Of a stretch of 40,760 nucleotides of DNA, positions 1 to 40,760 are shown piece after piece (within the stretch, counting starts at the first letter, position 1; every line of letters starts with the position of its first letter). A program made the translations under genes and the position numbers. Location: NCBI GenBank assembly GCA_020050835.1, contig JAGVKB010000110.1:1-40760 (forward strand), in the 5' to 3' direction. The notes beneath the pieces are model-generated. The model made no database searches. It worked only from the letters and a program-made list of their open reading frames with translations, and was not told the origin of the DNA. Source of the stretch: Candidatus Obscuribacterales bacterium. Lineage in GTDB: Bacteria; Cyanobacteriota; Vampirovibrionia; Obscuribacterales; Obscuribacteraceae.

Positions 1-2
1 CT

Positions 3-929
3 GGTCCTACCGGTCCCACCGGCCCAACAGGTCCCACCGGCCCAACAGGCCCAACAGGCCCGACTGGTCCTACAAGTCCCACTGGTCCTACCGGTCCCAG
101 CGGCCCAACAGGTCCCACCGGCCCAACAGGCCCGACTGGTCCTACAAGTCCCACTGGTCCTACCGGCCCCACCGGCCCAACAGGTCCCACCGGCCCAACA
201 AGCCCGACTGGTCCCACAAGTCCCACTGGTCCCACTGGTCCTACCGGTCCTACCGGCCCAACTGGCCCCACCGGTCCAACAGGTCCCACAGGCCCCACAG
301 GCCCAACTGGCCCAACAGGTCCAACAGGCCCAACTGGTCCCACCGGCCCAACCGGCCCGACTGGTCCTACAAGTCCGACTGGTCCTACAAGTCCCACTGG
401 TCCCACTGGTCCTACCGGTCCTACTGGTCCCACAAGTCCCACTGGTCCTACCGGCCCTACCGGTCCCACCGGCCCAACAGGCCCAACTGGTCCGACTGGT
501 CCTACAAGTCCCACTGGTCCTACCGGTCCTACCGGTCCCACCGGCCCAACAGGCCCGACTGGTCCTACAAGTCCCACTGGTCCTACCGGTCCCACCGGCC
601 CAACAGGCCCAACAGGTCCGACTGGTCCGACAAGTTCCACTGGTCCTACAGGTCCCACCGGTCCAACAGGCCCCACTGGTCCGACAAGTCCCACTGGTCC
701 GACAAGTCCAACAGGCCCAACAGGCCCAACAGGCCCAACAGGCCCAACAGGCCCAACAGGCCCAACTGGCCCAACTGGCCCTACTGGCCCAACAGGCCCA
801 ACTGGCCCTACTGGCCCTACTGGCCCAACAGGCCCAACAGGCCCAACAGGCCCAACTGGCCCAACTGGCCCAACTGGCCCAACAGGCCCGACAGGCCCGA
901 CGGGTCCGACGGGTCCTTCTGGTCCGTCC
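3..929 (+). repeat. Collagen GPT triplet tandem repeat (9-nt period)
   Basis: There are 103 consecutive 9-nt units coding Gly-Pro-Thr with no frame break. Twelve units begin with Ser (AGT or AGC) in place of Gly, at codons 75, 147, 201, 219, 372, 390, 435, 507, 570, 633, 687 and 705. Each follows an ACA Thr codon. From about 708 on there are only Gly-first units, and some stretches of identical 9-mers suggest recent expansion or gene conversion. The array continues off the left edge, so its true length is unknown. Confidence 0.97.
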
Positions 930-2237
930 AACCCGTTCTACAATCAACCAAGTGAGTCCTATTACCTACAAGACTGCCAACCTTCCTACTTCCGCAGGCG
1001 CCACGATGTAGTCCTGATTGGACACCGCGGAGCGAGAGTTGCCTCAGGTCCGAACGGTCTTGTTTTGCAGGATGGTGCTGTATTTATATCTGCTGGCGAA
1101 GAGCCCCTTCTGGCAGACACGCCCGCTGGAAGAATCAGCATCTCCGCGCACAGCAATTTATATGTTCAGCAGCATGCGTCCGGTGCCCTCATTATTTCCA
1201 ACCTTGGTCTCACTTCAACCAGTCTGGAGCTTGGCCGCAACGGACAAAGCAGGACCGAAAGCATCGGCGCAGGAGCTGAGTTCATCGTTGCTGATATGTA
1301 TTTCGGTCCGCGAGAACTGCGTGAGGAGCTCGGCATCCAGAGCAACTACGAGATCGTTCCTTGCAACGTACCAGGAATTACATTCATCAAGCACAAGATG
1401 CTGGCTAAAGAAATCAGAGAGAAAGAAAGAATAGTAGATTGCGATCCAGAGCGCTATCCAGAGCACTACTTGAAGAAGCGCATCCGAACTATACGAAGCG
1501 TGACAGGGCATCTTCTTTCTAAGGCTCCGGATGCCAACACGCCGGGAGCGGATCAAGAATCGAGACATATCCCAAGTGAAAGTCATAGCTATCAAGAGTC
1601 CGAGCCTAAGGAAGTCTCACTTCTGCCCGTTAGCTTTATCGCACCAGCCGCCGCGCCTGCTCTGAGAGTTGCAAAAAACAACGGAGTATTCCTGGCACAG
1701 CTTGGAGAAGCTGATGTAGACGGGGGTCCGGACGGTGTACTTACACTTAACGACGGCGAGTTGCTTCTACACACATCGCAGGCAACAAGTCTTAAGATTG
1801 GTGCTTACACAGTCTCCCTGCAACCAAAAGTGGTAGTGCTTGTCGAAAAAATCGGAGACGTTGTAAAAATAAGAAATCTACATGAGTCAAAGGCAGATTC
1901 CGTCAAGCTTATGAAGCCAGGCGGTCACTTGTTGGCTCTACAGATTTCCGATGAGGTAATCCTTTCGCCTGACCACGGGACAGCCATGAGCACCATGGGT
2001 GATAAAGTCGGGCGTCGCGGAATAAAAGCCACCAAGTTGCAGAGTGGGATTACGCTGACTAAATCCGAAGTCTCGCTGGTATCACTGTTGACGGAGAATC
2101 ACTTGCTACAAACACTGCGCAATAATAAAGACTCCGCATGCAGAAAATTGCACAATCACCTACTTAAGACAGCCGTGTCCTACTGGCTCGTAAAGGGAAA
2201 CCGCAGACCTTACAACACAATTCATCCTGGAGAGTAG
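3..2237 (+). CDS. Collagen-like repeat surface protein with two FecR-like C-terminal domains (5'-truncated by window edge)
   Basis: The frame is open from the left edge to the TAG ending at 2237, so the start lies outside the window. The first 309 visible residues are 103 uninterrupted collagen-type triplets, nearly all Gly-Pro-Thr. About 435 non-repetitive residues follow. Two segments of these (nt about 1010-1320 and 1665-1980) share a G-P-x-G then L-x-L-x-D-G pattern and beta-rich spacing like FecR/cupin-like sheets, suggesting an internal duplication. A Lys/Arg/Glu-rich linker separates them. Bacterial GPT collagens such as BclA form trimeric stalks, often O-glycosylated on Thr. A surface stalk with C-terminal head domains is therefore the likely role; the anchor would be in the missing N-terminus. 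A start at the TTG at 1065 is unlikely, because the repeat frame runs straight into it. The fold assignment of the C-terminal domains is tentative. Confidence 0.85.
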
Positions 2238-2358
2238 AGAATAAGTGGTAGGCACAGATCCGTCAGCACCAGGGAACCAGTCAACGTTATCATCATGTTT
2301 GACCAGCTTCTATTTCTGGAAGATACTGATTGAGCAGATCTCTGTGTGAGGGTCCGTA

Positions 2359-2913
2359 TTGAGCTGCCCCAGTTTTCCCGCATTGCTTTGGCATAAGTTT
2401 CGAGAGCCGATCATTTCGGTTTTCATCTTTGTGCATATCACGGCTCTAATTCTCTGGGTTTGTCCGCCCTTTCCTCTCTACTGGTCCATCTTGCCTTGCT
2501 TTTCGCCTTACATCTCCCAACTCGGCTTCTGGAATCAGTGGAAAATGTTTTCCCATCCAAAGGCCTGGAATTCTTATCTGACCGCCAATGTGATTTTTTC
2601 GGACGGCACATACAAGGTCTGGAATTTCCCTCGGACGGATCAGATGGATTGTTTGACACGTATGTACAGGGAGCGTTATCGCAAATGGGCTAATGAATAC
2701 ATCAATGAGGACAAGTACGACTTTACTCGTGCGGATGCAGCAAGATTTATTGCCAGGCAGTTCGCGCAGGGCAATAATCCGCCGGTTCAAGTGCAACTAG
2801 TTCGCCACTGGTCATTCATTCAGCCACCTGCCGGAATGGGCAAACCACAGCCATTGGATGAGGGCACATACACATTCTATCGCTATCTGCTGAAACCGGA
2901 GGTTCTCAAATGA
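2359..2913 (+). CDS. Membrane-anchored 'WxMFS' partner protein of the HTTM module (copy 1)
   Basis: 184 residues. One hydrophobic N-terminal segment (about 17-50) is followed by a soluble domain. The TTG start is chosen for a good ribosome site, GAGGGT at 2348-2353, five bases upstream. Key features are W61-K-M-F64, S-D-G-T followed by V-W and P-R-x-D, R-Y-R-K, and R-H-W near the end. All of these recur in the C-terminal 135 residues of the 4920-6920 protein, so the two are paralogues. The stop overlaps the next ATG by four bases (ATGA), indicating translational coupling to the HTTM gene. Function is unknown. The pairing of a small one-TM protein with an HTTM protein resembles SdpA/SdpB of the Bacillus SDP toxin-maturation system in layout only; I do not claim homology to SdpA. 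Confidence 0.82.
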   Translation: MSCPSFPALLWHKFREPIISVFIFVHITALILWVCPPFPLYWSILPCFSPYISQLGFWNQWKMFSHPKAWNSYLTANVIFSDGTYKVWNFPRTDQMDCLTRMYRERYRKWANEYINEDKYDFTRADAARFIARQFAQGNNPPVQVQLVRHWSFIQPPAGMGKPQPLDEGTYTFYRYLLKPEVLK

Positions 2914-3878
2914 GCCTTCGTGATGTTTGGAAGAACTGGAGGAATTTCTGGTTTGCCCCGGAGTCACCGCTGGCGATAGCAGTCTTCCGCATTTTATTCG
3001 GATTGATCATGCTAGTTTATTGTGCTCTCTTTGCACCTGATTTATTCAATTGGCTGGGCCCGCATGCTATCTGCAGCCGAGAAACAGCAAGGACTGCCCT
3101 GTCCGGCTTCGGTCCTCCCGGCTTGAATCTGTGGTCCTTCGTTCCCTACACCGATACGACGGTTGCAATCTTTCTGGCGCTACTGGCTTTGTCAGCAGCT
3201 TTCCTGACCGTCGGTCTCTTCTCACGTATCGCCGCAATCGTGGTTTATTTGATGCTGGCATCCTTGCAGCAAGAGAACAGCCTGATTATCAATGGTGGCG
3301 ACATCTTATTGAAAATGTCAGCATTTTTCCTGATCTTTTCCCCTTGCGGTGACACTCTGTCTCTGGATTGCAGGCGCAAGCCGCAAGCTCAAACAAAAAA
3401 CGAACGGCCATATCCCAGTGGTTGGATTCAACGCCTGTTCAGGTTTACGATTGCCCTGATCTATTTTCAGAGTTTCTGGTCCAAGCTTGAAGAGCCCATG
3501 TGGCTCAACGGTTCGGCTCTCTGGTATGTACTTAGAGAAGTGGAGTATGCTCGCTTTCCTGTTTCCTTCATTTCGAGCAACATCTGGATGTGTCAGACCG
3601 TGAGTTGGCTTACCCTGATAACAGAGGGAGCCGCCTGGTCCTTGATCTGGTTTAAGGAAACTCGTTATCCTGTCATCATTGGACTGATGGGCATGCACCT
3701 GGCTATCGATTACTGCATGAACCTACCTTTGTTTGAATGGATAATGATTGCAACTTTGATCTTGTTTGTACCGGCCGAGGACTTGCTTGTAATAGCGAGA
3801 AAGATAAAGGAGTATGCGATGAAAAGCCTGTTAGTGCCTGCGGAAAAAACGGTTGCAAATGCAGCCGATGCTCAATGA
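2910..3878 (+). CDS. HTTM-domain polytopic membrane protein (copy 1)
   Basis: 322 residues with about seven hydrophobic segments (roughly 20-43, 84-120, 131-146, 175-192, 226-245, 249-267, 272-290). Conserved landmarks include an N-terminal F-W-F-x-P-x-S-P, an N-G-G-D-I-L-L stretch, F-S-P-x-G-D, F-W-S-K-L then W-L-N-G, and H-L-A-I-D-Y-x-M-N-L. These match the HTTM family, which contains vitamin K-dependent gamma-carboxylase membrane regions and bacterial SdpB. The extra C-terminal lumenal domain of true gamma-carboxylases is absent, so carboxylase activity cannot be inferred. It is clearly paralogous to the 6917-7855 protein (same length and landmarks). The ATG overlaps the stop of the upstream partner gene. 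Confidence 0.88.
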   Translation: MSLRDVWKNWRNFWFAPESPLAIAVFRILFGLIMLVYCALFAPDLFNWLGPHAICSRETARTALSGFGPPGLNLWSFVPYTDTTVAIFLALLALSAAFLTVGLFSRIAAIVVYLMLASLQQENSLIINGGDILLKMSAFFLIFSPCGDTLSLDCRRKPQAQTKNERPYPSGWIQRLFRFTIALIYFQSFWSKLEEPMWLNGSALWYVLREVEYARFPVSFISSNIWMCQTVSWLTLITEGAAWSLIWFKETRYPVIIGLMGMHLAIDYCMNLPLFEWIMIATLILFVPAEDLLVIARKIKEYAMKSLLVPAEKTVANAADAQ

Positions 3879-3879
3879 A

Positions 3880-4875
3880 ATGCTAACGATGAAACAAGAT
3901 ACAGATATTAGCTCACAGACAAGATTCGCCAGTTGTCCTGGCGTAGCGCAAATGCTTGCCCGGTGCATTACGATCGTGCTGTGCCTGTGCTGGTTGACCC
4001 CCTCCTGGTCCACGGAACTAAAGTGCACGCTCGAGCACAAAGAGGTGCTTCCAGAAGAAACCGAGTTTCTTCCGGGGGCACCATTTCTGGAATCGCAGTT
4101 GCCGAAAATAGGAGGCGTTTTCAATTGGTACAAGGTGCCCGACTGGCTGGTCGGGCAATGGCACCGAGAAGAAGAGATATCGGTAGGAGCCCAGGGCGCC
4201 GCGCACCCCAAGATAAGCAAGTCCAGGGCAGACATGGTTTATGGGCACCAGACGGACGAGGATGGAAACATATGGGCTTTCTATCAACAACCATACTGGC
4301 AAAAGATTGACTCCAGTCCGTACATCTATTACAAATTGACCAAGAGTTTCATCCCAATGTGGCTGGAAAACGGGCATTTTGCCATACGCACAATTTCCGA
4401 TGACGTTAAGCTGCTGAAGAGCACCGGCAAGGTTGAAGAAATTTGGCGCCGTGAGGAAATTCACGAAATCTGGCGGCGCAAGGACGACAATAAGGTATCG
4501 GCAGTGGTATCAATCCGGCAATTTGATTTAAAGGGACTTCCCACCCTTACCGCCGCTACGCATTACGACCTGACCAAAACCGCGCCCTTTCGAGAAGTTG
4601 CATTCTGGACGGAAGGTGAAGATCTCAAAGCAAGTCTTGAATACTGGTTATCAAAACACAGCTCTGAGCGGGCCGGAACCGAGCTTAAGCCCAACGTGAG
4701 TGGTGAACCCCAACCCTCGGGGGATGCACCAGATCAAAAGGCCACTCAAGACCCGCATAAAGACACGACCTTCATCGACAAGGCACGCGAGCAATTTGCG
4801 CAAGACAAAGCTGCGCAGGAGGAAGCTAGCGCTCGGCAGAAGGAGCAAGCCAACCAAGAAAAATCCGACCAGTAG
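3880..4875 (+). CDS. Secreted or periplasmic protein of unknown function between the two HTTM modules
   Basis: About 331 residues. A hydrophobic stretch beginning M-L-A-R-C-I-T and ending near S-W-S-T looks like a Sec signal. The start is uncertain: ATGs at 3868, 3880, 3889 and 3952 are in frame, none with a strong ribosome site, and the one at 3952 would give a textbook signal peptide. The mature part carries only one Cys and many Trp and Tyr residues (W-Y-K-V-P-D-W-L-V-G-Q-W, then F-Y-Q-Q-P-Y-W). A Glu/Arg/Trp-rich segment E-E-I-W-R-R-E-E-I-H-E-I-W-R-R follows. The last 60 residues are a charged, low-complexity Gln/Glu/Lys tail, probably disordered. No family was recognised. Position directly after an HTTM gene makes it a candidate substrate or partner of that module (inference). 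Confidence 0.8.
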   Translation: MLTMKQDTDISSQTRFASCPGVAQMLARCITIVLCLCWLTPSWSTELKCTLEHKEVLPEETEFLPGAPFLESQLPKIGGVFNWYKVPDWLVGQWHREEEISVGAQGAAHPKISKSRADMVYGHQTDEDGNIWAFYQQPYWQKIDSSPYIYYKLTKSFIPMWLENGHFAIRTISDDVKLLKSTGKVEEIWRREEIHEIWRRKDDNKVSAVVSIRQFDLKGLPTLTAATHYDLTKTAPFREVAFWTEGEDLKASLEYWLSKHSSERAGTELKPNVSGEPQPSGDAPDQKATQDPHKDTTFIDKAREQFAQDKAAQEEASARQKEQANQEKSDQ

Positions 4876-4919
4876 GCTTTCGACTGGTTCATCTCTGTCT
4901 CTAACCCGTCCAGAGAAAT

Positions 4920-6920
4920 ATGGCATCCAAGTCAAAAAAGTCTAAGGGCGAAAAGAAGCCCAAGCAAACACCGCAGCCAAGTATTGCCGATGCCAGCGAC
5001 AATCAGGCGGCACCTTTGAATAACGTGATGCCCGCGACGGATAACGCGGCGGACGAATCAGACAATATCTCTGTTGGCGCTTGTGTGACTGCGGATCAGT
5101 CACACAAATCGGCTGACCGAATCCCCCGATTACAAATGATATTGTACCTTCTCATTGGTGCAGGGACGATTATTCGCCTGCTCTTACCTTTTCTATTCAA
5201 TCCGATGTCATTCATCTATTCAGACATGCTGAGGCATTATGAGCATGCGTTGCACCCGCTACTGCCCGACATCATGAGCCTGGTCGATCAACCGTGCTAT
5301 CAGATCTGGTTGGGCACCGTTCTTGGTATCACAGGCGATTCCAAAATAGCGGTTGCATTGTATTCCGGCTTACTCAGTGCCGTTACACCCTGGTTCTGGT
5401 ATCGCTGGATGCGCGAGTGCCTTCCGAGCAAATCGCTTGCTCTGGCAGGTTATGCAACTCTTGCCTTGTTGCCCCCCTGGATCAGAATGTATTCGTATTT
5501 CATGCAAGAGACCTTGCTTCTTCCCTTGCTTGGACTGTCACTTTGGCTGAGTTGGCGTGCGGTGCGACGAAAAGATACTTTGAGCTTCCTGCTTGCCGCT
5601 GTTACCTCGGGTTGCACAACGGCTACGAAAGCCAATGCAGCACCGCTCGAGTTGATCGTGTTGATATGGATGGTAAAGCGAAGCTTTGGATCCGGTGGGA
5701 TAAGAATGGGGTTGAGAGTCGGCGCAATTGCGCTATTAGTTCCGCTAGCAATCTACTTATTGGGGCCAGTCAAGTTTTACAATCGGGCAAATGTTTGGGT
5801 GCTTACTCCGAGCACCCTCTTAAACCAGCTATATTACGAAAGCGGACAGAGAGTGATTAAACTAGACTACAAATTCGCAGACAAAGCAACTGGTGCCGTT
5901 CACACCGGCTCCTGGTGGTTTGAAAGTCCTTCAATGATTTGTCCCATGCTGGCTCCACTAAGCGACTGGAGAAGTTCTCGCACTGGGGTCTATGAAACGC
6001 GAGTGGACCTCACCAGCACTACCGGCTCGTATCGCCCGAACCCTGAAGTATCGCTTGCACAGCGCCTGCATTTTACGATGGAAAATGTCCTCTTCTTCTT
6101 CTTCGGTATGACATTTCCAATGGACAAAATGAATAATGATTCCCTGGATTCCTTGCTTGTGAGCATCAGGTGGATCTGGTTTCCACTGGCGCTGGCAACC
6201 GCGTGGCTTGCCTTAAAACGCAGGCGGGCGGACATATTGACAGTCCTCTCTCTCGGATCGCTTGCCTTTTACCTTCTCCAGCAAAACATTATCTTTGAGG
6301 GGCGTTACCGGATGCCATGGGAAGGTGTAGCAGTCGCCTCATTTCTGTCCCTTCTTCCGGCGCGCAGTGGGGAGCAGCTTGAATTGTCCTGGGAACGAAT
6401 GCGAATACCGGTTATCTCCACCTTTCTCATTTTCTACATCTACGGCATAACGCTCTGGCTCCTGTTGCCATCGCCCAGGCGTGATGCAATTCTCAAGCCG
6501 GTCGAGCCGCTGATTACTTACACCGGATTATGGCAAGGATGGACGATGTTTTCGCCCGATCCACGCATGGTAAATCTCGATCTCGACGCGATCATTACCT
6601 ATTCCGACGGAACAACTACGGTCTGGCAATATCCACGCGTAGATAAGCTTGCTTTTTTTGAAAAGATGTTGAAGGAGCGCTATCGAAAGTTTGGTTACGA
6701 TCATCTCAACTGGGCTGCCGAAAAGATTCTCTGGCCGGATTTCGCCCGCTGGGTTGCGCGCATCAATAACTCCGGCGGGCCAACGCCGGTCAAAGTCCAG
6801 CTCGAAAGACACTGGGCGCACGTACCACCGCCGGAGAAAGGCATTGGCAACCCATTGCCACCACATGCAAACCAGTACCTTTTCTTTACTTATGAAGTAA
6901 AGCCAGAGGATCTCCAATGA
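4920..6920 (+). CDS. GT-C (GT39/PMT-like) membrane glycosyltransferase fused to a C-terminal 'WxMFS' partner domain
   Basis: 666 residues in three parts. Residues 1-75 are Lys/Ser/Asp-rich and probably disordered and cytoplasmic. Residues 75-520 hold about ten membrane segments with an early loop motif Y-S-D-M-L-R-H-Y-E (D102), the place where GT-C enzymes such as ArnT and PMT carry their catalytic acidic residue. Residues about 530-666 repeat the domain of the 2359-2913 protein: W-x-x-W541-T-M-F-S-P, S-D-G-T-T-x-V-W, R-Y-R-K, R-H-W. A lipid-linked sugar donor and an extracytoplasmic acceptor are expected for GT-C enzymes; the actual substrate is unknown. The stop overlaps the next HTTM gene as ATGA, exactly as in copy 1. 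Fusion of the partner domain to a glycosyltransferase is unusual and suggests the HTTM module acts with surface glycosylation. Confidence 0.85.
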   Translation: MASKSKKSKGEKKPKQTPQPSIADASDNQAAPLNNVMPATDNAADESDNISVGACVTADQSHKSADRIPRLQMILYLLIGAGTIIRLLLPFLFNPMSFIYSDMLRHYEHALHPLLPDIMSLVDQPCYQIWLGTVLGITGDSKIAVALYSGLLSAVTPWFWYRWMRECLPSKSLALAGYATLALLPPWIRMYSYFMQETLLLPLLGLSLWLSWRAVRRKDTLSFLLAAVTSGCTTATKANAAPLELIVLIWMVKRSFGSGGIRMGLRVGAIALLVPLAIYLLGPVKFYNRANVWVLTPSTLLNQLYYESGQRVIKLDYKFADKATGAVHTGSWWFESPSMICPMLAPLSDWRSSRTGVYETRVDLTSTTGSYRPNPEVSLAQRLHFTMENVLFFFFGMTFPMDKMNNDSLDSLLVSIRWIWFPLALATAWLALKRRRADILTVLSLGSLAFYLLQQNIIFEGRYRMPWEGVAVASFLSLLPARSGEQLELSWERMRIPVISTFLIFYIYGITLWLLLPSPRRDAILKPVEPLITYTGLWQGWTMFSPDPRMVNLDLDAIITYSDGTTTVWQYPRVDKLAFFEKMLKERYRKFGYDHLNWAAEKILWPDFARWVARINNSGGPTPVKVQLERHWAHVPPPEKGIGNPLPPHANQYLFFTYEVKPEDLQ

Positions 6921-7855
6921 CAGTTAAGCTGTTATGCGATCTCTGGAAAGCATTCTGGTTCACGCCACAATCGCCCGCTGCACTTTGCATTTACAGAATT
7001 TGCTATGGTTCACTGGTTCTGCTATCTGCTCTGATGTGGGGACAGGATCTATTCACCTGGTTCGGTCCCAGAGGCGTGGTGCCGATTCCTACCATGCAAG
7101 CGTATGAACGCACCGCACGCTTCACGTTGTTCTATATGCTCCCCCTGTCGGACGAAACAGTACTTGCACTCTACATTGCCTTGCTTGTTGCAGCTTTGTT
7201 CGTCGCTCTTGGACTGTTCACTCGTGTCAGTTTGATTGCCCTATTTCTCCTCCTGCTCTCTTTCCATCACCGCAATGTAATCATCCTGCATAGCGGAGAC
7301 ACGCTTCTGAGAGTGAGTGGATTTATCCTGATGTTCTCGCCGGCTGGCGAGATGTTTTCGCTCGATTACCTGATGAAGAAACGACGTGGACTGGCTGTCG
7401 AGACTCCCTGGGCGATTACTTGCCCGATCTGGACGCAGCGCCTTCTGCAATTGCAGATAGCCGCAATCTACTGCCAGACTTTCTGCTCCAAGCTAGCTGG
7501 AGATACCTGGTGGAATGGAACAGCTGTCTACTATGCTTTCAGACTGGAAGATTTCACGCGGGTGCCTATACCCTTTCTTTTCGACAATCTGTTTCTATAC
7601 AAAGTAATGACATGGGGCACGTTGGCTCTCGAGCTTGCTTTGTGGACGCTCATCTGGGTCAAAGAGTTTAGATATTATGTTTTGTTTGCCGGCATCACAT
7701 TTCACCTGGGTCTCGACGTGACGATGAACATACCGTTGTTCCAGTACATCATGATCTCTTCCTATTTGAATTTCGTTGATCCAATCGAAGTAAAACGTGC
7801 GCTTGATTATCTGAGCGTGAGATTCAAGCTGAAGACTGGTGGACAGGTAATTTGA
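6917..7855 (+). CDS. HTTM-domain polytopic membrane protein (copy 2)
   Basis: 312 residues, about seven membrane segments. It shares with copy 1 the opening F-W-F-T-P-x-S-P, an H-R-N then S-G-D-T-L-L-R stretch, F-S-P-A-G-E then S-L-D, F-C-S-K-L then W-W-N-G, and F-H-L-G-L-D-V-x-M-N-I-P-L-F. Both copies therefore descend from a duplication of the partner-plus-HTTM pair. The start overlaps the stop of the GT-C fusion gene by four bases. The gene ends 10 bases from the convergent M23 peptidase gene, and no hairpin terminator is visible between them. HTTM family assignment is firm; the biochemical role is not known. Confidence 0.88.
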   Translation: MTVKLLCDLWKAFWFTPQSPAALCIYRICYGSLVLLSALMWGQDLFTWFGPRGVVPIPTMQAYERTARFTLFYMLPLSDETVLALYIALLVAALFVALGLFTRVSLIALFLLLLSFHHRNVIILHSGDTLLRVSGFILMFSPAGEMFSLDYLMKKRRGLAVETPWAITCPIWTQRLLQLQIAAIYCQTFCSKLAGDTWWNGTAVYYAFRLEDFTRVPIPFLFDNLFLYKVMTWGTLALELALWTLIWVKEFRYYVLFAGITFHLGLDVTMNIPLFQYIMISSYLNFVDPIEVKRALDYLSVRFKLKTGGQVI

Positions 7856-7865
7856 GCCTGCCTTT

Positions 7866-9071
7866 TTATCTTACAAAGTTGAGCGGATTGTTCGGCTTGC
7901 CGTTTACCCGCACTTCGAAGTGCAGGTGAGGTCCGGTTGAAAAACCGGTGCTCCCTTCGCTAGCGATTACGTCGCCTTTGTGAACATTGTCCCCGGCTTG
8001 AACCTTAATCGACGACAGGTGGGCATAAAGGGTCGCCATTCCCTTACCGTGGCTGACAATCACCACTCGCCCGTATCCACCGTACCAACCTGTGAAAAGT
8101 ACGCTTCCGCTGTCAGCGGCCCGGATAGCTGAGTGATTTGGACCAGCAAGATCGATGCCGGTATGGAATTTGCGCACACCAAAAATCGGATGGCGGCGAA
8201 CTCCAAACGGCGAGGTAATCTGGGCGCGCAACGGGAAGCTCATAGTACCCGAGCCCTGTACCATCTCCCGCGAGGGGCGATGGCTTGCAGCCGATTCCAT
8301 GTCACGAATCTGTTTTTCCAGCTGCTGGGATTCCAGCTCAAGCTGCCTTTCGGCTTTCTCGTAAAAGGCCCGCTGGTTTCTCAATTTGTCGGCGATCTGC
8401 GCTTGAGTGCTCTTTTCCTTGGTTATCTGCAACGCCTTTTCGGCAAATTCACTGACGAGGTCGCCAAGCAAGTTCTTTTGTTGGCCCAGTTTACCTTTGC
8501 TGGCAGCCAAAGATTCGGCTCTCGCCTTCAATTCAGCCAGGAGCTTGCGATCGGCATCGGCCACCCGCTCTTGATAGTAGAAAAGGTCAAGCAAGGCTTG
8601 CAAGGATTGCACCTGGAAGACCATCTCCACCAGATTCAATCTTTGACCTTCGTAGATCTCTCTCAACCGGTAGGCCGCTTGATCAGACAGACTAATCTTT
8701 TGCGAGTTAGTGCGGTCCAAGTTCTCCTGAGTCTCATTCAACCTGGTCTCAGTCTTATGTAACTTGTGCTTGCTGTCGTTCAAGGCTCCCTTGGTTACAT
8801 TTAGCTTGGTCTCAATCCGGCTGAGTTTCAAAAGAGCCAGCTGTTCTTTCTTGCGCGCCTGAGCAGCTTGCATCTGCAGCTCTTTGCGCCGCCTTTCGAT
8901 ATCTTCCAGGCGAGCTCTGGTATCGGGCGTAACTAAGCCACTGGCACCGGCAGAAGAGACCGGATTTCCATGCGCCAGACCAGCGGTCGTCTGCCCAAAA
9001 GACAACACGCACACCCAAACCGAAAGCATCGCGGCAGTTCGATATTTAGACAACTCTGGCAAAAATCTCAT
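7866..9071 (-). CDS. EnvC-like murein hydrolase activator / M23 peptidase
   Basis: 401 residues with an N-terminal signal (hydrophobic 13-33). A long coiled coil rich in Glu, Lys, Gln and Leu covers about 50-265, and a C-terminal LytM/M23 domain covers about 285-400. The metal-ligand residues are present: H303-T-G-I-D307 and H382-L-H384. The segment T-L-Y-A-H-L-S is also typical. In EnvC- and NlpD-type activators these ligands are usually degenerate; here they are intact, so the protein may itself cleave peptidoglycan. It acts in the periplasm in cell division or wall remodelling. It is transcribed alone on the minus strand, sharing a 300-base divergent region with the aldehyde dehydrogenase gene. 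Confidence 0.93.
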   Translation of the reverse strand: MRFLPELSKYRTAAMLSVWVCVLSFGQTTAGLAHGNPVSSAGASGLVTPDTRARLEDIERRRKELQMQAAQARKKEQLALLKLSRIETKLNVTKGALNDSKHKLHKTETRLNETQENLDRTNSQKISLSDQAAYRLREIYEGQRLNLVEMVFQVQSLQALLDLFYYQERVADADRKLLAELKARAESLAASKGKLGQQKNLLGDLVSEFAEKALQITKEKSTQAQIADKLRNQRAFYEKAERQLELESQQLEKQIRDMESAASHRPSREMVQGSGTMSFPLRAQITSPFGVRRHPIFGVRKFHTGIDLAGPNHSAIRAADSGSVLFTGWYGGYGRVVIVSHGKGMATLYAHLSSIKVQAGDNVHKGDVIASEGSTGFSTGPHLHFEVRVNGKPNNPLNFVR

Positions 9072-9220
9072 TACCTTGATATCCAGCCGCTCAGTTTACC
9101 ACTGACCAATTTTCAAGCAAAGTCTATCGGGGTGAGGTCTGACGCATATCCAGACCGGCAGCTGCCAGCCTTGGCTGCCATTTGAAGCCAATCGCCTGAA
9201 ACTAATAACCGGAGCGCCCC

Positions 9221-9249
9221 CTGACAAGCGGAAATTACTTTAATAAAGT
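9221..9249 (+). promoter_or_regulatory. Candidate sigma70-type promoter overlapped by a dyad, upstream of the aldehyde dehydrogenase-nanE pair
   Basis: CTGACA at 9221-9226 matches five of six -35 bases. After 17 bases comes TAAAGT at 9244-9249, four of six for -10. The -10 lies inside the perfect dyad ACTTTAATAAAGT (9237-9249, 6-bp arms around one base), a plausible operator. The inference rests on sequence only. Confidence 0.4.
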
Positions 9250-9253
9250 GCTG

Positions 9254-9269
9254 ATGATCTTATGATCTT
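9254..9269 (+). repeat. Perfect tandem repeat ATGATCTT x2
   Basis: Two adjacent copies of ATGATCTT lie just downstream of the candidate promoter, near the expected transcription start. This could be a regulator half-site pair or a chance duplication. Confidence 0.6.
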
Positions 9270-9369
9270 GCCGATGCTAAGGGATACTTAACGTGTCGGC
9301 AGGCAAGTGCTTTTTTTGCCGCCTGGGCAAGTTGAAAGGCTAATCCTAACTAATATGCAGGATCGAACA

Positions 9370-10815
9370 ATGATCAAAGAAATCCTCCAATACCCATTAC
9401 AAATCAAGGGGTGCCAGTCCTCCGAATTTTCCGAGGTGATTAGCCCGTACAGCGGCGAAGTAATCGCCGCCGTGGCCCAGGCTGATGAAAAGGCGATCGA
9501 TCAAGCGATCACAGTCGCTCGGGAGACCTTCAAGTCGACGATGTCCAAGCTGCCAGCTCACAAAAGGTCTGAAATTCTTGCCAAGACAGCGAAATTGATG
9601 GCTGAGAATAGCGAAGACCTGGCAAGGACTATCGCTCTGGAAGGAGGTAAGCCGATCAAGGATGCCCGCATCGAAGTCAGCCGGGCAATCGGTACATTTC
9701 AAATTGCATCAGAAGAGGCGCTTAGACTGGACGGCGAGCAGCTTCCAATGGATAGACAACCAGGCAATGAAGGTCGAATCGGCATCGTTCTGAGAGAGCC
9801 GATTGGGGTAGTGGCAGCGATTACACCGTTTAATTTCCCGATCAATCTGGTCGCGCACAAACTTGCACCGGCCTTCGCGGCCGGCAACACGGTGGTGCTC
9901 AAGCCATCCTCCCAAACGCCGATCTCCAGTTTTAAACTCGCGAAATTTCTTACCGAGGCAGGACTGCCTGATGGAGCGCTCTTAGTAGTGCCTTGCCGAG
10001 GTTCAAAAGGCAACGCTCTCGTGCGCGATCCTCGCATCGCTATGCTGACTTTCACAGGCAGCCCGGAGGTAGGCTGGCGCCTGCGCAGTGAAGTTTCACC
10101 CGGAGTAAGAACCATCCTGGAGTTGGGCGGCAACGCCGGTCTGTTGGTCCATGACGACGCAGACCTGGAATCAGCTGCTCGCGCCGCCGCCCGTGGCGGT
10201 TACGCCAATGCCGGGCAGACCTGTATTTCAGTCCAGCGCGTGTACGTGCAAGAGAGGGTCTATGACAAATTCCTGGATTTATTCGTAGCAATGGTGCGAC
10301 AACTCAAGTCAGGCGATCCGCTCGACGATGCAGTCGATGTCGGTCCGCTCATAGACAAGGGAGCAGTGGAAAAAACTGTCGAATGGCTGGATGCGGCAGT
10401 GAAGAAAGGAGCCAAGCTAGTGACCGGCGGCAAGCAGCTGCCCAAGAATGTAGTCGAACCAGCAGTATTGGTGGATACTAAGCCTGACATGCTGGTCGTC
10501 TGTCAGGAAGTGTTTGGACCGATAGTCTCGGTCATGAAATACGACACCATTGATAATGCCATCGACGCAATCAACGATCCGCATTACGGACTGCAAGCCG
10601 GCATATTCACTAAGAATTTGGAGATCGCATTCAAAGCCGCTCGCAAGATTGATGTGGGCGGAGTAATGATCAATGATGCGCCGACCTTCCGCGCCGACCA
10701 TATGCCGTATGGTGGTCGCAAGGAGTCAGGCATCGGGTTGGAAGGCGTCAAATATGCCTTGCAGGAGATGACCCAGCCCAAATTTATCTGCTTGAACCTT
10801 CCGAAATTAGATTGA
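9370..10815 (+). CDS. NAD(P)-dependent aldehyde dehydrogenase
   Basis: 481 residues from the ATG at 9370, which has an AGGA site at 9359-9362 with proper spacing. In-frame starts at 9307 (GTG) and 9355 (ATG) are less well supported. The fold is the standard ALDH superfamily: T-P-F-N-F-P-I-N-L, the G-S-P-E-V-G NAD-binding loop, catalytic E251 in L-E-L-G-G-N, and nucleophile C285 in G-Q-T-C. The length fits the family (about 475-500). It oxidises an aldehyde to the acid in the cytoplasm. The exact substrate (lactaldehyde, succinate semialdehyde, glyceraldehyde-3-phosphate) cannot be read from sequence alone. It overlaps the nanE-like gene, so the two are probably co-translated. Confidence 0.93.
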   Translation: MIKEILQYPLQIKGCQSSEFSEVISPYSGEVIAAVAQADEKAIDQAITVARETFKSTMSKLPAHKRSEILAKTAKLMAENSEDLARTIALEGGKPIKDARIEVSRAIGTFQIASEEALRLDGEQLPMDRQPGNEGRIGIVLREPIGVVAAITPFNFPINLVAHKLAPAFAAGNTVVLKPSSQTPISSFKLAKFLTEAGLPDGALLVVPCRGSKGNALVRDPRIAMLTFTGSPEVGWRLRSEVSPGVRTILELGGNAGLLVHDDADLESAARAAARGGYANAGQTCISVQRVYVQERVYDKFLDLFVAMVRQLKSGDPLDDAVDVGPLIDKGAVEKTVEWLDAAVKKGAKLVTGGKQLPKNVVEPAVLVDTKPDMLVVCQEVFGPIVSVMKYDTIDNAIDAINDPHYGLQAGIFTKNLEIAFKAARKIDVGGVMINDAPTFRADHMPYGGRKESGIGLEGVKYALQEMTQPKFICLNLPKLD

Positions 10816-11552
10816 GCCGGCTCGTGGTATCACATGTAGTATCGCCCTGGGAATGCCTGCAGAGACTAAGAGGCAAATTGATAGTCTCCTGCCAGGCCAG
10901 CGAAGGTGAGCCGTTGTGTTCTCCGGAGCACATCAAAGCGCTGGCGCTCTCAGCCTTAAACGGAGGAGCCGGCGGACTCAGACTGGAAGGGGAAGACAAC
11001 ATCAGGGTGCTGAGAGAAGCGACCCAACTGCCGATCGTCGGACTCATAAAGTCTGCCCACGTAAAGGAGAGCGAAAGGCTCCACAAGGTCTACATCACTT
11101 CTACTTTCGAGGAGGCGCTGGCAGTTGCGAGAGCGGGCGCCGATATTATTGCGCTCGATGCCACCAACCGCCCTCGGCCAGAACCGGTCACACTGCAGGA
11201 TTTCATTGCGCGCATCAAGAATGAGCTGGGTAAGCCGGTTTGGGCCGATGTATCCACCTTATCGGAGGGACATGCTGCCCTGGCCGCCGGAGCTGACGTG
11301 GTCTCCACTACGATGTATGGCTATACGGCCGAGACTCGTGCCCCTGCAGACAAAGGTCCCGACATGCAATTACTGGCTAATCTCTGCAATCAACTAACCG
11401 TTCCAGTCATTCTGGAAGGGAGAGTATGGCATCCGGAGGAAGTCAGCCAGGCCTTCGAGCTCGGGGCGTTTGCGGTCGTAGTCGGCTCGGCCATTACCCG
11501 TCCGCAACTGATTACTAAACGTTTCACTCAAGCCTGCCCGCAAGAGGGTTAA
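10812..11552 (+). CDS. nanE: N-acetylmannosamine-6-phosphate 2-epimerase (NanE family)
   Basis: 246 residues from a TTG overlapping the preceding stop (TTGA). A GTG at 10824 is also possible and gives a length closer to typical NanE (about 220-235). It is a TIM barrel with the NanE landmarks: L-I-V-S-C-Q-A near the N-terminus, G-G-A-G-G-L-R, P-I-V-G-L-I-K, Y-I-T-S-T, A-L-D-A-T-x-R-x-R-P, A-D-V-S-T, T-T-M-Y-G-Y-T-x-E-T, E-G-R, and V-V-V-G-S-A-I-T-R-P. It interconverts ManNAc-6-phosphate and GlcNAc-6-phosphate. No NanA lyase or NanK kinase lies nearby, so a role in salvage of wall or surface amino sugars is more likely than a complete sialic-acid pathway here. Coupling to an aldehyde dehydrogenase is unexpected. 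Confidence 0.92.
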   Translation: MSRLVVSHVVSPWECLQRLRGKLIVSCQASEGEPLCSPEHIKALALSALNGGAGGLRLEGEDNIRVLREATQLPIVGLIKSAHVKESERLHKVYITSTFEEALAVARAGADIIALDATNRPRPEPVTLQDFIARIKNELGKPVWADVSTLSEGHAALAAGADVVSTTMYGYTAETRAPADKGPDMQLLANLCNQLTVPVILEGRVWHPEEVSQAFELGAFAVVVGSAITRPQLITKRFTQACPQEG

Positions 11553-11586
11553 ATTCGACTAGAACACAGTTTGGACCTTTCAATCG

Positions 11587-13254
11587 ATGAATTCGCAAGC
11601 TGAACTCTGGCTTTACCCGCTCATTCTTGTTGCGGCGTTCTCGTTGATTGTCTACATCCGAATGGGTGTGTCCTGGACATGGGGCTTTTGCCTGCAGTCG
11701 CTGCTCATGCTTTCGGCAGGAATCGGCGGTCTAGTTACCGGCCAACACGTCTTTTGCTCCTCCTTGGGCTGGGCCCTGTTCTTACTTTTCGTGCTCGTTC
11801 CCAGAACTATCCTTAGCAAGCTGGAACGCAGCCTCAATCAGCTCGATCCTCAAAATGCCTGCGCTGCAGCCGCTAAACTGCGCTGGTTCTTCTGGGGTCC
11901 GCCCGGACGATATTGGCCAGATCTGGCCGAAGCTATGAAAGACTTCCTTGAAGGCGACACAGCAAATGCAGAAGCTCTAATTGAAAAATGGCAAAAGACC
12001 ACGCTGCCGAGACAAACTCGCGACGGATTGAGCGGATATCAGATGACCGGACGCATCTTGGTGCGAGACTGGCCGGGAATCATAGCCGAGCTACAAAGAT
12101 TGAAATTAGATCCGGCCGCCAAAGCAACCACCTCCATAGCAACGGCAGCATGCCGAGCCTACCTGGAGCTAAATCGAGTTCCGGAAGCATGCCTTTGCCT
12201 TAAAGCAGCCAATCTCCCTGGATCTAAAATGTCCGAAGCGGGCCGGGAGATCTCCTTTGTTACCTTTTTCAGCTTATCTGGCGCTGAGGCTGAATTGGAA
12301 TCGATCTTCGAAAAACTTACCGGCAGTAAAGACGATTTGCCGCAATATGCCAGACTCTACTGGCTGGCACGCTGCCGCGCCGCCCAGGGCAAAATAGCGC
12401 AATGCAAGGAGCTGCTGGCAAAGGCCTTGCAGTTGACGCCAAGCTCACTTAAAGCGTGGCAGAAGCGGATAACTTATCAGTTGGAGCGATTGACTGATGC
12501 ACCAGACTTAATACCACATACGGATCACTCGGCCGAAATTGAACAAGCAAAAGCGGTGCTAGCACAAGCCAGGCTGGTAGCAAATGTCATCTCTCCTAAA
12601 AGATCAGGACTGGCGGTGATAGTTATCGCCGCGCTAATAGCCGCCGTCTACTTGGTCAGTCACAGCTTCGAATTCATCCAGACACCACAGGCAGTCGAGC
12701 TATCCAGTTGGTGCCTGCGCTGGGGCGGGCTTTACAAACCTGCTGTCGAGCACGGTGAATATTGGCGTCTGGTCACTTTTCAGTTCTTGCACGCGCACAT
12801 CTCCCATCTAGCGCTCAACTTGGTGGGGCTCTGGTGGTTCGGCAGAATGGTGGAGAATCTCTTCGGCACACGCAATTTTCTGGTTATCTGGTTACTCTCC
12901 GGCATTATGAGCGGAATTTCGGAGGTACTCTGGAGTCAAAGCCTGATGTCAATTGGCGCCTCAGGCTCGGTAATGGGAGTATTCGGCGCTGCAACCGGCG
13001 CCATTTTCCGCTGCAAGGACCTATTGCCGGCTAATATTCGCCGCAATGAATTGAGTTGGATGTTTAAACTGGCACTTTTGCAAGTAATCCTCGACCAAAT
13101 TGTGCCCCATGTTGCCGTATTTGCACACCTGGGGGGGCTGGTGTCCGGATTGATCCTGGGACTACTTTTACCGGTTAGAAAAGATTACCTGCTGGCAAGA
13201 GCGCAGCTGAAACCTGAGGTATCAGTTAATGCAGCCGGAATCTCCAATTCTTGA
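11587..13254 (+). CDS. Rhomboid intramembrane serine protease with N-terminal membrane and TPR-like region
   Basis: 555 residues. Two hydrophobic segments (about 8-50, 57-80) precede a soluble helical region (90-330) with TPR-like Ala/Leu/Tyr spacing. A six-TM rhomboid core follows (about 335-535). The rhomboid signature is complete: H402-A-H-I-S-H407-L-A-L-N411 in TM2, catalytic S459 in G-A-S459-G-S, and H514 in A-H514-L-G-G-L-x-S-G. It should cleave transmembrane substrates within the membrane. The extra N-terminal half could recruit substrates. It begins 34 bases after nanE, with no clear ribosome site at this ATG. Confidence 0.93.
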   Translation: MNSQAELWLYPLILVAAFSLIVYIRMGVSWTWGFCLQSLLMLSAGIGGLVTGQHVFCSSLGWALFLLFVLVPRTILSKLERSLNQLDPQNACAAAAKLRWFFWGPPGRYWPDLAEAMKDFLEGDTANAEALIEKWQKTTLPRQTRDGLSGYQMTGRILVRDWPGIIAELQRLKLDPAAKATTSIATAACRAYLELNRVPEACLCLKAANLPGSKMSEAGREISFVTFFSLSGAEAELESIFEKLTGSKDDLPQYARLYWLARCRAAQGKIAQCKELLAKALQLTPSSLKAWQKRITYQLERLTDAPDLIPHTDHSAEIEQAKAVLAQARLVANVISPKRSGLAVIVIAALIAAVYLVSHSFEFIQTPQAVELSSWCLRWGGLYKPAVEHGEYWRLVTFQFLHAHISHLALNLVGLWWFGRMVENLFGTRNFLVIWLLSGIMSGISEVLWSQSLMSIGASGSVMGVFGAATGAIFRCKDLLPANIRRNELSWMFKLALLQVILDQIVPHVAVFAHLGGLVSGLILGLLLPVRKDYLLARAQLKPEVSVNAAGISNS

Positions 13255-13486
13255 GGCCCACAGATTAATGCTGGCGTCAAAACGAACCCAGCGACCGACT
13301 TTTCAAACTTCTGGTCCTTTCTGGGGAAGGCTGAACGCGAGCCCAGCAGCCAATCGGCGGACCGGCAAGAAGAGAGTCTGGTGAGCCTTGTAAATGATAA
13401 CTGGACTGCTCTTGAAGGCTGCCAACTCCAGGTTGAGAAGGTGGTAGATTAGGAGTGGGCTTGGAATTGAGAAGAGGGTCGCTCAA

Positions 13487-14278
13487 ATGTATGATTGCCC
13501 TAATTGCAGGGTGCCATTACACGGTTACGAAGATAACTGTCCGTCTTGTGGCACAGCCCAGTATGTAAAGAAAGGCTTTCGCAATCTCTCGCACGTCCAG
13601 ACGGCACCCGGTGTCAACTGGATGCCTTTTGTGGCTGTTTTCGTGGTTGTCGGCATCGGCATCTTCGTGGCAGCTCAAAGCACCTGGCTCGGTCAACTGA
13701 TGAAACAGGGACCAATACAAGAAGACCCGATGGAAAAGCTTACTTTCATGGATGCCAGAAATATCATCGAGCAGAAAGTAACAGAAGGACTGACCGCAGT
13801 CGGAGCAAAAGGAAAGTTTGCCTGGCAGAACGCCGACGGCTCGCCGTCCGATAAAACTTCGGCTCAAAACGTACAATTGGCAATCGAGACAAAACTGAAA
13901 GACCCAAATTCAAGAAAGGCGATTATTGACCCAATCAAGGCTTATATGGAGAAAGCCAAGATACCCACTCTCACGATGACTGACACGAAATCGCACGCAA
14001 CTTGGACCTATACTGTTCAGCCATCACAGGCTGCAGCTCAACCGGCCGAAGAGATGCCGAATTTCGACGGCGGCAGCCATCCAGAGCCAGCCGCCCCTTC
14101 ATATGGCGGCGATCAGCAACAACAGGCAGCTCAACCGCAACAGACCTACCAAGCACCGGCGGAGCAGCAGCCGGCTCAACAACAACCGGTACAACAGCCG
14201 GTCGAGCAACAACAAGCACCGGCTCAACCAGAAGCGAATCCCTGGGATGCCGATGCTAAGAAGTATGGAGTTAACTAG
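13487..14278 (+). CDS. Zinc-ribbon single-pass membrane protein with Gln/Pro-rich tail
   Basis: 263 residues. An N-terminal zinc ribbon (C4-P-N-C7 ... C-P-S-C at 18-21) is followed by a membrane segment at about 45-66. A soluble region of about 110 residues comes next, with A-R-N-I-I-E-Q-K and W-x-Y near its end. The last 85 residues are Gln/Ala/Pro-rich low complexity ending in W-D-A-D-A-K-K-Y-G. GAGGG at about 13472 is a moderate ribosome site. Zinc ribbon in the cytoplasm with the rest outside is the likely topology. No specific function is recognised. Confidence 0.87.
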   Translation: MYDCPNCRVPLHGYEDNCPSCGTAQYVKKGFRNLSHVQTAPGVNWMPFVAVFVVVGIGIFVAAQSTWLGQLMKQGPIQEDPMEKLTFMDARNIIEQKVTEGLTAVGAKGKFAWQNADGSPSDKTSAQNVQLAIETKLKDPNSRKAIIDPIKAYMEKAKIPTLTMTDTKSHATWTYTVQPSQAAAQPAEEMPNFDGGSHPEPAAPSYGGDQQQQAAQPQQTYQAPAEQQPAQQQPVQQPVEQQQAPAQPEANPWDADAKKYGVN

Positions 14279-14319
14279 TCCAGCCCCAAGGCAGCTTCCA
14301 GATCGCGGAGCGATTCGGC

Positions 14320-14829
14320 ATGAAAAAAGTAAGCCTCATTGTGATGTTGCTGTTAACAGTGGCCGGAGCTTTCGAGATCTGTTGCCTGAGCGATGTGCAC
14401 TCGGCCGTTCGAAAGACTGTAACTGGAGAGAAAAGCGCGCCTTCGGAGGATATCCCCTTCGTCACAATTGACGCCGGCACTACGAGCGGTATCACGACCC
14501 GCGAGAAGTATGTGATCAAAGACGAAGCTCAATGGGTTTCGCTCTGGCAGAAACACGCGTCCACCGAGTTTCCCCCCTCGCAAGCTCCGCGGGTAGATTT
14601 CAACTCGGAGATGGTAATTGCAGTCTTTGCGGGCGAACATCATCGGCCTGGCAGCGTGATTCAGATCGACCATATCAGAAGAGCCGACAACAAACTGTAC
14701 ATCATAATCGGTGAGAGCTCAGCTGGTGCTCGCATCGGCAAAGAAACCAACCCTTATGCCGACACTCAACCTTACTTCATTGCCCGGACAGCTCAAAACC
14801 CTCTACAAATTGTCTTCCAGGGAATCTAG
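14320..14829 (+). CDS. PrcB C-terminal-domain-like secreted protein
   Basis: 169 residues with a signal peptide (M-K-K then hydrophobic to about 28). The body fits the PrcB C-terminal family by pattern: W-x-S-L-W-x-K-H, P-x-V-D-F-x-S-E-M-V-I-A-V-F-A-G, a Gly-Ser-V-I-x-I strand, then Y-I-I-I-x-E. In Treponema the PrcB protein assembles with the PrtP protease; such domains elsewhere are mostly uncharacterised. The 3' end overlaps the convergent kinase gene by 53 bases. The upstream GGAG at about 14304 is a weak ribosome site. Confidence 0.75.
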   Translation: MKKVSLIVMLLLTVAGAFEICCLSDVHSAVRKTVTGEKSAPSEDIPFVTIDAGTTSGITTREKYVIKDEAQWVSLWQKHASTEFPPSQAPRVDFNSEMVIAVFAGEHHRPGSVIQIDHIRRADNKLYIIIGESSAGARIGKETNPYADTQPYFIARTAQNPLQIVFQGI

Positions 14830-16435
14830 TATCATCACTGTGATTGGCAATCAAATCGAGCAGGTCTCCGGCCACTGCCCGACAGGTTAGATACCGCCGC
14901 TCCGGCTCCAGAGCGGTGCAACACGCAATAATCCTGTCCATCTCCTGACTAACAGACGGATCGGAAACGCGCGGATGGGACTGCGAAATCGGCACGGGAT
15001 CTGCTCCTGTCAGTATGTAATGAAGCGTCGCTCCCAGTGCATAAATGTCGCCTTGGTAGCTGCACAAACCACGAAACTGTTCAGGAGATATATATGACTG
15101 CTTGCCGACAACCTCTCCAGATCCGGCATGCAAGCCCAGTGATGCGACCGAAAAATCGATTACCTTTATCTTGCCGTCTTCGCACAACATAATGTTTTCA
15201 GGAGAAAGATCGCGATGGACCACCGGCACCGGCAGACCGTGCAGATAATTCAAAGCCTTGCAGATTTCAAGGCCGATCTCGGCGGTCCGGCATTCTGGTA
15301 TCGCTCCATTCAGCTCGACATGTCTGCGTAGCGACACTCCATCTACATACTCGAGTATCACGTAAGCCCTTTCTGCATCTACAAAGCAATCCAGCAGTCT
15401 GACAATACTGTCGTTCTGCAAGGCAGAGAGAATCGAGACCTCCCTCTCGAATGAGGAAAGCGATTGCAGGCGAGCGTCATCTCCGGTGCAGGCCGCTGGT
15501 ATAAACTCCTTGAGTACAACCATCGCGCTCTCGGCAGGAAACCGAATCTCATCCTGAAGCGGATCTTCAGAAGGCAGGAGAGCACGATTCACTTCAGCAG
15601 CATAGACATTAGCTTGCCCGCCGGTCTCCAGGCGCCTGACAATTCGGAAGGCACCACCGCGCAACAATGCTCCCGGGGCAAGATAATCAGCTCGCTGGCC
15701 GGCAGTTGAGCTCTCCAAGAGCTGCAGCCATAGCTCAGTGTACCTGGAGCCGCGCTCGGGCAGCGTCTCATCAAGGAGCGCTTGATACACACAGTGCGGG
15801 ACATCCAGATGCGTCGCCCACCGCCGCAGGGCTGTCATCAACTTTCGACGTTGATCTTGATCGAAATCATTAATAGGAATGCGAAGAATTCTATGCTCAG
15901 CCGCACAGAACAGATTGATTGTGTGCAACCAGGGGCGAGCAAAAAATCGCTCACCAACCAAGAGCCGATTTCGCAAAAGGCTAGACAGCAAAATCGGTCC
16001 ATACGTGATGGCACTAATCGAGCGCCATGGCACTAGGTGAGTCGGATCGCCGGAATCTTTGCTCAATTGCTGCTCGGCTGACGGCAACCACCTCAACCCG
16101 AATTGCCCGACCTCTAGCTGTGCTCGGCTCTGCCTCATCGGCAGATCTTGCCCAAATAGAAAGACCATGAGTATCACTAAGCCCATCAAAGCTGCGTAGG
16201 AAAACAAAACCACCAGATTCAAGAAGAACCTCGCCGAACCAGGCTCGACACCGACGCTCATGTACTGCCAGAGGAAAGCGATGTTTAGTTGCTGGAATCC
16301 AAGCAAAATAAAGACCAGCCGTTGCAACTTGCTCGACCGCCAGAGAAAGCCGGTTCGACCGATCGACTTCGTCTCGGGGCGAAGCAAGATATGGTCGGGA
16401 TTACAGTCAAAAGATCGCTTCGACTGGAGCTTCAC
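14777..16435 (-). CDS. Membrane Ser/Thr protein kinase with DFS in place of DFG (kinase 1)
   Basis: 552 residues. Two membrane segments lie at about 35-60 and 68-95, then a PH/YcxB-like region (about 100-215, with P-W-R-S-I-S-A-I). The C-terminal kinase domain is about 260-535. It has K309 (V-L-K-E-F), H-R-D409-L-S-P-E-N-I-M, and D427-F-S429 where DFG is usual. S-P-E-Q-F and D-I-Y-A-L-G-A-T are also present, so catalysis remains plausible. The order membrane-PH-like-kinase is the reverse of typical PknB receptors. The ATG overlaps the stop of kinase 2 (ATGA), so the pair is an operon. Its 3' end overlaps the PrcB-like gene tail to tail. Confidence 0.9.
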   Translation of the reverse strand: MKLQSKRSFDCNPDHILLRPETKSIGRTGFLWRSSKLQRLVFILLGFQQLNIAFLWQYMSVGVEPGSARFFLNLVVLFSYAALMGLVILMVFLFGQDLPMRQSRAQLEVGQFGLRWLPSAEQQLSKDSGDPTHLVPWRSISAITYGPILLSSLLRNRLLVGERFFARPWLHTINLFCAAEHRILRIPINDFDQDQRRKLMTALRRWATHLDVPHCVYQALLDETLPERGSRYTELWLQLLESSTAGQRADYLAPGALLRGGAFRIVRRLETGGQANVYAAEVNRALLPSEDPLQDEIRFPAESAMVVLKEFIPAACTGDDARLQSLSSFEREVSILSALQNDSIVRLLDCFVDAERAYVILEYVDGVSLRRHVELNGAIPECRTAEIGLEICKALNYLHGLPVPVVHRDLSPENIMLCEDGKIKVIDFSVASLGLHAGSGEVVGKQSYISPEQFRGLCSYQGDIYALGATLHYILTGADPVPISQSHPRVSDPSVSQEMDRIIACCTALEPERRYLTCRAVAGDLLDLIANHSDDTRFPGRQFVEGFELSGQ

Positions 16436-18081
16436 GACCGGTCTCCCGAGCGATGGACAGCAGCTACCGGCTGACGGCTCGCTGCTCCCGCCTTTCGATA
16501 ACCAGGAATTTGAAGCAGTTGAAGTCGCCCTTGTACCGCTTGGACGGTAGGTGGTCTACGGTCGGCTTCAAAGCTGGTCATCTCCGAGATAAGCTCAGCC
16601 AAGGCAGCTGAAATCGGGCGGTTTCGCCCAACTGGCATGCACTGACCAAGCGGCACTGGATCTTCGCCGGTGAGGAGCGCATACATAGTGGCACCGAGTG
16701 CATAAATGTCACTGAGCGTATCGGGCATACCTCGCAACTGCTCCGGCGCAATGAACGACTGCTTGCCAACCAACGTTCCCGTTGCATTGGCGGAAAAGAA
16801 CTTGGAGGCACCAAAGTCAATCAAACGAACATCGCCATCATCACCCATGACAATATTGTCAGGAGTGACATCGCGATGAATTACCACCGGATTATGATTG
16901 TGCAGGTACGATAAAGCAGAGCAAACCTCAACACCAATCCGGATGACAATGTCCTCCGCAAACGCCCCTTTCCTGAGCAGCAATTCTCTCAAATCCAGAC
17001 CGGCGAAATACTCCAGAATCAGATAGCGCCTGCCCTTTTCGACAAAGTGATCGCAAACCCTGGCAATCTTGGAATGATTGAGCGTAGTCAGAACACGACA
17101 TTCTCGCTCGAACAGCTCCATCGCCTTGGCACTCGAAGCTGATAGACCTGGCTCCACAGACTCCTTTACCACCACCAGCTGCCGCTCATCGAGTCTACCG
17201 AGGTAAGTGGCCGACCACGGTGTGCTGGCTAACTGTCGAACGATCCTGATTCGACCATCCTGGAGGCAATCGCCGCCAGACAGCGGCACAAATACAGTCG
17301 AGCGCAGGGATGCCGCAAGACTCTCCTCCCAAAAGCGAGTGTAAGACAGCCGCCTGCTCTCCGAATTGCCCGTCTGCGACGCCCCCTTCAGAGCCCACAG
17401 CGCGGGACTGATGTTGCAATTCGCCGCCAGTTCGTCAATCGTAGATACAAATGTCATCTGATCGCCTTCCGACATGCTCGAAAGGTCCAGAACGACCTGA
17501 CCGCCTGACCTGAATTTAAACTCCGCAAGCCAGTGATCCTTCGATTCAACATCTGTACTGTGATGCTCCAAGACGGACTCCAGATCTGACCACATGCGGA
17601 CGGTTTGTCCGTTCAACGAAGGTCCAAACCGCCTGGGAAAGACTAGCGACCTTCGCCTCAGGATAATTCTCGAGGCTGGCAGCAGGGATAGCACAGCCGG
17701 ACAAAATGCAAAAGTAAATGGCACGGCAGAAGCGCAGCTGGAGACAAACGCCATGAAAAGCAGAGCGCTTTCATCGGCAGAGCGAGCCTGCTTTGAAGGG
17801 GAAGCGTCGCCAGCAGTGGTCTTGAACAAGGAGTGCAAGAAACTCAATTGTCGAGGTCCAAATGAATCGCCAGCCAAGTCGTAGAGCCCAACGAACAAGA
17901 TAGATGAAGTCAGACCGAAGAGGAGGAGCACGGCGCAAAAATCGCTGGTTCTAGAACGCTCTCTGTACTTTAGAGAGACCGTCGGCTCCAACATTCTGCT
18001 CAATAGCGGTAACTGCCCTACATCCACGCCGTCTAGCCACCTCCGGTTGCTATCTTTAGCTATACCAGTCGTTTGTGGCAA
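16432..18081 (-). CDS. Membrane Ser/Thr protein kinase (kinase 2), tandem paralogue
   Basis: 549 residues from a TTG at 18081. A GTG at 18027 preceded by GGAGG, or the ATG at 17994, could be the true start. Two membrane segments (about 47-72 and 104-135) are followed by a PH-like region and a C-terminal kinase domain (about 275-525). Catalytic residues are K306 (V-V-K-E), H-R-D404-V-T-P-D-N-I-V, and D422-F-G, with A-P-E-Q-L. The glycine-rich loop is degenerate (L-A-S-T-P-W-S-A-T-Y), unlike kinase 1, which keeps a more normal loop but changes DFG. The two share the same architecture and differ in which ATP-site element is altered. Confidence 0.88.
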   Translation of the reverse strand: MPQTTGIAKDSNRRWLDGVDVGQLPLLSRMLEPTVSLKYRERSRTSDFCAVLLLFGLTSSILFVGLYDLAGDSFGPRQLSFLHSLFKTTAGDASPSKQARSADESALLFMAFVSSCASAVPFTFAFCPAVLSLLPASRIILRRRSLVFPRRFGPSLNGQTVRMWSDLESVLEHHSTDVESKDHWLAEFKFRSGGQVVLDLSSMSEGDQMTFVSTIDELAANCNISPALWALKGASQTGNSESRRLSYTRFWEESLAASLRSTVFVPLSGGDCLQDGRIRIVRQLASTPWSATYLGRLDERQLVVVKESVEPGLSASSAKAMELFERECRVLTTLNHSKIARVCDHFVEKGRRYLILEYFAGLDLRELLLRKGAFAEDIVIRIGVEVCSALSYLHNHNPVVIHRDVTPDNIVMGDDGDVRLIDFGASKFFSANATGTLVGKQSFIAPEQLRGMPDTLSDIYALGATMYALLTGEDPVPLGQCMPVGRNRPISAALAELISEMTSFEADRRPPTVQAVQGRLQLLQIPGYRKAGAASRQPVAAVHRSGDRS

Positions 18082-18254
18082 AGACCTTGAAAGATTAGGT
18101 GTAACTACTAATTATCCTTGGAAATTAAAGGGCACCGGCTGCACCGCCAGGGCATTGCTTGTCGGTAGATGTGAAGCATGGATAAGCTCTGACCCATGCC
18201 AGCCTAGGGAAAGGCTGCTTCTGACCGGCATGAAATCTGTATTCCGGTCCGAAT

Positions 18255-18995
18255 TTACTTCTTCTTGCCGAAAATCGTCTTGAATAGCTTGGCGACAGGA
18301 TCGTAGAACTCGTCGACCACCCGCTCTTTGAGCGGAATAATTGCATTGTCGGTGATGTGAATCTCTTCCGGACAGACTTCGGTGCAACACTTAGTGATAT
18401 TGCAGTAGCCCAGTCCGGCTTGATCCTTCAAAATCCCCGCGCGATTTTCGGTGTCAAGCGGATGCATCTCCAAGCCCGCCATTCGCACGAAGAACCGCGG
18501 ACCGTAGAAAACATCTTTGCGATCGTGATCCCTCAAAACATGGCAAACGTTTTGGCACAGGAAGCATTCGATGCACTTACGAAACTCCTGGACACGCTCG
18601 ATGTCTTCTTGCATGAACGTCCAGTCAGCGTTCTCACTGGGTTTAAACGCCGGAATTTTCTTGTTGACCTCATAATTCCAGGACACATCCGTAACGAGGT
18701 CCTTGACGAGCGGAAAGGTTTTGATCGGCTCGACGGTAATCTCTTGCCCCTCAGGAAAATGATCCATCCGGCTTTTACACATTAGCGCCGGATGTCCGTT
18801 AACTTCTGCGCTGCACGATCCGCATTTGGCAGCTTTGCAGTTCCAGCGAACCGCAAGCTCCGGATCGAGATAACCCTGAATGTAGTGAATGGCATCGAGA
18901 ACAACCATCCCTTCTTCAATCGGCACCTTGTAGGTTTTGAACTCTCCGCTGCCGCTGTCGGTTCCGCGGAAGACCTTCATTACTGCTTCACGCAT
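18255..18995 (-). CDS. sdhB: Succinate dehydrogenase/fumarate reductase iron-sulfur subunit
   Basis: 246 residues. The N-terminal [2Fe-2S] ferredoxin-like motif is W-N-C-K-A-A-K-C-G-S-C-S with a later L-M-C-K. The second cluster site is C-I-E-C-F-L-C-Q-N-V-C. The third is C-N-I-T-K-C-C-T-E-V-C-P, which keeps the Sdh spacing C-x5-C-x3-C-P with one extra Cys. It passes electrons from the FAD subunit to the membrane quinone site. The start overlaps the sdhA stop by eight bases. In-frame ATG at 18980 is a possible alternative start. Sdh versus Frd direction cannot be decided from sequence. Confidence 0.95.
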   Translation of the reverse strand: MREAVMKVFRGTDSGSGEFKTYKVPIEEGMVVLDAIHYIQGYLDPELAVRWNCKAAKCGSCSAEVNGHPALMCKSRMDHFPEGQEITVEPIKTFPLVKDLVTDVSWNYEVNKKIPAFKPSENADWTFMQEDIERVQEFRKCIECFLCQNVCHVLRDHDRKDVFYGPRFFVRMAGLEMHPLDTENRAGILKDQAGLGYCNITKCCTEVCPEEIHITDNAIIPLKERVVDEFYDPVAKLFKTIFGKKK

Positions 18996-20808
18996 TTGCT
19001 GGTTCCTTCTTCACGAATAACTTCTTCAACTCCTCAGGCATGACCGGGGTTGGCGTCTTCTCCAACTTCATGGAGTCTCCGTCCTGGAAAATCGCCGTGT
19101 TGGACTTCTGCTGCTCAGGGTCGGTCTCGGTGTAATCCAATCTGCTGTGAGCGCCGCGGCTCTCCGTACGCGACAAAGCGCTACGCGCAATCGCCTCGGA
19201 GCAGATAATCATGTTCCGGAGGTCTCTGCACATGTGCCATCCGGGGTTGTATGTCTTAGTTCCTGAGATTGAAACCTGCTTGATCTCTTCCTTCAGCGCC
19301 TCCAGCAATGAGATGCCCTTCTTGAGATCATTTTCCTCGCGAAAGATACCGACGTATGTGCTCATAATCTCGTGCATCTTGCGTTGCAACTCGTAAGGAT
19401 TTTTGCCATCCTTGCGATTGAAAGGTGCCTCCATCTCATCAATCGCCGCCTTGATTTGATCGTCGACAATACTGGGAGCTGCGGTATGTTTCTTGGCATA
19501 TTCCGCAGCGCCAGCTCCGGCTCTGCGACCGAAAACGATCAGATCCGAAAGCGAATTGCCACCAAGCCGGTTGCCACCGTGCATGCCACCACTGACTTCA
19601 CCGGCTGCGAACAATCCTGGCACTTGCGACTCGGCAGTATCCGCATCGACTCGCACTCCGCCCATTATGTAGTGCATTGTCGGTCCGACTTCCATCGGCT
19701 GTTGAGTTATGTCTACATCAGCAAGCTCTTTGAACTGGTGGTACATGCTGGGAAGCTTTTTCTTGACCCGGTCGGGATCCTGATAGCTGATATCGAGGAA
19801 TACTCCACCGTGCGGAGAGCCACGTCCTGCCTTGACCTCCAGATAGATTGAGCGTGCCACGTTATCTCTGGTTGACAGCTCCGGAGGGCGGCGGGCTTGC
19901 GTCTTCTCACCACGGATAGCAGCATCAACCCAGATTTTTGCCTCTTCTTCGGTCTCGGCGTAATCGTTTCTGGTGGCTTCCGGAAGATACTTAAACATGA
20001 AACGTTCGCCTTTGCTGTTTCGAAGGATGCCACCTTCTCCACGCACGCCTTCCGTTACCAGAATGCCACGAACGCCAGGCGGCCAGACCATTCCGGTCGG
20101 GTGGAATTGCACAAATTCCATGTCTATCAATTGAGCACCAGCATCGTAAGCCAAAGCATGTCCGTCGCCGGTATATTCCCAAGAATTAGACGTTACCGGA
20201 AAGCTCTTACCGACTCCACCGGTTGCCAATACAATCGCTTTTGCTTTGAAGAGAACGTATCGCCCATCTTCGCGGAAGTATCCAAATGCACCGGAGACCT
20301 TGTTGCCGTCTTTCAGGAGCCTGGTGATCGCACATTCCATGTAAACGGTGATGCCCTGATGCACCCCGCGATCTTGCAGGGTTCTAATCATCTCGAGCCC
20401 GGTACGATCGCCGACGTGGCAAAGACGCTTCCATTTGTGACCGCCGAAGGCACGTTGAAGAATCTTGCCATCCTTCGTGCGGTCGAATACCGCTCCCCAG
20501 CGCTCCAATTCACGCACGCGGTCGGGAGCCTCTTGCGCATGAAGCTGAGCCATGCGCCAGTTGTTCATCATCTTGCCGCCGTTCATCGTGTCGCAAAAGT
20601 GGGTTTCCCAACCGTCTTGCTCGTCGACATTGGCCAGCGCAGCTGCTACTCCGCCTTCCGCCATCACGGTGTGCGCCTTGCCCAACAGCGATTTGCATAC
20701 CAGACCGACGGTCACACCCATGGAGGATGCCTCGATTGCCGCTCTCAGCCCAGCCCCACCGGCACCGACAACCAGAACATCGTATTCGTGTACTTCGTAG
20801 TTTGCCAT
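18988..20808 (-). CDS. sdhA: Succinate dehydrogenase/fumarate reductase flavoprotein subunit
   Basis: 606 residues. An N-terminal FAD-binding motif G-A-G-G-A-G-L-R-A-A is followed by K-A-H-T-V-M-A-E-G-G, whose His fits the covalent FAD attachment site. Substrate-site elements include H-P-T-G and G-G-N-R-L-G-G-N-S-L near residue 390. It oxidises succinate to fumarate or the reverse at the cytoplasmic face of the complex. It lies 12 bases after the anchor gene and overlaps sdhB, giving an sdhC-sdhA-sdhB operon. AAGGCG upstream of the ATG is a usable ribosome site. Confidence 0.96.
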   Translation of the reverse strand: MANYEVHEYDVLVVGAGGAGLRAAIEASSMGVTVGLVCKSLLGKAHTVMAEGGVAAALANVDEQDGWETHFCDTMNGGKMMNNWRMAQLHAQEAPDRVRELERWGAVFDRTKDGKILQRAFGGHKWKRLCHVGDRTGLEMIRTLQDRGVHQGITVYMECAITRLLKDGNKVSGAFGYFREDGRYVLFKAKAIVLATGGVGKSFPVTSNSWEYTGDGHALAYDAGAQLIDMEFVQFHPTGMVWPPGVRGILVTEGVRGEGGILRNSKGERFMFKYLPEATRNDYAETEEEAKIWVDAAIRGEKTQARRPPELSTRDNVARSIYLEVKAGRGSPHGGVFLDISYQDPDRVKKKLPSMYHQFKELADVDITQQPMEVGPTMHYIMGGVRVDADTAESQVPGLFAAGEVSGGMHGGNRLGGNSLSDLIVFGRRAGAGAAEYAKKHTAAPSIVDDQIKAAIDEMEAPFNRKDGKNPYELQRKMHEIMSTYVGIFREENDLKKGISLLEALKEEIKQVSISGTKTYNPGWHMCRDLRNMIICSEAIARSALSRTESRGAHSRLDYTETDPEQQKSNTAIFQDGDSMKLEKTPTPVMPEELKKLFVKKEPANA

Positions 20809-20820
20809 TTTTGAAACGCC

Positions 20821-21582
20821 TTATGATCCTATGAACGGAATATCAGTCCAAACACCGGCTGCCAACTGTCGTACATAAAAGTCTGCGAAGCCGACAGAAC
20901 AAAGGCTTACCCAAGCCCAGAGCATGTGATGCTCGTTGAGCTTGGTGACGATATTCCAAAGCTTGAACTGTGTCTTCGCGCCTGAAGTACAGGAGAAGCA
21001 ATCGAGCCGCCCTCCCACTAGATGGCGAAATGCATGACAACCAAAAGTGTAGAAAGAGAGGAATATGCAGTTGCCAAACAGCACTAAACTGCCTAGTCCG
21101 AGGTGGAAAGAGCCGTTGTAAAAGAGCGAACTGAAAGCGTCCCACCAAAGGAAGCCCACTACTACAATCGCCAGATAAAGAAAGTACCGGTGCAGATTTT
21201 GGAGCACCAACGGGAAAGTAGTTTCACCGCAATACTTTTCACCACCGAAGTGACCAACCGCACAGGCGGGAGGATCCATGAAATAAGCTCGGTAATATGC
21301 CTTTCGGTAGTAATAACAAGTAGCGCGAAATCCGGCCGGCATCCACAGAATTAGAATGGCCGGAGACCATTGCCAGCCGGGCAATGTAATTTTCGGAGAA
21401 AAGAACGGCGACAGATAAGGTCCCCATTCCTGGAACTGATAGTCGACCAGGGCTCGCCAGGTGGCGTAAATGATAAAGAGAGTAAAGCCGGTTGCCACCA
21501 GGGCTGGCTCTACCCACCATGCATCATTCCGAGACGTCGCCCCCAATTCGGCTGGCGCCCCGGATGTCTTACTTTGATTCAT
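20821..21582 (-). CDS. sdhC: Succinate dehydrogenase/fumarate reductase membrane anchor (Sdh1-like cytochrome b type)
   Basis: 253 residues from the ATG at 21582, preceded by AAGGA; a GTG at 21606 extends it by eight residues without better support. Five to six membrane segments are visible. Landmarks are Y-L-S-P-F-F-S-P near the N-terminus, C-x-Y-Y-Y-R-K-A-Y-Y, N-L-H-R-Y-F, C-H-A-F-R-H and N-E-H-H-M. The paired His residues are candidate heme ligands. The Y-L-S-P-F signature and single long anchor resemble the Sdh1 type of mycobacteria rather than the short SdhC/SdhD pair of enterobacteria (family inference). It leads the operon. Confidence 0.85.
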   Translation of the reverse strand: MNQSKTSGAPAELGATSRNDAWWVEPALVATGFTLFIIYATWRALVDYQFQEWGPYLSPFFSPKITLPGWQWSPAILILWMPAGFRATCYYYRKAYYRAYFMDPPACAVGHFGGEKYCGETTFPLVLQNLHRYFLYLAIVVVGFLWWDAFSSLFYNGSFHLGLGSLVLFGNCIFLSFYTFGCHAFRHLVGGRLDCFSCTSGAKTQFKLWNIVTKLNEHHMLWAWVSLCSVGFADFYVRQLAAGVWTDIPFIGS

Positions 21583-21601
21583 CTCTTTCGATTCCTTAGG
21601 A

Positions 21602-21617
21602 AGCACTCAAGCACTCA
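21602..21617 (-). repeat. Perfect tandem 8-mer just upstream of sdhC
   Basis: AGCACTCA occurs twice head to tail on the plus strand (TGAGTGCT on the coding strand), 20 bases before the chosen sdhC start. It lies in the leader of the candidate transcript. It may be a regulator or RNA-binding site, or chance. Confidence 0.5.
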
Positions 21618-21683
21618 CCCGATCGGACCTGCTAACAGAAGAAGTCAGGCAGAATCAGGAAGGCAGTGAATTCGCCGCAGTCA

Positions 21684-21689
21684 ATTATA
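21684..21689 (-). promoter_or_regulatory. Candidate -10 element for sdhCAB
   Basis: The minus strand reads TATAAT, about 95 bases before the sdhC ATG in the 199-base gap after the CocE-type gene. No good -35 lies at 17 bases (GCCGAA). A 5-bp stem with a TTCG loop (21702-21715) sits immediately upstream and could end CocE transcription, though no U-run follows. Confidence 0.35.
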
Positions 21690-21781
21690 GCGAACGCAAA
21701 CAGCGCTTCGGCGCTAATTCAATCATCTGGCACGCTCATACCACGAGCAGGAGCCCCTGAAGGGTCACAACGAAATCCTCT

Positions 21782-23557
21782 CTAATGAACGACGGGCAGA
21801 ATTAGTTGAGACGAGGCGACCCGATTGTGCATGACAACCTGAGTGGCAACCCTTGCCTTGTCCTCTTTGCAGTTGTCCTTTCCGTTGTTTAAGTTGCGAT
21901 CGAACTCCGGAAATGAGGAGCTGGAAAGATCGAGTCTCAGCCGATTCCCACTCTTGAAAACATGAGCAAGGCTGCCGAGCTCGATTACGACTTCATATCG
22001 CTCTGAAGGATTCAGCTGAGAGTTTTTGAGCTTTGGTTTCAAATAGGTCGAGCAACGCACTGCACCATCAAGTAAAGATAATGACCGCCCGTCCGGTCCT
22101 ACCTCGGTCAACCAGGCATTGAAATCAGTGTCAGGAGCATCGCTTGAAATCTCAAGAACAAGCCGTGGATTGCCTTCGACAATCAGATCGTTCTCTAATA
22201 CCTCACTTGTATATACAAGCAGATCCGAACGCGACTCGATGCTGGCAATATTCTTGACCGAACTGCTCAAGAGTATATGTTTGGAAGCAACAGATGGAAC
22301 AGGATTGAGTGGATCGTAGCGGAACTTGTCATCGGGCTCGTCTGCCGGAGCTTGTCGAGACAACCGGCCGTCGCCGGCCGAAGTATTAGCGCTGCCGGCA
22401 CTGTGCAGATAGTAGCTTTCTTCTGCGGCAGCTGGCGGAGGCCAATTGGATGTTTGCTTCCATTGGTTGCTGCCGGTTTGAAAGTACTTGAGTGGTTGGC
22501 TCTGCCAGGTTTCCTGACGCTTGTTCTTGAACCAACGATCGAACCAATCTACCGCCACTTTTGAGACATCGACGGCAGAATTGACGCCGTAATCGATCTC
22601 ACCAAATACGGTGCCGAGACCGGTCAGGCTACCAAGGTGATCCCAGGGTCCAATCAGCGCCTGCACTCTGCCGGCTGCTTTGTTTGCACGCGCGGCAGCT
22701 CGCTGGGCTCCTGAAAAGGTATCGAGCGTGCCGGCAACGAATGAGTCGTTCCATCCGCCCACGATGAATACCGGTATATCAATCTGGTCGTACAGTCCAT
22801 CCATGCTGTAAAAGTCCTTCCAGTACTGGCTGTAAGCTGGATGATCCATCATGTCGCGCAGCACGGGAAACTTGCGGCCCAGCTGCTCATCAATCTTGTA
22901 GACAGGCAGATGCTTCAATGCTGCTTCCCAGTTATTGAACTGCCAGTCTTGCGTTGTTCGCCGATCGACAACTGAAAACCACCAGAAACTGGTAGCCAAT
23001 GAAAATGCCCCGCCCGGATAAACAATGTCCTTGTAAAGATCTTCGGGCGCCACAATTGTAAACATGGCGCTTAAATGCGGGTTCTTCAGAGCAGCAAGTT
23101 GCCAACCGGCAATTCCTGAATAGGAAGAGCCCATCAAGCCCACCCGCCCATCAGACCAGGGCTGTTTGGCAATCCATTCAACAACATCGAAGCCATCAAG
23201 CGCTTCGTTCTTGAATGGCATGAAAGATCCGTGCGAGTCGTAACGGCCCCGGCAGTGGTTCACGACAACAACATAGCCTGCTTCAGCCAACCGCTTGGGA
23301 AAGTCGATCGGCGGTTTCAGGCGCGGATCGTACGGCGTTCTAACCAAGATCGCCGGGCGTCGTTCATTAGACTCCGGCATATAAATGTCCGCTGCCAGGT
23401 TTACCCCGTCTCGAAGCGGTATGTCAGATACATAGATAGCTTTTAAATCTTTGGCATCGCCGGCAGTGCATACCACTGTAAATGCGACGAGCGCTGCAAG
23501 TATGCATGCTATAGGCTTGCTCGCATGAGCCTTTAGCAGGTGCGGGCAAAAGGGCAT
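21782..23557 (-). CDS. Secreted CocE/NonD-type alpha/beta hydrolase (X-Pro dipeptidyl-peptidase S15 family)
   Basis: 591 residues with an N-terminal signal (hydrophobic about 14-32). The alpha/beta hydrolase fold has the catalytic triad S145 (G-S-S145-Y-S-G), D271 (G-G-W-N-D271) and H307 (G-P-W-D-H307). The C-terminal jelly-roll half (about 390-585) is typical of CocE and S15 enzymes, including L-x-L-E-I-S-S-D-A-P-D-T-D-F. It probably cleaves esters, acylated amines or X-Pro peptides outside the cytoplasm; the substrate cannot be told. Length matches the family. It is upstream of, and 199 bases from, sdhC on the same strand. Confidence 0.93.
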   Translation of the reverse strand: MPFCPHLLKAHASKPIACILAALVAFTVVCTAGDAKDLKAIYVSDIPLRDGVNLAADIYMPESNERRPAILVRTPYDPRLKPPIDFPKRLAEAGYVVVVNHCRGRYDSHGSFMPFKNEALDGFDVVEWIAKQPWSDGRVGLMGSSYSGIAGWQLAALKNPHLSAMFTIVAPEDLYKDIVYPGGAFSLATSFWWFSVVDRRTTQDWQFNNWEAALKHLPVYKIDEQLGRKFPVLRDMMDHPAYSQYWKDFYSMDGLYDQIDIPVFIVGGWNDSFVAGTLDTFSGAQRAAARANKAAGRVQALIGPWDHLGSLTGLGTVFGEIDYGVNSAVDVSKVAVDWFDRWFKNKRQETWQSQPLKYFQTGSNQWKQTSNWPPPAAAEESYYLHSAGSANTSAGDGRLSRQAPADEPDDKFRYDPLNPVPSVASKHILLSSSVKNIASIESRSDLLVYTSEVLENDLIVEGNPRLVLEISSDAPDTDFNAWLTEVGPDGRSLSLLDGAVRCSTYLKPKLKNSQLNPSERYEVVIELGSLAHVFKSGNRLRLDLSSSSFPEFDRNLNNGKDNCKEDKARVATQVVMHNRVASSQLILPVVH

Positions 23558-23667
23558 TTAACACTCCGAGTCTAGCTCTATCGACAGAGATACTAAAGGA
23601 GGGGAAGCAAGCTCGCAGACAGTGCGCGAAACTTTGCACTTCGCCGTTAAAATCCGAACCAGCCCGT

Positions 23668-24021
23668 TCAAGAGTTAGAAGCAATCCCCCAGAGATGCTT
23701 CCATTCAATTGCCAAAGAGGTCGATACGACTAGAATACCGAGCAAGCTCAAAATCATCATCAAACCGGACGGCATGAATTTGGCCCCTTTACGCAGGCGC
23801 ACGAAGAACATAGTAGCCAGCAGTAAACAAAGGACGTCGCCAGCAATCAGTCCGTAGGCTACATCCTTCAAGGAATATAGATAGCACGCACCCAGCAAAG
23901 CTGCGCTAATCGAACCAGCGATCAACGACGGTTTGCTTTTCGCTTTGGCAAAGCCGATTACTCCGCCGACCAAAACCAAAACGCTAAGACCCAACAATGT
24001 GATTTTGGCAGCTTCCAGCAC
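23668..24021 (-). CDS. TMEM14 family small membrane protein
   Basis: 117 residues from a GTG at 24021, chosen because AAGGAG lies eight bases upstream (24030-24035). The TTG at 24051 lacks a ribosome site. Four hydrophobic helices are visible. Family landmarks are G-G-V-I-G-F-A-K-A-K-S-K-P-S-L-I-A-G early and K-F-M-P-S-G-L-M late, the hallmark of TMEM14/UPF0136 proteins known from mitochondria, plastids and cyanobacteria. Bacterial function is unknown; eukaryotic relatives are linked to heme or fatty-acid transport. The gene stands 110 bases upstream of the CocE-type gene. Confidence 0.9.
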   Translation of the reverse strand: MLEAAKITLLGLSVLVLVGGVIGFAKAKSKPSLIAGSISAALLGACYLYSLKDVAYGLIAGDVLCLLLATMFFVRLRKGAKFMPSGLMMILSLLGILVVSTSLAIEWKHLWGIASNS

Positions 24022-24125
24022 AGCAAGTTCTCCTTGAGATAGGCGGCTCAATCTTACCAGGTGAGGTTGAGCGCACCGAGGCGCATGCCAAGCGCTTCTA
24101 AAGCCCGTGGAATCCGCATCTTTCC

Positions 24126-24162
24126 TTGCGTATCCTTACGAAGTCAAGATTTGCATACGCAA
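24126..24162 (+). promoter_or_regulatory. 8-bp inverted repeat TTGCGTAT / ATACGCAA
   Basis: Perfect arms at 24126-24133 and 24155-24162 with a 21-base spacer, in the divergent gap between the TMEM14 gene and the 24273 gene. It could be an operator for either gene. No promoter motif is clear beside it. Confidence 0.35.
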
Positions 24163-24212
24163 TTTGTTGGGACTAGCATGAAGCTAACTTAACGGGTTCG
24201 CAAAACCAAACA

Positions 24213-24238
24213 ACGGCTAAATCTCTCGATTGAGCCGT
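24213..24238 (+). promoter_or_regulatory. Stable stem-loop in the leader of the 24273 gene
   Basis: ACGGCT pairs with AGCCGT (6 bp). After one A-G mismatch, AATC pairs with GATT (4 bp) around a TCTC tetraloop. It lies 34 bases before the ATG at 24273, outside the ribosome site. No U-run follows, so it is not a simple terminator. Confidence 0.5.
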
Positions 24239-24272
24239 AGCCATATCTTGCAGGTTCTACAGAGGTGCAATC

Positions 24273-24551
24273 ATGAAAACTAACGAACAGAAAGGATTGT
24301 CAAAGTCCGAGCAGTCGGCCAGGTTTCGCAATCATCAAGTAATCACTCGTCTGGATGAATCACTTCCGCTCGAGACAGAAGACTGGGCACCGGTCGAACG
24401 TATTCTTATACGTCTGACTGAATTCGCGCCATCAGCAATGTTGCTGGAGCTTACGAACGCGATTGCTTCATTTGCCGACGATCAAGCACGCCGAGCTTAT
24501 ATATTGGGTCAAGAAGACCTTTGCCAAGAGCTTCAACAGAAAGTCGCTTAA
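24273..24551 (+). CDS. Small hypothetical cytoplasmic protein
   Basis: 92 residues. GAGGTG lies six bases before the ATG, a strong ribosome site. There is no signal or membrane segment. The second half is helical: W-A-P-V-E-R-I-L-I-R-L, then A-M-L-L-E-L-T-N-A-I, then E-L-Q-Q-K. The N-terminal 25 residues are charged. No family was recognised. The preceding leader contains a stable hairpin and an inverted repeat, which suggests regulated expression. Confidence 0.75.
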   Translation: MKTNEQKGLSKSEQSARFRNHQVITRLDESLPLETEDWAPVERILIRLTEFAPSAMLLELTNAIASFADDQARRAYILGQEDLCQELQQKVA

Positions 24552-24632
24552 CTTCGATCCACCGTCACCAGAGCATTTCTTCTACAATCCACTCGTCATC
24601 ATAGGTTCAGTCTATACCTAGTTGAAGACAGC

Positions 24633-24665
24633 CACGACTCTTGGAGAGTGCTGGCGAGAGTCGTG
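24633..24665 (+). promoter_or_regulatory. 9-bp stem-loop with a competing inner hairpin
   Basis: CACGACTCT (24633-24641) pairs perfectly with AGAGTCGTG (24657-24665) around a 15-base loop. ACTCT in the left arm can instead pair with AGAGT at 24645-24649 in the loop, so the two structures are exclusive. It sits between the 24273 gene and the S9 peptidase gene. No T-run follows. Confidence 0.45.
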
Positions 24666-24747
24666 TCGCTAAGGTCTAAATCTTGCGAGTTCGGTCGGCA
24701 ACCTATAGTTCAACTTTTTATACGACTGATACATCTGCTTGTCACCT

Positions 24748-24753
24748 TATAAT
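24748..24753 (+). promoter_or_regulatory. Consensus -10 TATAAT upstream of the S9 peptidase
   Basis: A perfect TATAAT lies 39 bases before the ATG at 24792 and overlaps the TTG at 24753. If used, transcription starts near 24760, which favours the ATG. No strong -35 is seen at 17 bases. Confidence 0.4.
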
Positions 24754-24791
24754 TGACGGCGCAGCCCGACCTTCAAACGAGCACGCCAACA

Positions 24792-26750
24792 ATGACTCAG
24801 ATAGAAGCAGCGTACGGTTCTTGGAAATCTCCTATCAGCTCGGAGCTGATTGTTTCTCAGTCAATCAACTTTCACCATCTGACTGTCGATGGCACAGACG
24901 TCTATTGGATAGAGTGGCGCCCAGCGGAGGGCGGTCGCTACTGCATTGTAAAACGTAGCGCTGCCGGAAAGATTCAAGACATCACGCCGCCCGGATTCAA
25001 CGTCCGCACACTTGTGCACGAATACGGCGGGGCCGCATATACAGTTGCAGACGGAACAGTTTACTTTTCCAATTACGACGATCAGAATCTGTATGTTCAA
25101 GAGCCGGGGAAAAGTCCAAAGCAGCTGACTACGGAAAAGGGCATGCGCTACACCGACGGTATAGTTGATCGAGAGCGAAGGAGATTCATTTGCGTCCGGG
25201 AAGAGCATGGCAGCGAAGGGAAAGAAGCGGTAAATACAATCGTCAGCGTACCGCTGGAAGACAAGGGCGATACCCAAGTCCTCTTAACTGGCAACGACTT
25301 CTATTCCAATCCGCGTCTATCTCCCGATGGTAAATCGCTTGCTTGGCTCACTTGGAACCATCCGAACATGCCTTGGGACGAAAATGAGCTGTGGGTGGCC
25401 ACAGTTGCCGAAGACGGCACGCTTGCTGCTTGCCAGAAAGTCGCAGGCGGCTCGGATGAGTCAATCTTTCAGCCGGAATGGTCGCCTGCTGGGGAGCTCT
25501 ATTTCATATCGGACAGCAGCGGCTGGTGGAATCTCTATCGCCGGAAGGTAGGCGAAATTGAGCCAGTATGCCAATTAGCTGCGGAGTTCGGCCGACCACA
25601 ATGGGTGTTCGGCTACTCAACTTACTGCTTTGAGTCACCGAATCGAATCGTCTGCACGTACAGCAGTGATGGCAGTTGGAACATCGCCACGATTGCGCTC
25701 GACAGCAAGGACTTTCAAACTATCGAGACCGGTTATTCAGATGTTATGTGGCTACGCTCGATACCAGGACAGGCTTACTTCCGGGGCGGCAATCCGGCCG
25801 AGCCGGCATCCATAATTAAGCTCGATCTTGAAACCTCCTGTTGCGAAGCGATTCGACGGTCGACTTCGCTGGCGGTCGAAGGCGGGTACATCTCTATCCC
25901 AGAGCCGATCGCCTTTCAGACTGGCAACAAACTAATTGCACACGCCTTCTTCTATCGCCCCCAGAATAAGGATTTCTCAGCACCAGCCAACGAAAAACCA
26001 CCATTGATTGTGAAGGTGCACGGCGGACCGACCGGTGCCACCAGCACCACTTTCAATCTCGAGCTCCAATACTGGACCAGCCGTGGTTTTGCAGTCCTCG
26101 ATGTCAACTACGGCGGAAGCACCGGCTACGGGCGGCCATATCGCGAGCGCATCAACGGTCAGTCCGGTCGCATAGAGATTGACGACTGCGTTAATGGTGC
26201 AAATCATCTAGTCGCTGTGGGGGAGGTCGATGGAGCAAGATTGCTGATTAGCGGAGGCAGCGCCGGCGGTTACATCGTTTTGTGTGCTTTAACCTTTACT
26301 GACGTCTTTGCCTGTGGAGCCAGCCACTACGGCATCGCTGATCCCGAAGCGCTAGCTAGAGATACTCACAAGTTCGAGTCTCGTTATTTGGACCGGCTGA
26401 TTGGACCGTACCCGGAGCGCCGCGATATCTACCTGGAACGCTCACCGCTCAACCATGCCGACCGGATTTCTGCTCCAATTATTTTCTTCCAGGGACTCGA
26501 GGACAAGGTTGTACCGCCCAACCAGGCAGAGATGCTTGTCGATGCACTGCGCAAGAAGAAAATCACGGTCGCCTACGTACCATTTCCAGGCGAGCAGCAT
26601 GGCTTTCGCAAAGCAGAGACTGTCAAGCGAGCGCTCGATGGCGAACTTTACTTCTACTCGCAAGTATTGCATTTCGAACTGGCCGATCAGATTGCACCGG
26701 TTGAAATTGAGAATCTCAAGCTTCAGCAGGGGGCTACCAGTTCGAGCTAG
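24792..26750 (+). CDS. S9 family prolyl oligopeptidase / acylaminoacyl-peptidase
   Basis: 652 residues from the ATG at 24792. A TTG at 24753 would add 13 residues but overlaps a -10 element. The N-terminus (Y-G-S-W-K-S-P-I) is typical of this S9C-like subfamily. A beta-propeller (about 20-370, with repeated S-P-D-G and P-E-W-S-P-x-G-E-L-Y-F strands) precedes the hydrolase domain. The catalytic residues are S490 (G-G-S490-A-G-G-Y), D571 (G-L-E-D571-K-V-V-P) and H603 (E-Q-H603-G-F). No signal peptide, so it is cytoplasmic and probably degrades short peptides. Confidence 0.95.
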   Translation: MTQIEAAYGSWKSPISSELIVSQSINFHHLTVDGTDVYWIEWRPAEGGRYCIVKRSAAGKIQDITPPGFNVRTLVHEYGGAAYTVADGTVYFSNYDDQNLYVQEPGKSPKQLTTEKGMRYTDGIVDRERRRFICVREEHGSEGKEAVNTIVSVPLEDKGDTQVLLTGNDFYSNPRLSPDGKSLAWLTWNHPNMPWDENELWVATVAEDGTLAACQKVAGGSDESIFQPEWSPAGELYFISDSSGWWNLYRRKVGEIEPVCQLAAEFGRPQWVFGYSTYCFESPNRIVCTYSSDGSWNIATIALDSKDFQTIETGYSDVMWLRSIPGQAYFRGGNPAEPASIIKLDLETSCCEAIRRSTSLAVEGGYISIPEPIAFQTGNKLIAHAFFYRPQNKDFSAPANEKPPLIVKVHGGPTGATSTTFNLELQYWTSRGFAVLDVNYGGSTGYGRPYRERINGQSGRIEIDDCVNGANHLVAVGEVDGARLLISGGSAGGYIVLCALTFTDVFACGASHYGIADPEALARDTHKFESRYLDRLIGPYPERRDIYLERSPLNHADRISAPIIFFQGLEDKVVPPNQAEMLVDALRKKKITVAYVPFPGEQHGFRKAETVKRALDGELYFYSQVLHFELADQIAPVEIENLKLQQGATSSS

Positions 26751-26836
26751 GAACATTTGTAGGGTCGACCCATAGACGGCGGCTCGGAAAGAACGACAGC
26801 AGCCACAGCCATTCATGATGCACAGTTCAGCGGAGC

Positions 26837-28498
26837 GTGGTATTTTCAGTAGCCGTGGAACCCAAAAATCGACTTATCCTGGCAGCATGCCTTTTAACTA
26901 TTGCTTTTGCAATGGCGCTCGGGTCGTTTTGGTACTGGGCAGCTTACCCGCTCGCATCAAATGATACCGCCTGGCTGGCAAGAACAGGGCAATACATACT
27001 TGCTTCCGGCAGGCTGCCAGCTCAGGATCTCTTCAGCTGGACTTGTACTACAAGACCATGGGTACTGTATCAATGGTTATTCGAGATCGCACTCGGACTG
27101 ATATTCAATGCCGGCGGGCCACGTGGACTCTGGATTTCAGGACTGCTAGCGACACTTTCAGTCGCAGTAATTTACTTCTACCTGCTGCCCAGACAGTGGC
27201 TGAGACTGCGCATTCCACTACCGGTCATCTTGCCATTCCTGGCCCTGGCGCTCTCTCCGTCCTGGTTCTTCATTCGCCCGCAGCTCGTCTCAAATCTCTT
27301 CACTCCGATTTTCATCAATGCTTGCGAACGATTCCGGCGCAACGGCAAGGTTTCGTCAATTGCAATCCTGCCACTGCTGATGATCTTCTGGGCGAACTGT
27401 CATCCGCTCTGGTTGGTCGGATTGTTGATCACCGGCGTGTATGTGCTTCACTACTACACCGATCATCTTGGCATGTTCGGGTCCCTGAAGATTAAGACCG
27501 CTGCGGCAATTGAGCAGTCAATGGAGCAGGCTAACAAAGAAATCAGCGCTTCCCAATGCAACGGTCGCAATAAGAGCCTAGCACCATTCCTGGTGCTTGC
27601 TCTCTGCATGCTAGTAGTGCTGGTCAATCCGTATGGAGCAGATCTACTAAAGTACGAGTGGTACTTCAGCAGCGTAAACAACTTCAAGACGGTCAACGAA
27701 CTCAAGCCGCTATTCGTGGATCCACCAGCACCATTCTATCCGTTTATCGTGTTCCTGGTCATTTCAACCGTAATCTTGATTTGGAAAGCAAAAGCAGTGC
27801 CGCTGCCAGGCTTAATCTTGTCCGGATTCGGTTTGTTAGCAGTGCTTTCGGCAAACAAATTCTCTTCTACTTCGGCGTTATTGATCTGGCCCTATCTCGG
27901 CTTTGCTTTGTCTGCTTTAGGACGCAAAGACGCCCGGATTACAATTGTCGAGCCGATGCGACGGATTGCGGCGGCTTCTCGGTCGATCAGTCGGTACTTG
28001 AACAGAAAAGGCGGTGTTCGACTGTTCTTGCTTGGACTAATCTGTTCATTTGTTTGTTACCAGACCCGCATTCCCACCGCCGATTTCGCCATCATCGTTT
28101 TTACATACAATGATATCGAGACGATGAAATTCCTCTTCACTCACAACTTTAGAGGTAGAAGGGTCTTTAACGACGAGCCGACCGGCAGCTTAATGATTTA
28201 CTTTAATATCCTGCCGGTATTTTGTGATGGCAGAGTTGACTTCTACGGCAAGGAGTTTTGCGAGAAATGGCTTTCATGTATTAATGGAGAGCCTGGCTGG
28301 CAGGACTATTTCACCGGCTTGTCCGTCAACGAGATAGTGATAAGAGACACCACCGGACTCTACCAGGAGCTGTCCAAGTCGTCAGACTGGCTGCGAGCTT
28401 ACGATAATGGCATGCGGTCAATCTGGCTGCCCAAAAATGACTTCGGCAAACAGCTCCTCAATCGCTGGCAGTCAAAGGATTCCGCCGCAACGCAGTAG
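26837..28498 (+). CDS. Polytopic membrane protein, GT-C glycosyltransferase-like
   Basis: 553 residues with about ten membrane segments through residue 420 and a soluble C-terminal tail. Early loop S-N-D-T-A-W-L-A-R-T-G has an acidic residue (near 43) where GT-C enzymes place a catalytic Asp. The tail has F-N-D-E-P-T-G-S-L, F-C-D-G-R-V-D-F-Y-G and a W-D-Y-F region found in many uncharacterised bacterial GT-C-like proteins. Sugar donor and acceptor are unknown. A GTG at 26837 is used (CGGAG just upstream); GTG at 26855 is possible. It is not a paralogue of the 4920 protein at the level of visible motifs. Confidence 0.8.
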   Translation: MVFSVAVEPKNRLILAACLLTIAFAMALGSFWYWAAYPLASNDTAWLARTGQYILASGRLPAQDLFSWTCTTRPWVLYQWLFEIALGLIFNAGGPRGLWISGLLATLSVAVIYFYLLPRQWLRLRIPLPVILPFLALALSPSWFFIRPQLVSNLFTPIFINACERFRRNGKVSSIAILPLLMIFWANCHPLWLVGLLITGVYVLHYYTDHLGMFGSLKIKTAAAIEQSMEQANKEISASQCNGRNKSLAPFLVLALCMLVVLVNPYGADLLKYEWYFSSVNNFKTVNELKPLFVDPPAPFYPFIVFLVISTVILIWKAKAVPLPGLILSGFGLLAVLSANKFSSTSALLIWPYLGFALSALGRKDARITIVEPMRRIAAASRSISRYLNRKGGVRLFLLGLICSFVCYQTRIPTADFAIIVFTYNDIETMKFLFTHNFRGRRVFNDEPTGSLMIYFNILPVFCDGRVDFYGKEFCEKWLSCINGEPGWQDYFTGLSVNEIVIRDTTGLYQELSKSSDWLRAYDNGMRSIWLPKNDFGKQLLNRWQSKDSAATQ

Positions 28499-28658
28499 TT
28501 GTCGGCAATGCTCAGCCGGGGACAGTACTTGAATCGACAGTCGGTACATGGCTATGCAGGTCAAGGAAGCAGCAAAATCGATGTGGTAACATCAAACCAT
28601 CATTTCAAGAGAAAAATCTGGCAATTGGCAATTCCTGAAACTGAAGAGCACCAGAACA

Positions 28659-29180
28659 ATGGTCCAAGAGACTAAAAGTAATCCGAAGCAACTTACGATT
28701 CGTTTCGCCAACGAAGGGGATCTGCCGGCAATTACCACGATTTACAATCACTTTGTCCGGACGACAACGGCGTCATTCGATACCGTGGAGCAATCGCAAT
28801 CCGATCGCAAAAAATGGCTGGAAGAACATCACAAAGCCAACCTGCCGGTCCTGATTGCTGAAGAGAACGGCGTGGTTGTCGGCTGGCAGAGCCTATCTTA
28901 CTATCATAATCGTTGCGCTTACAAGAATTCCGTTGAATCTTCCACGTATGTTGCGCCATCCCACCTGCAGCGAGGGATCGGCAAACAATTGCTGAATGCC
29001 GCTATCGCGGAAGGCTCGAAACGCGGCTACCACTGTATTGTCGGGCTGATTTGCAGTGAAAACGTTCAAAGCCTTGCGCTCGTGAAGAGATGCGGTTTTG
29101 AAGAGGTAGGCACCTTAAGAGAAGTCGGACAAAAGTTCGATCGTTGGCTGGACGTAACGATCGTCCAGAAAATGTTGTAG
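28659..29180 (+). CDS. GNAT acetyltransferase, phosphinothricin-acetyltransferase-like
   Basis: 173 residues. It matches the Pat/MnaT type: I-R-F-A-N-E-G-D-L-P-A-I-T-x-I-Y-N-H-F-V, then T-A-S-F-D-T, then the acetyl-CoA loop Q-R-G-I-G-K, then N-V-Q-S-L-A-L-V-K-R-C-G-F and G-x-K-F-D-R-W-L-D. Members acetylate phosphinothricin, methionine sulfone and similar amino acids. Typical length is about 165-185. The ATG is well placed, but the ribosome site is weak. The next gene begins just 17 bases after the stop. Confidence 0.93.
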   Translation: MVQETKSNPKQLTIRFANEGDLPAITTIYNHFVRTTTASFDTVEQSQSDRKKWLEEHHKANLPVLIAEENGVVVGWQSLSYYHNRCAYKNSVESSTYVAPSHLQRGIGKQLLNAAIAEGSKRGYHCIVGLICSENVQSLALVKRCGFEEVGTLREVGQKFDRWLDVTIVQKML

Positions 29181-29197
29181 AGCGAGGTCTGCTTTCA

Positions 29198-30064
29198 ATG
29201 CTCAGTTTTGAGTTTATTTTAGGCGACGCAATTACTCTGGGACTTCTCTACTTGGGATTCTCGCCGCGCGTTGCGGTCCCTCTTTACCGCCCGGTACTAT
29301 TTCATCCAACCAAGTTTCCGGAAGGAAATTACGATGTAGCATCACTTGAATCCGTTACTCGAACGGAGGCCAATTTCACCTCCGCCGACGGTACCAGGCT
29401 GCACGGTTGGCTCTTCAGGAACCCGTCGGCCAAAAGAACTATCCTCTTTCATCACGGCAATGCAGCTAATCTGACAACCAGGTTGGCAATGATTGAATTG
29501 CAACTGAGAGCCGGCTTATCGGTTTTCATTTACGACTACCGCGGTTTCGGGCGCAGCGAAGGATTACCTGATTTGCGCGGAATCTGCGACGACGGCTGCG
29601 CTGCCTTCGATTATCTAGTAAAAAATGAAAACATTTCGCCGAATCAAATTATCAACTATGGAGAATCGCTCGGCACCGGCGTCGCCTGCCAGGTCTCGAA
29701 GACACGACCGGGAGCCGGCTTAATCTTACAATCCGGATTCTCTTCATTACGCAAGATCGGTGCCGAAGTAGTTCCCTTGCTTCGCATTTATCCCAAGGAG
29801 CTCTTCCCCCAACCGGTGCTGGACAACCTTGAAGTAGTGAGGCAAAAACATCCGCCGCTTTTGATCCTACATGGCACACAGGACACAGTTGTGCCATATC
29901 CCCACGGTCAAGAGATGTTCAGCCAGGCCAGCGAACCAAAAACATTCGTCGAGTTTGCAAATTCAAACCACAACGATCTTGCACTTGAGGAACCTGAGAG
30001 ATACCTTCAGTCCATCCATCAATTTTTAGAGAGCATCTCCACAACAGAGCAATGTGCTATTTAG
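29198..30064 (+). CDS. Membrane-anchored alpha/beta hydrolase (ABHD13/17-like)
   Basis: 288 residues from the ATG at 29198, with GAGG ten bases upstream. A TTG at 29144 would overlap the acetyltransferase and is disfavoured. A hydrophobic N-terminus (about 3-25) is followed by the hydrolase fold: H-H-G-N-A-A-N oxyanion region, D-Y-R-G-F-G-R-S, nucleophile S157 in G-E-S157-L-G-T-G, D229 in G-T-Q-D229-T-V-V-P, and H258 in S-N-H258-N-D. This is the ABHD13/17 and YfhR/Bem46 group. Substrate is unknown, possibly lipids or acyl-thioesters. Probably co-transcribed with the upstream GNAT gene. Confidence 0.92.
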   Translation: MLSFEFILGDAITLGLLYLGFSPRVAVPLYRPVLFHPTKFPEGNYDVASLESVTRTEANFTSADGTRLHGWLFRNPSAKRTILFHHGNAANLTTRLAMIELQLRAGLSVFIYDYRGFGRSEGLPDLRGICDDGCAAFDYLVKNENISPNQIINYGESLGTGVACQVSKTRPGAGLILQSGFSSLRKIGAEVVPLLRIYPKELFPQPVLDNLEVVRQKHPPLLILHGTQDTVVPYPHGQEMFSQASEPKTFVEFANSNHNDLALEEPERYLQSIHQFLESISTTEQCAI

Positions 30065-30130
30065 GCATCCAGCTCTTAAAGGAGTTAAACCACTCCGGCT
30101 GCTACTTTGCGATACACAAGAGTCGAACAC

Positions 30131-32155
30131 TCAGTCATCTGCAGAGATTGAAATCCGATTTGATACGGAAAGATTGGTCGACTCGGCCCGAGCTTCGATG
30201 CGATTGGCAGCTCTTACAGATTTCACTTTGCAAACCTGATTAGCTCCGGAGGAACAATAGTAGATATCGGCTTCCAACTGAACCTCTCCAGTCGACCCGT
30301 CCGGCCCCGCCGTAAACGGAATCGTCAACGGAAGATGAGGCGGTTTCACCGTACCTGACAATTCTTTCGAATCAATCTCGACAGCCTTTCCAACCAGGCG
30401 CGTAATCCGGTACTTAAACGGCGCCTCGTTGTTCAAATGGAAGTCACTGGGAAAGCTGACATCCAGAGTCAACTTGCCGTGAGCGCCGGACTTGACTATG
30501 CCATCCTGGGAGACAGTAAGCGCCGGCGAAGAATTTGACCGAGAGCTGCTTGTGCTATCTGGTCTGGCTGTATACACATTTTGATCTAACGAAATGGGCA
30601 GATTGACCGGAAGCGTGCGCACCAATTTCGTCTTGAGATTAGCAAGGCGAATCGCATGATTATTGGTATCCGCGATGTAGAGATTGTCTTTAATCGCTGT
30701 CAGCCCGCCCGGCTCGGAGAAGCGCGCCTGGAGCCCGTCGGCGGAGCCGGGTTTACCGTCACCCAGGAAAGTTTCTACCTTTCTGGAAATCGGATCGACA
30801 ACTTTGACTTTGTGATTGTAGCTGTCCGCCAAGTAGAGCTTGCCATTGCGCCAGAAGACCCCGAGTGGATGCTGCAACCGCGCGTCAACGCCTACTCCAT
30901 CCTGATCACCGAATTCGAAAAGCCCTTTCCCTATGATTGTGCTTACTTGACCGGAACTATTGATTGAAGCCGCTCTTACAGCACTAACTTCGCTGTCTGC
31001 GAAAAACAGCCTGGTACCATCGGTGGTGATCCCACTCGGCTGGGCAAGCGCGGCTGAGTGCAGAGGTCCATCAATGATATCTTCGCGACCGCTGCCGGCA
31101 AAAGGCGCGATCGTAGCGCTCGCTGGATTCCACAGCCAGATCTGGTGATTGCCAGCCATGGCGATAAAAAGTTTGTCGCCGATGAAGACAAGGTCCCACG
31201 GTGAGCTTAGAGCAGTCGCAAGCGCCGGTCCACCACCGGCGCGAAAAGCTGCTTGCTTACCGGTTCCTGCAATTGTTGTAACCTGCTTCCGGTCGAACTG
31301 AATTCGTCTGATCAGATGATTCTCCGTGTCGGCCACATAAAGCGCGCCATCATGGAAAGCAAGACCCTGCGGGTGATTAAAGCAAGCATTACGGAAGCTA
31401 CCATCGGTGGAATCAGCCTTCCCCGAGCCGATGATTGCAGTAACATCCCCCTTTTGATTGCAGACCAGAATTCGATTGTGACCGGAATCACTAATAAATA
31501 GCCGTCCGGTGCTCTCGTCGGCTGTTATCTTGCCGGGGAACTCAAGCGGTCGCCTTTCCTTTGAGCTTCCGTCCGACCCAAATACAATCGGCTTTCTGTT
31601 TAACTTTCCGGAGCGATCGAACTTAGCGATCAGACCGGCGATGGCCGAATCCAACTCAGCGAGGTTGCCCTCGCCCGAGACCTGCTCGACAATCTTTCCG
31701 TCCGGGTCAATTAATACCAGGCTCGGCCAGGCATTGATTGCAAAAGCATGCCAGATGGCAAACTTTGCATCATTAACGACCGGATGTTTAATACCGTAGC
31801 GCAGCACAGCATTTCTGATATTGTCGCTCTCACGCTCGTTATCAAACTTGGCAGAATGAACGCCAATCACTACAAGCTCGTCGGGGTACTTCGCCTCGAG
31901 CTTCTTTAAATCCGGAATCACGTGCATGCAATTGATGCAGCAGAAAGTCCAGAAGTCGAGCAGGACTATCTTCCCCCGTAGATCTTTCAAGTGGATAGGT
32001 TCGTCAGTGTTGAGCCAGCCGACGCCACCATCTAGTTCTGGCGCGTTCACTAAAGCAGCCGGCATACCGGAGTCCTCACGATCTAATGCCGAGCAACCCA
32101 ACAGAGACCACAAACAAAGCAGCACTAGCATGCAAGCTGGTAGGAGCGAATTCAA
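30131..32155 (-). CDS. NHLRC2-like lipoprotein: thioredoxin-fold plus NHL beta-propeller
   Basis: 674 residues. Residues 1-21 end in L-L-G-C21, a lipobox, so it is probably a lipoprotein on the envelope's outer side of the inner membrane. A thioredoxin-like domain (about 45-185) carries W-T-F-C72-C73-I-N-C76-M-H, which is the same C-C-I-N-C motif as animal NHLRC2. NHL/YWTD-like blades follow (about 200-530, with repeated A-D-T-x-N-H and A-D-S-x-N-H), then a beta-rich C-terminal domain. It starts nine bases after the aconitase stop, so the pair is likely one transcript. A redox-sensing or scaffold role is plausible but unproved. A TTG start is used; an ATG at 32131 is also possible. Confidence 0.9.
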   Translation of the reverse strand: MNSLLPACMLVLLCLWSLLGCSALDREDSGMPAALVNAPELDGGVGWLNTDEPIHLKDLRGKIVLLDFWTFCCINCMHVIPDLKKLEAKYPDELVVIGVHSAKFDNERESDNIRNAVLRYGIKHPVVNDAKFAIWHAFAINAWPSLVLIDPDGKIVEQVSGEGNLAELDSAIAGLIAKFDRSGKLNRKPIVFGSDGSSKERRPLEFPGKITADESTGRLFISDSGHNRILVCNQKGDVTAIIGSGKADSTDGSFRNACFNHPQGLAFHDGALYVADTENHLIRRIQFDRKQVTTIAGTGKQAAFRAGGGPALATALSSPWDLVFIGDKLFIAMAGNHQIWLWNPASATIAPFAGSGREDIIDGPLHSAALAQPSGITTDGTRLFFADSEVSAVRAASINSSGQVSTIIGKGLFEFGDQDGVGVDARLQHPLGVFWRNGKLYLADSYNHKVKVVDPISRKVETFLGDGKPGSADGLQARFSEPGGLTAIKDNLYIADTNNHAIRLANLKTKLVRTLPVNLPISLDQNVYTARPDSTSSSRSNSSPALTVSQDGIVKSGAHGKLTLDVSFPSDFHLNNEAPFKYRITRLVGKAVEIDSKELSGTVKPPHLPLTIPFTAGPDGSTGEVQLEADIYYCSSGANQVCKVKSVRAANRIEARAESTNLSVSNRISISADD

Positions 32156-32164
32156 CCTGATTAT

Positions 32165-34432
32165 CTAACCCTCTCTCCGCTTTCGAATCAGGTTAAGGGC
32201 TGAGCCGGCTTTGAACCAGTCGATCTGCTCTTCAGTCATTGTATGCTTGGCCGAGATCTTTTCGGTTTTACCGTCTTGATGGTGGAGAACCACCTCAATT
32301 GGCGCTCCCGGAGCCAATTTGGCGAGGTCTAGAATGCTTACGCGATCCTTTTCTTGAATCTTGTCGTAATCGGCCGGACTCGAAAATGTCAACGCAAGAA
32401 TTCCTTGTTTCTTCAAGTTGGTCTCGGCAATTCTCGCGAAGCTACGAGCAAGCACCGCCTTGCAGCCCAGGAAGCGCGGCGACATTGCGGCATGCTCGCG
32501 ACTGGAGCCTTCGCCGTAATTTTGATCGCCAATGGCAACCCAGCTCAGTCTTTGCTCTTTGTAATGGCGAGCTACCGCCGGAAACGGCTTGGTCTCTCCA
32601 CTTAGCAGATCGAGCCCGGTCCCTGATGCATTCGAGAAGGCATTAACCGCACCGATAAACATGTTGTCGCTTATTTTGTCGAGATGCCCGCGATAGCGCA
32701 GCCACGCTCCAGCAGGCGAGATATGATCAGTCGTGCACTTGCCTGCTGCCTTCAGCAAAACCGGCAACTCCTGTAGATCCTTGCCATCCCAGGGCGCGAA
32801 AGGCGCCAACAGCTGTAGACGCTCACTGTCTTCCGGAACTATCACCTGCACCTTTTCACCATCGGCAGCAGGTTCGATCAAGCCAGAATCTTCGCTAACA
32901 AATCCTTTCGATGGTAGCTCCTCCGCGGTCGGAGGCTCCAGGGTAACAAGCTTGCCGTCCGGACCCACAAGCTTGTCTTTGAGTGGATTAAACGTCAACT
33001 TTCCAGCCAGCGCCATCGCCGTCACAAGCTCCGGGCTGCCAATAAAGGCCAGAGTCTCCGCATTGCCATCATTTCTTCGGCTAAAGTTTCGGTTGAATGA
33101 GGTGATAATCGAATTTGTCTCTCCAGGTGTAATATCTTCACGCTTCCACTGCCCGATGCACGGTCCGCAAGCATTGGCCAGGACCACTCCGCCCATTTTC
33201 TCCAGCAACTGAAGCTGACCGTCCCGCTTGATAGTCAGGTTAATCTGCTCCGAACCAGGCGTAATCATGAAGGCGCACTGAGCCTTCAGTCCTTGCTTAA
33301 CTCCCTGCTCGGCGACGTGAGCGGCACGATCCATATCTTCATAGGATGAATTAGTGCAGCTTCCGATTAGAGCGACCTTGAGCTCTTCGGGATAACCTTT
33401 CTCCTTGATCTCTTTTGCAAACTCGGAGATCGGTCTTGCCAAATCGGGCGTGTGCGGGCCGACTACGTAAGGTTCCAGCTTGTCCAGATCGATTTCAACG
33501 ATCTGGTCGTAGTATTGCTTAGGATTGTCACTCACTTCGGGGTCGGCCACCAGATGCTCGCGATACTCGTTTGCCAGCTCCGCAACCTGCGCTCGATTGG
33601 TCGCCCTTAAGTACTTCGCCATCCGATCGTCAAACGGAAACACCGATGTGGTGGCACCGAGCTCAGCACCCATGTTGGTGATCGTCGCTTTGCCGGTGCA
33701 GCTGATCGAGCTGGTTCCCGGTCCGAAGTATTCAATAATCGCCCCTGTTCCGCCGGCAACCGTCAAGATGCCAGCTAGTTTGAGGATGACATCCTTTGGT
33801 GCTGTCCAGCCGTTCAGCTTCCCTGTCAGCTTGACTCCGATCAGCTTCGGCCAGCGTACTCCCCAGGCCTCTCCGGCCATCACATCTACCGCATCAGCGC
33901 CGCCCACACCAATGGCGATCATTCCCAGCCCACCGGCATTGGGCGTGTGCGAATCGGTTCCAATCATCATTCCACCCGGGAAGGCGTAATTCTCCAAAAC
34001 CACCTGATGAATGATCCCTGCGCCCGGTTGCCAGAATCCAATCCCATGTTTCGCACTGGCAGAGCGTAAGAAATTGTAGACTTCGTTATTGTCTTGCAAC
34101 GCAGCCTTCAAATCCTTATCCGCACCGATTCTTGCCTGAATCAAGTGATCGCAATGGACAGTCGAGGGAACCGCAACCGTTTTGAGCTGAGCCTGCATAA
34201 ACTGCAGAAGAGCCATCTGAGCGGTTGCATCCTGCATGGCCACTCTATCCGGACGAAGCAGCGCATAGCTCTCACCCCGTACCATCGGCTCAGCATTCCA
34301 TCTGTCCAGGTGAGCGACCAGAATCTTTTCAGCCAGAGTTAAGGGACGTCCGAAGCGCTTTCTTGCCTCTTCGAGCTTAGCCGGCATGGACTTGTACAGA
34401 GCCTTGATGTGTTCAGGATTTAAGTGTGTCAT
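32165..34432 (-). CDS. acn: Aconitate hydratase, mitochondrial type
   Basis: 755 residues. The [4Fe-4S] ligands are C359 in S-C359-T-N-S-S and C422/C425 in A-C422-G-P-C425-I-G. It also has [18 protein letters not shown] and the C-terminal swivel domain (R[10 protein letters not shown], near residue 640). Length and motif set match the ACO2-type family (about 750-780) rather than the longer AcnA/IRP type or AcnB. It converts citrate to isocitrate in the TCA cycle. The divergent gap to the TPR gene holds two dyads. An NHLRC2-like gene follows nine bases downstream. Confidence 0.97.
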
Positions 34433-34535
34433 TGTCGAATCTCTTCTCGTCTTGAGCGGGTACCGATCGAGCCGTTGTCAGCAAGGAGCTAGCCCTACGC
34501 CAATCATTCATTCCATCCACTCAAATATTACCCGA

Positions 34536-34546
34536 CCGGAATCCGG
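34536..34546. promoter_or_regulatory. Perfect 11-bp dyad CCGGAATCCGG
   Basis: CCGGA and TCCGG arms surround one base, 104 bases upstream of the acn start, close to the expected promoter. A candidate operator; statistical support is low because the motif is short. Confidence 0.3.
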
Positions 34547-34677
34547 CAAGGCACTGCCTGCGAATCAATACTCACTTTCTCTTCATGATCAGGCGCACCT
34601 CTTAACAACCATCTCTGCCATCGGCTCGAGCAAATGCTTACAGAACTTGCTTTCTAGCATTTCGTAATTATTTCGCT

Positions 34678-34697
34678 TGATACCACATACGGTATCA
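34678..34697. promoter_or_regulatory. Inverted repeat TGATACC-N6-GGTATCA
   Basis: Seven-bp perfect arms with a six-base spacer, mid-way in the divergent gap. Size and spacing fit a dimeric regulator site. Which gene it controls is not shown. Confidence 0.4.
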
Positions 34698-34851
34698 GCC
34701 TCAAGTGCTGGTACTCCTGAAAAATCGGCGCAAGATTCCGATCGGACTATCTAGCTGAAATGAGCTTTGTAAACGAAGATTGATAGAGTTCATTAAAGGC
34801 GGTTCATAGCAAACCTTTCTTGTTACACTGACTATCTACCGGACGTGCTAC

Positions 34852-34858
34852 AGGAGGG
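34852..34858 (+). promoter_or_regulatory. Strong ribosome binding site fixing a GTG start
   Basis: AGGAGGG, six bases before the GTG at 34865, is the best Shine-Dalgarno in the window. It supports a GTG start for the TPR lipoprotein. Confidence 0.8.
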
Positions 34859-34864
34859 AAGCCA

Positions 34865-35950
34865 GTGTGCGCTCCCCGGCAAATACTCATTCCACTTACA
34901 CTTTCCGTACTGCTAGCCTGTACCCAAGCGGGCAGCTATTGCGCTAATGTCAATGAAACTCCGCCGATTTCGGCTGCCAGGCATGCAGCAAAAGGCTACG
35001 AGCTGTTTCAGAGAGGCGACTTCGCATCGGCGAACAAGGAATACGATTTAGCGCTCCAGTCAAAGTCTGACAATGTAGACTTCCACCTCGGTAAAGTGGC
35101 GGTCTTGTCCAGGCTTGGGCGCTGGGACGACGTGCTAGTCGAGTACAAGAAGATCCTGTCACTTAGTCCTGGCAGAAAAGAGGTTATGCCGTTTTATTGC
35201 GATGTTTTGTTTCAACAAAACCACTTTGACGATGCAGTGATTGCGCTCAGGCAGGCGATCGAAAAGGATGGGGATAATCCCACTTATCACCAGAGACTGG
35301 CTGATGCATTGTTGGCAGTCGGAAAGTCAAATGAAGCCATTCCGGAATACGAAACCGCCATTAGATTGAAACCGGACGATCCATCCAGTTATTACAAGCT
35401 CGCTTCATTACATTGGAAGGCCGGTCAGCAGGTTCAGGCGCTCGAGCATTACCGCAAGGCAGTCGAGTTGAAGCCAGACGAGTCGCTTTATCACGCATCG
35501 CTCGGTTATGCGCTGTTCAACTCGAAAGACTTCGATGGCGCAGTCGAGTCATACAAGAGAGCTGCTCAACTGAACGGCATTGACTCAACCGTGCAGCAAG
35601 CTTTAAAAGCATCGCTGGACAATCAAGAGTATCACCGCAAGCAAGGCTCAAGCAAGACGAAGGTCAGCAATAGCCCGTCTCTATCCACGACAACCGCACC
35701 GGTCTCCACTGCGACTATTTCTACGGCGGCCACCGATTCGCCGGCGGCTGCAGCCAGGTCAACTCAGTCAGCCACATTACCTGATCCATCCCCAGCGCCG
35801 TCCGCACCAGGCATTCCGATTGCAGCGAAAGCGCCGCCAACCCAAACCGAACAGGCAGCTTTGCCGGCAGTCTCAGGACAGACTGCATCAATAACAACGC
35901 CTCTGCCGCCAGGGCAAGCGGCCCCGATGCCACAGCCAGAACCATTCTAA
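34865..35950 (+). CDS. TPR-repeat lipoprotein with Ala/Pro/Thr-rich tail
   Basis: 361 residues. Signal with lipobox L-L-A-C19 indicates a lipoprotein. Residues about 38-240 form six tetratricopeptide repeats, e.g. G-Y-E-L-F-Q-R-G-D-F-A-S-A-N, Y-H-Q-R-L-A-D-A-L-L-A-V-G, and Y-K-L-A-S-L-H-W-K-A-G. Residues 255-361 are Ser/Thr/Ala/Pro low complexity and probably disordered. It should serve as an assembly platform in the periplasm or on the membrane; the partner is unknown. GTG start with an excellent ribosome site. It diverges from aconitase. Confidence 0.92.
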   Translation: MCAPRQILIPLTLSVLLACTQAGSYCANVNETPPISAARHAAKGYELFQRGDFASANKEYDLALQSKSDNVDFHLGKVAVLSRLGRWDDVLVEYKKILSLSPGRKEVMPFYCDVLFQQNHFDDAVIALRQAIEKDGDNPTYHQRLADALLAVGKSNEAIPEYETAIRLKPDDPSSYYKLASLHWKAGQQVQALEHYRKAVELKPDESLYHASLGYALFNSKDFDGAVESYKRAAQLNGIDSTVQQALKASLDNQEYHRKQGSSKTKVSNSPSLSTTTAPVSTATISTAATDSPAAAARSTQSATLPDPSPAPSAPGIPIAAKAPPTQTEQAALPAVSGQTASITTPLPPGQAAPMPQPEPF

Positions 35951-35999
35951 GCCGTAAATGATCGTAAGGCTCCAGGCATCGCTTGAATGGACAGACCGC

Positions 36000-36539
36000 T
36001 TAAACGAGTTGCTTTTTTTTCAAAAGGCTCTCGAAGTAATACACAGCCCATTTAAAGTGATACATCCGGAAGAGATGAAAGCCGCATCTCCGCATCTCGC
36101 TATAAGCTTGATCGGCCGACCAACCTTCTCTTGCCATGCGATAAATCGCCAGCAAGAGCCCGGTGCGATCCGATCCGTGGAAGCAGTGCACATAGACCGG
36201 GCGCCTTTCTTGATCATCTAGAATCGCCAGAAACTGACGCACTATTTCAAGGCTGGGGAAAGTCCAGTAATTGAGCGGAAATCCCACGTAGTTTATTTTG
36301 AACTCCTGCGCCAAACGCCTCTCTTCAGAAATCGCCGTCCGCCGCCATCGCAATGAGACGACAGTCCGGACTTCAAGCGTTTGTAGATAACGAAATCCAG
36401 CCGCGTCCGGCTGCCCACCCCGGTAAAGCCACGCAGTCACTTTGCGAAAGTTGGGAATCGGCGCGGAAACCACTACCGGTGAGGTACCACCAGCATTGTC
36501 TCCCAGCGCTCGATTTTCCTTAGACGATTCCACTTTCAT
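36000..36539 (-). CDS. Dual-specificity/tyrosine phosphatase-like protein
   Basis: 179 residues from the ATG at 36539; a TTG at 36563 would add eight. The phosphatase P-loop is complete: V-H-C119-F-H-G-S-D-R125-T-G. The N-terminal half has the L-Y-R-G-G-Q-P and V-V-S-L-R-W landmarks of the DSP/PTP-like family. No signal or membrane segment. It probably dephosphorylates Tyr/Ser/Thr residues or phosphoinositides in the cytoplasm. It lies just downstream of the MshEN-repeat gene on the same strand (40 bases from its stop), suggesting co-transcription. A functional link to the membrane kinases is speculative. Confidence 0.87.
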   Translation of the reverse strand: MKVESSKENRALGDNAGGTSPVVVSAPIPNFRKVTAWLYRGGQPDAAGFRYLQTLEVRTVVSLRWRRTAISEERRLAQEFKINYVGFPLNYWTFPSLEIVRQFLAILDDQERRPVYVHCFHGSDRTGLLLAIYRMAREGWSADQAYSEMRRCGFHLFRMYHFKWAVYYFESLLKKKQLV

Positions 36540-36579
36540 ACCAGCAGTGTCACTAATATACAAAGTGTGTCACCAACAG

Positions 36580-38313
36580 TCACTTGCGTTTCTTGATCCA
36601 GGAAGACAGACGACCCAGGAATGTTTCCTCACTAGAAGTATTAGCGTATCTCGTTGCAACCGCCACCGGTTGGGCAGCGCCCGCCAGAGCTTCAGTTTGC
36701 GCAGCAGCTCTGGCGGCGTCGGCTGCTACCTCCCTGTTTAAGAAATCTCGAAACCTTAACTGACGATCGTAATCTCTTGAAACCAAAGCGGAGACTATCT
36801 GCTCAGGAGTGCAGATTCGTTGGTCAACCAAAACTCGGCCTAGCGGCAGCTTGTCGGCAGTGTGCCGAGAAAGCGCCTGATTCAAATCAGCCTCGCTCAG
36901 CACGCCATCGGCCAACAGCACTTCACCAAGCCTGTCGCGTACCGTCTCAGAATGCTCTCGCCAGCGGCGCTGAATCGCTAGCGCTTGCTCGACATCATCC
37001 TCGGTGCAAGAGCGCAAGGCGACCAAGATGCTGCCGATCTTTTGGCGACCAGTCGACTGCAGTCTGAGCGCTTCGTCAATCTTGCTCTGGTCAACTTTCC
37101 TATTCTTGATCAAGATGGACCCGAGTTTTTCGACCCCTGTCTTATAATCCTCGCGAATCTCCTTCTGCATCGATAGAGCTTGCTGAATATCGAAGCTCGA
37201 ACAGAGTCTTAGCGAAACTAAGAGTTCGCCCAGTACCTGGCGACCTCTCTCCTGAATTCTTAGGGCCTCCTCTAACTGTTGTCTCGAGATTGTGCCAACC
37301 TTCTCCAACCAGTGGCCGAGCCGCACGTCATCAATCTCATCTTGAAAGCTATGCCAGCCGTTGGCGCGCGCAAAATCCTGAACATCACGCTCGGTGCAAG
37401 CTCCCATCGCTCGCAAAATTCGTTCGAGCGACTGCCGGCCAACCTTTTGATTGCGAATCGCGCTTTCGAGCGAATCGAAGGTAATCACTCCCCGGCTAAT
37501 CAACAGCTGTCCGATCAAAGCAACACCGGCGCCGACCGAATGTTTCATTTCATCCTGCAGTTCCAAACACTTCCGGATGTCTTCTTCCGTACAGGCACCC
37601 ATCGAAGTTAGAATCTCGCCGATCGCTCTGTTGCCTTCACGCTTGATTTGCAGAGCTTCCTCCAACTTCGTTCGATTGAGCTTGCGCATTGCAATCAGAA
37701 TTTCGCCGATAAGCTCCCACTCCCGGCGCTGAGCAATTGTACGCATCGACGGCGGATCGAGACGCGAGGCGGGTCTGACATCAAGGCAGATTGTCAGCAG
37801 TGTTTCCCAGTCAATCACACCGGCGGCAATCAGAGCTTGTCCGAGCGTATCGTTATCAGCTCGATTGGCAGCAATATTTTTCAAGTCCGCCTGTCCGATT
37901 GCACCGGCTTCCAATATGCGCAAGGCGATGTAGCGTTCGACCGGCATTAAGAAGGAGTCTTGCGGGCAGATTAACATGAGCTCTTCGACCAATCGGTCCA
38001 CCTCGACCGGATTCGGTCTGCCGCTGCGCGATCCGCTGGCTGGCACTGACAGTAGCTTGGTGTTCGGTCCGAACCCATTTTTTACTGAAAGATCGTCTAA
38101 TCCCAGCGATGGAAAGCGATCAACTAACGGGAATGCAGCTCTCACTCCAATCGGCGCCAGCGAGCCGCTCGACAGTTCGACGAAGTAGCCGTTAGCGCCG
38201 ACCAGATAGCGATCGCCATCGGCAGACATAAAGGAGATCCACGAATCCGTCTTTCGACACCAGATTCGCAGCAGGCAGAGCGGCAGAAAGTTTCTAGATG
38301 GAGTCCTAGACAT
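36580..38313 (-). CDS. Tandem MshEN-type repeat protein (six 24-5-24 units), no ATPase
   Basis: 577 residues from the ATG at 38313; a TTG at 38319 and an ATG at 38229 are alternatives. Six units lie between residues about 127 and 513, each two half-motifs of about 24 residues, (R/K/L)-(L/I)-G-x-x-L ... L-x-x-A-L-x-x-Q, split by five residues. The last five units start at 201, 266, 331, 396 and 461, an exact 65-residue period with 12-residue linkers. This is the 24-5-24 layout of the c-di-GMP-binding MshEN domain of type II secretion and T4P ATPases. Unit 4 (R-L-G ... R-I-Q) is closest to the binding consensus. The second half of five units has C-T or C-S at one position. No Walker motif or signal. 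An Ala-rich, Lys/Arg-ending tail follows. Ligand binding is inference. Confidence 0.88.
   Translation of the reverse strand: MSRTPSRNFLPLCLLRIWCRKTDSWISFMSADGDRYLVGANGYFVELSSGSLAPIGVRAAFPLVDRFPSLGLDDLSVKNGFGPNTKLLSVPASGSRSGRPNPVEVDRLVEELMLICPQDSFLMPVERYIALRILEAGAIGQADLKNIAANRADNDTLGQALIAAGVIDWETLLTICLDVRPASRLDPPSMRTIAQRREWELIGEILIAMRKLNRTKLEEALQIKREGNRAIGEILTSMGACTEEDIRKCLELQDEMKHSVGAGVALIGQLLISRGVITFDSLESAIRNQKVGRQSLERILRAMGACTERDVQDFARANGWHSFQDEIDDVRLGHWLEKVGTISRQQLEEALRIQERGRQVLGELLVSLRLCSSFDIQQALSMQKEIREDYKTGVEKLGSILIKNRKVDQSKIDEALRLQSTGRQKIGSILVALRSCTEDDVEQALAIQRRWREHSETVRDRLGEVLLADGVLSEADLNQALSRHTADKLPLGRVLVDQRICTPEQIVSALVSRDYDRQLRFRDFLNREVAADAARAAAQTEALAGAAQPVAVATRYANTSSEETFLGRLSSWIKKRK
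36775..37935 (-). repeat. Six-unit MshEN-type protein repeat array (195-nt period over five units)
   Basis: Unit starts on the minus strand at 37935 and then 37713, 37518, 37323, 37128 and 36933. The last five are spaced exactly 195 nt. The DNA has diverged well below simple-repeat identity, so the array is old and held by protein selection. Confidence 0.85.
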
Positions 38314-38773
38314 TCCCAAAACAGCTAATCCAAATTGGCTTGAGTTACTAGACTTGAGTTAATAGATAAGGATAGACCTTGCTCATGACGAGCGGGACGA
38401 CAGATCGCCTCTAATATATGAGAGATGCCTAGAACCATCTACCCCAGAAAGACGCTGAATTAACGGCTGGGCTATCCGTTTAGACGTTCGCTCTACCCGA
38501 TCGGGAAGCTGGCAGAGAAAGCAATCCAGCTGTTACTCTCATTTTTCAGCAGCCAGCCGCTGCGATTATCCGACACACGACGCTGCTTATTCTTGAATAA
38601 CGCTGTAATTGCCATGTTTGCCGGTGACTTGCATGAGATACGCAGCCATCTTTAAGAGGCGATCGATCCAAATACGACTCCCGACCTTTACAGCCTAGGC
38701 GCCGGAGCGGATGCCAGACTCGCGCGGGCAAGCATTGGCAGAATTTCGGCAGGACAAGCCGAACGAGCTCCAA
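38314..38773. other. Intergenic region upstream of the MshEN-repeat gene
   Basis: No well-supported gene. It has the direct repeat at 38339-38361 and an A/T-rich stretch near 38416 (TATATT on the minus strand, a possible -10). A hairpin TTATTC-TT-GAATAA lies at 38587-38600. A minus-strand frame at 38587-38694 ends in a protein-like 20-codon tail but has no ribosome site (see findings). Confidence 0.6.
38339..38361 (-). promoter_or_regulatory. Direct repeat CTTGAGTTA x2, 14-base period
   Basis: Perfect 9-mers at 38339-38347 and 38353-38361, 26 bases upstream of the MshEN-repeat start. Phase (14) is not a clean helical turn. Possible regulator site. Confidence 0.4.
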
Positions 38774-40090
38774 TCAGTTTCGCTTCAGCTGTTCGACCAA
38801 CAGCTTGGTAGCCACGGCCAGCTGACGGTCCCAGCCCTCTTGACTGCATCCGGACACCACCTCTTCATCCGGAGCAACACCGATTCCTTCCAGGCGGACA
38901 CCACCTACCTCCACATCGAACACCGCCAGATATAGAGCCATGCGACGATCGATCGCAATGATCGTGCCGGCAACGCAGGCTCCGGCTGTTCGCTCTCCCA
39001 CGAGCTTAGCTCTGCCGCTTTTTTTCAAGCTGTACGCCAGAATCTCCTTGCCGCTGCGTGCCCCGCCGTCGATCAAGGCGACGACCGGCTTGTCGTAGTA
39101 CTCCTTGGCGTTGTGGCGGCCACCCTGACGATCGATGCTAACCATCGCCGGATAGTTAGAGGGCTGGCGATAGAAGAAATCCAAATCGGCGGTGGAATTG
39201 GCGCCATAACCACCCCGGAGGTCGAGGATCAGCCCGTCGGTATAGCCAACCTTTCCGTCCAGCACTTCAAACAGCGCTTGATGCGCTAGCGGGCCGCCAG
39301 ACCAGAGATGAACATAACCCAAAGTTGCCCCGGGAACGTTGAATGTTCGCGCACTGTTCTTAATCGCCGCCACAAATTCACCGTAATCGTCTCTTAAAAC
39401 GGGCTTTATTGCCACGGCCCGGATACGGCCTTTCCGTTTGAAGGAGAGCCGAATTTCTCTGCCGGCTGTATTCGAAAAACTGACCTGACCCAAAAACGGC
39501 TTGCCTTCTACCGAAACTATCTGATCGCCAATCTGGATGCCAGCTTTTTGAGCCGGACTGCCATCAAGTACGAATCTAACTTTATCGTGGCCACAATTGA
39601 CACCACCAGTAATGGCGCCCACAAAATCGATAGCAGGAGCCTTGTCCTTTTTACCAAGCACCGAAAAAATCGATCGCAGAAAATAGTAGGTCTCGTCGTT
39701 GATAGTGACGAACTCGCAGTGGCTGGACTTCAAAACCTTGATAGCAGCGTTCATTCGCTCTGAAAGCTCAATCAAGTCTTTCGATGCAAGTATCTCGCTT
39801 CTATGCGCGGCTATGTATTTCGGCCACTCAGTCGTCGCCAGTGCCTTGTTGTAAAAACGGGTTTTGACCAACTCGTCAACTTTGTCAAGCGCTCGTCGAC
39901 AGTCCGCAGCAGTCACTTTTAGCGCTTGGTCCTGCCCGGCAGTCGTTGTCGCAGGACCAGCGCCGCTTGCCGGCTGGGGTCCCGACGGGATTAGCATGAG
40001 ACAAGCCAGCAAAGAGGGCTGCCATTGAAAAATTATTCTTGCCAATGTCATAGAATGTCTCGCAGACTCTAATTCTCTTTTCATTTTCAT
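38774..40090 (-). CDS. S41-like PDZ protease, secreted
   Basis: 438 residues from the ATG at 40090; an ATG at 40051 gives a cleaner signal peptide, and a TTG at 40174 is unlikely because it overlaps the divergent transporter start at 40108. After the signal, a helical N-terminal part is followed by a PDZ domain (V-L-D-G-S-P-A-Q-K-A-G-I-Q-I-G-D-Q-I). The C-terminal S41 fold follows, with L-D-L-R-G-G-Y-G and S346 in G-G-A-R-S346-G-K-E-I-L. The usual Lys of C-terminal processing proteases (T-F-G-K-G) reads T-A-G-A-C here, so the catalytic dyad is not canonical. It may be a tricorn/IRBP-type member or altered. Periplasmic location is expected. Confidence 0.87.
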   Translation of the reverse strand: MKMKRELESARHSMTLARIIFQWQPSLLACLMLIPSGPQPASGAGPATTTAGQDQALKVTAADCRRALDKVDELVKTRFYNKALATTEWPKYIAAHRSEILASKDLIELSERMNAAIKVLKSSHCEFVTINDETYYFLRSIFSVLGKKDKAPAIDFVGAITGGVNCGHDKVRFVLDGSPAQKAGIQIGDQIVSVEGKPFLGQVSFSNTAGREIRLSFKRKGRIRAVAIKPVLRDDYGEFVAAIKNSARTFNVPGATLGYVHLWSGGPLAHQALFEVLDGKVGYTDGLILDLRGGYGANSTADLDFFYRQPSNYPAMVSIDRQGGRHNAKEYYDKPVVALIDGGARSGKEILAYSLKKSGRAKLVGERTAGACVAGTIIAIDRRMALYLAVFDVEVGGVRLEGIGVAPDEEVVSGCSQEGWDRQLAVATKLLVEQLKRN

Positions 40091-40107
40091 GGATATGGGC
40101 GGAAGAA

Positions 40108-40760
40108 TTGACTGACAGCAAGCCCAGTATATACATTTCGACGCTCTATTTTGCGGAAGGTCTACCTTACGCAATCGTCAAGATGATGTCATCGGTATTT
40201 TTCAAGAATCTTGGCGCGAGCAATGATTTCATCGCGCTGGCTACGAATCTTTTGACGATACCCTGGACAGTCAAACCACTTTGGTCGGCGCTGGTTGACA
40301 TCTACAGCACCAAGCGAAGGTGGATACTCTGGTGCCAAATCGTTCTGAGTATCACAACCGCTATCCTGGCACTTACGCCGTTTACGCATTTCACAATCAG
40401 TTTATCGGTCTGCGTCTTCGCCTTGATCGCCGTAATTTCTGCCACACACGATATTGCGATCGATGGATTTTATCTTGAAACTTTGAACAAGAGTTCGCAA
40501 GCACTGTTTGTAGGCGTGCGAAATACCGCATACAAACTCGCCTGGCTATTCGGCTCGGGAGCTCTGGTGTTCTTCGCCGGCAAGATCGGTGAGCAGTTTG
40601 GAGTGGCAAACGGATGGGCGGCAGCGTTTGCAGCATGCGCAGTAATTTTCGCGCTCACCTTCGTTTTTCATTCCTGGTACCTGCCTCAGCCAGAGAGTAA
40701 GTCCGACTTCCAAAAGGAATTAAAACTAACCTGGCCGGTACTTGTGCAAGTCTTTTCGAC
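40108..40760 (+). CDS. AmpG-like MFS transporter (PAT family), 3'-truncated by window edge
   Basis: 217 codons visible, open at the right edge. Start is the TTG at 40108, preceded by GGAAG; the frame has an upstream stop at 40051. Landmarks: Y-F-A-E-G-L-P-Y-A-I-V, I-P-W-T-V-K-P-L-W-S-A-L-V-D-I-Y, T-H-D-I-A-I-D-G-F-Y, and R-N-T-A-Y-K-L-A-W-L-F-G-S-G. These fit the PAT/AmpG family, which imports GlcNAc-anhMurNAc muropeptides or related solutes. This is consistent with wall recycling alongside the M23 and NanE-like genes. It diverges from the S41-like protease. Confidence 0.88.
   Translation, partial: MTDSKPSIYISTLYFAEGLPYAIVKMMSSVFFKNLGASNDFIALATNLLTIPWTVKPLWSALVDIYSTKRRWILWCQIVLSITTAILALTPFTHFTISLSVCVFALIAVISATHDIAIDGFYLETLNKSSQALFVGVRNTAYKLAWLFGSGALVFFAGKIGEQFGVANGWAAAFAACAVIFALTFVFHSWYLPQPESKSDFQKELKLTWPVLVQVFS

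Follow-up and report, generated by a model that had tools for sequence, protein, structure and literature searches.

The array gene described here lies on the reverse strand of a 40,760-nucleotide stretch of DNA from a Candidatus Obscuribacterales bacterium (contig JAGVKB010000110.1), referred to below as the window. Its product has a beta-rich N-terminal domain, six repeated units and a helical C-terminal region, and orthologs start at the equivalent residue. A gene for a dual-specificity/tyrosine phosphatase follows 40 bp downstream of the array stop codon. Elsewhere in the window, a pair of neighbouring genes at positions 14780-18081 of the same strand encodes protein kinase domains (PF00069), and kinase-like genes are also found near several orthologs of the array (loci L063, L065, L066 and L069).

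Table 1. Features of the array locus, in window coordinates. Units U0 to U5 are units 1 to 6 of the initial annotation, whose unit 4 is thus U3.
Feature	Position	Strand	Details
Dual-specificity/tyrosine phosphatase gene	36000..36563	(-)	Likely ATG at 36539; PF22741 E=4.5e-21; DSPc 2e-9; HC(X5)R motif
MshEN-array gene	36580..38313	(-)	ORF, 577 aa; ATG at 38313, stop at 36580; NF053729 E=2.2e-60
C-terminal long helix, variable tail, short end helix	36583..36774	(-)	Model helices 503-545 and 565-575; tail 13% identical among orthologs
U5 (unit 6)	36775..36933	(-)	NF053729 51.2 bits; RLG start; His/Arg at the two Gln positions
U4 (unit 5)	36970..37128	(-)	NF053729 44.7 bits; Lys first; Gly and Gln invariant in both motifs; candidate c-di-GMP site with the best conservation
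U3 (unit 4)	37165..37323	(-)	NF053729 46.5 bits; both Gly and both Gln present; candidate c-di-GMP site
U2 (unit 3)	37360..37518	(-)	NF053729 41.2 bits; decayed motif II lacking Gly and Gln
U1 (unit 2)	37555..37713	(-)	NF053729 45.7 bits; motif-I Gln replaced by invariant Lys
U0 (unit 1)	37774..37932	(-)	Degenerate, MshEN-like; no RLG or Gln; 8.3 bits, marginal (independent HMM); model helices 124-177
N-terminal beta-rich domain, residues 7-115	37969..38295	(-)	Conserved; no known family; model pLDDT 87

The units begin at residues 128, 201, 266, 331, 396 and 461, with spacings of 73, 65, 65, 65 and 65 residues. Each has a 24-5-24 layout, although U0 is degenerate and its spacer is one residue short. 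Residue-identity autocorrelation over U1-U5 peaked at lags of 130, 65 and 195, in agreement with the initial annotation, which had described six such units, the last five of them 65 residues apart. Spacings in orthologous arrays range from 64 to 68, so the 65-residue period is not strictly kept. The initial annotation had also noted that the array has neither an ATPase nor a membrane segment, and this holds: Pfam and NCBIfam scans returned no ATPase domain and did not place the protein among the T2SS/T4P assembly ATPases (GspE/PilB/MshE), and no transmembrane-like stretch was found (maximum 19-residue hydropathy 1.58). Its description as stand-alone fits the polypeptide but not the setting, given the phosphatase gene downstream and the fusion of the two at an orthologous locus, L059.

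The NCBIfam model NF053729 (c-di-GMP_motif, MshE-related) matched six stretches of the array protein, and in a profile search of the genome each of U1-U5 scored above its cut-off (41-51 bits vs 38). An independent HMM, trained on MshEN units of other architectures only, gave U1-U5 28.7-45.1 bits and U0 8.3 bits; the highest score among 2000 shuffles, which preserve composition only, was 7.6. Because the training units came from a family-HMM search, their selection leans slightly towards the array family. The Pfam MshEN model PF05157 did not match the array protein at E<=10 and in this genome matched only contig C26, perhaps because it models 90 positions including a second subdomain. A match to DUF4388 (PF14332) reached 30.7 bits against a cut-off of 25, but its best stretch spanned profile positions 46-114 and crossed unit boundaries. 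It was taken as a partial cross-match, one that recurs on many MshEN units and probably reflects a shared helix pattern.

An AlphaFold2 model, built with 14 family sequences as input (mean pLDDT 77, pTM 0.60), predicts the N-terminal domain, U0 and then five four-helix units, several of which extend their last helix into the linker; because of the pTM of 0.60, the relative orientation of units in this model is unreliable. Using Foldseek, predicted units were superposed on MshE (5htl) at 0.8 Å over 53 columns and on PilF GSPII-B (9glg/8pfa) at 1.0 Å, with probabilities of 0.99-1.00. Only such high-probability local matches were used, since the E-value ranking for the whole model consists mostly of chance matches to long helices. 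Profile matches and predicted fold together support the assignment of the units to the MshEN type in both family and fold, as the initial annotation had proposed; neither a missing per-unit profile match for U1-U5 nor an unrelated fold, which it had named as grounds for abandoning the idea, was encountered.

The N-terminal domain has a mean pairwise identity of 53% in orthologs over most of its length and found no match in Pfam or NCBIfam profile scans. When this region was modelled alone (pLDDT 87), Sm-like barrels were its top PDB fold matches, at probabilities of 0.51 or less, and this identity was not accepted. Of 146 relatives searched, ten genomes, all from the same family, contain long relatives (three in one of them); identities are 44-52%, with one at 35%. 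A scan with one peptide pattern over one genome per species (84,980 species) returned 11 loci; ten of these carry Obscuribacterales, Obscuribacter or Melainabacteria in their titles, and the title of the eleventh reads uncultured bacterium. In a 292-genome sample of the phylum, the profile of the N-terminal domain was also matched in three genomes outside the class (proteins L137-L139). A given unit is 53-63% identical to the same unit across orthologs, as opposed to 25-37% between units within one protein; the array is therefore old, and its units have diverged separately. It is a real, conserved and soluble protein, representing an Obscuribacterales family with its own N-terminal domain and Cys signature.

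In MshE, c-di-GMP is contacted in each half-motif by Arg1, Leu2, Gly3, Leu17, Leu21 and Gln24 (PMC5013675). In PilF GSPII-B, Lys and Leu replace the two Arg residues and c-di-GMP is bound with an affinity of 6 nM (2 nM for the K167L form), and the consensus was widened by the PilF authors to (R/K/L)LG...Q (PMC11731258). GSPII-A of the same protein, with His33 and Arg62 at the Gln positions, does not bind, and reinstating consensus residues alone does not restore binding (PMC12002112), so a consensus is no proof of binding. By analogy with GSPII-B, Lys or Leu at the Arg position is compatible with nanomolar affinity. The initial annotation's emphasis on Arg is accordingly misplaced, as the Arg of U3 is present only in the window protein and not in its orthologs.

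Judged by these known binders and the non-binder, U3 and U4 are the candidate sites, because both Gly and both Gln are retained. Gly3 and Gln24 of both half-motifs are kept at 86-100% across orthologs in U3 and U4 while most neighbouring surface positions vary, and Lys1, both Gly and both Gln of U4 are present in all orthologs. The first residue of motif II is off consensus in U3, and in U4 of most orthologs (Val or Pro/Lys are seen), and some of the Leu positions in U4 are occupied by Ile/Val. U0, U1, U2 and U5 fail the full set of (R/K/L)LG and terminal Gln in both motifs: the Lys at the first Gln position of U1 is invariant across orthologs, the motif-II Gly and Gln of U2 are gone in many or all orthologs, and U5, which retains Arg1 and has the most canonical-looking start, resembles PilF GSPII-A at its Gln positions. 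From sequence, U3 and U4 are thus the only candidate c-di-GMP sites. The multivalent sensor considered in the initial annotation survives in part, as two units carry the full Gly/Gln set, while the others lack it and are each conserved as themselves.

An alternative that we regard as somewhat unlikely, though worth serious consideration, is that c-di-GMP binding has been lost and that the array is a ligand-free structural solenoid, serving protein interactions as a rod in the manner of TPR or HEAT arrays. At least one required Gln or Gly is gone in four of the six units, the units are conserved individually rather than as interchangeable sensors, and the His/Arg pair of U5 is that of an experimentally non-binding domain. 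However, a bare scaffold needs none of the ligand-contacting Gly and Gln residues that U3 and U4 conserve above most adjacent surface positions.

The genome itself contains 26 GGDEF matches, one EAL and one PilZ, and c-di-GMP is therefore probably made there. With 27 NF053729 matches, MshEN units would be the commonest candidate c-di-GMP receptors of this genome. Such matches were present in 53 of 53 Obscuribacterales genomes searched (5-31 each at E<=1e-9), and MshEN units are widely expanded in the order. In this genome or its relatives they are joined to pyruvate kinase, to a DnaJ-like domain and to TPRs. In the pyruvate kinase protein of contig C73 (L074:6771-8675, reverse strand), two units precede a complete kinase (PF00224, 3.7e-119), and one of them is near consensus and is the top NF053729 match of the genome (67.1 bits). 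This fusion is kept at 63-67% in G011, G021 and G031, and an additional pyruvate kinase match without MshEN units occurs in the own genome, G011 and G021. A 226-aa protein on contig C2 (L079:7744-8421, reverse strand) has a DnaJ-like domain followed by two units, and L077 and L078 seem to encode small proteins of this kind. A second type of array has a period of about 98 residues (L073, L040-L045, L049, L052 and others) and is TPR-fused in some cases; its motif-I Gln is mostly replaced by Ser, Ala or Gly, and the motif-II Gln is present in nearly all units.

The array is linked to the phosphatase in three genomes. At L059 it is in frame with the same phosphatase in one 717-aa fusion, and at L068 the phosphatase gene directly follows the array gene. 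Aconitase comes directly after array and phosphatase at both of these loci; in the window it lies one gene further, past a convergent TPR gene. The phosphatases nearest to that of the window are those of L059 and L068 (61 and 56% identity), the rest being at 50% or less, and the three are one another's closest relatives. In the array tree, the window and L059 are grouped at 99/96, while the placement of L068 is not firm. At 17 other, more distant phosphatase loci there was no array or aconitase within about 1.5 kb, so linkage of the phosphatase to aconitase independently of the array was discarded (0/17). No such phosphatase was present in the examined flanks of other array orthologs, and for that reason it is not a general output of the family. 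In a second group of orthologs the phosphatase is missing and another set of neighbours is conserved (Glu/Leu/Phe/Val dehydrogenase, S58 peptidase and an acyl-CoA synthetase-like gene), so a general partnership was rejected. Adjacency or fusion in the three genomes suggests a possible route from c-di-GMP to protein dephosphorylation.

The reading that we favour, with modest confidence, is that the array protein is a cytosolic c-di-GMP receptor or adaptor, a structural array in which about two sites are live, and that in one sub-lineage it probably works with a phosphatase. It builds on the observed units, fold, per-unit conservation, gene linkage with fusion, and GGDEF repertoire; from these we infer c-di-GMP binding, rod mechanics and phosphatase control. 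Five four-helix MshEN bundles, joined through extensions of their last helices, would form a rod behind the conserved beta-rich N-terminal domain and the degenerate sixth unit. About two of the bundles (U3 and U4) would bind c-di-GMP, and the remainder would be diverged units retained for shape or protein contacts. As in PilF GSPII-B, c-di-GMP would rearrange the first part of helix 1 in the binding bundles, and would shift the rod or the domain that it presents. In the sub-lineage of the window, the dual-specificity phosphatase encoded alongside would provide the output.

It appears improbable that the array instead regulates nearby central metabolism, as a c-di-GMP control of carbon flux, rather than the phosphatase. 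The shared array-phosphatase-aconitase order, with aconitase one gene further in the window, and the fusion of two MshEN units to a complete pyruvate kinase in this and three other genomes point that way, but gene adjacency by itself is weak and the second group of orthologs sits in its different neighbourhood.

The initial annotation had remarked on a recurring C-T or C-S in the second half of five units, and this is borne out at motif-II position 12 of U1-U5 (its units 2-6). Among the loci compared, Cys occupies this position in 68/70 units of the array family vs 1/52 other MshEN units, whereas the Ser/Thr that follows is common in all MshEN units. That this signature is an active feature, with the Cys-bearing units as sensors of redox state or metal, is very hard to credit despite its family-wide occurrence, since position 12 is buried in the MshEN core (PMC5013675), each Cys is in a bundle of its own, 65 residues from the next, and the adjoining Ser/Thr is general.

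The best-studied MshEN receptors of c-di-GMP are located on pilus or secretion ATPases. Here, the module occurs in several copies, has no ATPase attached and is genetically linked to a protein phosphatase. The family provides units in natural grades from intact to decayed, useful for learning which residues are needed for binding, and with the pyruvate kinase fusion of the same genome a connection between c-di-GMP and central metabolism can be tested directly. Our search of the literature found no c-di-GMP paper for Obscuribacterales, which are non-photosynthetic Cyanobacteriota. A bolder and doubtful extension is that a dual-specificity phosphatase is gated by a receptor made of several MshEN bundles and that MshEN arrays, including those on central-metabolism enzymes such as pyruvate kinase, are the main class of c-di-GMP effectors in this lineage.

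One of the closest known systems is PilF of Thermus thermophilus, the top PDB sequence match of the array and among its best fold matches. It likewise has tandem MshEN bundles in one chain (three GSPII domains, A-C) and mixes binding (B, C) with non-binding (A) copies, as the array does by sequence, with candidate sites only. PilF domains, however, have an alpha/beta second subdomain and a traffic ATPase, whereas the bundles of the array are bare, about twice as many, and have no ATPase. The N-terminal domain of Vibrio cholerae MshE shares the 24-5-24 two-motif four-helix bundle (0.8 Å over 53 residues) but is a single unit on an ATPase with its Arg/Gln set complete. Proteins of NF053729, including the glycosyltransferase NfrB, share the family model, U1-U5 exceeding its 38-bit cut-off; in NfrB, as the family name has it, the motif regulates a covalently attached enzyme, while the array's phosphatase has a gene of its own in the window and is part of a fusion at L059 only.

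Within the same clade, the 98-residue-period arrays (L073, L040) also repeat MshEN units without an ATPase, some with TPRs, yet they have longer linkers and no Cys signature, and keep the motif-II Gln while mostly losing that of motif I. Like the array, L137-L139 of other Cyanobacteriota have the N-terminal domain, a degenerate first unit and additional MshEN units. They differ in having N-terminal TPR-like repeats and a Cys-rich ribbon, recognised by eye, and the distant homologs L137 and L138 have a transmembrane-like segment at the C-terminus. Tandem MshEN domains, as in PilF, and the NCBI model of the unit were already known, but in the literature searched we found no bare multi-unit MshEN protein that combines an N-terminal domain of its own with the Cys signature and a link to a phosphatase.
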